From contig CM075102.1 in NCBI GenBank assembly GCA_037576195.1, positions 3,100,001-3,164,000 on the forward strand: DNA of 64,000 nt. The letters run 5' to 3'. Within the stretch, counting starts at the first letter, position 1. Each line of letters opens with the position of its first letter. The notes under the pieces were generated by a model. It was not told the DNA's origin. It saw only the letters and a program-made list of their open reading frames with translations, and searched no databases. The stretch comes from Phytoseiulus persimilis. Its lineage: Eukaryota > Arthropoda > Arachnida > Mesostigmata > Phytoseiidae. A program made the translations under genes and the position numbers. Positions 1 to 64,000 of the stretch are shown piece after piece.

Positions 1-1961
1 CAGGGAAGGTTATGATTTAAACTCTGACAGAAGGGTTCGTAGTGAATACGATCAGCAATAACCACGCCCTGCGTTCCGTCGTTCTCTATGCACATACATT
101 CGTTCGTTCGTTCATTCATACGGCCAGCGAGCGGGAGGATCTACGAGTACGCTCACCCGGAGCACACATCCATATATTTCGTCGAATCGTAATGTGCACA
201 CCGATGTTAATGGTCGTCGACTAGGGCGGATGTCAGATATAATTGTACTTCTCACGGGATCGTTCCGCGTGGAACCGACCCAGCGGAGACCTGTTGTGAT
301 CGCTGGACCCGCAGCCCAACGCGCCTCGACGCCTGCTCTCGTTATTGTTTTTTCCGTGAGCGGAGTCTCGACGCGCTGTTTTCCGCAATCCCCCGCCGGG
401 AAGAGAGTTCCACCGTCAGAATGTCGCGCCCGGAGTCGAGTTCAGCAGGCGAGGCAGAAGCAGAGAAAGCTCATCAACTGGAAGGGTGGCATCCACTCCG
501 GGAGGAAACTAAACACCGTTTCGAGGCCGAAACTTAAAATATTCCGGGAGCATCGCTGTACAGCTCCACTGGACGTCATCACAGTCACTGTGTTACAACG
601 AATGTTTCGCTATGCTTCGTTTTGGCGCTACGGAACCGTTTCATCGGATGGAATACCAAATCGATCGAGCTAAAGACAATGCCGTCTCCCCGTTTGGAAT
701 ACCAATATTCGTGAAGTTTGGTCAGTTATTATCACTATTACGAATCCCTCTCTATGCGCTTGGAATTCCAACGAAGTAAACCAAGCTCCACCATTCAGGC
801 TCTAAAGCTGCATCCTTGAAAGGTCGGACTCCCCTCCAAGGGGAATCCGAGGCCAGAGTGCCCACCGTTCCCCATGCGCAGATTCGACAAGGCTCACGCC
901 ATGGGGCCTCGGTTCAGACCGACTCGTGACTTCTGTTCGCATCGAAACAATATAAAGTCCCTCACGTCATCCCCTACTGGAACCACATTTGGCCCGAGAA
1001 AGGAACTCCCCCTCCAACGAGCTTCTCGAAAATCATGTCCGCTCAGAGTACTACAGGAGAGATTTTCGGCACTGCGCCTCACGGAATCCGGCAGGAAGTC
1101 GGGATGGGCTCTTGCTTGATTCGGTACAACCGTCCACTCCCTCAGCTCTATTTCTGCTCCCACCTAGTATCCAGGGAGCAGGCTGCCGATGAGCGTTGCT
1201 TCGGTTGGCAGGATGTCAGCTTTTGGGACGCTTCGGCCGGTTTTCATCGGTTCACGATATGGTAGCCTCGCTTCCTATATCTGAGTGTGGACAATTTTGA
1301 TGAGCGGCCACGTGCGCCTGAACACAGCACATCGAGTTACCTTTGTATGTTGTTGTCTCAAGGGTCAGAGCTCCATTTTTCTTCCTGGCCGCACCAGCCA
1401 AACCGGGTCAGCGCTCTTCCAAGTCCGATTGGACACAATCGTGGTTTTGTTAGTTTCCCAAACGCATTCGCCTGGTATCCCACGTTATTTCGTCGTCATC
1501 CGGCTACTCGTTATCAATGTTGCTCCCGCAAATTCTGACACCGTGAATATATTTCAAAAGGAGGGCGTACCTTCCTACCATGGAAACCAGCGGGTACAGA
1601 TAGGATCAAACGATGAATGGGCATGCCCTTCAAGCAGACGGAAAAGGGTGAACTGTCTCGGACGATCGGCGGTGCTGACAATGATTGCCGGATTCAGAGG
1701 CTGTGACAAGTCATCGGCGGACCCGAACGTGCGTCAAATCGTGAAGTTCACTGCATCGAATCGTGGATGATTCTCTGAGTACTGCTCGGTGTGGATGACT
1801 CGTTGGAGCAACAGACTTAGCACCTTGGATCAGAAATTCTCTTGACAATGTTCACAAGAGAATATTTTCCATTGATTGTCCGGTTCCCCAGTTCTGGGAA
1901 CTGAGAAATATCAAGGCTGCTCATATCCTTCGAATTCACATAACATCTAAAGGGCAGTTGG
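1..1961. other. No gene recognised; short TTCG repeat
   Basis: No reading frame here combines length, splice signals and family-like sequence. The only obvious local structure is a short TTCG tetranucleotide run at about 99-118. The stretch is probably intergenic or intronic. Confidence 0.4.
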
Positions 1962-2382
1962 TAGACACGTATTCCCGTATTACGGATCCAGAATTTCGCC
2001 GTATCACGGCTTTGCTGAGAATATATCCCTTAACACGGAATGACGAGAAATATTCTTCGTTATACATATACGGGACCACGGAAAATGTTTTCCTCCATAC
2101 GGAATTCAGGGAGAAGAAGCTTATGTGAACAGATAATTCTCTGTTATAATGACATCATAATGTTCCATGCACGAATTATTCAAAATACCTTCGATTAGAC
2201 ATTTGGGCACCCGGAACTCACGGCTGCGCAATGGGAAACACGATCAATATCGCCTTATCAAGGACATCTGGGTTTGAGTATGGATGGGAATGCTCTCTGT
2301 AATACGGAATTCCGGTAGATATCTCTCGTCACGCCGCAATACGGAGATGTTTCCTCGAGCCGAATACGGGAATACATGTCTA
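1962..2382. mobile_element. Non-autonomous inverted-repeat DNA transposon (MITE-like)
   Basis: The two ends are inverted copies. The left end starts TAGACACGTATTCCCGTATT and the right end, reverse-complemented, starts TAGACATGTATTCCCGTATT, one mismatch in 20. Similarity continues inward as scattered copies of TACGGAAT-like words in both orientations. The flanking 8-mers GCAGTTGG and ACAGTGGG agree at 6 of 8 positions, which fits an aged 8-bp target duplication (hAT-like), but it is imperfect and the exact ends could lie a few bases further out. There is no coding capacity inside, so any movement would have needed a transposase supplied elsewhere. Confidence 0.6.
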
Positions 2383-5300
2383 ACAGTGGGCCTCGGAAGT
2401 GCTGCGGCTCCGTCGCGTGTCATGTTTTCAGATGCATTTGATGTCCGCCAAGATGAAGTTTAATCCGCTGGAATTTGTCGTGATTCGACCAAAGTCAATC
2501 CGTCCGCAGCCACATGATTTTCGCTTAAGGACGCGGGGCAATCGAAAGTATTATCGATGAAACATGGAATCGTTCTCATCTGCTTCCTCGATGCCAGCTT
2601 CGGTTTGATAGTTGGTGTCTATTCTTGTTGACGACTGTCTGCTTGCCGATATACCGAATGTGGGGGAGCGGATCATTACCCAGCCCAAATCGTTTAATCA
2701 CTGCACTCGTTCGGGGTCGTATCAGCACATCAATGAATTGTATCGTGCATAACATATCGTGCATTGCGTTCACGGATCGTTTCAGGGGAGTGCCGCTGAG
2801 GGACGTGAGGGATTCTGGCTCGAGTCCGAGTTGCGGACTGACGAGTTCGGCGCCTGATTGTGACTCTCTGAGTGCGGCAGCGTTTTTTTTCTCCCGTGGC
2901 CCGGCCGCGACCCCTAACAATTGTTTGAATTAATTCTAATTGTGAGCTTTAATCGAGTTTGCTTCTGCTCTTGCGAGAGCGCTGTTTAATATTTCGTGAA
3001 AGGCTTCGACATGTGCATATCTAACCACATAACGTTCAAACGCTCGCTCTCCCCTCCGGAACCAGAGTCTGTTCCCCTACCCTCGGCGGTGCAGGATCGT
3101 CGCCAATGCTACGTGTCCCTCATACCGATGGGCTCGTGTCATATTCTCCGATTGTATTAAAATTTAAACTGCCGCTCCGGCTCCGAAGACGACTGCAGCC
3201 GGTCCGATTCGATATTGGGGCCACGTTCGAGTTATAATGATTCCTCGTAGACCTTTAATTAGAGCACGAGGAGAACGATCTCAACGGTGTGCAAAGCCAG
3301 AATGGATCTCAACGGCAAGTTCATTCGTGCTCGCCGGCCCTGCTTGATTCCCGTTCGGCCCCTCTCCCGGCGCGGAAGTACTGCACTCCGAGCAGAGATT
3401 CAGCGAAATTGGGCGAATTATCCTCGCCTGCGCCGTCGAACGGAATCCTTGCCAGGATACACGGAGTCCAATGACTCATCGCTGATTGGATACTTTCCCT
3501 GATCGAATCCCTCAGCTTCCTCATAGAACCAGCTCGACTGGGAAGTACTGAGTTCGAATCCATTTGACAGCATGGGATCCACAAACTGTTCCAACCTTTC
3601 GAACTATCTTGAATTCTATCCATGCAACTGGAACGGGGAAATTGATCCGCGAGGCAAATGCTTGTAGCTGAAGGGGCGATTTCTGTATCGGCGAGAGAAC
3701 CGAGGCATCTTTCCTGGAGTTTCGTTTGGTCATTGTCCTCGAAATTGATTTCTTCATCCCTGATCAAATTGCGAACCATTGATCCCGAGCCAGTATTCCG
3801 GGAGCGGGAGAGCGACTCTATTCACGAACATGCGCGGCTAAAACTAAAATTTCCAGAAAGGAGGGATGTCAAGGCTCAAGCGAATTCGATCTGCGATGGA
3901 GCTTTAAGATAATTTTTTTTAACGATTGGAGTTTTAGTCACTCGAAGTGTTTCGACGATAAGGAGGCAGCCCATTCGAGATCAAGCGGACTCGGTCTGGC
4001 TCAGGGTCAAGGGTGATATCCACCACAGACAACGAGCTTCCAGACCGCGTCGATTTCGCTGAGGCGCGAACGTCTGCGTGAGTGCCTGTTTCGACCAAAC
4101 TCACTGAGTGAGAGCGACGTCGCCCCAACTAGCAGAATTATCCTCTGCGATGGCAACGTCTCTCTTCAGACTCAAAACGACAGGCTTTGGAGTGCGGCGA
4201 AGCTGGACAAAAACTTTTAGCCCTGTCAACTTCCAGTCAACGAGTCTGGACCCTACGTCATGCTCATTAGGCTCCGCCGATCGAAGAACATTCACGGGTC
4301 AGATGAGTGGGTTCCAGAATGTCTTATGAGCAGCGCGATCCGCGTCAGAGCAGAAGTCGTCCAGGGAGTGTTCACGGGGTCAACGTGAGCAGAAATGATC
4401 CATCGCGCGCGTAACTCGTTGATGAGGTCAAAATCGCTCCGGAGACTCGATAATCTTATGCGTGCTTCGGCGTCCCTCGAAATAAATGGAGTGGTCTCCC
4501 GCACGATCAAGCAGGTTTCGGGTTCGCAGATTATTTCTATTCCGAGAGACTCAAAGGACTCCAGCTTTCTTTGCGCGTCTTTCATCTAAACTCTGTTGTT
4601 TCCTGCTCGAATTTCATGAATGCATCCGAAACTCTGAACGATTCTATCTCCTCTTTCCTGCAGAACTGCCGAGTTGCCAGGAGAACAAAGAATCCCGAAG
4701 TTAGGAACGGGATCCGTGGAGGAAAAGGAGAACACTCTAAAAATGATGATTGTCGTCGATGCATGAGCTCATGATTATTGAGCTGCGGGCTCGTTACTTG
4801 CTGTATCCTGGCGCTGCGTTCTTAGCTCAGCATTTTCCCCCCTCCGAACTTACATTTCGTTTGTTCCCCTTCTCAGCCTCCGCAGGCCCTCTCGGCGCTA
4901 TTTGCTTCCTGCTCGCTGAGAGAGACGTCGTTAGTTCGAGGGTGAAAAAGGGAGCTTGTGCGATAGAGTCTAATGAGACAGAAAGCAGAAATTCGCATAA
5001 TACCACCGATCGCGCCCCGCCCCGCCCAAACAAGCGGCCGACCAACCCTTACTGTATGGCGGTTCCAACCGTTGACGCTCGGATAACAAACCCACCGCCA
5101 GTGTTGAATAATACCTCGGCTCCAGGCGGAAGCCGGAGCGACTGCGGGCTCCACCGACACGTGGAAAAACGCACCGATGAATTGAAACGACGTCGCTAAT
5201 CCTCTTCCTTACAGTTCTTCCAGGAAACACTTCTGATTGCCACGCGTGATGCGCATCATGTGCTCGCGGGAGAGTTCATCTGCTTGGCGAGCACAAACTT

Positions 5301-6016
5301 TCGTTGAATGCGCACCTCAAGTTGGCCTGAAACGCTCGCGCGCCCTCGCTTCCGACCGGATGATTTCGAGATCGACTCGAGCCCGTGCAGCACTCGTTCC
5401 GTGACCTGAGGGCGAGAGTATGCCATGAAGAGGCGACCCGGAGACGTTCGCCGGATCGACGTTTCAATTTGATTGATCCTCGTACTATCCCTCATGGAGC
5501 CTGACGAAGGTTCGCCGCAGAAACGGGTTGTTGAAAATGGAGGGGATGAGTGAATATTGGGAAACCGTGGCATCCACTGATTGTGAGAGTTTTCCTTCTT
5601 AAACCCCACTCCTGGCCTCATTTCGATGTTCAGCCTGTTGAGCGAGGAACGATGTGACCAAATTCGGCTGAAAAATCATGGTCGGAAAATTGCTCGACAT
5701 CTCTCTAGATTCGATGAGCGAGATTGCCGGCGATTCCCGGAAATGTGACGCGGTCACGCTTGCAATCGGAAACAAGCGGAAACTGTGGGCTCGGGTGTGA
5801 CCACAAACTTTCTACTAGTTGTAGAGTTTAGAAGGACAATTGCAACTTTCACAAGGGCCGTCTTTGTGTTTCGCACCCGAGCCAAGCGTCCTCTACTCGC
5901 GCGCCGGGCGAGGAGGAGGGAGAGAGAGAGGGAGCTTCTCGAGAATCGGGAGAACGCGAGAGCTCAAAGAAAGAAGAACAAAACTGACTACAGGTACTAA
6001 GAGAACTATAGGCGCA

Positions 6017-6023
6017 TATAAAG
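6017..6023 (+). promoter_or_regulatory. TATA-like box (TATAAAG), orphan
   Basis: A consensus-like TATAAAG lies just downstream of a GC-rich, purine-rich patch. No coding exon could be assigned downstream, so a promoter role is only suggested by position and motif. Confidence 0.2.
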
Positions 6024-7611
6024 GTTGTGGCGATTAACATTTAGCGTAGTGACAGGGTTGGCTATACGACAACATTAGTGGGCAGAATCTCGGCAACGAC
6101 TCGGACCGGGGCTCATGGTAGTTGCTGAGCCGTCTGGCGGCCAAGCTGACTGAGTCTCTGACTAACTGGTTTGGTGGCCGAACAGTTGGTCGGTTGCCGC
6201 AGGAATCTTAAGACGGGAAGGAAAACAACCGTACCTAACCAGCAATATTGACTGTGTACCAGGAGCGAGTGCATCGATCGAAGAGTGGTCCATTGGCGGC
6301 AGGCAGACCGCGTGTTCTGACAGGTCGTTGACAAATCGTATCACCCAACGCGGTGGAACCGTGGGTAAGCGATCATGGTTCGGTCATGGCTGTGCATTTG
6401 AAGACCTGCCGCTGACTGCGAGCCTGGAAAAGTAGCATAGACTCGGAAAGTGTCCTTAGGTGGAGCGAATGGAACGTCAAATCGCAGCAGATTCCGTAGA
6501 CAGGAACGTTACCGTCTTAACGGACGCGCGTGCAAGCTCGGCAGCCGACTGACAGAATCAATGCTGCTCTCTTCTCTTGCGTTAACGGAAGGAGCCACAT
6601 AGCGACGGCGGTCTTGTGTTGTGTTTCATGGCGGATCGCGATCGATTCCCGTTCCATAACATCTTTCAGTGAAACACATTGATCCGGCGCTCTCGAATGT
6701 CAACAGCGAATGGCTGGAAGCACTATACGACGATCCGCTGTAATCAGAACCGGTCGCCACTTCCGGAACCGCTGTATCCGCCGAGTTCAACGTTGCTCCG
6801 CGCTGATTAGCGAACAATTGAAAATATGCTCCCGATTCCGAATCATGCCAACTTCGATGAAAAGCCTGTGGGAAGTGGCGTATCCCATCTTTTTTTTTTC
6901 CGGGAATGATGCCAAAGGCGGAAATGCGCTCCAGAACGGCGAGACGTCTGCTTCGCGAATCTCAGAAATAACCTCTCTCCACGGCACGGAGAGACAACGT
7001 TACGGAGTTTTTGGCGCTCAGTCGATTCTGAAAGCCGATTCAAATCAGCGGGCGAGGAACCATGTTGTGTCCATCGACTCGGGGAGATCGAAGAAAGATT
7101 CCTCTGGACGCGATGCTCCAAACCCCTAGTACTGAATTTTCCACGGGAACAGCCAATGACTCGATCCAATGTCATCCTGAAACAATTGGTAGGTTTGCGG
7201 ATATTCAGGCGAGCTCACGAATCTACGGAGGGCGGGTCGCGGAATTCAAGGCGATTCAAAACAAATGAGCAGCCGCTGCTGCTTCCCGACAAAAGCGAGC
7301 AATCGGCGGCGGCGTCGGGTTGAGAATTAAATCACAAAGGGGTTTCTAAGCCTTAAAAGTCTATGCGCATTCAACGCCGACACCGAATCTATAGACAAGA
7401 AACGTCTTGCAAGTGATTAACGCGCTCCAGCGGACAGGCTGGCTGGTTCGTCGGTCGACTGGCCAAAGGAAAGACAGAACAAACGTGTTTGCAAGTTGGC
7501 TGGTCCTGTTGCTGTTCGGTAGTACACTGCTATCAACCGAGGGCCTGGAAGCAGCCTGCCGACGAAGTACTCAGGTGTTCGTTTGTTTGGGCTCTCGATC
7601 CAGCGGCTGAT

Positions 7612-7644
7612 GTTGTTGCCGCCGCCGCCGCCGCTGCTGCTGCC
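7612..7644. repeat. GCC/GCT trinucleotide repeat
   Basis: Consecutive GTT, GCC and GCT triplets form a short microsatellite-like tract. In one + frame it would read as an alanine run, but no supporting exon structure was found around it. Confidence 0.7.
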
Positions 7645-10600
7645 GAAGGACTCCGTGTCACACTGAGTTCTCGAAGTGCTGTTCCGTGCGATGGCGATAG
7701 CCGGATTGTAGAACAGAGAAAAAAAACCGATCGCTTTGTTGAACTTACATTAAACCATCGTCAGCAGCGAGAGCATTACGATTAAGATCGAAACTTTGAA
7801 GTGGCAATCGCTTACGACCGACGTTACCAACGGTTGCGACGGATCCGACCTCGCCTTGTTTGCTCACCTGTCCAATGTTTCGAACGGCTTAATGTTCCCC
7901 GGAACTAACTCAATTACCGACAGCTTCCTGCGCCCGGTGAGTTCTTCATGTGTTTTGCTTCAGATAGACGATGATTGTTTCACCTCGAATCCGTGTAGCG
8001 CTCAAGCTTCTTACGGTAGCTTACTTCGTTCGAATTTCGGGAGGATTGCGAAAATTCTCCCCGAGTTAAGTGAGTCATTGACCCGGACACTGATCCGGAG
8101 TGTTTCATCTCTACCGTGCGCCCGGGCTCGAACTCGCATCTTTCGAGACCGCGAGCCCGTCGCCGAGTCTGGACTTCAACCTCCCCTCGACGGCCCACTT
8201 CCTCACTGTGACTCTCTCAGGACCGATTCGTCGGCCTGAGAGAAGGTCTCTCGTCGGCGGCGTGATTCAAGAGACCGGAACGCGATCCTGAACGACTCTG
8301 ACCATGATTACCCGCGGAACCCACTTGTGGTCCTCTCTGTGATGTTTCTCTGGTGGGCGAATGTCGGGGCCGCGCGAGCCCTCGAGGGAAAACAATTCTG
8401 AACATTCTGGTGAAGCTTCGAATCAGAAAAGTGATCTGACGGGAGTCTGCAACATTAGGCGACCGTCTCTAACTTGACGGGAGACGAAGGAGACAAGACA
8501 AAGCTTCTCACATGTTGTGCGATTGGATATGTGTTTGTTTCGGTCTTTCTCGAGCTGTGTCTTTTTCGTTTTCTTTGTGTTCAGCGGCTGACTTGGGAGT
8601 TTAATTATCAACGAGTATCGCTTCCAAATATGCGGAACTAGTCTGAGCATCTCAGTTGTCACTGGACTCTCTAGGATCAATCGTCGCCTCATAGAATGGC
8701 GTGGTCGTGAGACTTTCATTTGGTGAAAGTGGAATTTTCTCGCGGAGGCCGTGTCGTGATTTCGACGCTCAGGATCCGGAGGAGAACGGCTGAGAGCTCT
8801 TGCGTGTTCACCTCAAGTGCAGTCAACGCTGGATGTTGCCCGTGGACGTGAGTTGAAAATCTGGTTTCTATCGCTCCCACTGTGAACTCACGGCCGCGTA
8901 GCATAATAGAAAAACAGTCTTCAGGAGACTGCCGTCCGCTGACGCCCCACGCTTCGAGGGTCCGCGGAAGTACGCAGAGCTGGTAGTCGATCGGCTCGAA
9001 GCGGCCACCTCTCGGAAATCAATAGACAGAGATAAATACTTGGAAAACAGCCACTCCACGCTGCGGAAACTATAGCACGGCGACTGGGCGGAGCCAGAGG
9101 GCTGTTCTTGGATGACGACGAACTCCTGTGTTGCTCATCAAAACGAATTGGAGATTGGGGCAAGTTTTGAGGGATATTTGTGTTAGTTCTCCTGATTCGT
9201 TTCTAAGATTGTTCCCGCCAAAATATCGCTCATGCGCTCCATGTGTTCTTCTGATCATTTGAATTTCTTGCTCCCAAAGCGAGGAATCGACCGAATTAGC
9301 GCTAAATCGCTCTAATGCTCGGGAATCATTGAAACCATCTTGAGTCTGCTAACTTGCGAGGGGCAAGGATCAAGGTTATCGACAGCTTGTTCACCCTACG
9401 CCGCTGGAACCACGTCAGTGTCGTTCTAGAATCCATCCGCCCTAGTTTGATTTCAATCGGAGTTCACGCTTTCCAACGATTTCTCTCAACAACGGTTACC
9501 CGACGGGAAACTGGCTGATCTCGGAGGATATTCGCGCGCGCTTTCTATTTCTCAAAGACTGAACCCCGTCTCTCTGGTTAGGGTCTAACAAGCCGAAAAT
9601 CCGAACTCGAAAAGCATGAAGCCGGAAACCCCCTCTCCCAACAGCGAAGTGGTCGGGACTGGTTTGGCGGGATGTAATTTTCGTGTCGTTTCGTCGATCT
9701 GTACCTTTGTGAGACTCCATTGGAGGACACGCACCTGCTGCGAAGAGTCAGTGAGCTCGACTCGCCGCTCGGTGCCAATGAGAGTCCCAGGCAGGTCACA
9801 GGCTCATTGAGGTGATTCGGGAGCACCGATATGTGATATCACCGAACCGTCTGGTTCACTGAATCACTTGTTGACCACGGAGTACACCGGCCGTCGGTGG
9901 CTTCGACGATCCACTTCCAGACAGCGGAGCAATCGCTGATCGATTCCGGTTTTTCCAATCCGTTGGGAAAGAACGAGGTGTTGTAACAGCGTTTTCTGCG
10001 AATAGTACTAGAGCTGGAGGTGAAGGTTCCTCTTCAGTTCTAGCTAGTTGACCTCGGAAACTTCAAGATTCGAGTTAAGCAGATTGCTGTCTGTAGCAGC
10101 TACACCTTTGCTCAGTTCGATCAAGGGACAGTAGATTCGGAACAGCGAGGACGTAAGCGAGGCAGAAGAAGTAGGAGGGCTGAGCGTAACGAATTCCTCC
10201 CCGCTGAACCAGAACCGACCGCTCCGCTGCCGGGAGAGGAGGTTTTCGGCTCCACGCTCTTCGGCCCCATGATTTTCGGGCTCGATTTTTTCGGGATTCA
10301 GGGCATAAACCGTCTCTCTGACTTCACGGATCGTTGCAATCAAAAACATCCTGTGGTCGTCCGCTAGAATTCATCCATTTCTCGATGAGGGCTTCCTACA
10401 CTGCGTGACGATGACGACGCCGACATGCTTGATTTCGCATGGGCGAGAAGAATGTCTTTTCTGGACAATCGAATGCGTCTGCAACTCGGAGCCCTCTCGC
10501 CTGTCTACCCCGAGTGATTTTCTTCGCCGGCTATGGCGCAAAGGTTTGGCCCGGGAGTCGCGGTCCGGTCGAAAACGCCGACCACATTCCGTCGCGAGAA

Positions 10601-13600
10601 GTCGGTTCTGGATTTGGTTCGTGAACTTGGACGATCTGTATTCCCTAGTCGGTTGCGAGTAGTCTCTACGCTCACCCGAGTTTCGTTCATAACCCTGGTC
10701 TCGTCTGCCCTTAGTGAACAACCGGATCCGGTACGTGAGATCCCGAGATCGGATGCGTGTCATCCCTCGTGTTCGTTGATTCGTTCGTCCCATACTTCGT
10801 TCGCACATGGAGTGGAGACATTGCCAGATGGGGGGCAAGTGTTAGTTGCTCCGAGCCTCACAAGAGTTGCGCGACAGCTCGCTGCGGCGACACTCGAGGC
10901 CTTGCCCGCTGTGCCCTCGGCTGGGACTCGAGTTTGACGGAAGGGGGACGCAGAAAGCCCGCGGAGGGCACCAAGAGAGCGTCGAGTCCGTGTTCAAGTT
11001 GTGTGAGACGAAGCCTCTCGGACGAACACACGCGTTCTCAGAGAAACAACTTAGATAGAGAGCATATGGATTTAATCTCCGTCGGCTGAGAATTAAACAC
11101 ATTCCCTTACTCTCTCACTTTGTCTCGCATCTTCAGCTCTCCGAAATTCTCCGTTACTTCCCGCTCAGTCGTCGCTCGGCGACGGCCGTACAGCCCGATC
11201 GTTCGAGCTTATGGCGTGCTCTCCCCCGCGTTCCGCTGAGTGCAGAAAAACTACACGTTGTCTCCCGCTCAAACTCTTGTATTCGAGGACTCATCTTTGT
11301 CAACGATTGAATTTCCCACGGTACTTTTCAAATTGGTTTAAAACCGAGCTGACATTCTCCTGGTCGGGAGACCGAGCGACGAAAGCTGACACCGACGACA
11401 ACCAAGCTCCGCTTCGATTTGGTTACCAACGATTTTTTGCGTCGAGATTTTTTTCGTGTTCTACCCGAGCCCGCTCGAGAATGATCTTGACTGAATCAAG
11501 CCAATGGCCGACCCGTTGGAACCGAGATGGCCTCGATCGGGAGGCTCCGTATGAAGCAATTATTGCTGAGTGGACCTCAGGATGACTGAGATTAAGCTCG
11601 AGACTTATTGAGGTCGTTCCTCCAGGAAGAACATGTCCTGAAATCCGATGATATTTCGCAGGCCCATGTTATCGGAAGAGGTCGGAATGCAGACGAATAT
11701 TCGCAGCGAAGAGTTCTGCGGATCATGAACTGAATCGAATGCCGGATTCATTAGATCTCCCAGCCTGGAACTTCACCAACGAGTCTTCTGCGATTCCAGA
11801 GTTTGATAATACCAAATACCTCGATCCACACCCGTATTTCTCGAGGTCCGCCCATGACGGAACTCACATACTTCCTTACTATCGGTCCAGGTAGAGAACT
11901 TGCAGGACTGAAATCTCCTAAGTGAATCCAATAGGCGTGGCGAGATATTATCCGTTCTCGAAACAAGGGGATCAATTCACAAATCGAATGTGTTGTAAGC
12001 GCCGCAAGCGCGTATTCGGAAAGCAATCGTGCGGCTATCGACTGATAGCTCTTTGTTCGTTCCCTGTTCCCGCTCAAATCCCCAATCTTAGCCTGGGCTT
12101 GGAAGGGTGATAGCGGCAGTGACCGTACAGACTTCGATATCGAACGTCCGAATGAGGAATCAGGTAACGACGCTCGCGTCACGGAGCTCGTCGCTGGGCG
12201 CTCAACGTCCGATATCAACAAAATTCGTCCCATACAGATGGTGCATTCGACAACGACGGTCAGTTGTTCGTTCCGCACGGATCGAGAACCGGCGACCGGT
12301 TGAACGATCGTCTTCGGTTTTCCAGCCTGACCGACGGCGCAATGTGCGAGTCAGCGCGATTGCGCCGACGCGCGGGTGGCTTCTCCATTCATCTAATTGG
12401 GTGCCCAATCCATATTTTGGGCGTAGATTCGAAATCCGAAGATCAGCCCACGATTTCTCATGCTCGTCTCTCCACGTTAGAAAACCACAGTACAAGTCAT
12501 CGTACGAGTCCGTCATCTGTTAATTTCGCTTCCTGATGACTTCGCTATCTGATGCGGTTTTCAGAAGAAAGAAACATCTGGAGGAAACAGTTCGTGAGCT
12601 GCGAGCTTCCACAATACTCCAGGAGAGGCGGGCAGATTCTTGACCAATTTTTTTGACGTCGGAGGCAAGCGTGACACCAAAGGAGAAGCTGCCCAAGGAG
12701 ACTCCGGCGGAATTCGGCACTCCTCCAGAGCCGCTTTTTCGTCTTCGATGTCTAAATGTCTTCGAGATAAATTTCGAGCCTGAGTCATGCTGCTCACCGT
12801 TCTCCTCGGCTGGATCGGAAACAATAGCCGAGTCCGAAGCTCCAGGCAACCTGTCGGTTATTCGGCGACTTGAATGAGTTCCGAACGTTCTTCCTCCACT
12901 CCCACCGTTTGTGTAGCCGTTCATTGTGAGCGAGTTCCAATGACAAAATGATGCCTTTCGATCGCCACCAACTCGGAGACATAGCGTGTGCTATTACGAA
13001 CGGAGCTGCTCAATACTTCCCTGAGATGCGCCAGCCGCTCATTCAAATCTGTTGTCACTGAGCTACGTATTTCTTCGGAGTTCATAATTTACGATATTGC
13101 GAGCTAGAAAGATTGATGATGTTACCTTGTCGCTATAGTCATTGATACGGAATGTCGTCGCGGAGACTATCAACGCGAGCACTGTTCCTCTTCCAATCGA
13201 TGACAGCGATGGACTCGTACCCCGCAATCCCCATCAAGTTCTGCCCTTCACCCTGCTCGCGTCCGTTTTTCACACCGATAATTCCCGACCGTCGTTCTCT
13301 CTTGGAGGAACAGAATAGCATCCAAGTAGAACTTAAATCAGCGCAACCGGGCGTCCTCCGCTCTGTTCTCGTCCTTGCCCATCGGGTTCCGCTGAGTGAA
13401 ATGCAAGGGGAGGCTTCTTCGAGTTAGGTGGGCAAAATATTTGAATGTTCCCACGAGGGATTCCGTTTCCGCGAACTCTTCCCCTCAGGTACGAATAGGG
13501 AATGTTTTCTCACTCCATCGGGATGCTGACGCCGTCTCGAGCATTCGACGAGAAAATTGTCGCAAGCGAGCGTGGTGGCCTGTACTTCCAGGTCAGCGAA

Positions 13601-14692
13601 CTTCACCGAGTTCTGACGTTCTGATGATTTGGATGTGGAGCGAAAATGAAGCATGCCAGCAGCCAGAGGTTATTTTCTGAGAGAGCTTCATGTGGGGAGG
13701 GGTGGAGACCAGATCGTGATTGGTCTGACACGAATTCTTCCTTCACTTTCGTGATCGATTGAGCGCAGGGAATTCGAGGAACGTTCGAGGAGCTGGTGAC
13801 CCTCGAGGTCTCAGCACCTCGTCATCGCAATGCTTAACTTTTGGCGCCGTTCTTCGGAATGCGATTCTCCCCACTTATTCTATCCGAATCCCTGTTTTAT
13901 GCTTACCAACAACATCTTCGGTGAATCTCCGATGGTATTCGAGAAGTTTTTGCGGCTTTGAGGGCATTCCAACCTTCGAGTCGGATGATTAGGGGAGGCT
14001 TGGGTTAATGGCTTTGGAAGAAAAAGCACCACCCCCAACTGCCTGGCTTGGCGCTGTTTGTTCGTCGGCGTCTTCTGGACCGACCGACCGGCCACTCATC
14101 TCGGCGTGGCCATTGTGTGAATGCCAAAAGCCTTGTATCGGAGGGGGTGAGCCCCGAATAGCAGCGCCTGGGAGACCCGACGCGGCTTGGAGAAGGGGAG
14201 GTGGCAACAGGCGAACCCCCAACTAACCCAGAAAAGAGGAGGGCGGAGGGAGAGAGTGCACGAGGGTCGCGGGGCTCGATATCAGCGGATGAATTTCGAG
14301 AAATGAGAATCGAAGGTCCGACATCAGAAATTCGGGAAGAAGGAGGACAGGGGTCAGCATCCGGACGTTCAAAGCATCCCGAGAGACCATGGCTCAGTAT
14401 GCCTGACTTCGGGAGCCGAATGGAGGCCCCGCGTCAGGCGCCTTCTAACTGGGGAACGCGGAAGGGGGGGAGGGGGTGGAGCGGCAGATTTGAGAGGGTT
14501 TTTGAATCATTGGCAGAACTGCTGCGATCGGAGAGCGAAGGCGGGTTGAATGAAAGGCGTTTGCGGTCGGCAAACAGAATTGCTAGCGATGGCATGCCAC
14601 GCCATTCTCTGCTGACTGCCGCCGTCTGCTGCGGGCATTTGCCGAAGTCGATTCATTTATGCAGCCATTTATTTATTTATCCGATTGCTTAC

Positions 14693-14874
14693 CAATACCG
14701 GTTCCCTTTGCAGTTCTTGACTTCCGAACTTGGTTGTTCTTGTCGCTGCTGCCGAACCTGGAGTTTCCTCGCAGGCATCGCTGCCGTCGACGTCGGTTGG
14801 TGCAGTAACGCCGGCAGCCGCGGCGAGTCCAGTTTTGAGTGATGAGAATCCAATACCTCGGCAGGACGGACCAC
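14693..14874 (-). other. Candidate internal exon, minus strand, function unknown
   Basis: On the minus strand a very good acceptor (a pyrimidine-rich run, then TTGTTCCGCAG) precedes 182 nt that end at a GTAAGC donor. All three frames are open across it. One frame gives a Gln- and Arg-containing peptide with the words RQQRQEQPSSEV. I do not recognise a family and could not connect it to neighbouring exons, so it may be an untranslated exon or a chance pairing of splice-like sites. Confidence 0.22.
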
Positions 14875-17800
14875 CTGCGGAACAAAAGAAACGCCAATGA
14901 TAAAAAGTTGAGCCTTCGCCAATGTGGTCGCTTGCTTTCCTGCCTCGCTGACTGCGATCTTTAACCAGCGAAGGCACCAGACTGTACGGTAATTACGATT
15001 CGAACAAACCTTTCCCGACGCCCCTCGAGCACCCCGTCCCCCGGCGACTCTCTTCCTATCACCCTTACAAAGTCATTCTCTCACACTGTTCTTCCGCCGC
15101 TTCTTCTCACTGTGGCTCCCTTTTTGGTTAGTCACTGTGCGCTCGAGGGAGGGTGCCGCTGGTGTTGTTGCTCTCAAACTCGAGATCCCCGCCCGAGCCG
15201 ATTCCTTTGGCGCGTCGAATCGTGCGGTTCACCCGGTTCCTGTGATTTTCGGCAGACCCGAGCCTCTCCACGCTCGACCCTGACAGGAATCCAGCAAATA
15301 GTCCGGGGTCAGCTTCGAACGACTCGGCTCAGTCAAGCTTCAGCCCTCGTCTAGGTCCTCCCAAGACCAGTCTATACTCAGTCAGATTCAAGATGCTCCT
15401 CGCGGATCTCTGTGAAAACTCAGATTCTGGAATTTTTCCTCATTCTCAGTCGAGACGGATTCTCGGACTCTCCAAGGTTTTGTCTTCCTTGCCTCATGTC
15501 TCGAAATTTGGGAGCTGAAAATTTCGGAAGCCGCAGTTGAGCCCAGTGCTGGCGAATGCAACTCATTGGGTGAACTCGAGCCGTGGTTCCGCCACGATTC
15601 AGGGGGTCATGACCAAACCTCATCGAGGAGGCTTCATAACTCTACTTCGCTCATCGGGCGTAGATTCCGTCATCTCGCGGATGGTTAAACCACCGCGGTG
15701 AGAATCCTCGGCACCCTATTCGAAACTCGCGATTCGGGAAGAGGGGCACGAGCTCACAGAACGAGCTGACGAGGGCGGAGGGGGTTACGAGTCGCGCGCT
15801 CCCTCCCTAGTATTGATTTAACGAATGATTCTAAGTAGTGCTGCGCGCCCGCTTGCCCGCCCGCCCGCCTTGGTTGCTTGCCAATGTTGCCTCCATGGCG
15901 AGCCCTCTTACCCCCGTTCTGGCTCGTTATGTTGCGATGCGTTTTAATAAAAAGTCGCTGTCATCGGGATGGCGTTTGTTGTTTGCTTTCGTTGCTGGCT
16001 TCGAGTCCCCGGCGTGCCCCTCTTCATTGCCGTGTCTCCCCACCCCTCCCCGCTCCTGAGATTTCCTCGTTGCGCGCTCCCACTCGCCCGACCGGTTGGC
16101 TGGTTTGTTCGCCCTCCGTACCATCCTGCCCCCAAAAAAGTCACCTTTACGAATTGCGTGCTGTTCGCAGCAATTTACATGACCGCGGCCCCAAACCCAG
16201 CTGCGGTCAGGTCAGGGCTCTCGAGGGTACAGTCAGGGCAGCTCTCTAACTCTGAGAGCTCACGACCTCGAGCACACCGATCGGGTTGTTGTTCACAGGA
16301 ATACGGGGTACTCGTCGAGAGCCATTCCTTTCGTTCTGCGATGCGTGGGTTTCCAACTTACCCTTCATGTACCTGAGTATTTGGGATCACATGCAAGCAT
16401 CGATGTATGCTCGTTGATTGGCAAGCATATTTTGAAACGCACTCAGGCTGTTCCGGATGCCGCGATTTGCTTGTTCCGCCACAGTCGCCGTAATGTCTAT
16501 TTGTAATTGGATTCCATTCCCTCCCGGATTTTTCCCCCTCCGTGTTCTTAGTACCCGCGCTCGCAGTGTTCTCAAGTCATTGGAAAAGGAGCATTGAGAG
16601 TCCAAGAACGAAATATGCACAACAAGTGAGCTACAGAGCTTTTCCAAGTCTCGTTCTACCTTCCTGAAAGAACGCCGCTGAAGAAGAGATCTTATGACCT
16701 TCGGGACCAGCGGAAGAAACTGGTGTTTGGGCAGAGGAAACACCGTGCGAGCTGTATGCTGAGCAATGGGAACGGGACTCCATTATGATTTGATATCGTC
16801 CTCGGTCGTGGATCAGAGGATTCTCGCGACATTCAGCGAGAGACAGTCATCGTTGCGAGACAAGTAATCATCTCAACCCATGACAATCGATTCTGAGCAC
16901 ACCATTGGGAACTGAGTATGCCTAGCTCGCCGTTGAAGCTTCCCGTAGTCTGGACTTTTCCCGGGTCCGGAATCAACAAGAACGCTGCCGCGAATCCTTC
17001 AGTGATCGCGTCGTCTCCGGCTCTCCCCTGTTCAAGAGTCTCCTCGTCGAACGGGACGGGCGAAAAAGTGGCCCTGCACGGTGCCGAAACTGTGATCCAG
17101 GGAGCAGAACCGGCTCCCCCAATCGCGTCGTTCAGTCTGATACGTCCAAGTCCCTAACAGCTACAAGTAGCTGTACGAGCTACTTGGGACTGGTAAGTCA
17201 TGTCACGACAGCTTTGAAGCTTCTTCTACGGACTCGGGGTCAGGGCTCGAACACTTGCGATTGCCGTTCGGGGAGAGCGGCAGGAGAGAACGGTAGAAAA
17301 AACGAGATTTTCCCCGAGAGCGTTCTCTGTAGTCTCATCATAAATGCTCGGAAGATCCGGCGGCGGTGGCGGCGGCGATGGCGGAGAAAACTTGTCGATG
17401 TTCCGAGGCGGGGGAGAGCTATGGGAACCGCGGCCGATCGGGGGAGTCGAGGGAGGAAGCGAAAACTGCGGAGGGAATGAGCGAGCGCCGTGGCTGAAAC
17501 GCGGGCGGGGACGGACGAAATTCGTTCGAATTATAATAATATCGTTTTCATATATAATACGCCTCTGTGCTTTTTCTTCTCGTCTGCTTGTCTTGGTTCT
17601 GAGTCGTCGTCGTCGACGTCTTCGACGGCTAAGGGACGAACGAGGCATACGAGGGAATGAAGACAGCGGGCGCGCCAGGGAGAATTAGGGCTCCGCAGAG
17701 GGGTTGGGGCGGAGGCCCTGGGCTGAGGGGGAGACACTAAAGAATCGATGCGGCGCCAGCAGGAGAAAGAGCAAAGGAAAATTCTTTGTGAGTCCGAACA

Positions 17801-19320
17801 CTACATCCACTTCGGAGAAATTCTCTAATTCGTCGGATCCATATCTCGCAGACCGTCAGACAGTCCGCCTGAACGTTCCGGACACTGCGAACATTGCAAC
17901 TTCCCATATCGGCATTGAGGAATACGCAGAATCGTGGAGTCTGATATTGTTCTCTTTCCACGGTTGGGGAACTTCTTCTCCCATTATGGTCCGAGTTGAA
18001 GGGTGTCACTGAACCGTCCGTGGCGAAGTCGGCGCAGCTTGAATCTTGTTCCAGAGAATTCCGGTTGGACGGAGGAATCGAGAGAGTCCGACGGGTAGGC
18101 CTTTATGGAAAACGGATGACAACGAAGTGAGGAGACCTTCCTGGAGCCTGAAAGGGCGATTTCTTCCTTCTTCGCCAGAAAGTGAATTTTCCGAACCGAT
18201 CTGCACTCTCTCGCTGCAAGAACCTCTTACATCATCGGAGCCAGTGCTTCCGAGCATCATTCATCCATCGGTTCATTATTGTGATCAGATTGGTGGGATG
18301 AATGAATTATGCTCGCAAAACGAGGCTCTAGACCAATGAGTCTGAGCCTCGGGCCGGCGGATGCTCGAAAAACTCTTGGAAACTCGATCATATCTATACC
18401 GGATTTCCCTAATCGTGAATCCAGGCGGGATTTCGATATGATTGAGGTTGAATTAGTCCGGGTCAATGCAATCGAGTATAAATGGATTCGAGGTGGAATC
18501 ATCAAGAATCGATACGATTGAAACTGATTTTATCGGGGCTCTATGGTGAGTCCCGATTATCAAACGTCACAAGCGAGCGGAATAACGAGTCTCATCACTA
18601 AGACTGTGTTTAGAATCTAACTCGATCGATGCGCGCCTTCTGACTTGTTTATTGAGCTCCGTGAACAAAGGCTTCCGCAGTAGTGCGCTCGAGAGCGTGT
18701 TTGCGCTGGAGATTTCGCCCGTGGTTCCACGTCCGAGGACAGGATGGATTCTTCCTGCCAGTGAATAGTGAAGTTTTTTCAAACTCTTTTCAGAGAGATG
18801 GGTTGACAGAGAGCGAATGAAATGGGAGAACAACAGGAGAGTTTAGAGTTAGAGGGATTGAGAGTGACTGATTTTCGCGCGCAACGATTCTACGTCGACG
18901 GTCTCGCTCCACATCCTCAACGACATCGTCGTCGTTGTCATCGTCATTCTATTGAAGTTCGATTTTGAACTGAAGCGCCCAAGTGTGTCTCGGTTAGGAC
19001 AGCGCGGGTGGTGAGGTGCGGCCAGCGAGGTGCGGGTCTCCCTCTCTTCCTGTCTATCAGATTCGTCGCCGCCGACTCGAGTCGACTTTTATAATTTCAT
19101 TTGCTGTCGAGGACGGCCCGCTCTGCGGTGCGCCCATCAAATATTTCTTGCCGACGAGCAAACCTTTTCACTCAGATTCTCGTTCGTTCGCTTATTCACT
19201 CAATCACTTGCTGTGCGACAGTCAAGACGACTCCACGTTCCCCGGCAGGCTCGTGAAAACGGTCAGTTTGTCAAATGCATGCAGTTTTTTCGCTTCTGGT
19301 CGCATGAGCGGCGTGACAAA
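14875..19320. other. No gene recognised; GC-rich islands and a small hairpin
   Basis: The stretch alternates ordinary sequence with GC-rich, low-complexity islands. One is at about 15,840-16,150 (GCCC repeats). Another, at about 17,340-17,480, is rich in GGC; its minus strand reads Pro-rich but shows no splice context. A perfect 9-bp-stem, 5-nt-loop hairpin lies at 17,164-17,186. Such islands can mark promoters or untranslated exons, but no transcript model could be built. Confidence 0.3.
17164..17186. other. Small perfect hairpin
   Basis: CAAGTAGCT, a loop GTACG, then AGCTACTTG form a perfect 9-bp stem. The word AGCTAC recurs immediately upstream. There is no T-run after it, and in a eukaryote it has no clear role. 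Confidence 0.5.
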
Positions 19321-19364
19321 CCGGCGTGTCAAACGTGCCAAACCGGCGTGTCAAGCGTGCCAAA
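19321..19364 (+). repeat. Two tandem copies of a 22-bp unit
   Basis: Two adjacent 22-bp copies beginning CCGGCGTGTC differ by one base (AAACG versus AAGCG), and partial copies flank them (GCGGCGTGACAAA before, CCG after). This is a minimal minisatellite. No gene is assigned here. Confidence 0.8.
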
Positions 19365-22300
19365 CCGAACATTCTGCTCCTCCACCCCACGCACTCAAGT
19401 CAGCCTCCTGCTGGAACTGGCTTGGTTGGAGCTGACGGGGAAGTTCGTGAGCAAATTGCTATTGGAAGAGGGGGGAAAATCGTCAGCGATCAGGAGAGGA
19501 GACTATGAGAGGGGAGGCAAATATGGATGCGAGTGGACGATGACTTGCGCAAAGACCGTCGAGAAGGAGCGTCCACGTGGCGGAAGAGGAACTTGAATTT
19601 CCTGGAGTTCCTGTCAAATGGTCCCGCGAGTCTCCAGCTTGTCCATCTCCAAATCAGTCGCACTCCGTTCCTAAGGATATCTGAGAAGCCATGCGTCGAA
19701 AGCTGCGCCCCTCGATCAACTTCAACGTGTGGCGGCGTGGTAGTTAACCGGGTCTTAAGCATGAGCATAGTCATGCGGCTTGCGTTCGACATCCTCTTCT
19801 TGAACCTTGCCTCCACAGTCTCCCGTTTCCAGAAGTTTCTTAACCCCTCTTCCGTACCTACCGAGTCTCCCCACCCAGCTCTGCTCAGAGCGGTGATCCT
19901 CCTCGGGGGCCAAGTGATCCTGAGAGAGCCACGCCCGACTTCCCGGGGGCCGTGGGAGATTTCCAAATTCCGGACATCAAATCTCGCTGAGCAGTGAATC
20001 CTTTCATCGGTCCATCACTGGCCAATGCGTCGCACCCTCGACTCTGATGGGAATGCGCCGATGCGTTCATCCATCTGATCATACTGAGGGAATCAAGGAG
20101 TGAGGTTGTCGTACCATTATAACCCCAGAAAAATGATTGAAACGACCTCAATGCGTTTGTGGGCGCTTTGTTGATCGCTAGCCGAGGAGTTCCGGATTCG
20201 TCCACTCAGACCTGGCTCAGCTCGGTCCGCAGCAGATTCCGGTAAATGATGTTCAGCCCCAGGGGCAGGATACTTCGTCTCTGTTGGTGGAGAGGCCGCA
20301 GCGCGAGGGAGTTCGAGAACCGCGAGGTCATCTAGAAGGTCCACTCGAGTTCTATGCCTGCCAGTCGACACGAGTTTCATCAGAAAATGGAGAGTGCTCC
20401 ATCGGGCTGGAGTTCTGGTTGCGGAATCGATATCTGTGTCGTTCGCCGACTCCGATGGTTCTGTTGCTCTTCTTTCACATCCCGTAAAGCGCTCTCCGTG
20501 AGCTCGGATTCTACATCGTCCTTTCGCTGCCACCGTTGCAGCCCAGGATGATAAATCGGGAGCCGACGGTGAGATTTCTGATCACCACTTCAATCATCAT
20601 CACCAGTTCCATCACGATCATCACCATCGTTGTCATACGACTCGTCTCAGCAGTCGTTGCGGAAAGGAGCCGACCAGTCAACCGACCAAGGAAGAACCTC
20701 GAAACGAACGAATGAATCCTTCGTCGGAATTCCGCGGCGGTATCATTGAACAGCTCTATACTCATCTGTGTTTCGAATGGGGGTTGCCGGGGGATTGCGA
20801 AGGCGGGTCGGGGAGCGGCGGAGCTGTGGGAGACGGGAAGGGGCAGGGGAAACGAAAAGAACTGCCTGCCAGCGAGATGAACGGGCCGAGCGGTGAGAGA
20901 GGAAGCGAGGCAAGGGCCGGGGAGCGCGATATGACGATCCACCATCGCGCGCGAGCAAGCGAGTGAACGAACGCGTATCTATTATCCTTCTCATTCGGCT
21001 GCCGTTTTCCCTCTTCTATATCCTCTCTCCCGCTGATTCCTTCTCTCCCCTCGTTTCTCAGTTATTCCCGCGCTGCTGCTGCTGCCGCTAAAACGGTGGC
21101 GGCGCCGGCTTCTCTTTAAAACTGCCAATAATATATAACTCGTTCCACGATTCTTTTTCTCTTTCCACTGGGCTCTCTCGCATCACTGCAGCCATACACA
21201 GTTCGTTCGTTGAGTGGGAGAAATATAGGGGACGGAGAGGGCACGCGCTAGGGGGCGGCACTCTAGATTAACGCATGTTACGAACGAACGAGCGAACAAA
21301 CGAAACGAACCAACGGATGGATGTGTGCGAAGTATGAACGTATTCCCGAGTCTGCTTACGAACGAGCAACGTAAGCAGAAACGAGCGCAAATAGGAGGAA
21401 TGCAGAGAAGGGAGGGGAGGCTCAGGTGGAAAAAGGGGAGGGGCAGGGGCTGCAACGGATGGTGAAATAGTGACTCCGAATTGCCACAGCGACTAGAAAC
21501 AACGAGCTTATCACGTGCCAGAGTTCGTTGGGGGAAGCAATATTCCTGAAACGTTCCGGCAGGGGCCAAGGCGACTGGTGGAAGGGGAGGGAGGGGAGGT
21601 GGCAGTACTCGCGAGGAGGCAACTCTCATAAATTCTGCCTCAGCGCGTGGTCATCGCCAATCGTTGATGGAACAGGCCCGAGACCCAACTCACCCAGTTT
21701 GTCCCCCTCCCATGATATCATGATTGAGGATCCCTCAAATTTTCTAGGTATTCCGGAGTCCAACCCTCAATGATTTGTCCGCTCGTCCTCTTCCTCTCGG
21801 TTACTCCTCTCCCGGGCGCGAATTCACATTCCTTGGCCCCCGAGCGACGTGACGGCGCCGTCAGCGGCAGTGCTCACCGTAGGGGTGGTCGACCCCCGGT
21901 CATTTGCATCGAGTGCATCATCGTAGGAGTGACCATCGGCCGAGATCGTCGGGTCGTGCTTTCGTGGACCTCGCAACCCGCTCTCAAAAATGAAGCAGCG
22001 AAGTCTGCGTCTCGCTCCATCATTGCAAACCTGGTCTCTCCATAGATGTTCCATTCTCAAATACCGAGATCCTCACGATGCTTAGCTCAGACTCTCGGTG
22101 CTCTCGCGGTTCCCCCTCCCCTCCGTCGTCACTTCACGGGAGACGCAGACACTGCCACTCCAAGATCAGTTCGGGCGCTTTTCCTCGCATCCTTGTTGGC
22201 TGAAGTGCTCGCTGGGCTCGATACGTGAGAGGAAAGTTTTTGTTCTCCGACCGTGATCGAGCATTCCTGGAGGCGAAAGATCTTTCCTCGCGGATTTGCA

Positions 22301-24409
22301 TTCCTCCTGAAACATGCATTGTACTGGACTCCATCCATATCCGGCTTCGCTTCGATTGGAAAACAACGAATGAATCAGGCGGAGGCGAGGCAACCGCAGG
22401 GGGTTCTCGTGTGTTTGGTTCCCGACGTCTGCTAATTTCTCGGGAGCACAACTGATCCCTACAGTCGAAACTGAAGGCTGACAGAGGTTCAGGGTCCAAC
22501 TCCGTGTATGAGGCGCATTCGTTCATAACTATTATGCATACATGGATAGATCATTCTTCCGTGCAGAACCTGAAATCTGAGGTTACCTGTCCTCCATTGG
22601 CAGCCTCTGAAAACTGCGAATACGAGGGGTCGTCAAGAGCCCTGTATAGATAAAGGCATTTTCGACTCAAGTTACGATGATTCGCGGCTCGTGACACATG
22701 GAAACCCCCCTCCCCCCCTCGCGTGTCTTCAATGTCGTCGCGTACTTTCCGCAGCTTGCCTGACCTAACTTGAGCCCATTCGATCGAACAAAGTTACAAA
22801 TATCGAGGATCTGTTTGTGCGTCCGCTATGAACTCCCAGGCGACTAATCGGATCGGCATGAATCTTACGGCGTTTTGTCGAGCAACTCCCTAGCCAGGGC
22901 GCAGGCCACCAGGCGGGGCGCAAGTCACCCACCAGGATTTAACCGGGGAGAACGCGCGGAGGATCTCGAGCAGTGGGTCATAATGGTACCTAAGAAAACC
23001 CTCACTGAGATGCTGACCCCGACCTTGGCAGAGAACTTCGTACAAAACTTAGCAGAGAACCTGACAGAGAACCGAGCCATGTGCCAGTATAACGTATCAA
23101 TATTCATTATTCTATATAGAGATATGTATATATCGTGATGATCCAAGGTATTTGGGTGATCCATAAATATATCCAGACTTCACAGTCATCGATGGAATTT
23201 TCAAGATCTTACAGTTTTTCGTGATAGACGGAACGTTGCTACATCGTCCAAAATTATCGGTATTGACATGCGTGCACGCAATCAAAAGTTCCAGTAATGT
23301 TTCCAGTCAAAACAGTCGTCCCTTATCCCCCAGATTTCAGGATATCATGAGGAGGAGGAGGATCATGGTCGCCCCTCTTTTGGCCATAGCTCAGCTGCTA
23401 GTGGATATTCTTCGGATCTGCTTTTTCTGGTTCCATTGCTCTACAAGAAGCGCATCTCTCAGTTTCCAAATTCGGTTCGTAGATTGTCAACTCTCGACGG
23501 TTTTGCGATTTTCGAAATCGGTCCCATTCGTCTTTCATCCCGCTCCAATATCCCGCACCAATTGACGCACGGACCCACCGCGAACCCGAAGGTGACTCCC
23601 GATTGTTTGCGACGCCGCCTTCACCGAAGTTTGCACCACCCACAAGAGCGGCTTGTGGGAGCCCGCTCACCCTTAGAGAGTTTAAAGGGAATTCGTAAAG
23701 AGCAGACTAAAACAGTTCACGCGTGCATCTTAAATAATTTACAAACGAGTCTTCCGCCGCCGAGTCCGAGAATTTTTCCGGCCTAGCCTTTGCGGTTGGG
23801 TAAGCGGGCGTTGCGGTGAACAAGCAAACTGGCAATGTCGCCGAGGACAAAGAGGGGACCCGGAAAGAGGAACACGGGACTCGAGTGTGAGAGACAAGGA
23901 AGGTCGCGATAAAGGGAGCCGGAACCACGGCTTGACTGGGGCTCGGAGAGGGCGGGCTGGGGCGGCAGTGTGCGCTTTGGAGCGCGACTTTGAATCGCAA
24001 TATTTAATATTCTCACAGACTTCATCGTCGTCGTTTGCAGCCCGTTCTCAAGGAGCGACTAAAGGTCTCCACTCCACCCAACTCCGATGCCGCTGCCATT
24101 GTTGTCGTGGTTGTTTCTGTGGCTGCCACTGCCGTTCAATGCACGACTGTTTGTTTGCTTGGCTTACGTTTGATCGTTTTCTTCTTGGCTGCCCGGGTAC
24201 CGGGGCAAACAGCGATTCGTTTGCCACACCAAGAAAAAGTGAAGACTCGCAGTCGGGCGAGGGGAGGGGGACCAGCTCGTCGAACGAAGACAACACAACA
24301 ACGGGAATCGCTAACAAGAGCAGACGAAACGCGGCTCTTGATGGTTTTAGGCAAAGTGAATCCGTTTTTGGACGCAGCGCTTGTCAAGCCATTTCCTGCA
24401 TGTACTCAC
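19365..24409. other. No gene recognised
   Basis: Several frames are open but none shows family-like motifs with matching splice sites. Local structure includes a GC-rich patch with CTG/CCG triplets followed by an ATAATATATAA box at about 21,070-21,135, an ACGA/GAAC low-complexity run at about 21,276-21,312, and a run of C/T at about 22,705-22,720. At about 23,030-23,075 the word AGAGAAC occurs three times at short spacing, with no clear meaning. Confidence 0.3.
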
Positions 24410-24537
24410 CACAGCGCCGTCGTATAGGGATTGGAATCTATCGGCACAAAGCTCCCGGATCTTTCGCCTGGGGATCCAGTGCGACCAGTGCAGAACATCG
24501 ATGAAGCTCGTGGCGTTGAGACATTCGCACAACATCT
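24410..24537 (-). other. Possible BACK-like exon (BTB protein), isolated
   Basis: Minus-strand acceptor CTATATTCAG precedes 128 nt ending at a GTGAGT donor. The open frame contains FIDVLHWSHW and KIRELCADRF. The spacing of Leu, Trp and Cys recalls the BACK helices that follow a BTB domain in SPOP/TDPOZ-type proteins (LC-x6-10-VL...KL...C). That resemblance is from memory and is weak. No BTB-coding exon was found upstream and no continuation downstream, so this may be a relic or chance. Confidence 0.22.
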
Positions 24538-27500
24538 CTGAATATAGTCAGAAGTGTGATTTCCTCCGTTCCGTTGGCCGCGTAAAAAGAGTCAACACAC
24601 AGTTTCAGATACTGTTCGCGCAATTCGTTCGGGAATGGTTGATTCAGGGCTCGTTGCACGAATGAATATTCGAGGAGATTTTTCCCAGTTGAACCTAGGC
24701 TGCATGGGAACGTTTTTGGTGCGCTGCTCTTTTAGACGAGAGAACAGCAGAACCAGTTCCGCAATCGCAGAGCAAACAACAAACAGCCACAAATTATGCT
24801 CTTGCCCAGGGGGTGGCGAAGGCGCTCACCACTGAAAGAGATGATAGTCGGAATTTCGGAACGGAACAGCGGTCTCTCTATGGGGTTTCTATGAATTGCT
24901 TAGACGGAATGACAAACAGGTCCAGTGAGGGGTCTGAAGTGCAGGACGAGCCGTGAGCATCACCGGAGTGCTATGATGCGGCACGTACAACTTCTGCATC
25001 GACTGTTGAGCGAACCTCGCACTTTTGTCGAGCCTCCGCCGATGTTTTTGCCTAACTCTTGCCTGCGCCGGTTATCGACGCCGCTCCAGCCATCGTTGCG
25101 CTCGTTGGTCTCTCATTGGAGTAGGGAGGCGTTTTTTCTTTAGATTAGCGATTTGTACAGCAGAAACTGGAGGGGGGCAAAAGAAATAGAGGCGAAAGTG
25201 AGCGAGAAAATATGCCTAACTCAATTTCGTTTTGGTCGCTGAACTGCAGAACCACTACCCACATCACTACAAGCAGCCACGAGCGAACGAAAAGAGCCCC
25301 GGGGGCAATAAGCCCCTGAACATTCTCAAATATCGCACACGCAAGCGAACTGTCCCTCTCCCTCGAACTCCTTTTATTTTTTCTCTCTTTCTGAGCCACT
25401 GTCGTAGAGCGTGTGAGCAACTAATCAAAAATCAAGCTTCTCTATCGAACAGCGCGGCTCGCCTCGCCTCTCATTCGCGGCTGCAGCTAGTCACAGTTCT
25501 GATCCAATCCTTCCTCCGAGCATTTGCTTGCGGAGTGCGAACGGGACTCCACTCATCTAGCTCGCGACGATGGCCGCTCCCCATTGTAGTTCTCCCAGCT
25601 TTCCTCTCACCTCCGCTCGGAATCGCCGCTTGATCATTCGCGCTTGCCTCCCGCTTCTCCCCCAAGCGTGTTTAACCTTTGCTCCCACGCGCACATACTC
25701 ATTGGAATCTCCTCTACCGAATTCAATGGACTTCCAAAGCGGAGAGACTTGCTGAGTGGGAGTGGTGGTTGCCGCACAGGAGGAAGGATCAAACCGCGTC
25801 AGCTTACATGGAGAAAAATTGAATTTAAATTTTCTCGAGAGGGCTGTGCCTGCTTGGGTAGCTAAGGATGCATTTGCTGTGACAATGTTTTCCTGAGTGC
25901 TTCCACGAAAAGAGCCGAAATCATGTGTAGTTTTTAGACCATGCACGGATTGTTGTTGGCGTGCGATCGACTGGTCTAGGAAAATTTTGATACAGAACCA
26001 TAAATATCGGAGTGCATAGCGCTCACGTGAGCTTTCCTTCGCTATCGCCTGAGCCCCCGCGTCGGTGTCACTTCATGAGCTGATGAGACACGAAACATTT
26101 CGAATGAAAAGCGGATTCCCCGCTCTCCATAGGAGAAACGTGGACGATGACGTCACCAGTGATGCGGCCAACGAACAAGTCGTAAATGCCAAGCATGGGC
26201 AGAGGTTGTAGGGGATTACTCAAGGGAATCAGTTCAAATCGAGCTCCACACTTGAAAGTTCACACGTTCCATCGCCGAACTTTAATGTTGCTCTCCTCGT
26301 GAAGTTCGTCTCTTTCCAAACGCTGTAGTCTGGAGGTGCGTCGTCACAAGACGCACCCCGAGCTGATTCCATCCCATCGATGATCCATTCGTCGCTGAGC
26401 CCGAACCTGGTCCAATAGCATTGCAAACTACAATTGTTTATGTACGGGAACGTATTTCAGAACGGGGAGGGAGTTTGAGCTCGGAGGGGACCCGGTATGC
26501 CCCCCTTTCCCCGGTCCCGACGAACGCCCTGCCCCGCCCCCTCGGCGCCGCTCTCAGATGCAGGAAGCGAAGCACAGGGCGCAGGGAAGCAAAGCAGGCT
26601 GCGCGTTCTTTCTTCTCATTTCATTCTGCGCTCCGCACCCCGCCCCCGCCATTCGTTTGGGTTGTGCGCGCTGCCGTTCCGAATTCCCTTCCTCTTTTAC
26701 TTTTGCTGCAGCCGCTGCGGCGGCGGCCGCCGCCGTCGTTGCTGGTGTTCCCTCTATATAAATATGTATTCCCTTCTCTAAGCTTTTAATTTGTTATAGC
26801 GTGCGCAGCGCTCCCTCTCTCCCTGGCGGCGTCCCCAGTGCACCCCCTCCTCTGACGGTTCTCGCTCACTATGTTCTTTCTCCCGACGGCAGCCGACGTC
26901 GGAGGACGACGACGAGGAACTGCGGGGCTCGGCGGGTTCGAGGGGAGGGGTAGCGAACTCGCAATATAAGAACCATTTTTACATTTTCCATTCGAGTCTC
27001 TCTTTCTCTCCGGCAGAATGAGGGAATTTCGAAAGAACGGCAGCGGCAACGACGGCGACTATGGCGGCGGATGCAAACGAATGACGAGCAAGCGGGGCGA
27101 CCGTTCCGAAGGGACGAGGGGGATCGAACGAAGGGCAGGGGGCGAGAGTGGGGACGAAGGCAAATACGAGACCGAGTTACTGGAAAAGATTCAAGAACGC
27201 TCTTACGTTATGCTCTTAACGGCGGAATTGCAAAGTTAAACACTGCCTTCTCTCACTCCTTCTATTCTTCCCCGTCTGCTCTCGCATCCCCTCCTTTGTT
27301 CCCCTCGCTGCTCTGCGGACTCCCCCCCTCTCATTCCGCCCCTCTCTCTCTTGCCCTCCGTCTTGCAGAGCGGGGCTTCGATTCCATTCGCTCCTTTCCA
27401 GCGCCCGATCGTTTGTATTGGAAGTCGCAGCTCAATTTTGAGCTGGATTGTGCATCGGGATGCTCCTCTTCTCCATGGGCTCCTGACCTTCAGCTTTTTG

Positions 27501-30500
27501 ACATGTTTTCACGCTCCGGACTGAGGAAGGATGGAATTGAAGCAAACGGTCGGGGAAACATGGATCCCAAAAGAAATTATCTGGGGTTGGAGCCAACGCA
27601 GGACCTGATGCTTCCGAGAATAAACCAATCCAGCGGAGGACGCATAATCTGGGTTCCTATTGAACAGTTGCTCGTAGAACGAGTCAGTACGATTCCATTA
27701 TTAGGAAGCTGTTGATCCAAATCGCGGAGCGATCGGGAAATGAATCTATCCGACTGTCTGGTCACTCATAGAGCGATGCGAAACAGACAGAGACTAATCT
27801 CACGAGCGCCGTACAAGATCCGATGTGCATTTCGGTCGGAACGGAAACATGTGTCCGGTTTTCAATCTCCTTCGAGACCAACTCATGAGCGAACGGCTTG
27901 CACATTTCTCTCTCGCTTCGGAATACATCGAACGTGTTGATTTACGTATACCAAGGAGAGTCTCCCGAAGTGCTGTTAGAGGAGAGATGTTCCCGGCAGC
28001 CGAAATTTCCAAGAGCTCCAAGTTGGAATTGACAACGGCTCCAGATAGCTTGAGAGTAACCAGCCTTTCCCGACAAACCATAAGTGTTCCATCCAATTGA
28101 GGCCGTCGATTTTGGTGCCACTTTGGACAGAAGCTCAGGACATCGGCCGGTTCGAGCGCTCCTATCTAACGAAACGCAACGATTTTGCGAAACACGCGAT
28201 TTTCAAGTTCAAGACCGTACAGCATCCATTCCACCTTCAGAATTCTTTGGTCGGTTCGGTAGCCCTGGGAAGATCTGGCTAGAACTCAGGAGCAGCTTTC
28301 AAACTGGATGTCTCCCCTCAAATCGGGAGGAAACCTCCTATTTCACGGTGTAGATTAACGAGACCGGCAACGTGCCCTGAAATTTTCGGAACGATCCACT
28401 CGTCGGAGGCAGGGGATCCGCGAGCGAAGAAATCGGAAACAACTGTTCCAGAGCCGTGGTGGTTTTTCACTACTGATCCGACCCGATCACGGCAACGACG
28501 CACTGACTGCGGTGACGGTGAGAAAGAAAGTCACAGTTTTTTTCCACTGCCCTCAACCCGATTCGTCCGAAACGTAGGGAGCCAGCATTCTGGTTTTACC
28601 CTCGATCGGTCAATGACTTCGGGCGGACGCGGATCCAGCGGACATATCTCTCGCTCTGAGGAATGCCCGGATCAGGACTTCTGCCGACCATCGGTTCGCG
28701 TATCGAGATCTGAATGACCATCTCGGAGAACTCGCGAATGAACTTTCGATTCACTTCGTTGGGCGACTCGAGCGAGCCCTCTGAAGATACAGCCGGGCGA
28801 CCGACTGTTCCTCCGCTCCTCTGAACGGATCTTTTGACGAATTCAGCATAGAAACTCGTTTCGGTCGGCATCAGCGAGAGACGTTTCAGAGCCCCAACCG
28901 CGTGGTCCGTATAACTTCCAGAGCGCATCCAGGTATTGCTTTGAGCACCTGACGAGTTCTCATCCCTGATATGACACTTGTGGCTGTTTCTAGCTCCACT
29001 CTCAAATCAAGTTCCAGACCTCCAACGGACTGTGAGCTCGCTCTTGAAGCGCCGTGCCCAGATTGTTTGTTGATTCAACGCGTGCCGCCCGAGATTCCGC
29101 TAAGCTCGGCCGTAAGTCTCAGCTTGGAGATCTCGAGGACAGTGCGGACGCCGCGAAGCTGGGAGTAACGTGGTGATCAGTAGATTACTCACCGATGACG
29201 CGAATCAGAGAAAAATGCGGTTTTCCCGGTCCGATTCCCTGAACCATCATGCTCAGACGTGAACCCTGCGTTTCGCCGGACCTTGGCATTGCTATCTGTC
29301 CACGTGATTCGGCTCTCCACTTTTCATTTTGAGAGAGCTCCCACTTTTGATTATTTCTTCATTGGTTGAAGTAGGAACGATTATCGCAGAGCACGTGGGT
29401 TCCGACGGGCGGGGAACATCTAGTTCTCGTGGAATAAGTGCGCCGATCAGGGAATCCGGAAGCCGACTCTTCGCGCATGAAATCGCTGTAAAACACCCCA
29501 CGCGGCCGAGTGCTCGTCTTGTCGACCCCTTGCCGCTCCGTAACCTTCCCCCTCGTTTCCTCCGGGGGACTGGAGCGCATTTCCGTGGCGTGAACAAACT
29601 CCCGCGGCAAATTGCGTCAGCAGCTTGCGTCTCGGAACGAACACTCTAAAAAACGGTCCGTTAAGAGGAATGTTTTAGGGGTGCCGTCAGTAGACGCGCC
29701 TCCGTCATTACATGTCTCTGCACTTTTCATAGAAAAATTCTTCACGCCTTCCCTCCTACACCATTTATGCTCGACCCCTCACCTTCCCCGTCCCCACCCT
29801 CTACATCCCCCCGCCCCGAACTCCCTGTTGGGCCGGCTCCCGTCGTCTCTCGCAGACTACTCTCCAGTGCCTCGTCCCCCTCGCATCAGAGACTCACTTC
29901 AAACGTTCTCCGTCCGACTCCTTTTCCCTCCATTGTCATTTTCCCACCTCTCGCATCTCGGTTTCTTAGCTGTCCCATATTTGAGCCTCGATTTCTACTT
30001 TCCGCAATTTCCAGTCCCCAAGAGCTCGTTTTCGCACATCTTCTCCGAAGGACGCATGTTTTCAAGACTAACGCGTGTTGAAAAGCCAGGTGAACGGTCC
30101 GGGGAAGGGGAAGACCTTCTTGCCCTCAAAGCCAGGCAGGCTCGAATGCTCTTCCGTTACACAGAACAGACATAGTATGATCCGGCCTCGATCCGAGGTA
30201 AGTTACGAAAGTGCCTCTCGACTGAGCTGTCCCCTCTATAGATTCTCTTCGAGGCCCTGGAAAACCTGTGAATGGAACCTCTTGGAGCTTTGATTCCCCG
30301 TTTTTCGCCTTTGTCAGACCACCAAGTCGTTGCTGGTGGTTCGTGATGTTCGAGTAACCGCTCGGGTTCCTTCTCGACCCTGGAGCATGTCGGTAACGAA
30401 CACACATGATAGGAGAAACTATCGATCACCGCGTGTGTTTCTCTGAATCCTGGGAACAGTGTACTCGGTTGTTCCGAGCTCAAATCCGCCTCCTTCGTCA

Positions 30501-31649
30501 AAGGGGAGCCTCGATATGCGTGGCTTTCGTGATTTCACTTTGCGGAGAAGCGGATTAGAAATGAAGAAGAATACGGAGAACACTCAATTCACATCATCCG
30601 TTGACTGAATACTTTCAAGGAAGTCAAGGCGCGGTGCCTTCTGCGATTCAAGCGTTTTGAGGGATTGAGATGTTTGGTCCCGTTAGTTGATCTGTCTCCA
30701 TGGTTCCCGGCAACCTCTGGCAGACGAGTGGGGAATGCAGATTGCTGTCAATTCCAACCATCCCTCGGAGTCTTGAGCGTACGTCCATGATGGCTCGGGC
30801 TCGCAGTTGTCGATTCCAGGAGGCTCCGGAGGGCAGTAAGATGAAGATGCAGAATTTTGACGTCTTAGTCGAGGATCGCGGGCTGCCTGAATGTCATGCG
30901 CTTCATATCGGCCTCTAGGGTTTCCTCGGAACAATCAGCAGCCGTGCTTCCCAACAGGCATTCCTGGCACCGAACCGCTCGACGTCAGATGCTAGGTCAG
31001 AGGTATTTGTGCCACCAGTGAATGTCCAACGAATTATCACAGCGGATTCAACTAAAGGTCAACTAAGTGAGCTTGACCTCAGTGGAGCGAACCTTGTTCC
31101 GGACTCGATACAGTCGGTACAAAAGGTGGAAGCACGGCTGTGCCTCATAAGGGCATATTTCAGTGACGCAGACATTGTGGGCTCAGTTGAAAACCGTGAG
31201 TCGACGTCGATGTGGGGCTTCGGAGACATCTCTTGAGGGAAGTGAATGCTATTCAGCTGACTCCCTGCGCTGAGCTAAGCTCAAACCCTCCTACATGGAA
31301 GAGGTCGCTCAAGGATCCCGGGGCTGAGAGTTTCCTCGTTTCAGAGCCGAAGATAAAATTCTCTCCGACCATGGTTATCTCATGGGATCGTGTTGGGATC
31401 GGATCTCAACCGATTCTCGTTGAGATCGAGACGGGACACCACCGTCTGGAACACGGAGTGAAATTTCGCTGCTCACTCCTCGAAGAATTCCGATGACAAA
31501 ACTGCCGCGATTTCCCCGCGTTCTCCTCGTCGCATAACAATCGACTCCTGTGAAGCTCCGCCCCCACAGGGGGGCTTCGAGGATTTTCAATTTATGAAAG
31601 CCGTAATCAATTGGATGACGTTGAGGTTGACGCCACATAAAAGTGTCAG
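24538..31649. other. No gene established; GC-rich and pyrimidine-rich islands
   Basis: This stretch contains a palindromic CRE-type TGACGTCA at 26,148-26,155, a GC-rich island at about 26,480-27,050, a strongly pyrimidine-rich run at about 27,240-27,365 that ends in a good acceptor (CTTGCAG), and another pyrimidine-rich run at about 29,740-30,000. On the minus strand at about 27,800-28,170 one frame reads with leucine-rich-repeat-like words (RLVTLKLSG, NLELLEI), but no exon model supports it. Untranslated exons of a plus-strand gene are possible. Confidence 0.3.
26718..26763 (+). promoter_or_regulatory. GC palindrome followed by TATATAAAT; possible core promoter
   Basis: A perfect 18-bp palindrome (three CGG then three CCG triplets, 26,718-26,735) is followed 20 bp later by TATATAAAT (26,755-26,763), within a GC-rich island. 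The arrangement would suit a TATA promoter on the + strand, but no downstream coding exon was identified. Confidence 0.25.
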
Positions 31650-31953
31650 ACTACCATCTCCGGTTACGCAAGAAGCGAAAACCGCACATTTCGCTCAACA
31701 TCAACTCCTCGGGTCAAGCGGACGGCACTCCTCTACGACCTTCTGCGCGGGCCGAGTCTCCGTCGAGGAACCATCTACACTGGCCTCGGCTCTGCTCCAT
31801 CAGCTCCTCCGCTCCGAACCTCTTCCGGAGGTTCCGTCAGCCGGAGGACCCGAACCGCGAGTCCTCCCCCCACACGCAGGTGCCCACACTGGATAATCCC
31901 AACGACCCAAAGTTCGGGGAGCGGGGGGAGCGGCGATTCCGATCGGAGTAGTG
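31650..31953 (+). other. Possible coding exon of unknown function
   Basis: About 100 codons are open and end with TAG. The reading has a basic start (KKRKPHISLN), a Ser-rich middle with SISSSAPNLF, and an acidic/basic tail. Third positions are GC-rich, as in the real exons nearby. An upstream AG acceptor exists (GTGTCAG) but its pyrimidine tract is poor, and there is no in-frame ATG. Directly downstream the DNA becomes GGC/AGC-repetitive and then promoter-like, so this may just be biased upstream sequence. I do not recognise a family. Confidence 0.2.
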
Positions 31954-32037
31954 GAGTTGGCCTGGAGGCGATCCAGGTTCAGGACGTGGTGGTAGTGGTG
32001 TCGTATTGTGTGGTACCCTCCCTCACTGCCGGAGGAA

Positions 32038-32105
32038 CGGCGGCGGCGGCAGCGGCGGCAGGCAGCAGCGGCAGTGGCGGAGGCAGCAGCAGCAGCAGCC
32101 GCGGC
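32038..32105. repeat. GGC/AGC trinucleotide repeat upstream of a promoter
   Basis: A run of GGC, GCA and AGC triplets. Depending on frame it would read as Ala, Gly or Ser runs. It lies immediately upstream of the CRE/E-box cluster and is probably part of the GC-rich promoter island. Confidence 0.75.
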
Positions 32106-32153
32106 TCTCAATTTTTGAAGAACAACAACAAAAAATTCGAAAAGGGGGCGCGC

Positions 32154-32420
32154 ATTGGTGACGTCACGGTCACGTGGCTCGCAAGAGCGGGGCCCATTGG
32201 CGCTCCCCAGCTTTTAATTGTATCTCCGAGTGGAATGAGGCGGGCTGCAGCCCGCTCGGGAGAGGGATTCTCTTTAAGATGTATATATATATGTCTGTGT
32301 ACCCCCATACGACGACCACCACGAGTATTGTGTGTGAGTGTGGGCGAGCGCGCGAGTGAGTGTGTCTGTCTATCTAAGTATTCCCAAATAAAATATTATT
32401 ACGCCTGCCGACTTCAGTGT
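32154..32420 (+). promoter_or_regulatory. Probable promoter of the DUF3504 zinc-finger gene
   Basis: Within 50 bp there are an inverted CCAAT box (ATTGG, 32,154-32,158), a palindromic CRE TGACGTCA (32,159-32,166), a CACGTG E-box (32,171-32,176) and a second ATTGG (32,196-32,200). Further on, an A/T-rich TAAAATA (32,389-32,395) sits about 27 bp before TCAGT (32,414-32,418), the arthropod initiator consensus, which predicts a start near 32,416. A run TATATATA at 32,282-32,290 is an alternative TATA. AATAAA at 32,387-32,392 could instead be a poly(A) signal of an unseen upstream gene. Confidence 0.45.
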
Positions 32421-32835
32421 GAGCGCGCGGCTCGACCGGCACGCTGCTCCGGAGTTCGAACCCCGGCTTCACTCGCAACTTGAACTTGCCAGAGTTGAGC
32501 AAGGGTTTCAGAGTCACTCAACTCGCAGTCGGCTCGGAGTCCGGTCGTCGCGATCAAGTCGGGCCTTTTGTCAACGCTCCGATTTGGAAGCAACTGCTTT
32601 GATTCGATGAACTCTCGACGGCCAGTCGAGATGACAACGAATTGAGCCCTCGATCCGTTCGTCAACTGGACAGTTCATGAAGGAAACAACCGTTCGTCAG
32701 ACGTGTCCACCACCTGCTCTGATCAAGTGCAACTCCATCATCATCAACGAAGTGCGAAGTTAGGAACTGACGTGCGGTGAAAAGTTGTGCGCGAACTTCT
32801 TGTCACGATCGGAAAACCTCCCTGGAATGGTAGCT
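32416..32835 (+). other. Predicted 5-prime (mostly untranslated) exon
   Basis: The exon is inferred to run from the TCAGT initiator to a consensus donor GCT|GTAAGT at 32,835/32,836. Its last nine bases are ATG GTA GCT (32,827-32,835), preceded in frame by a TAG at 32,761. Joined to the acceptor TTTTCAG that directly precedes the ATG at 37,402, the frame stays open and adds Met-Val-Ala to the protein. At least two short upstream open frames lie in the leader, which would be expected to dampen translation. The join across a 4.6-kb intron is inference. Confidence 0.4.
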
Positions 32836-35800
32836 GTAAGTTGTCTCATTCGGTTATCGTTCCCCGACACTCACGAGAAATAGATTCGATTGTCGAGCCC
32901 TCCTCTCCCTGACGTTCCTCGAGTTGAAGTTCTGATTTGTTGCTCGAGAACGATCGGTTTACGAGACTCTTGTCAGCTTCCCGACCTCTTAATTCTGAAT
33001 CTCCGCACTCCAGTGGGAAAAGACATCGAGAAACTGTGCGGCTCGCTGTCGGCTGACGAAGCTGAACAGCCAACGTGGGAGGCACATGGCCTGTTGACCA
33101 TCAGCTGATCCGGCTCCGTATAGTCCGCAGGCGGGGTCCCTTTCTCAGCGTTCAATATACGCTGCTCCGGGATCACACAGCTCCTCGTTCCGAGTTTTTT
33201 CCCCGCACCTGGGAATCGTCGTTTACAACATGACATCCGCAGCATGGGCATGGAGGGACTTGAGTTACTCGAAATGCTATCGTCTCCCCTATCCGAACTC
33301 TGAAAACCGCTCGAAAGAGTCTCAAATTCCGAATCTCGACGAGATCCGAACTCTTCGCTCCTCGTTTGGAGGTGGGAATATCGCGAGTCCGGAACTGATT
33401 TTCCCTGAATTGAAACGAACGAGCGAGCGCTACTGCGTCAATGTCCAGTGTGGTTCTCTGGAACCTTGCAGAATGTTGTGGAGAATCCGTTTTTATCAGT
33501 GTTCCGTAGTTTCCTCACACGAATCATCTTAGCGATCTCCCGAACGCGGAAGTCGATCGCGTCGAACGCATAAGCATTGCCCCGGAATCGGTCCCTTCTC
33601 AACTCCCTATGAGTCAGATTGTTCTCAGGTGATTCCTCCACTGGAAAAAGCGGCGATTTCTCTTCGAAAAGTCCCAGAACGTATACTACGTCATACTTGT
33701 GACTAAACCGTGGGCTCGCCTTCAATGAAAAATAACTGACGCTGATAGAAACTAGGCGAGCGCAACATCGAGGAAACGACCTCTCGGAATATTCCTGTGA
33801 AACCCGGCCCTGTTTCCATGAAATCATTCTGGTCTGTTAGTACACGAAGTCCAGAATTTTCGTAGCCCGTCGCCTCTAGCTCGTACTCTCCGGAAACTTG
33901 CAACGTGACCGACTTGGTAGAATCACTCCTGAGCGAGTATTAAGCGCCACCGATTGATATCTCGGTCAATTTCAAGCGCTACTCGAGTGAGAAGAGGATG
34001 AGGACTTTCCAGATAGTTGAGAGAGGTCAGCCGATTCACCCCGATCTCGTTTCGTCTAGCTTCTTTGCCGCATCAGGTTTGTGTTCGGCGTCTTGCTGGT
34101 TTCCGTTGGGATTCGCGAGTCATCCACAGCTGACGGCCGAGTATAAAACAAAGGGAAGGCGAACATTGTCGAGGGAACGACGGGTTTCTTCCATCATGAG
34201 CTCGCGACGAAATCAGCGACCGTTACCGTGGGAGCACCGGAGTTCAAACCACGGAGCCATCGTGATAGGAGTTCTTACATTGTCGACATCGCTGGTTGCC
34301 TTCTTCGATCTCGCTCGACCCTCCTGTTCTCCGCGCAAAAGTCACTCGCGCGCCTGACTGCTCGGCTGCCAAGCGACATCAATCATGGTGTACTAAGTTT
34401 TCGAATGAAATGTGAATGAAGAGCGCGTCGCCTCGAAAGTGCTCGTCGCTCCATATTAGGCTTGAACTCAAGAATGAGTTGGAGCTTGCTCTACGAGAAG
34501 TGACAATTGCCAGCGAGCGCATCCAGTGACTTCATAAAGGCTCCCTGAACAATTTGGAGCAGCTCGGGGACGGGGCGCGGATGTTGGGACCGCGTCGGGA
34601 CTGGGGACCGGGAAACGTCGACCGGGCTCAAGACATGAGTTCCTCTACGAACGCGGGCGGGGTCGGAACGCTCGGCGGACGGGCGAACTAACTTGCTGAG
34701 GGAATACAACATACGAGTTCATTTGCGCACAGTTCGCATCTTTCTCAGGAGAGAAGGGGCCCGAGTTTCGGGCAGGATCCAATGCGGGCTGGGATTCAAA
34801 TCCAATCATCACGGAACCCGGTTTGCATGATTCGAACTCGAGTTCCGATCTCGAAAGTTTGATTTCAGACCCGGATTCCGACTCCGGTGATTTGGAGGGG
34901 CGTCGCGAGGGAGTCCAGATGTTTTTCGGGGGGTTTTGGGAGTTCCCCACATGTCCGCGTGTTGAACGCTGCGCGCACAGAGCCAGCGGAGTCATGCCGA
35001 TCGTGACCACAATATTCTCGACAACGAAACCGGCTCCGACCCAGAGGAGCGTAGCGATCGCGCTGCAGGGTAGCGGGCCGACAGCGAATATCACTCCTCC
35101 AATCGCAATTATGAGTTTGATTGTTCGCCGTACGGCACCGTCCGCGGCACGTTAGAGGAAAATATGGCAATGGCTTAACTTTGTTCAGCTGTATGCCACT
35201 CAGTAATAGCCGCACTCTTCTCCGCTCCGATTCTATCTACCCAACGGTTGTAACTCGCGCTCTTCTCACTGATTCCGAAACCACTCGATTCTCTCAATCA
35301 TCCAAGGCGTATAGGAAACAACGGCCCGAAGATTCCGAGCTCCTACAGCGGTTGCTGGACCCCTCGATATGACATTTGAAGCTACGCGACGTTCTTTCGC
35401 AGCTGCCGGGACGGGAGATTTCTAGAATTATGAAACTTGATCTCGATCATCGAACTCAGATCCCGATGTTGTTCGCTGATGGCTCTGGCTCAGGAGAACG
35501 GGAGAGAGAAACGATCACGGGCGAAATTCCGCTGATTATAGACTGCACGGCGTCGTCGCGGGTGGCACTTAACAGTTCGCTGCGATTTTCGATTGTTTCC
35601 TCTTTCTCTTCAGAACTTTCTCCATATTCTCACAGCTTCGCCGGGGGATTGCGCCGAACATTCTCCGGTCCTCGCGGCAGCCCTTCCCGGAGCTTTGGTA
35701 ATGCGGGCCCGCCTGCGTTCGGGTTCTCTTCCTGAGTCCGAACACCGACTCCAACGATTTCGAAACGCTCCGTCCCCCGCGGAAACAAATCTCCGCTCCG

Positions 35801-37401
35801 AATACTAACCGCAGACTCGCGATTCGAGCCGATCTCAGAATGTGGGAAAAATCGAAGGGCGGCGCCTCGGCCGCTTCTTTCCCCGTTGATTGATCCTTGA
35901 CAAGCCTGCTGACTTGTGGAAGCACATCGGAATCGTTATTGCGCAGCATGGCTCCCGATTACTGTCGAGAATCTTCGACGCCATCGGAAAGCAAAATTCT
36001 CCGACTCTTCCCATGAGGAGACGGAACTGAGCGGGTCGAAGCTACCGGCGAATCATTGCCGCGGACGATGACAATGAGTTCTGGATGCGATTCGTCCTGA
36101 GGACGTTCGTGACTCTGGCATCAGCAAGCGGTTCGATACAGCTGTTACCTTCATCGAATCTACGAAGTTCAGGTTGCCATCGCTTTCGGACTCGACTCCG
36201 GTTCTCTTCGTCAACTCTCGCCGCCGTCTCGGTCGAGTTGGCGCGCGATCTCAGTCGTATTAGTATTCGTGGAGTCGATGAGACGGACATCTATTTGTCC
36301 GCAGTAGCTTATTGAATCTGCCATCCCGATACGCACAGCTTGCCGCTCGGAATGGATCTGCATTATGACAACACAAGGATCGATCCGCATCTGTTTGAGT
36401 TAACCGCTATATCTTACTGTCACGACGACAAACATTTTAGGATCAATTAATTCGAAATGGGAGAGCTAGCGATTCCATCCTCGAAAGAGTTTCACTCCAG
36501 GGTACCATTCATGAGTGCCTCGCGAGATGGCCTCGGAACCATACGAAGAACGAGGCGCTGCGGATTCGGAATAACCATAAGCGGTTCTATCCGCACATCT
36601 GGATAGCGTCCTTTCCCTCGCGAGAGATGCATCGGAACAACGCTACTCTGCGCGTTCTTCACAGCCATCAACTTTCCTTTCATCGGTTGGCACGCATCTT
36701 TTCGCGCAAACATGTTCCCGTGCTCACAGCATGGGGAAACGAGAAATACTTCGGAGTTATCCCCGAAAAACGGGGTCTGAGAACCGAGAGCAGAAATGAG
36801 TAAATACTCCCTTCGCAAGTCGGCGCGTACGGCCTGAAATTCGAATTAGATATCACTAAGACGATCTCAGAGCACCGCCTGCGGCACCTGATCCTTGGAC
36901 GGGATGGCTTCGGTGGAAGCTCAGACGACATCTGATCATCTATTCGGGCTCCACGAAGTCCTTTAGGAGATCAAGTAAGCAACATCGAGTTCAAAATGGA
37001 GTTCCAGTGAATTCCTTGACGATGGCCGAAGGATTCCTGGCGGCGGTCGCCTGAAAATTGACCCTGGTCTAGGGTAGAGTTCAACTCGCGGCGCGTTTTC
37101 ACTCGCTTCTTCGGCTCAAGCTCAATGGAACATTCAAGAGCACTTCGGTACTCTTCGGACCCGTTCCCCGAACCTCCTTCGGGGAAAGACCGTTGCACAC
37201 TTCTACCCCAAAGGTTTCCCCGCCGACTTCGTCCAAGTTTCCGAGTCCTTCGGGGAGAGGAGTTCAGCCGGGTTTGATTGCGCACGCGCAGCTGCGAGAC
37301 GGCGAATTTCCTGTCCGGAAAACAAAGATCACTCCGCTAGAAATAGTTGTACACACCAATTGAACCCCGATTGGGAGATCTAACCGAGCATAAGTTTTCA
37401 G
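32836..37401 (+). other. Predicted intron 1 (about 4.6 kb), no gene recognised inside
   Basis: Begins GTAAGT and ends TTTTCAG. Several minus-strand frames inside (for example 33,703-33,903) look protein-like in composition but match no family I know and lack good splice sites. No repeats with clear ends were seen. Confidence 0.35.
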
Positions 37402-40400
37402 ATGGAATCCGGGATCCTAGCTCCTCCAGTGGACATGCTCAACATGGAGGCTCTGGGCGTGAACGCGGCCGCTGTGAGCGCTGCGCTTGCGAGTCCTTTG
37501 GGAGTGTCGATTCCGGGCGGCGGCGGCGGGGGCGGCGGTGTTACGGGCGGGGGTTTGCCGCTTCCTTTGCCCCCGTCGCCCACAGCATCGCTCGACGGCG
37601 ACAAGACCAAGCTCACTGTTGACTACGGTTACCGAGTTTTCAGAGAGTACGCTCAGAGCAAGGGGATCAACGAAGTCGATAATCTTCCCGTCGAGGAGAT
37701 TGCAGCGTGAGTACGAGACAGCTCCGGAGCGGGGTCGCTTCCACGCTCTGAAGACGGAGAGTCCAGATTTGCGGGGCTCTGATCCTCCTGTTTGTGCTCG
37801 TTGCAGGCTTCTTCAGACATTCTACGACGAAGCGCGAACTCGGGACGGGGTTCCGTTCAGTGCGAACTCTTTGGTAGTCATTCGCTATGCCATCAACCGC
37901 TATTATCGATCACCACTCGTAAACCGACAGATTGATATCGTGCGCGATCCGGCTTTCCACGAAGCCAACCGGACTTTCAAGAACATCGTGCGCCGTCTCC
38001 ACCAGGAAGAGAAACTGAGGTGCGCGTCGTCGACCACTTGACTACGTGATCTGGAGATACCGCGAGAAACTCCTCAACGGAGCCTAACGAGAAGTCGATT
38101 TGCAGAGGTCCTGGAGCTGCGCCTCAGCGGGTTCGTTCTAACGTTCTGAGCGAGGACCAAGTGAAGCTGCGTGAGTACTTCATAGCTCAGCTGGCCACAC
38201 CAAGGGGTCTTCTGCACAAAGTGTGGTTCGATCTCAGTGGTCACATGGATCCGAGATTAGCGGATAAGATCCAGGAGCTCACCAGAGAAACTTTCAAAAT
38301 CGCCAGACGATGGAGCCCCGAGAAGAACTGTTTGTTGGCCTCCATATATCAGGTAAAAAAACGCACAATGATCGATACCGGTTAAGGTAGTGCAGTGAGG
38401 CCGGTACTAGTCCTCCCCAAGTTGGAGGGATGAATACTTGCGTTGGATTCCTGACGAAAGCCAACTCCACTCCTTTGAAGAAATGCAGAGAAGAAATGAG
38501 AGCCTCGGAATCTCAGCTCGTCCTTTCGTTTGGAGATGTGAGGCAAGTTCGGCTTTTTTGGTTGTCCCTCGATGCCGATCGCTGGACGCATGCGGAGACG
38601 ACGAGTGCCTGTTTGTGGGTCAGCACACCTGTCACGCATTGAAAGCCTCGTGCCAGCGAGAATCAGAGTTCACGAGCAGCACGGATTTCTCAAAAAGAAG
38701 AACCGATACTAGTCCTCAGGACTAACTCGCGTGCATCTTGTCACAGGCCTTCTACGCCAAGTCACGTGACTCGAAATAGCGTGTCGTCATTGTACCGAGT
38801 TTTTCACGCTTATTGCTCGACGTCGTGATACTTTCCCGAACTCCGAACCCAAGCCCACCTTCCGATACGAGACCCACTGTCACGCATTACGGCGTTCTCG
38901 GTTTCATCCTGGAAAAAACTCTGGCTCCTGTCTTGAGTGTGCTTTGCCATTTCGACGAACGAGACCAGCATGAGATTCGGTATAGTAGAACGACATATTG
39001 GCATCGATTCGGACGGATCATCTGACATGTGGTCATGGCCGAACGATAGCTCGATAGACACGGGTCGACACAACGGACCTCAAATCTGTAACATGCGTAC
39101 CTGATAGAGTCAGAGACCGCTGCAGCCGTTACAATTTCGAAGACGGGGCCGGTATCGCTATGAAAAATGCATTCTCCGGCAACAATACAAATTCATTTAG
39201 TCGATCCATTTGTATTAAGCAGTCTGATCCGATTCGTGCGTCAGATTCGCCGATCGAAAATTTTCAGAAGCCGCTCCGATGCATAGCGCTGTGTTGTAAC
39301 GCCGTCGACATATCCGAGAATGATTATGTACTTCTACCCGCTACATTCTGGCTGCCCCGGGACAACCTTAATAAAGACTCTCATCGACCCGCTCGTTTTG
39401 GCATTCATGCCCTCTCCTTAGTAATTGAGCGGATGAGTTTGCACTGGCTGCCTCGAACACCCGATCGATCCGGATAGCGGACAACTAGCACGACTACTTC
39501 TTGCTTAAGAAGCACGGGGTCGTGGTCGGCGATCTCTGCGGAGCTATATTTCATTCTTATCGTCTTGTCGAACCTGTCGACATCTTCGACCATTAGTATT
39601 GTCGCGAGGCCCTCTAATGGTCAACTTCAATTACGAGGCATAATGCCAACCACGAACTGTGGCCCAGCTGAGTGTTCTTCGGTCGCTCATCATCGTTGTC
39701 GCCAGGTCGCTGCGATGGACTCACTCGATCAAAAAGTGCGGCTCTTTGTAGCTTACAAATGTAATTACGACTCGGTTATAATTGTGGACATTCATTGATA
39801 AATACGCTCCTCGGAGACAGTTCATTGCTAGGTGCACTCCTGCCCCTTCCCCCGATGGGCCGATTCCGTTGCCTCCATGCACGGGGGACTGGGCGGGGGA
39901 CTTCCCCGGATTCCCTATACTGCTCGCGGTGCAGCCCCGAGCACGCTGTCTCGTTCTTCGAAATGATGAATCTGCCCGCTCCGATGCGGCAGCGCTGGTA
40001 ACGAGTTGCTTTTCAATTCGCATCCCCTGAAGCATATCCCCCAAACAACTTTTGTCTTCAGTGGCTTCCCCCTTTCCGTCCCCCAAACGACTCACAACGC
40101 GCACTGCGGGCAATCGAAGATCTGCTCTACCGAGCAATAAAGTCATCGATCGTTAACCAGCTTCGCTTTTTAATTTATGGCTCCAGCTGAGGAGGCCGCT
40201 CACGAACAGGGATGTGAACTCCCATCAAGATAGGAGAAGCATCGACTCTAATGAAACAAGTTTATACAGCTTTGTGGAGACGCCTGGGAGTTGTTATGGC
40301 TACGAGCGCCCGAAAATTCCACGCGTTCGTCGAATTCGTTTCGTTTTCCGCTGAAGTTGCTCCGCGCAGAAGTATGATTCCCGAAATGGATGCGGCGTCC

Positions 40401-43400
40401 ACATACTTTCCGAAGCGAGAACGGTTCTTGGGTTGGGAATATCTCCCGAGCGCCTATGAACGCCATTCCCGACGACGTTGTTGAGCATCGAGGACGACGC
40501 GCTCCACCGTCACATTTTTGCCTCTTGGAAGCGAGCCCTCCGTGTTCCGAATCGAGCAACTACTCCTAAGAACCGTTGAAAGGAAATCCGCCGCGAATTC
40601 CAGATTCAATCCTTGGAATAAACTGAAAAACGTTTAGTGCCCCCAAATTGCTCGATTCGCCACCAATCAGTTGACAGTCTGGAGTGGCTGCGCGCAGACG
40701 GGGCGATTGTCGTAATTCAGGATGGCGCAGTTCGTAAATTTGATTTCCGGGACCGCCGCTCCCCTTTTGTGTTGCCCCCCTTTCGTGGGAAAGAAATCAC
40801 CTGCTCTGTGCTCCCGAAAACGTCGAGCGGAACTCAGAACTGTTCCCATGAGAATCACATCTCCAAGTGCTTGATGAGATTGCGAAATCAGGGGAAAATT
40901 TTGGATCGAGCGGCGCCCGAAAAATGAGGTGCTCGAAAATATTTTTCGGGGGTCTGGAGGCTATCTTCTCGCGGAACCTCTGGGTTCCCCGGCCCGAACT
41001 CGCTCCTGTTCTGCACTCTCCATAGCAAGCGACGAGCGATGGTAAGCCAAATATCCAGTTCGAGCGGCACACTCCTCCAACGAGCGTGGAATACCGCTTC
41101 GAGAATGGAGTTCAGTTTTGCGTGATCCGAGTTTCTGAGATCAGCCATGTTGAGGGCGCTCCCACTCGTGACGTTCGCGGGAAATGTCTTCGAGGCGAAG
41201 TCTGAACAGTCGTGTTCTCATTTGGGGTTCCGTCTGAGGGAATGAGCTCCGATGAGGATTCCTCTGCGGGGGGGGGGAATCCGGGACACAGAGACCGATT
41301 ATCAAGATTGAGTTATTGATCTCCTGAACTCATCATCCAGCATCTCTTCTTCGCAGGTCATGGAAAACAGCGAGCCTAGCACGTGCATTTTGACGGAGCG
41401 GCCTGGAGATCCTCTCTGTCCGGTCAGGTCATATGAGGCCTATCTGGCCCGGATCAATCCCAACTGCCAGTCACTATTCCAGAGACCGAAAGACATCGTG
41501 AGTCAAATAGTACAAGAACCGGAAGTCATTACTCTATGCACAGACCAAGTCACCAGAAGCCAAAACATTCCCTGTATAAGAATCCACTCCATCATCGATA
41601 AGGGAATTCCAAAGCTCTGATTTCTATTCGCCTCAATCGTTGAGTGAGCCGAGAAAATTTCCGGCGCGTTTCTGCTATCCGCATCCGAGACATGTGCTTC
41701 GAGTCGCCGAGTAGGCCTTTAACCGGTTCCTTTTGAATACGCCGTGCAGGTGAGTCCCGGAGAAACGATCTGGTTTTACAATTCGCCCTTGGGTAAGACC
41801 CTTCTGTCGAAAATGATGTCATCGATTTCAAAATGCGCTCAACTGTCGCGCGTCTACGGGAAGTCGCGTACCTGGGCGGCTGCCGGGTTCGGAATCACGA
41901 AACCCAGCGAACAGCCCTCGTCACGGAGATCCCACGGCTCCTCGCAAAAAAACCATCTGAACAACAACAATAACAGTACCACTAACAACAACAACAACAA
42001 CAGTCATCACCATAACAATAATATCTACCAACATCAGAACAGCAACAACAACTCAAATTCGACAAACAATAATGGCAGTCACCATGGCAGCGACTCGTTC
42101 TCGGTACGTCCAAAGAAGAAGCCCGGAGGGATGCATCACGTGTGACGTGGTACAGATGAGAATACTTTTTCTTCATCTTCAGGACGTACTCCTTCAGGCG
42201 GAGGCGTTGTCCGCATCCCTCAATCCGAAGGCGCACGGCCCGCTCCTGGGCGTACCGCTGGGCGGTATGTTACCGAATCAACAGGCTGCCCTTGCATCTC
42301 TCTTGCCCGTGTGGCAAAGGCATCAGCAACAACAGCATTCGAACTCGGCCAGGAGCAACGGTGATCTCGCTGGTAAGTTGCCTCCTGAAAATACGAAGAA
42401 CTCTCTCCGCATCGAAGTCAGACTTACCGGCCACGAATTCAGCAAAAAGCTCGGGGTTGAGGTCCGCGGCACGCTTCGGCCTCGAGAGCAAGGTTGGGAC
42501 CTTCCTCTGGATCATTCCTGGGAGATCCCCCCGTGGAAGGTCACGTCAGAGAGCCGGGTTCGAGACAAGGCCTGCGTCGATTCGATCTCAAATTTCGAAG
42601 GGAGGGTCGGATAGCTTACGGAATTGACGTGCCTCTTCCCTATTATGGGGCTCAGACCCCTGGTCGGCGTCGTTCATTGACGATTGCATTATTTTGAATG
42701 CTTCGGAGAACTGAACGAGCACGGATGAATCTGAAATTTGGTGAAAATGAGACTCTGTCTTCAATCCACCAGATCCGGTACATGGGGCAGAACGTGCTCC
42801 GAACCGCCACTCTCGTGTCGACAGAACGCGAAGTCCCATGTTCTGCGGGAGGTTCACTTCCAGGGCGATGCTTCCGCCGTGAGGCAAATGGCGAATAACC
42901 GATTTTCCATCGTCCTTGCAGATAGTGGCATGGTTAACGTATGGATAAGAGACGCACTGCTGAACCACCCGCTGTACAACGCGAAGTTCCTACCCGGTTA
43001 TCTGAGGCCATCAGAGCCTAGCCGCGCGCGATCAGAACTTTCGTTGAACGACAGTCCCACCGAATCGTTTCTCTCGATGCGTGCGGGGCCTTCCAGAGAA
43101 CCCCGTCTCGAAACTTCGTCCCCTGTAGCGCTGCTGAAGAAAGCCGCCGAAGACTTCACCGATTCCGGTGGAACAGTTTCAAGGTCCGCTAGCAACAGTC
43201 CCGACGTCCACAAAACAGACAACGGTGAGCGAGCGTTGTTTTTCTGCTTGATACGATCCCAATCCACGAGGATAACTTCGGAGCCCCCGGGATTCGAGAA
43301 GCTCACCGATCGGTTCGGCCGAGCACTCCGAACCGGGATCCAGCTCACCCGAATGGTGGTAAAACAGAGCGCTCAAACCATAGCTCTGATCCGCTGTTGG

Positions 43401-46400
43401 AGAATCGCAGAGTTCGCCCCGGTCTCGAACTTATTTATTCTCAGCTGTTTGCCTTTGGACTAGAGCATTGGGACTTTGAGGGGTGAAAAAGTGTGTTGAA
43501 TCAAAATTCAAGGAAGAGCTTCGTCCTAATCGCAGCGTTTACTCCTGGCTGGCTGCAATGACTCATTCAGGAGTTCTCGCCTGCTACGGCGGTCGGCAGG
43601 CCGAAACAGGGGGACGGCGAACTGGTGGGGAGCGGACTGCTCGCCGAACACCCAGCACAAAAATGGGGATTGTAAGGAAGGGGTTGTTCGGGGAAGGGGC
43701 ATACGACTCGAGGGGCGGGGGGGAAGTCAGCAATTGTTGGAGGGGCCTGGAGCGAGGAGAGACGCAGGAGAAACCGCCTCGAAACACAGAGTCCGCGGCC
43801 GACTGGCGTGCGCAGTCGACTGAGTGCCAATATGCAGCTTTGATTCGAGTAACGGCGCCGCCGCCAAATCGGTGGAGAATATGAGGGGCTGGAAAAGGGA
43901 ACCGACTCGCTGCTTTTGCTGCCGCTGCTCGCTTCACGAATGACGACGCACACAAGTTTGGCAACCGAGCGGCTCACTGACTGACTGGGGCGGTGGGTCT
44001 CAGGGGCAGAAAAGGGAGCTCGAGGGCTTCTTCCTCTTTTCTTTCTTCGACGACTACTTCGTCTTCTCTAATTGCGGCTGCGGTGGCGGAGAAACGACGA
44101 AAAATCAAGAACATATTCACAAAGCGAATGCCAACCCTCTGCGAAGCCTTCCACTATGCCGCCGTCAAGGCTCCTCTGCTGTCCCCCTTCCTCTCCCCTC
44201 CTCAAATCCTCACTCATTCGGTCCCTCGTTCTTGAGGAACGGACGGCGAAATTGCGTCAAATGAGCAAGAACAGGAAACGGCTTCGGATCGAGACCACGT
44301 CGTCGTCGTCGTCGTTGCTCTCGATGTTGCCGCTGTTGTCGAACGCCCCCGACGACGATGTAGAAGAAGAGGAAGACGACGACATATTGACGATTTCGTC
44401 GATGTTGGCAAATTTTCAAATGTTATTCAAGTACTATGCGCAGAGCGGCACCCGGCCGCCGAATATGCGGGAGTCGCACCATATCGAAAAATGGAGAGCG
44501 GGAAAGGCCGCACAACCACTCGCCCGAGTCGCTCGGCCGCCCGCCTCGAAAGAAATTGCAGCCAATATGTCGATCGATCGATTCGTTTCATTAAAATGGT
44601 TAAGTGCATATCGACGACTGCGAGCGAGCGAGCGCATCTGAATCGAAAGTATGCATTCGAAAAATGCTCTCGACATATTCCAATGAAGGAAACAATTGCT
44701 CCAAGATTCCCGATTGAGATTGCTCTGCGCAGCGATTCGCCCCGCTGACCGCCCCCGACCGCGAGGCGTTCCGACGCGAGCTCCGCGCAATCACAACCGG
44801 CGCCGAGTTGCGGGCACTGTCGACATCGGCACGCCTACAAGGCCAAATATCTGAGTCCACCATGATTGCGTAAGAGCCCCGAAACGGAACTGTCTTCGAC
44901 AAGGAACCGAACGTGTCCCCGACTCTTCTCATCGTCCTTCGCTGAGCTCCAGGTCGAAAGGTGGGGGAGACATTGCCCGTCGTGGTGATAGTGTTCCTTG
45001 AGATCCATTCAATTTCGAGGAGCGCACGATTTTCCCAGAGGAACTTTCGTTCCACGTACCTGGGAGTTCGTCACAAGCGGGATGCTCCTCCCCTTCCTCT
45101 CCCGTGCGTCCCTCTTGTCAAGGCTCGACAGGGTGCTCACCTCGACACGTCTCACTGCAAGATAGCGAAGAGGAGATGCCGAAGGTTCTCCATCTGACGG
45201 GTACCCGGAATCTCAGGGTTACCCCGATGAACGGGCGTCCTGCGAGAGGGCCGAAGAATGAGCGGGCATGCTCGACCGTTGGAGAAAACGCGGAACTCAC
45301 CGCTGAGGTGTTTTCTCGTCAGCGAAACCTCTAGGAGCTCGCTGCGAGAGTCTAGCAAACTCATATGCGGGTAAACCCCGAGAACCGAGGAATGAAATAA
45401 GTTTCGAGACGGGTTCTCATCTAAAATTAAGCTTGTCGCGTGTTCGAGTTCATCTTATCTAAGGCACAGAATGAAGCAAGCTTTCCTCGCAAATAGCAAC
45501 ACAACACTTGGCCACGATTCCCGGGAACAAGTGTCCCGTGTTTTTTGTTCCCGAATCTACGCCTGAGTGGACCCCGAGGCCTTAGGGAGCCCTGCGAGGC
45601 CACGCGATCTCCGGGAAATTTACTTTCGGCCGCATAAGGATCGCGGCGTGCCTCGGACTTGATGGATATCCCGCTTCCTGATGGGGGCACGCAGTTGTCG
45701 AAGCGGAGCTCAACTCGAACTCGGGCTCCGGGTTATGATCGTTACTTCAGCCATGGAAACTGGAAAACTGAATTCGTGGGGATGGAAGTTTGAAAAACGC
45801 TGGAAACAGCGGCAGAGCGAGCGATGTGTGCTACTCGGCAGTGCCGCGAAGCACACCCCTGGGTGGTTTCAGTTTCGTTGCGGCCGGCTTCCGGCAGAAC
45901 ACGCGAACCCTCGCCGGTAGAACGTAAGCCCACGTCTAAACTGTTCTGGTATTTTTCAGTGTCTCCTGCGGCATCTCCCGGGAGATCGCCGTCTCCGGCG
46001 TCGTCCACTTCGGCATCCGCGTCCCGGTCGTGCACACAGTGCTCCGCCAAGTGTGGTACTTCGGTGTACACTCTTAGCGGTCCGCAATGCACGCAGGAAA
46101 CGTTCTGTTCCCCGATGTGTCTCGGCCAATGGGCCTCCGGCCAGGCTAGACTCGTGTCTCACTGCGGCGACAATCTGGCCTCGAAGCAGGAGGACAGCAG
46201 TCCCCCCGAAGCTGGAAAACTCTGCGAGTACTGCCGGATCAACATGGTGAGCCCAAGATCCAGGGGGATCACAACAAGTTCTTAGATTACGAATCACACT
46301 CTCTAGATTCATTCCCCGTCCGAAGCCCTCACGGAAGAGGAGTTCGAAAAGTTGTTTCGTCTAACTCTCATCCTGCGCAGGTTCCGAAGAATTCGCCGCA

Positions 46401-46967
46401 TCAGATGGTCGCTGCAGATAACTCTTTGATGAGTTTCTGTTGTCTCGAGTGTCTGCAACTGTTCGACCTAGCGCCGAAACTCTCCAAACGCCGTCGAGGT
46501 ATGCGAATTCCTGGTTCCCCTCCTAATCTCGTCCCCCTCCCCCCTTCCGTCCCAATGCGATGGATGCGAAACCTCCGGAGTTCCTCAGACAGGTCTCTCG
46601 AGGCAGGATCTAAGACTCCGGTTCTGTACCCTCTTGCGGAATTCCTTGGTTTTCGGGGTCCTCAACCTGTTGGGGAGTCGGGACCGAGACCCTCTCTCCT
46701 TGAGAGTTCGATCGGGGGCATATCTAACGAATCCCCGTCTCCATTCCAGGTTCCGACGAAGTGGACGCCGCCTCGATTCCCTCCAAATTGCGGAAGATCC
46801 GAGCTCTGGTGGACGAAGAGGAGAAACCTTCGAAGACCGGTCGGAAGAATCCCGCCCCGCAGCGCATCGTTCGCGAGCAGGAAGAAGAACCAGTGTCTTA
46901 CTTGAACGGTTCAGACGGCGAGACCGAGGCATCGATGTCTCCTCTAGACTTCAGTACGCGTAACTGA
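37402..46967 (+). CDS. DUF3504 (Crypton recombinase-like) protein with two MYM/FCS-like zinc fingers
   Basis: Ten coding exons with agreeing phases: 37402-37706, 37807-38019, 38106-38352, 41357-41497, 41750-42103, 42183-42372, 42922-43224, 45960-46246, 46381-46498, 46750-46967. They give 791 residues, or 794 with the 5-prime exon. Residues 40-46 are a Gly run. From about 70 to 343 lies the DUF3504 fold shared by ZMYM2-4, QRICH1 and KIAA1958: YGYRVFREYAQSKG, FYDEARTRDG, GLLHKVWFDL, GDPLCPVRSYEAYL, NSPLGKTLLSKMM. The HxxR recombinase motif expected just after this is not visible, so catalysis is unlikely. Residues 368-417 are Asn/His-rich. Two Cys-rich fingers follow: C609/C612/C616/C628/C634/C638, then C673/C676/C700/C704, each with FCxxxCLxxW/F character. 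SKRRR (715-719) is a possible nuclear signal. A nuclear regulatory role is inferred. ZMYM proteins carry the fingers before the DUF3504 part; here the order is reversed. Confidence 0.85.
38353..41356 (+). other. Intron 4 (3.0 kb), nothing recognised inside
   Basis: Runs from GTAAAA to TTCGCAG between two phase-0 exons of the DUF3504 gene. Short open frames on both strands show no family motifs and no splice support. A small exon missed here cannot be excluded, because the segment between ASIYQ and VMENSE is where related proteins vary in length. Confidence 0.6.
41951..42103 (+). repeat. AAC/CAT-rich coding microsatellite (Asn/His tract)
   Basis: Coding positions 368-418 of the DUF3504 gene are dominated by AAC, AAT, CAT and CAC codons, giving runs of Asn broken by Ser, Thr and His. 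The repeat sits directly after the recombinase-like domain and is likely a disordered, length-variable linker. Confidence 0.85.
43225..45959 (+). other. Intron 8 (2.7 kb), small imperfect hairpin inside
   Basis: Runs from GTGAGC to TTTTTCAG. At about 45,513-45,552 two arms, GATTCCCGGGAACAA and TTGTTCCCGAATC, form an imperfect hairpin. The rest shows purine-rich and triplet-rich patches but no gene. Confidence 0.5.
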
Positions 46968-47704
46968 ATTCTGCCTGTTAGAGTAAAATGTTCCACGGCT
47001 CTCCCGGGGGGGCAAGAGTCGCGACTCTTAGCGCGCCTCCTCCGCCCTGTCCGGATTCCGGGAAGGGTGGGCGTCCTGCCTTCGTAGGACTTTTTTCGTT
47101 TTTTTCTATCGATGAAACGTAGACACCGTTCGTATAGATCAGCCGCTGTGTTATGAAGGAAGTATCGACGCCTTGTAAAAAGTCCATTGCGATACCAGAT
47201 AGTCAGTCCTTGTACGCCACCGCAATTCGAATCTATGACAATGAAACCCTGAAATCTGCGCATTCTAGTTCTCCGTTTCCCAAGTCAATCACTTGAACAC
47301 CACTCCGACCGACCGGAGAGGATAACGTGTCGCGTGGTTGGGCTCCCGTTATCAGCACCGGGTTGGGAACTGTTCGAATCGGACCCACGCGGTCAACTTT
47401 TTCTCCACCTGAGAATTGAGCAGTCCATTGGGAAGTGACCAAACGGAGAGTAACGTGGAGAGATTAGCCGACAGAAGTGAGCTGAGCTCGCTGGAATTGA
47501 CATTCGGAACGGGCTACGTGGGAGACATAATTGGAAAGGAACGAATTGGAGCGGTTTGAGAATCTACGTTATCTAGAACGTGAGCTATTCTAATACATTA
47601 TAGAGCCAAGGTTTGAATACGATTTCGATGGAAAACGCAATGGCATAGCATACGTACGGTGCAATAATTGAAACCTTGCCCGAATGTCACCTTTATGCAA
47701 GAAC

Positions 47705-47710
47705 AATAAA
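47705..47710 (+). terminator. Poly(A) signal AATAAA, probable 3-prime end of the DUF3504 gene
   Basis: This is the first canonical AATAAA downstream of the stop at 46,965-46,967, giving a 3-prime untranslated region of about 740 nt. A non-canonical earlier signal cannot be ruled out. Confidence 0.45.
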
Positions 47711-50659
47711 TGAGTTACAGTATTGAGCGAGAACGCCCTCATTCCTGGAGGGACCTCGGAGCAAATCTTCTTCGTAGAATTCGCATGAAAACCGAAGACT
47801 TCAACCGCGAACCGAGCCCGGGCGGCCTAAGATTTCACCATTTTGAGCGGTCAAGTAGCACTTGTGAGCCAGGAGCCGTGTTAGCTCTTCATGAACTACG
47901 AGTACATGGAACGATCCCATGAAATCCCCACGCGTTTTAAGCCGAATCACCTCGCATCACATGATGGAGCTCCGTGCTGTTCAGATTCCCATCCGGAATC
48001 ATTCATTCAAGCTTGAAACTTCGGGATTTTGATTTGCGATAAACTTCGATTCGCGGTTTCCGTGGATTGCGATTTTTTGCAAGGTCTACTTCCTATAAGG
48101 AGGCGATCGGCCATTCTCTCGGGTTCGAGAGCCAACAGGAGAAAAGAGGAGATCGGAAATCGTCATCCAACTCGGAACTCCAGGAATTTCTCCGAAACTG
48201 CTCCACTAAAGGAACGTTTCCGTGGTGCTTCCACTAGACTTCCAGAATATAGACTGAAATCGCTGTGAGGCCGCATTGCCGATCACATCGACGAACCGAA
48301 CTATCGTCAGAAAAAAACTCTCTTGGACGATCCGAGGAATCTGCGCGTCTCGATCGGGTCTCAATAACATCAGATGAATTCCTGGGTCGAGACTGCCGCT
48401 TGAAAGCTCGTCTCCGCCTGCAGATGTAGCGGTGTTTTTGTGGCACAATTACAAACTGAGCACGCGTGGGACGTCCTCTCGTCGCTTCACACAGCGATCG
48501 TATGGACGACCGAAGCTCAGAATGCGAACCCGTCGAATCTCGAAAGTTCGTTGAGTTCGTCTTTCTGTCCCGTTTTTCACAGACGGCGCTGCGATGCTGA
48601 CGAAGGAAGTATCAGATCTGTCCGGCGGGGTTTTGGAAAACTCGTTGTGGGATTGATGAAGGGTCCCGAGGCATGAAATGAAGCACATGAGTTTTGGGCA
48701 GAAGGGCCTGTTCTGGCTCGTTTTACCTACAATCTTGTATGAAGAATGGATAGGCCACCAGCACGGGCGGGAGCCCCATGCCGTTGAGCTTTCCGCCATG
48801 AATCCAGAATCGCACATCGACGCGAACCGAAATATCATGTAATATACTGTGAGCGAAGACGAGAAGATAGTGGCGGAGCACTCAGAGAGCGCCAGAAACG
48901 GATGGCCTCGATCTCCTCTGCTCATCAAAGTCGTCTCCTCTGGAAGCTGACTGGATCCTGAGCATTTTGAGTTCCTTATGATGTTTCTGCGTTTCCTGGA
49001 AGCCGAGCCATGAGCTGTTGAAATTCAGAGCTCAAAACTTTCGCAAGCACTCAATACGAAAGAAGGCAGATCGAGAGTCCACGTGTTAGCGAAGATAAAT
49101 ATGCAGGGGAACAGGGTCTTGGTTCTGGAACGGTATCTACAAAAAAAAAAAACATTTCTACGCACATTCCATTGACAAGGGTGCCGTTCTCAGGAACGCG
49201 AGACTTCTTATGACGATCGCAAACGTTTCCACTTGCGGGAATACTGGGTTTATTGATCTTGGCCCGGTTCGAGATATTCATAAGTTTGCATTCTGTCCGG
49301 GTCAGCCTTTCATTTCAGGTGCGTTTCAGTACTTTGAAAAAATTCGAGATCCGGAAAGGGGCCTATCCCAGCGTTAGTTTAGAACGTATAATTAAAGTAG
49401 GTACCGTTCCAGGGACAGCGATTCCTTTCATGCTGTCTTGAGATAACATCAGATCTTTGTATGGAGACGCGATTTGCTCTGCTCCAAACCCACCCCAGAA
49501 TTGTTCGGATATCTGAGCGTGAGAATCTTCTCTCTCTTCTCAAGTTGGTCGTTTTGGGTGATTCTCATCTCGATGGAGCATTCGAGGGCTTCGATTCATT
49601 GCGTATCTCCCTGGAAGTCGCAGGTGCTCCAGGGAAGAGGATGGCCCACCATTTGCTGTGTGTCTTGATCAACTTGCTTCCAAATAATCACTGATCGCAG
49701 CCTGAATTTCTTGGCATCTATCATCCTAACTCGCCCATCTATCGACGCAAGTGAATGGATGGATGTGTATCCGATGTCGGAGTTGTTTGGCTGCCACGTC
49801 AGTGAGACACTATTTGGCGAGCTGTCCTCGTTGATGTATGAAGATCTCGGGCTCCACTGATCAGCAGTGTCGGAGTTCTCGTCATTTCAGTCCGGTTCAG
49901 ATCGAACAGTCTCAGGTCAGTGGATTCTGCACCACGCTTCGACGAACTTCTATAAAGATCACTAGAGTATATGGGAGACACATGGGTCGAGAGTACGGTG
50001 ATAGATTCGTGAATGTTTCGTCTTGGAGTTCCGTCCAGCGCCGGGCCCTGATTCGAAGTCACAAGAAGCTAAGGGATTGACTGAGTTTCGAAGGAGAGGT
50101 TCATGCCGCGAATCCACGTCCTCTCCGAGCTCACAATTGACGAGATCATACGATGGAGTTGTGAGAGAAAAACGAGAAGCTCTGAGAGCCTTAGATAGCA
50201 AGGGGAGCTCCTTCGCAGACGCACGTGGTGTGACAGGACATGTTTTCAGCTGTCTACGGGGGAGGGGTGACGACTGAAAATTCCATGAGGAACAGCTTCA
50301 AGAGATGAAGGAAGTCCTGACCCGCACGGGGCAGGGCTGCCCGAGTGTCATGAGGAGTGACGAAGCTCCAATGACGCGCGAAAGACGTGAGGACTGCATT
50401 AGACATCGCACCTGTTGCCCCAGCGGAAGGACAGTGTCGCGGGCTGTCTGACGGAGCTAATTCGTTCACAGCCACCGGAAAGAACTCTATTGATGAGTCG
50501 GATCAGGCCCGTCCGCGAATAGAACAAAACAAGAGTCTCCGAACGGTGGAGCGTCGCCACATCCCGATTCGCGCGCCGCGAAGGACCGGGACCGGATCAA
50601 GACGGACAAACCACGGTCGAACCGCATCACCCTCGCCAGGAATGCTTCGGAGAATCTCG
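47711..50659. other. Intergenic stretch, no gene recognised
   Basis: About 2.9 kb between the DUF3504 gene and the first neuropeptide gene. Scattered open frames have no recognisable motifs or splice structure. A run of twelve A lies at 49,141-49,152. Confidence 0.4.
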
Positions 50660-50666
50660 TATAAAA
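50660..50666 (+). promoter_or_regulatory. TATA box of neuropeptide gene 1
   Basis: TATAAAA stands 66 bp before the start codon of the precursor at 50,726, which puts transcription start near 50,685-50,695 and leaves a leader of about 35-40 nt. A TCAAG at 50,683-50,687 is a possible weak initiator. Confidence 0.7.
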
Positions 50667-50725
50667 CGAGACGATGCTCGAGTCAAGAAGGACAGGGCAT
50701 CAGGACCTCATCACATCCCGCCAAG

Positions 50726-51088
50726 ATGCGCTTTCCCTTCCTTTTCTTCAGCGCCTTTTTGGTCGCTCACGTTTTCCAACCGGCGCTGTCACAGGAGGTG
50801 AGTCCGACGAGGGAATAGTGTAGTTCGATAAATCCATCATCTACGCAATGAAATGCCGCCGTCGGTACAGCTCTCTATGGATGTAAGAAGTGAATATTTC
50901 CTGAAACCACGTGGATTTATTTTCAGGCAACTGAGATGCGGGGTCACTTTTTCCTGGTGCCGAACGAGAATTTCTCACCCTCGAACGGGCGGGTTCCACG
51001 CTCAGATTTCCCGTCGAGACCTGCAGCTGTGAATGGAGATAAAAGAGGCGATTTAGACTCTCTCAGTGGGATGGCTTTTGGACGCTGA
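50726..51088 (+). CDS. Secreted neuropeptide precursor 1 (GDLDSLSGMAF-amide)
   Basis: Exon 1 is 50,726-50,797 and exon 2 is 50,927-51,088, joined in phase 0 across a 129-nt GTGAGT...TTTTCAG intron. The product is 77 residues. Residues 1-23 are a signal peptide (MRFPFLFFSAF...), with likely cleavage near ALS-QE. The middle contains HFFLVPNEN and RSDFPSRP. A Lys-Arg pair (39-40 of exon 2) then releases GDLDSLSGMAF followed by GR and the stop, which is a standard prohormone-convertase site and a Gly amidation donor. A TATA box and a poly(A) signal bracket the gene. A paralogue lies at 62,708-63,036. The LDSLSG core recalls orcokinin-B-type peptides, but this was not verified, and orcokinin precursors are usually multi-copy whereas this one carries a single peptide. 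Confidence 0.85.
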
Positions 51089-51211
51089 GCTGCGCTGATT
51101 GGACAATGTTGGAGAGACGGATGATGTTGTATTCTTGCCGGAATCCTTCTTCATCTCCGACGCGAATTGTAATTCGGATGATCTCAACTAAGACAGATGC
51201 AATTGAAAATG

Positions 51212-51217
51212 AATAAA
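51212..51217 (+). terminator. Poly(A) signal of neuropeptide gene 1
   Basis: AATAAA lies 124 nt after the stop codon, a normal distance for a short peptide-precursor mRNA. Confidence 0.7.
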
Positions 51218-52888
51218 CCGCATAGAAAACACATCAAGACTTTTCGGTGACTTCTCGGAAGCCGGGAACAGCTTGAATTCGTGAAACTCAAGTTTTGGGA
51301 ATCCAACAGACTGAACAAGACGCATCCACATCAACATGACTCCAACATTCATTCCTTAATCAATCAGAAAGCTTCGCCCGAGACGGACTCATCACGAGCG
51401 TTCTCCAGAAGAACCTCACCCAACACTCCAACGAGGATACTCACAACGTTCCCGTGAGAAGACGCTCGTAGTCCACTGTTCACTGCGGGGTTCGAGGGCG
51501 GGACCGAAACTACTTTTTCCCTTCCTGGGGAAATCCATGGATCCATTGTCATCAACGGAGCCCGCACGCGCATAGTGAATAAATACTCCGAGCTGCTCCA
51601 GTCTGAACCATCTGAATTAGACGATAGAGCATACTTTTGCATAAATAGTATGAAGTTCCATTTTCAACCGTCTTCTCACACACTTCCGAGTCAGTATTGC
51701 GGTGTAAGTAGCAAAAAAACCTCCGCGGCGACGGTTGTCCTCTCCAGCCCTCAACGTGAGAAACGTGACCTGCGTGTGTCACGGACGCCTCAACGACGGA
51801 AAACCTCGTTTGGATGAAAGCTGAACCGCTGAAAATTCTCTCTCTTAGGAGTTCATCGAGCTGTCGGCGACTCATGCCCACGTCTCGGCTGTTGGGGAAT
51901 TCGAAAAACTCATGAGTGTCACTCGAAGGCGCTTGGGTCTCGCATCGCTGAGGTGCGTATCGGTAACGTCCGTTGACGTGGATAAGTCGTTATCCATTCC
52001 GAAGCCTCGCTTGGTTGATACAAGGCAAAGTTTCAAGTTCGAGCATTTTACGAGGTCCCCTGTTGTTTACTTGATCTCTCCGAATAGCTCGTAAAATGCA
52101 TGTTCTAATTTTCGAAATGCATAGTTTCCGGCTTTCAGACTTTCTCTCCGCGCAGATTTCTGTCTGTATGAGGGTGCGGGGTTCAGCCATCAAGGATGGC
52201 GAGCGACTCGAACGGCGGAAGACCGTTGAGGAAGTTGTACCCACAGAGGGCCCGTGGAACTCCTCTTTTACGCCCCTGAGTGCACTCTTACAGAGCACGG
52301 GATTTTCTGTGCTGTGGACACTTCCTTGGAAGACGATCGCCCATCTTGAGACAGAAGAGTGACTGCGCGTACCGGGACGGTTGTGTGGCGGAATCAATCG
52401 GTGGTCGGGTGGCTCTCAAGAGGTCGAGTTCGCGATAAGGTCCGAATTTCAAGTTTGAGTCCATCCTTTCGAGAGATCCGGATATTTCGGGATGGCTGCA
52501 ATGATTGGCTTACTTGGTCGAGTTCTTTCCTTCGAGTTGAGATGATCAACGCAACTATGGAAGCTCGGGCCAAGTCCGCATACGGATATCGGATTGATTC
52601 GTTCGAAACGCTCACGACTCCTTCGACCCATTAGACTCAAGACTCCTGGAATTTGTTTACAATGATCTTGTGGAGCACTCGCTAAACCTGAGGTAGAATA
52701 TGGCACGATCTTTTCTGACCGAGTATTCGAAGAATCAAACTGCTCGAGGCCGTATCCGAGATCCAAAACTCTTTGATAACAGTGGCTCCCTTTGACCGAT
52801 TATCTCGAAAGGGTCTCACAAGTTTATTCCTCCGGTCGGACGAGAATGGAAGAGTCGAGGGTTCCCAGGTTTGACAACGTGTAATGAC
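51218..52888. other. Intergenic stretch between convergent genes
   Basis: About 1.7 kb between the 3-prime ends of neuropeptide gene 1 (+) and the elongase (-). Nothing recognisable was found on either strand. Confidence 0.5.
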
Positions 52889-52894
52889 TTTATT
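52889..52894 (-). terminator. Poly(A) signal of the ELOVL gene
   Basis: AATAAA on the minus strand, about 103 nt after the elongase stop codon. Confidence 0.75.
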
Positions 52895-52996
52895 CAAACA
52901 CGCTCCATGTCCCGCCTGTCGTCGCAGCTCAATCTTTCACAATCAGAATGAGTTTCAAAATCATAAATACATCCACCGACGCTGTAATATTCGCCG

Positions 52997-53842
52997 CTAG
53001 TGATCCTTCTTCCGAATCGGATACTCGAACTCCGGTGGCGTGATTTCTGCCATGACCAAATCTCGTTCGATCCGTCGTCGATCGAGATATGTTTTCATGT
53101 AGAAGTTCAAGAACAATCCGAGGATCAGAACCACCTGGATGGTGGCGAAGTACACCAAGTATCTCGGGAATCCACAGTCGTACATCAGCGGAATGCTCAT
53201 ATGAAGGATCGCAAACACGAATTGGCCGATCTGGAGCTGCGTGAGGAACTTTTTCCACCAGAGGAACTTTCTGAGAGCGGGATACGTCGCCATGAAATAA
53301 TAAGAGTACATCAGAACGTGAATGGAGGCGTTGATGAACAGGCCCAAGCCTGGCTGGCCCTCCGGGGCGAAGCCGAACCAGAACGACGCGTTGAACGCGA
53401 CGATCGTGTGGTGGATGACGTGGAGATTGGTCACGTGACTGAACTTCTTCTTCAAAATGAAGAAGAAAGTGTCGAAGAAGTCGAGATAGCGCACGAAAAT
53501 GTAGTAGTATCCAACCCGGATGAGTTTACGGTGTCCTTCGTCGTCGCGTCCTGTGATGCCCTGACAGAAGAACGAGTAGGATCCGTTGCCGTAGGTCAGT
53601 GGGAAGCAGATCGCGAGAAAGGCGACGTTCGCGATCACCATGAACAAATTATGGATTCGCATAACCCATCGGAGGTCCATTGGTTTCCGGTCCTCCATCC
53701 AACGTTCTCCGTTCCGGACGATGAAGAGGTACGTCGCGATAATGGTGGACACGAACACGGGATTCGTGACGAGGGGGTAGTCGTAGGTCCGGGGGTCTTG
53801 CTTGAGCCCGAATCGCTGCCAGAGGGGGGCGATCGACTCCAT
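52997..53842 (-). CDS. Very-long-chain fatty acid elongase (ELOVL/ELO family), single exon
   Basis: A 281-residue multipass ER membrane protein of normal family length. It catalyses the condensing step of fatty-acid elongation, joining malonyl-CoA to an acyl-CoA. The ELO motifs are all present in order: YLDFFDTFFFILKKK (120-133 region), the catalytic histidine box HVIHH (141-145), NASIHVLMYSYYFM (171-184) and TQLQIGQF (201-208). Hydrophobic segments occur at about 28-43, 66-83, 205-225 and 230-248. The C-terminus ends KKDH, a dilysine ER-retention signal. The start ATG has a good context (CGCCATGG), with no upstream ATG seen back to the predicted start site. The coding part is uninterrupted, unlike the intron-rich gene nearby. 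Substrate chain length cannot be read from sequence. A 316-codon antisense frame (53,000-53,950, +) is a shadow. Confidence 0.97.
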   Translation of the reverse strand: MESIAPLWQRFGLKQDPRTYDYPLVTNPVFVSTIIATYLFIVRNGERWMEDRKPMDLRWVMRIHNLFMVIANVAFLAICFPLTYGNGSYSFFCQGITGRDDEGHRKLIRVGYYYIFVRYLDFFDTFFFILKKKFSHVTNLHVIHHTIVAFNASFWFGFAPEGQPGLGLFINASIHVLMYSYYFMATYPALRKFLWWKKFLTQLQIGQFVFAILHMSIPLMYDCGFPRYLVYFATIQVVLILGLFLNFYMKTYLDRRRIERDLVMAEITPPEFEYPIRKKDH

Positions 53843-53993
53843 GGCGATGTTTCAGATCACCTTCCGGTACGGAGAGATTCGTCGACCCGGAGGAACGATG
53901 GAGAACACGTGGTGTTGACACTTGGTCGGGGAAATCTTCTCTGGATTTGAAAGTGTCGCGTTCAAGTGGAAAGCAGAGATGGTTGTTGTGTTG

Positions 53994-54000
53994 TTTTATA
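53994..54000 (-). promoter_or_regulatory. TATA box of the ELOVL gene
   Basis: TATAAAA on the minus strand, about 152 bp before the elongase start codon, predicts transcription start near 53,969 and a leader of about 125 nt with no upstream ATG. Confidence 0.65.
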
Positions 54001-57000
54001 GCGCAGATGGCAAGGGTAAGTGCGAATCGCGAACAGAACGAAACTGAGCGCGCTCCTCAAGAAGGAAAATCCGTATGGGACGAAGCGCGACAGCCGGCCA
54101 GCGAACCGGCTGCCGTTCCGGTAGCGCCGGGTGACACAAGACGCTAATTACGAGAACTGGCGATTGTCATTCCGCGCATTAGGGAGAGCCGGCGGGAGAC
54201 TCTGGCCGAGTTGTGAGGACAGCTGGAAGAGGAAGGAACTCGGTTCTGTTGGGATTCGTGGAGTTGAAGCGCAGATCGGCGCTCGGCTGCGGAATTTCTG
54301 AGATCACTCACCTTTCGGACGTCGAGGAAATTTCGCAATCCGTCAACGGTCGCCGGGGGTCAGGAAACTGAGCTCTGTTAGCAGTCGTTCTCTTTCAGAA
54401 CCGCAGCCACTGTGCGGAGAATGAGACTCGGGCGATGGTCAGCAGATCGAGCGTTCTGCGGAACTGTCTCGGATCGTTTGGGATGGGGAGAAACTTCCGC
54501 GTGTCTCAAGCGACGCCGTTCCAAAATAATCTCACAGGATATCCATGCCGAAACGAGGAAACTCTCCAAATGATCTTCAGGCTCCAGAATCCGACGCCGT
54601 CATTGTACCATAATACTGCACTCTTCCACGCGATAGGGGATCACCAGTTGATCTAGGCTTTTTCCCGGAAAACGGTCGGGCGCCGCGGCTATTTGCGGAG
54701 AAATTGAATCTGGTCGCTCGGAAGTGTTCTCGTGAAGGAGATGACTCCAGCCATTGGTCGAGCCTTCCGAATCGAGTTGTCAGACGGGAGCGGAGCAATT
54801 GTAGAAGACGTCGCTCCTGCCGAGGACGAGTGAAAGTTGCAGCAAGTTTCCTCTGGTGAGATTGCAGTTTTCTTTCGCTCTTGCGGAAAAACCTGCGATG
54901 GGAGTTCTCATGAGTTTTTGGGCTCAGAATCGGGGAAAATAGCCCGCGCAATTCAAGAAGCGAACAATGGTTGTTTCGGCACTTTCGATTGTTTTGATAA
55001 CGCGTTTCTCGTTACGTCCCATTGTTTATCTTAAGTAAACGAGGAATCGCTGCGCCAGAACATCAAATAACTCTCGGGTCTAAGGGACGCTCCTTGATAT
55101 TCAGACCGTCCAAACTTGTTTATCGGAAGGTGTGAACATTGATGGGCATTCCGAGAGCTTGATATGAGAGGATGGAGGGAAACTATCGAGAGAATTCGAT
55201 GAGTGAATGCAGGGCCCACTTCCAGTACGAAGCATCATTTCCCCCCGGTAGGACCACGTGATCGGATCAATCGCTCGCATTGCTTCGTTCTCGAACCTCA
55301 AGTCCACTCGAAACCCGAATCGAACGGAAAATTATTATCTGAACAGCTACGTACACTACGTGAGAGAATCAATTGGAGGATGGATGATGACTGATTCCCA
55401 AAGCGTAGCCGTTCAATATTCATGACGGACATCGTCGAACTCCCGAAACAGTGGCACCCCGGCGTGGTGAGGGGCAGTGACGACGCGGTCGCGGGCGATG
55501 CGAATGTGATGCGGAGACGGAGAACAAAAAAACTCCATACGGCCAAACTTCCGAGGCTTCATTGTTTCCCGTTTTTCCTGGAATGCCAGGAACTCATGTT
55601 CGTCATCCGAACGCGAGTCAAAATACTCTGGCTACAGAGCTGAAGTTTCCGAAGCGGTTCGGGAGTGGTGAAGGAGAGGGGGAATCGAGCGGCCGGAACT
55701 TGCTCGATTACTTCAACCCATTCCTTCCGCAAAAACTGTCACTGCGATCTTTGATGAGAGACATCGATCAGAAAGTCTTCGCATCCGGAAAGTTGCAGCG
55801 GTGAGCCGTGACTCGGGTGACGATGTCGAACACGCGCGCACGCAAGACAAACTCTGGGTCTCAGCTCAGCTGTGGGGTCACCGGTACCTCATCCTCCGTG
55901 GGTTCGATTCGGCCCCACTGCCAGGAAATTCACGATGGCAGAGTCTTAACTCGAATCGTCGCCAGGGAAGTACGTCACCGCGAACTGTGCTCTTGGAATT
56001 CCCGAAACTTCGCGACAACGATCAAGACATCGAAAGGCGGGACTCCAGAAGCTCGAGACAAACAGGTTCAATCTCACGCATGCTTTCAGCTCTCGTGATC
56101 GTCGAAGCAAGGAGTCAAGCTGACTGGGAGTCAGACATCTCTCGAGCACCGGAAATCCACAAACGAGTAGTCTGCTGCAGCAGCCGCCCACCCGGTACCG
56201 ACTCCTCTTCGCAACGACTCGCGGTGAGAGGACATTTTCCGTGTGACGGATGAGAAACGGTCTGATACTGCGATCACTGGGCCTGCCGACGCCGAAAAAG
56301 TACCCCATGTTCAGAGAGGACCTCGTTCTCTGACATTTCTCAAACCCGTCGGGGAAGCTCGAGCTCACTCAACAAGACGCCAGCCTGCGAATGAGACTTC
56401 GCGTGATAGTCGAGTCAGGTCGGCTCCGCTCCTCGCCCTGAGACAAAGAAAACCGAACAAACGCTTCTCAGAGCGAGAGCGTCAGCGGTAGGAACCAAAC
56501 CCACCGCTCTCGCGCCGACCACACGCCCGAGACAGCGTTAAACGATCACCCGCAAGAAAGAATATGAATACCCAGATCGGGCCGACCACTTTGCCATCTC
56601 TTCGGATGAAAGCTCGTTCGCAAATGGTCTCGCAATTGCGGAAAAGTCACGTGTCTTCCGAATAATGTGGCTTCTCCTCCAGGAACTTTATCAACCATCC
56701 GTCCTTCCCACAGCGGGACTCGCTCCCATGATCCATGATCGAGATATCCATAGATGGAAAGGGTTCTTGGGAGGCACGACTTCTACTTGTGGCTTCCAGA
56801 AGCATCCCCCGAAGAGCGGAAGTTCCCATCCTGGGATGTCTGCAGGTTCTGATCTGGGACGTTCGTTCTCCATCGTGTTTGTACACTCCAGCACTCATCA
56901 ATTTTTGCATCGGTGAATATCTAAAAGCACATGACTTACCATCTGATTCGCTCCGATGATGGAAATCGCACTCCAAAACTCAGAGTGAAGATGACGAGCG

Positions 57001-58836
57001 GACTCTTCTGTGGTTTTCCACGCAGTGAACTCATTCTGGTCGAACGAGATCTGATGTATGCTGGTCCGAACCCCGCCTCGGGCTCTCCGGCGAGGGTTGA
57101 AGCCCGTCGACGTCATCTTGAGGCCCAAGTGAGGCCTCTTCTCCAGGAATGCCGTACGTCTACCTCTCTGTCCCATGCTGTGCCGCCGCTCGAGAGATCT
57201 CATCATCAATCGACTAGAAATCGGGGAGATTTCAGCTAGGTCAGCTTCTCGCTGACTTTACCACTGCCTCCTCAACATTTGGCGGAGGAGCCCATAGCGA
57301 CTAGGATTCCCAGGAGCTTTCTTGCCGGAGATGCGAGAAGGAGCTCTTCTCGATTTTGAAACGTTTCGAATGCCGATCCCGTGAAGACACGTACGCGTCG
57401 AGATCCACGTGACGAACCGTTCCTGCAATCGAGTTCCGCGACTCCTGGACGAATCGACGGAAACTGATCTCAGCGTTTCAGGAGCGACGGCGAAGTACGC
57501 AGGGCCAGAATCACTCAGCGACCCGGCACGCGGCTTGTCTGCTTCTGTTACAGCAGTCGCGTCAGAGAGAGATTCACTCTTCTCCGAACCGATCCTCCGA
57601 GAAGATCGTGAGAGAACGGATGTCTTCGTGAGGATGGCGAGCATCGCTCTAGTCTCGGTTGTAAACCTCACCATCAAGCACAACCTCTCCAAGTTCGATG
57701 ATGCATCACCGATATCGTCGCGATCGGTGATTCCAATTCAGGTAGAGAGAGAGAAGCAACGAAAAGCTTCTAACGATATTTGTAGCGGCAACAGCGTCGA
57801 ACCCTGGAGAGAGTGTAGCAACACTCTAAAGATTTGTGTTCGTGGGCGAACGGAAGCGGAGAGATCCGCTCGAGCCCGCCTGAAAAAGGAGAAGGTATCT
57901 CAAGATCGAGCTCACGAGAAAGCCTGCGAGTCGGTCGGGTCAGGCTCCCTAGCCGATGGAGGCGGATCCAGTCCATGCTCAAAGTTCATAGGGATCGAAC
58001 TCACGGGGCCACAACTCATCAGTACGAGGGCTTGATATCGTTTTTTTCTCCATTTTCATTTGATGAACTACGGCAGATGTTTTCATGCGAATTTCCGCAC
58101 CCCCACAGCTGATGGAATGTGACGTCATTTCGCCACTGTTGGCACTCAACCGTTTCGATTGCGACACCTACGAACCTGAACATCCACCTCCTCGAGGCTC
58201 CAACATCAGGCTGAACGAGAATGACACTGCATTCTTTCGTACTCGAGCTCTCGCATACGTTCACTGCTTCTTTTTCATCTCGTTCATTTCAACGACTCCT
58301 CTCCGCTGGCACCATGGTGGGCGGCTTGTAATCAACGATGCGCGTGATTCTCTTCGGAGCCCTGACGCTTCGGAGCAGCCCTAACACCGATGACGCGAAG
58401 ACCGGACTGCCGTTGGAGTCGGTTGGCGAGAACCAGTAAGAAAAACCCAGGAACTCGAGGAATCCGCTGTGGCTTTGCAGGCAGGTCTGAGGCAGAATCT
58501 CACTCATGGCCATGTCCAGGGAAGCATCGCTGACTACCAGTCTCGTGGGCGAGCCGGATCTCCGAGATCCACGAACCCGATCCCAATGCGACCACCGCTT
58601 TCTTCAGCTTGACGCCGACGGACTCCTGTCAGAGAATGTTCTCCTCTTCATTGAGAAACAGAACCCGCGATCGATCCGTGTGAATGTTTCGAAAGATCAG
58701 GACGCTTCGGTAACCCTTCAAACCCGCGCGTGAAAACATCACATCCACTGAGGTGGCTCGCGCCCGAAGTGAAAGGTTGATGTGCTCATCTTCAAAAGAT
58801 GCATTCAGGTCCAAATCGAAGCATGAAGAACCGTTT
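54001..58836. other. Intergenic stretch, no gene recognised
   Basis: No supported gene in about 4.8 kb. The longest open frames (57,409-58,035 + and overlapping minus-strand frames) are Ser/Arg-rich with no motif I can name and no convincing splice sites. Confidence 0.35.
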
Positions 58837-58844
58837 CTTCACGC

Positions 58845-59684
58845 CAGAGTTGGGCAGATTCGAATCACTTTCGATTCGAATCAAGTTGATTCGAATCACC
58901 TGATTCGAATCGAGAAACATCGAATCAAAAGTGATTCGAATCAAAAACCGTCGAATCAGGCTGATTCGAATCAAAAGTGATTCGAATCATTTTGATTCGA
59001 ATCAGGATCGATCATCTGATTCGAATCACACGATTCGAATCACTCTGATTCGAATCAGAAAATGATTCGAATCAAAATTTGATTCGAATCAAAGTTTGAT
59101 CCGAATCATTTTCTGATTCGAATCCTTACTACATATACTCGGCTTAGTCCGGGACCAGTCTGACCATACTTTTCGAAAGCTGGAGGGGTGATTCCGAGAC
59201 CAATCTGAGCATTACTTCCCAGTTGTTCCCAGAGTTGGGAAGTAATGCTCAGATTGGTCACGGAATCACCCCTCCAGAGTTGGGAAGTAATGGCCAGATT
59301 GGTCTCGGAATCACCCCTCCAGAGTTGGAAAGTAATGTGCGGACAAACTGACAAACTAAGCCGATCATATATAGTAGGGATTCGAATCAGAAAATGATTC
59401 GAATCAGAACATGATTCGAATCCTCTGGTTCGAATCAAAAATGATTCGAATCAGGATCATCGAATCACTTGATTCGAATCAGAAATGATTCGAATCAGGA
59501 TGATTCGACTCAGAAGCTATCGAATCACGTGATTCGAATCAAAAATGATTCGAATCATTTTGATTCGAATCAGGACGATTCGAATCACATCTGATCCGAT
59601 CTGATTCGAATCCAATGATTCGAATCAGAGGAGATTCGAATCAAAATGATTCGAATCAAAATGATTCGAATCTGCCCAACTCTG
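58845..59684. mobile_element. hAT-like foldback MITE built from GATTCGAATC palindromes
   Basis: The ends are perfect inverted repeats of 23 bp, beginning CAGAGTTGGGCAGATTCGAA, which is the CAG-nG-TGG style of hAT termini. They are flanked by a perfect 8-bp target duplication CTTCACGC (58,837-58,844 and 59,685-59,692), the hAT size. The two arms, about 284 and 310 bp, are arrays of the self-complementary decamer GATTCGAATC. I count 29 exact copies by eye, with many near copies, at irregular 1-12 bp spacing. The whole element is therefore one long potential hairpin. It has no coding capacity. A second inverted-repeat unit occupies its centre. Confidence 0.9.
59129..59374. mobile_element. TA-flanked inverted-repeat element nested at the palindrome centre
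   Basis: The ends begin CTACATATACTCGGCTTAGT and, reverse-complemented, CTATATATGATCGGCTTAGT (17 of 20 match). Both sides are flanked by TA, the Tc1/mariner-type target. Inside, a unit of about 45 bp (GGAGGGGTGATTCC...AGTAATG... in inverted form) occurs once in the left arm and about two and a half times in the right arm, so the interior also folds back. It is 246 bp with no coding capacity. It could be a nested insertion or the original loop of the larger palindrome. Confidence 0.65.
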
Positions 59685-59692
59685 CTTCACGC

Positions 59693-60621
59693 GGATCGCG
59701 GTTTTCAAATATCAGGCCAAAAATCATCATACGAACAAAAAAAACCCACTGCAGTCGATCAGAGTAACTGTTGGTTCAGACGAGGGGAAATTCACGACTT
59801 CGTAATGAGAGCTCCGGATTATACTCAATCGATGGGACAACCTTCTAAGACAGTAGAGCACTCGTGAACATCCAACTGCATCTACATCGAAACAGCCCGT
59901 GGGATCGAAACCAGGCAATCAGTGACTGACTTGCGTTGCATTCGCCTGTGAAGCGAATACTTTGACACTTCTGCGACTCTTGGAACGTCGGCTCGTGAGG
60001 ATCACTCAGATCACTGGAAGATTACTGGTATTCATTCGTTGCTGTGAACAACGCTACAACGTTGGAAAATTACGCCGTCTCCTGTTCCGTCAATGTGGGC
60101 ATATATCGTGTGTATTTTCCTCAACATCTCCAATCTCACGTGAGCATGCGCTGCGGACTAGCGGAGGTATCAAGAGATGGGGAGCTTTCCATACAGTCGG
60201 AGAATCTGTTCGACGAGGGTTCTGAATGCGCTCACGGGCAGCGGCTGTATCAACCAGATGGACTCGAGTTCTCTGCTTTCACATCCGTATGATCATGGGA
60301 GTCGACGAGCTGTCTCAGGTCGAGTGAGACACTATGATTGTGATTTCGTGAAAATGGGATTAACAGTTCAAAAAGTTCCTTCTCCTTGTTTCCGAGCTCC
60401 TTGTGAGGTGAAGCCGATATTATTAAGTGTCACGCTTTGTTTTCGGGAGTGCTTGTCAAGAACCGCAATCATATCATGAGTATCTGACCAACTGTAAGGA
60501 ATTCGCGACCGGGCACAAAGGTACCCGGAATCGCGAGGAAAATCGATAAATTGGCGAGACTTCGAAGTTACCATGTGACAGCTGCAGGTGCGCCCTTCAA
60601 CTCGACAGCTCACAGGGTGGT
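59693..60621. other. No gene recognised
   Basis: Ordinary sequence between two repeat elements; no motif, repeat or exon could be supported. Confidence 0.4.
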
Positions 60622-61330
60622 TTTTTTGGTCGAGAATTTTCGAGCTCGATCTTACTTTGGCCAAAATTTTGGAAATCGGAGATATCGGAGAGGTCATTTT
60701 GATGTGAGATCCAGATGGATATGATGAAAATTTCGGTCAGTAAATAAGATGGAATGAATTGAAGATGACCGATCTTTTTTCGGTCTCCCTAAAAGTCATC
60801 GTCAATATTCATCCCATCGGACTTCTCGGGGTCGCGTTGGACGCGCGGAAGGTGACCGGTCTTTCGCCTGAAAACCGATCTCATTTCCTCGAAAAATGGA
60901 AAGCGATGGTATCAAGAATTCCTGGGGTGTCAAGGGTGATTTTGGCGCCCGAGGACGGGAACCTGAATGGGGGTGATTTCCGGTGGAAATCAGTAACCGC
61001 CAAATCGACCTTGCAGCTCAATATTCGGATGATTCACCCCATTCTGAGTAATTTTCACCCGAGGAGTTGCTTTCAATTCCGCCTCGTTGGGGAGTCACGA
61101 GAGGAAATGCGAGGTAAAGCGAAGAGAACAAAATTAGCCAACGGGCAGGCCCTCGAAAAAGGGTAAATACGATCGGTCACCATCGCGACCCCTACGAGTC
61201 CGATCGGATGAATATCGACGTTTGCACGATGACTTCCAGGGAGAACATCTTGACTTTCGGAAATCATCCAAGAACTGAGAAAGTTATGACCACAACAAGA
61301 TTGGGCTCGAGAATTCGCATCAAAAAAAAA
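60622..61330. repeat. Diverged inverted repeat, about 700 bp
   Basis: Roughly 250 bp at the left (60,622-60,870) aligns in reverse complement with roughly 190 bp at the right (61,141-61,330). The best-preserved part is AAGTCATCGT...ATATTCATCC...ATCGGACT...GGGGTCGCG, and both arms end outward in a T-run beside GAGAATTTTCGAG / GCGAATTCTCGAG. The arms are clearly related but diverged, so this is an old foldback element or an inverted duplication. Target duplications were not found. Confidence 0.6.
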
Positions 61331-61839
61331 CTTGACTTTGCGATACGATGGACGATGTTGCGCCGTATTCGAGCATGACTGACATCATTCTGAGCTACTG
61401 TGATTGCTGGTTGGCTCAGTTTTCGAGCTACAATTCGTCAGGATCTCTCACAATTCCGGATCTGCAGTTGGCCGCCTGAAGCCAACGCCTACCCTGGTCT
61501 GCTTTCGGTCCATCCATTGCGGGAATTGGGGTAGAGCACGAGGCGCTGTGGGGGCCGTGGGCGAAATGCTGGGCAGCATGGGCTGTTTGCGGCGGACGTG
61601 GGAGAGAGGAGGTCATCTCTCGCTGCGGGATGGATCTTCATACTTGCATCCGGGCGATACCAAGAGGTTCTGAAGCTGGGAGAGTTTTGGAACTGGTGTC
61701 CCGTGTCCCCTGGGGATCCCGGAGCAATTGATTCAGGATGAGCGAGTTCTCAGGCGGAATATTTTCCCCGGACGGGAAGAGCTCGAATTTCGTATTTCCG
61801 GGCCCGAAAACTCTGAGATCACGACTCTGAGCTAACAAA
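61331..61839. other. No gene recognised
   Basis: About 500 bp between two repeat elements, with nothing supportable. Confidence 0.4.
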
Positions 61840-61848
61840 ATAATTTGC

Positions 61849-62137
61849 GGGTGCCCGTCAACTGGGCCCCGGCGTCAACTGGGCCACGGGGTCAACAGGG
61901 GCCTTAACCTGATCTCACCGGATTCCCCCGCACGATTTCGAGTGCGCTGGCTGTCGATCTGCTCGCATCGCTCCGCTCGTTCGCCCGAGCCCTAACCTAA
62001 CCTCACCCAATCTCCCAATCCGCTTCAAGTCCGCTGCCTGCCGGTCCGCTCGGAAGTCGACGGCGAGGCCCACTTGACGCCGGGGCCCGGTTGACGCCGA
62101 AGCCCAGTTGACGCCGCGGCCCAGCTGACGCGCTCCC
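61849..62137. mobile_element. Foldback MITE with 9-bp target duplication (MULE-like)
   Basis: A perfect 9-bp direct repeat ATAATTTGC (61,840-61,848 and 62,138-62,146) flanks 289 bp. The termini are GGGTGCCCGTCAACTGGGCC and, reverse-complemented, GGGAGCGCGTCAGCTGGGCC (17 of 20 identical). Each arm continues as tandem units of about 17 bp with the core GTCAACTGGGCC, three on the left and four on the right in inverse orientation. A 9-bp duplication and GG ends point to a Mutator-like family. There is no coding capacity. Confidence 0.85.
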
Positions 62138-62474
62138 ATAATTTGCCGTGTCTTCTTGAAGTGCTTTCTCCGAATTCCCCCACGGATCGACAAGACTTCA
62201 AATATTGTCGCTCGTGCTTCCTGGTGGATCGATCCCTCAAGGTATATTGACAGGATGCTACTCGATCCGCGGAAACAGCATCGAACAGTGGAATGTGGAA
62301 ACCTCTCACGGCTTCGTTTGTCCAGAACCAGGGTCTGCGGGCGAGTTCGCGGCTTGAGGGAGGGGAAGAACCGTGTTCGAGCCTCGAGCGGGCCGTTCCC
62401 GGGATCGGTTGACGGATTTGGCCGGGGCAATGAGTACGCCATTCTCTCAGGTGGGATTTTGCAATGCGAATCGT

Positions 62475-62480
62475 TTTATT
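62475..62480 (-). terminator. Poly(A) signal of neuropeptide gene 2
   Basis: AATAAA on the minus strand, about 228 nt after the stop codon of the precursor. Confidence 0.55.
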
Positions 62481-62707
62481 TGGACAATGTTGACGCGGCG
62501 CCGAGGCGGAAGCCTCCGATTAGACTCAGCTATGTCGTGAATATCCTCAAGCGAAGCGATCCAAGTCCTCACTGGTGTCACCGAGGCGTCCCGAATCGAC
62601 GGCTGAGGCGAAAGAATCACTTCACTGGCGGACGCAGCGTGGGCATGCTTCTTCTGAAGGCGCAGAAGGCAGAAGCGCGCGATCGCAGCGGTGTTTAGCG
62701 GCGGCGT

Positions 62708-63036
62708 TTACCTCCGACGACCAAAGGCCATTCCGCTGAGAGAGTCGAGACCCCCTCGCTTACCTCCGTGGACCATGCTGCCACCTACCGGAGAGTAATC
62801 GCTTCGGAGCAGCCCGGCGCCGTTGGGGAGGTTCCCATTCGGAACGAGATACAATCGACCGACCTCCGTTGCCTGCAACCAAACGCAGCGTTCGAGATCG
62901 GTTTCTCAGAGTTCGGTTTTTTCGTCTGATTCCGCGGAACTCGGACCGCGAGGCCACTCACCCTTTGAGCATTAGCTGTTGGAGCGTAAGCAGCAACTGC
63001 AAGAAGAGCACACAGGCACAGGAAAGCGGTTCGCAT
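62708..63036 (-). CDS. Secreted neuropeptide precursor 2 (GGLDSLSGMAF-amide)
   Basis: Exon 1 is 63,036-62,962 and exon 2 is 62,872-62,708, joined in phase 0 across an 89-nt GTGAGT...GTTGCAG intron. The product is 79 residues. Residues 1-23 form a signal peptide (MRTAFLCLCALL...), with likely cleavage after ANA. The middle contains LYLVPNGN and LLRSDYSP. A Lys-Arg site then precedes GGLDSLSGMAF-GRRR-stop, so dibasic cleavage and amidation at Gly are predicted. Precursor 1 has the same intron position, the same ATE residues at the start of exon 2, the LVPNxN and RSD words, and a C-terminal peptide identical at 10 of 11 positions. The promoter is a textbook TATA plus TCAGT pair. The exact peptide family is unverified. 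Confidence 0.87.
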
Positions 63037-63068
63037 GATGAAGCTTGAGGCGCTGGGATTCGGCGAGA

Positions 63069-63105
63069 ACTGATGCCCTACGCCGCAGACCACGGCTTAT
63101 ATATA
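63069..63105 (-). promoter_or_regulatory. TATA plus initiator promoter of neuropeptide gene 2
   Basis: On the minus strand TATATATAAG (63,105-63,096) is followed by TCAGT (63,073-63,069). The A of the initiator (63,071) lies about 31 bp after the TATA start, the canonical spacing. The leader would be about 35 nt. Confidence 0.8.
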
Positions 63106-64000
63106 CTCGGAGCTACCGGGCGTTTTCCCGAGAGTGGTTCGTATCCGGAGCTGGCATCGAGACTCTCGCTTTGAAGCCATCTCCGCGGTCGTCTGATGCC
63201 TCGACTCACCCTCCGATGCCTCCGCGCTTTTGACGTCGTGGCTAACCTCGTTGGCCCCGTGAGCGAGTGGAACGAGGGGTCTGGCTCGGCGGGGAGCCAA
63301 AGTGGGTTAGGGAGTCGCACCACCACCAAGAAACCTTTTGTCTATGAAGGGAGCACGTAGCAACATGACGTCTGTCCCCGGATGAGATTTCCGCGAGGAG
63401 TCGACGTTTCGTGATTCGCAACGAAACTTGCTTAAGACCGAGGTCCTGAGTGACATGGGTTGTGGTATTTTTCGTTCTGGATCAACATGCACACGAATCC
63501 CGCTGGGAACGCGATATCTGGAATATTCTCTAAACGATCCGAGATAAATTGCCTCGTTCTTCTACCAACTTCAGAAAACTCTTTCCGAAAAAGCTCGACG
63601 CTGATTACGAGAGAGTTCGATTTTTCGCGGCGCTCCGCAAAGCGCTTATCGTTCATCGGTGCGGATAACGGGGGTTTCTCGCCGACGCAGCATATTGACC
63701 GCAACCAGCTGAGTATGATAATGACCTCCTTGAGCGGAATACATTGATTGATCTGCGTTCCGGTTGGGGTTGGCTCTTAGGTGTTCTTACCGGCTCTCGG
63801 TAGAGTGGCCAGCAGAAGCTCCACGCTGACACACGGAAGGACAGATGTCCTAGCGCCGGCCGAAGACCCCCGCGTCCTAGATGCCCTGAAGATACCGCAC
63901 AAGCGAATAGTTTTCCGATTATCGCGGAATGCTAGAGATCTCTCGGAAAGTACCCCTGGGGAAATTTCCCAGCATCGAGCTTGGAACCCCGACTTCGATG
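63106..64000. other. No gene recognised to the window end
   Basis: The upstream side of neuropeptide gene 2. Open frames on both strands at about 63,430-63,750 show no family motif, and no repeat was seen. Confidence 0.35.

What the first reader, a model, noticed from the sequence alone, without database searches (positions are those of the whole stretch)
62708..63036. Paralogous neuropeptide gene about 12 kb away in opposite orientation
The second precursor has the same two-exon layout, the same intron phase and position, and a terminal peptide GGLDSLSGMAF that differs from the first only at residue 2. This is strong internal evidence that both are real and under selection, because the C-terminal peptide is far better conserved than the signal peptide and spacer.
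Basis: seen in the sequence. Interest (0 to 1): 0.8.

Follow-up and report, generated by a model that had tools for sequence, protein, structure and literature searches.

The report
Duplicated amidated neuropeptide precursor gene pair
Two small genes about 12 kb apart, pointing at each other, each appear to encode a secreted precursor that ends in nearly the same short amidated signalling peptide, one that resembles the orcokinin family of arthropod neuropeptides but is carried once per gene.

Summary
Gene B (minus strand, exons 63036-62962 and 62872-62708, 89-bp intron, 79 aa) ends KR^GGLDSLSGMAF-G-RRR-stop. Gene A (plus strand, exons 50726-50797 and 50927-51088, 129-bp intron, 77 aa) ends KR^GDLDSLSGMAF-G-R-stop. 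Both introns are phase 0, just before a shared "ATE". One amendment: the start of the spacer (ATE..LVPN.N) is also conserved. The only other clear genomic match is a 52-bp fragment of gene B on another contig. The peptide resembles pedal-peptide/orcokinin neuropeptides, most of all a locust orcokinin-gene peptide, SGLDSLSGATFGEQ, but is single-copy and predicted to be amidated at the Phe where orcokinins usually run on. I read it as an amidated, orcokinin-like neuropeptide gene pair. Function, expression and ancestry are not shown. The genome is probably a phytoseiid mite's (inference). No related genome could be searched and I saw no chelicerate neuropeptide sequence catalogue, so novelty is uncertain.

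The parts
62962..63036 (-). Gene B exon 1: signal-peptide-like segment MRTAFLCLCALLAVAAYAPTANAQR
   Evidence: hydrophobic core read by eye, no signal predictor was run
62873..62961 (-). Gene B intron, 89 bp, phase 0, GTGAGT...TTGCAG
62708..62872 (-). Gene B exon 2: ATEVGRLYLVPNGNLPNGAGLLRSDYSPVGGSMVHGG-KR-GGLDSLSGMAF-G-RRR-stop
62723..62755 (-). Predicted mature peptide B GGLDSLSGMAF-amide (KR at 62756-62761, G-RRR at 62711-62722)
   Evidence: cleavage and amidation inferred from the sites
63096..63105 (-). TATA-box-like sequence of gene B
63070..63079 (-). AGGGCATCAG, 10-mer shared with the gene A upstream region
   Evidence: 21 of 1000 shuffles share a string at least as long
62475..62480 (-). 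AATAAA poly(A)-like signal of gene B, 228 nt past the stop
50726..50797 (+). Gene A exon 1: signal-peptide-like segment MRFPFLFFSAFLVAHVFQPALSQE
   Evidence: read by eye
50798..50926 (+). Gene A intron, 129 bp, phase 0, GTGAGT...TTTCAG
50927..51088 (+). Gene A exon 2: ATEMRGHFFLVPNENFSPSNGRVPRSDFPSRPAAVNGD-KR-GDLDSLSGMAF-G-R-stop
51047..51079 (+). Predicted mature peptide A GDLDSLSGMAF-amide
50660..50666 (+). TATAAAA of gene A
50694..50703 (+). AGGGCATCAG shared 10-mer, gene A
51212..51217 (+). AATAAA poly(A)-like signal of gene A

Best explanation
Two paralogous genes each encode a small secreted precursor. In each the signal segment would be removed, a convertase would cut after Lys-Arg, a carboxypeptidase would trim the trailing Arg residues, and the exposed Gly would be turned into an amide. 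That would release GGLDSLSGMAF-amide (gene B) and GDLDSLSGMAF-amide (gene A), most likely a neuropeptide or peptide hormone acting on a G-protein-coupled receptor. The peptide is best read as an orcokinin/pedal-peptide-like signal cut short and amidated at the Phe-Gly where orcokinins usually continue. Shown: gene anatomy, paralogy, selective conservation of the peptide, sequence resemblance to orcokinin-type peptides. Inferred: processing, amidation, neural or endocrine expression, the receptor, and descent from orcokinins. The confidence given is for a pair of amidated neuropeptide or hormone precursors; true kinship with orcokinins is a part of that, which I hold at a little over even.
For: Matching exon-intron structures, KR site and Gly-Arg end. 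Peptide conserved while silent sites are near saturation. TATA-like and AATAAA-like elements at both genes. Against the locust orcokinin-gene peptide (entered without its first S), 0 of 10000 shuffles of either peptide reach the observed score; against ten other orcokinin-type or nematode peptides, 25 of 10000 (B) and 23 of 10000 (A). B scores 17 to 32 on those ten and at most 14 on 27 peptides of other families. The locust peptide is printed in PMC4237046 (passage), C. elegans nlp-14 ALDGLDGSGFGFD in PMC3527849 (passage), AFDSLAGSGFGAFN in PMC5344539 (passage). NFDEIDRSGFa, an amidated orcokinin ending at the same Phe, is in the lobster peptide table of PMC4696782 (passage).
Against: The peptide lacks the NFDEIDR sequence, occurs once per precursor, and is not a free acid by prediction. 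The match to the four crustacean orcokinins alone is modest (17-18). The comparison set is biased towards a match: the locust peptide was found by searching for LDSLSG, and the two C. elegans peptides and their kin because I recalled that they look alike. The ten include near-identical rows, and the 27 controls are often shorter; one of them (GDGFAFSPRL) still averages 14.1 on the ten, against 20.5 for B. A query of locust/Tribolium orcokinin-gene peptides found nothing in the genome, not even these two genes. No expression data, no orthologue from a second species, no receptor evidence; no Pfam or NCBIfam model at E up to 1.
Confidence: 0.72

Rival explanations
1. An independent, lineage-specific amidated neuropeptide family; the orcokinin resemblance is convergence on a short motif. 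(This contradicts only the orcokinin part of the best explanation, so the odds overlap.)
For: Single copy per precursor, amide end, no NFDEIDR motif; modest scores against crustacean orcokinins and a comparison set chosen with the motif in mind.
Against: GLDSLSG.xFG is shared with a locust orcokinin-gene peptide, and the aligned Phe-Gly coincides with the Phe-Gly of crustacean orcokinins and of the two C. elegans peptides.
Confidence: 0.33
2. A secreted peptide that is not neural: a gland, gut, reproductive or immune peptide that happens to be amidated.
For: Anatomy alone cannot tell the tissue; amidation also occurs in non-neural secreted peptides (general knowledge).
Against: The short linear peptide, free of cysteine and of basic residues, kept almost unchanged in both copies, is more typical of a receptor ligand than of an antimicrobial or venom peptide (inference).
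Confidence: 0.2
3. One copy is a decaying relic.
For: Spacers and signals have diverged strongly.
Against: Both have intact frames, splice sites, KR, amidation Gly, TATA-like and AATAAA-like elements, and 14 of 15 identical residues in the KR-peptide-GR block at near-saturated silent divergence.
Confidence: 0.04
4. Chance open frames.
For: Both precursors are short.
Against: Peptide pattern found twice against 0.01 expected; propeptide score 118 against a shuffle maximum of 47; matching intron position.
Confidence: 0.01

Closest known systems
Orcokinin gene products of insects: locust orcokinin-A-transcript peptide SGLDSLSGATFGEQ (PMC4237046, passage seen)
   Same: GLDSLSG-x-x-F-G core; predicted from a neuropeptide precursor
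   Different: The locust peptide is printed with EQ after the Gly and comes from a transcript that also encodes orcokinin A's and orcomyotropins; here one predicted amidated peptide per small precursor
Pedal peptide/orcokinin family: crayfish NFDEIDRSGFGFN (PMC5656890), C. elegans nlp-14 ALDGLDGSGFGFD (PMC3527849) and AFDSLAGSGFGAFN (PMC5344539; its name NLP-15 is recalled); passages seen
   Same: [F/L]-D-x-[I/L]-x-x-x-x-F-G spacing
   Different: Those peptides are printed without an amide and continue past the Gly; here Arg follows the Gly, predicting an amide
NFDEIDRSGFa in the lobster peptide table (PMC4696782, passage seen)
   Same: Ends in an amide at the same Phe
   Different: Listed among the isoforms of the lobster orcokinin family beside NFDEIDRSGFGFN; I did not see how it was identified. 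Here the truncation is fixed by the gene itself

Membership tests
Neuropeptide precursor (general anatomy) | N-terminal hydrophobic signal segment, dibasic cleavage site, amidation Gly followed by basic residues | tested here: met
   Read from the translations; no signal-peptide predictor was run
Neuropeptide precursor (general anatomy) | Expression in neurons or endocrine cells and release of the peptide | not testable with these tools
   No expression or peptidomic data
Orcokinin/pedal peptide family | Core spacing [F/L]Dx[I/L]xxxxF | tested here: met
   25 of 10000 shuffles reach B's score on ten peptides, 0 of 10000 on the locust peptide; the set was chosen with the motif in mind
Orcokinin/pedal peptide family | NFDEIDR-type N-terminus of arthropod orcokinin A | tested here: not met
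   Peptides read GGLDSLSGMAF and GDLDSLSGMAF
Orcokinin/pedal peptide family | Several related peptides in one precursor (usual; whether universal was not checked) | tested here: not met
   One KR-peptide unit per precursor
Orcokinin/pedal peptide family | Free-acid C-terminus beyond the Gly | tested here: not met
   F-G-RRR-stop and F-G-R-stop; an amidated NFDEIDRSGFa is nevertheless listed for lobster
Orcokinin/pedal peptide family | Shared receptor or gene descent | not testable with these tools
   No other arthropod genome could be searched

The most novel reading that the evidence does not exclude
In this lineage the ancestral multi-copy, free-acid orcokinin gene has been lost or has diverged beyond recognition, and its role is carried by two single-copy genes that encode truncated, amidated orcokinins. 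Arg right after the conserved Phe-Gly would have made a gene-encoded amide.
Probability: 0.25. Interest if true: 0.6.

Novelty: new member of a known kind. Interest (0 to 1): 0.42.

Why it matters
It adds a pair of small genes likely to be missed by annotation, with an internal comparison that marks the peptide as the selected part. If the orcokinin link is right, it shows how a free-acid neuropeptide can become an amidated one through a basic residue gained after a conserved Gly, and it gives concrete synthetic ligands for finding arthropod orcokinin-type receptors.

Tried and rejected
A third genomic match at C3:23269848-23269922 (1 stop inside) is a 52-bp, 98% identical piece of gene B (window 62735-62786) near a reading frame that looks like a retroelement gag by eye (no search run): a dead fragment, not a third gene.

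The weak match of A's propeptide at C2:24149886 (E 0.84) lies in sequence with nothing precursor-like that I could see by eye, and was judged chance.

Canonical orcokinins: protein queries gave E 3.05 (42% identity, in a region of short repeated units), nothing and E 0.40 in an open repeat of 15-residue units. The NFDEIDR pattern with up to 2 mismatches gave 204 places against 39 for the reversed control, an excess that I did not explain; 100 were listed, and I read the frames of only the 12 that came with loci: 0 of 12 stands directly behind Lys-Arg. As a control, a 15-residue CCAP query found a CCAP-like precursor at E 0.004. So loss of canonical orcokinin is suggested at most; one search did not recover even the two genes studied here. 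A tick does have an annotated orcokinin gene (table row in PMC7828734, passage).

Literature: LDSLSGMAF, SGMAFamide, DSLSGMAF and LSGMAF were found in no paper of the held library; SGMAFG hit one unrelated paper. LDSLSG together with neuropeptide hit one, the locust paper. Searches for mite or tick neuropeptide papers gave listings, from which, for ticks and mites, I looked only at passages of PMC7828734 and PMC6902594. I recall a 2016 survey of chelicerate neuropeptide genes by Veenstra; I did not try to fetch it and saw nothing of it.

No relative in viral contigs: 10 stretches matched a pattern, none confirmed. Two chance-level PDB matches, E 0.69 and 0.72.

Full report
What is there. Gene B lies on the minus strand at 62708-63036 exactly as reported: ATG at 63036, exon 1 of 75 nt, an 89-bp GT-AG intron, exon 2 of 165 nt ending TAA at 62708. 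It encodes MRTAFLCLCALLAVAAYAPTANAQR / ATEVGRLYLVPNGNLPNGAGLLRSDYSPVGGSMVHGG-KR-GGLDSLSGMAF-G-RRR. Gene A lies on the plus strand at 50726-51088 with a 129-bp intron and encodes MRFPFLFFSAFLVAHVFQPALSQE / ATEMRGHFFLVPNENFSPSNGRVPRSDFPSRPAAVNGD-KR-GDLDSLSGMAF-G-R. Both introns are phase 0 and precede ATE. The stops are 11.6 kb apart and the genes converge. An ELOVL-type fatty-acid elongase reading frame lies between them (52997-53842 minus; Pfam ELO, E 1.8e-54).

More than chance. A degenerate pattern for B's peptide, up to 3 mismatches, gave 2 matches (B by construction, A with 1 mismatch) against a mean of 0.01 in 100 shuffles. The propeptides score 118 against a maximum of 47 in 2000 shuffles; with KR and the peptide removed the spacers score 50, and 0 of 5000 shuffles reach that; the signal segments score 30, reached by 4 of 5000. 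At the DNA level the one significant alignment runs from the last 11 nt of the intron to the Arg after the amidation Gly (169 nt of A, 65% identity, E 3e-11); exon 1, the rest of the introns and the flanks compared gave nothing better than E 0.03.

Amino-acid identity: KR-peptide-GR 14 of 15, spacer 16 of 36, signal 9 of 24; Fisher p for peptide against spacer 0.0014. pS is 0.83, 0.66 and 0.84 (saturated or nearly so), while pN is 0.06, 0.38 and 0.41. In the peptide block 11 of 45 nucleotides differ, 8 at third positions; random placement of 11 differences left at most one amino-acid change in 0 of 20000 trials. Within the spacer, the first 15 codons (ATE..LVPN.N) have pN 0.20 and the other 21 have 0.52, so a second block also looks constrained; a shared R-S-D-[FY] follows it. 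The numbers are small and silent sites are near saturation, so a dN/dS ratio would be only nominal.

Promoter and 3' ends. TATA-like sequences lie 66 (A) and 69 (B) nt before the ATG, and a 10-mer AGGGCATCAG is shared 34 and 26 nt further on; 21 of 1000 shuffles share a string at least that long, so this is suggestive only. AATAAA occurs at 51212 for A and at 62480-62475 for B, 228 nt after B's stop.

Rest of the genome. The assembly is 181 Mb in 127 contigs. Queries with the 17-residue end of B and with each propeptide found A and B every time; B's propeptide also found a 52-bp, 98% identical fragment of B on contig C3, and A's also one chance-like match, E 0.84. There is no third intact gene at this sensitivity; the tool scores only its best candidates.

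What it resembles. Pfam and NCBIfam show no family for either precursor at E up to 1. In the paper library, LDSLSG with neuropeptide occurs in one paper, PMC4237046, as the predicted locust peptide SGLDSLSGATFGEQ of the orcokinin A transcript, which the author says shares similarity with both orcomyotropins and orcokinin B's (passage). In an ungapped comparison, B's peptide with its Gly scores 45 with the locust peptide (entered without its first S) and 31-32 with C. elegans ALDGLDGSGFGFD and AFDSLAGSGFGAFN; it scores 17-19 with the other eight of the ten-peptide set and at most 14 with 27 peptides of other families; 25 of 10000 shuffles reach its mean on the ten and 0 of 10000 reach its locust score. 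The set was chosen by me with the motif in mind, and four of its ten are peptides of other nematodes whose place in the orcokinin family I recall rather than read. In these alignments the amidation Gly falls on the Gly that follows the Phe in orcokinin NFDEIDRSGF-GFN. The lobster table of PMC4696782 lists NFDEIDRSGFa, amidated at that same Phe (passage); I did not see how it was identified. PMC5656890 (passages) describes pedal-peptide/orcokinin peptides as a bilaterian family that includes two nematode precursors, and notes a possible resemblance of the Trichoplax SITFamide precursor, which may be convergence.

Canonical orcokinin. Three protein queries and one pattern search gave no convincing orcokinin precursor, while a CCAP query found QKRPFCNAFTGCAGKR. 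Of 204 pattern places (39 in the control) I read 12. Absence is therefore only suggested.

Organism. Arthropod is supported by the CCAP-type precursor (family knowledge recalled). Phytoseiid mite is my inference from 181 Mb, 51-54% GC in the window and a few very long contigs (C2 52.0 Mb and C3 38.9 Mb long; C1 at least 54.6 Mb). The phytoseiid Neoseiulus cucumeris is put at 173 Mb, with three chromosomes in males (PMC6902594, passages). No sequence was compared with a named mite.

How it most likely works. Signal removal, convertase cleavage after KR, trimming of Arg, amidation of the Phe through the Gly, release, and action on a G-protein-coupled receptor: all inferred from the sites. The two copies may differ in where they are expressed, or in potency through Gly or Asp at residue 2; that is untested.

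Verdict. The kind of gene is ordinary; the amidated, single-copy orcokinin-like peptide and its duplication are the interesting part.

Noticed in passing
G000 C3:23269848-23269922 (L006 1522-1573): A 52-bp, 98% identical piece of gene B exon 2 on another contig, near a gag-like reading frame (by eye); looks like a recent short templated copy.
   Followed up: partly
L024, C1:23946030-23946074: CCAP-like precursor reads KR-PFCNAFTGC-A-G-KR, with an extra Ala before the amidation Gly compared with the usual PFCNAFTGC-amide (recalled).
   Followed up: no
window 61842-62144: Inverted repeat with 62-nt arms, 81% complementary, holding 17-bp units (consensus CGTCAACTGGGCCACGG), like the ends of a mobile element, some 330 bp past the poly(A)-like signal of gene B.
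   Followed up: partly
window 58857-59672: Tandem arrays built on the palindrome GATTCGAATC, interrupted by a 45-bp unit array (59229-59337) that by eye resembles the 45-bp-unit open repeat at L023 (C4:2372124).
   Followed up: no
window 62762-62872 and 50927-51040: The propeptides share a conserved block ATE..LVPN.N and a following R-S-D-[FY], possibly a second functional peptide or a sorting segment.
   Followed up: partly
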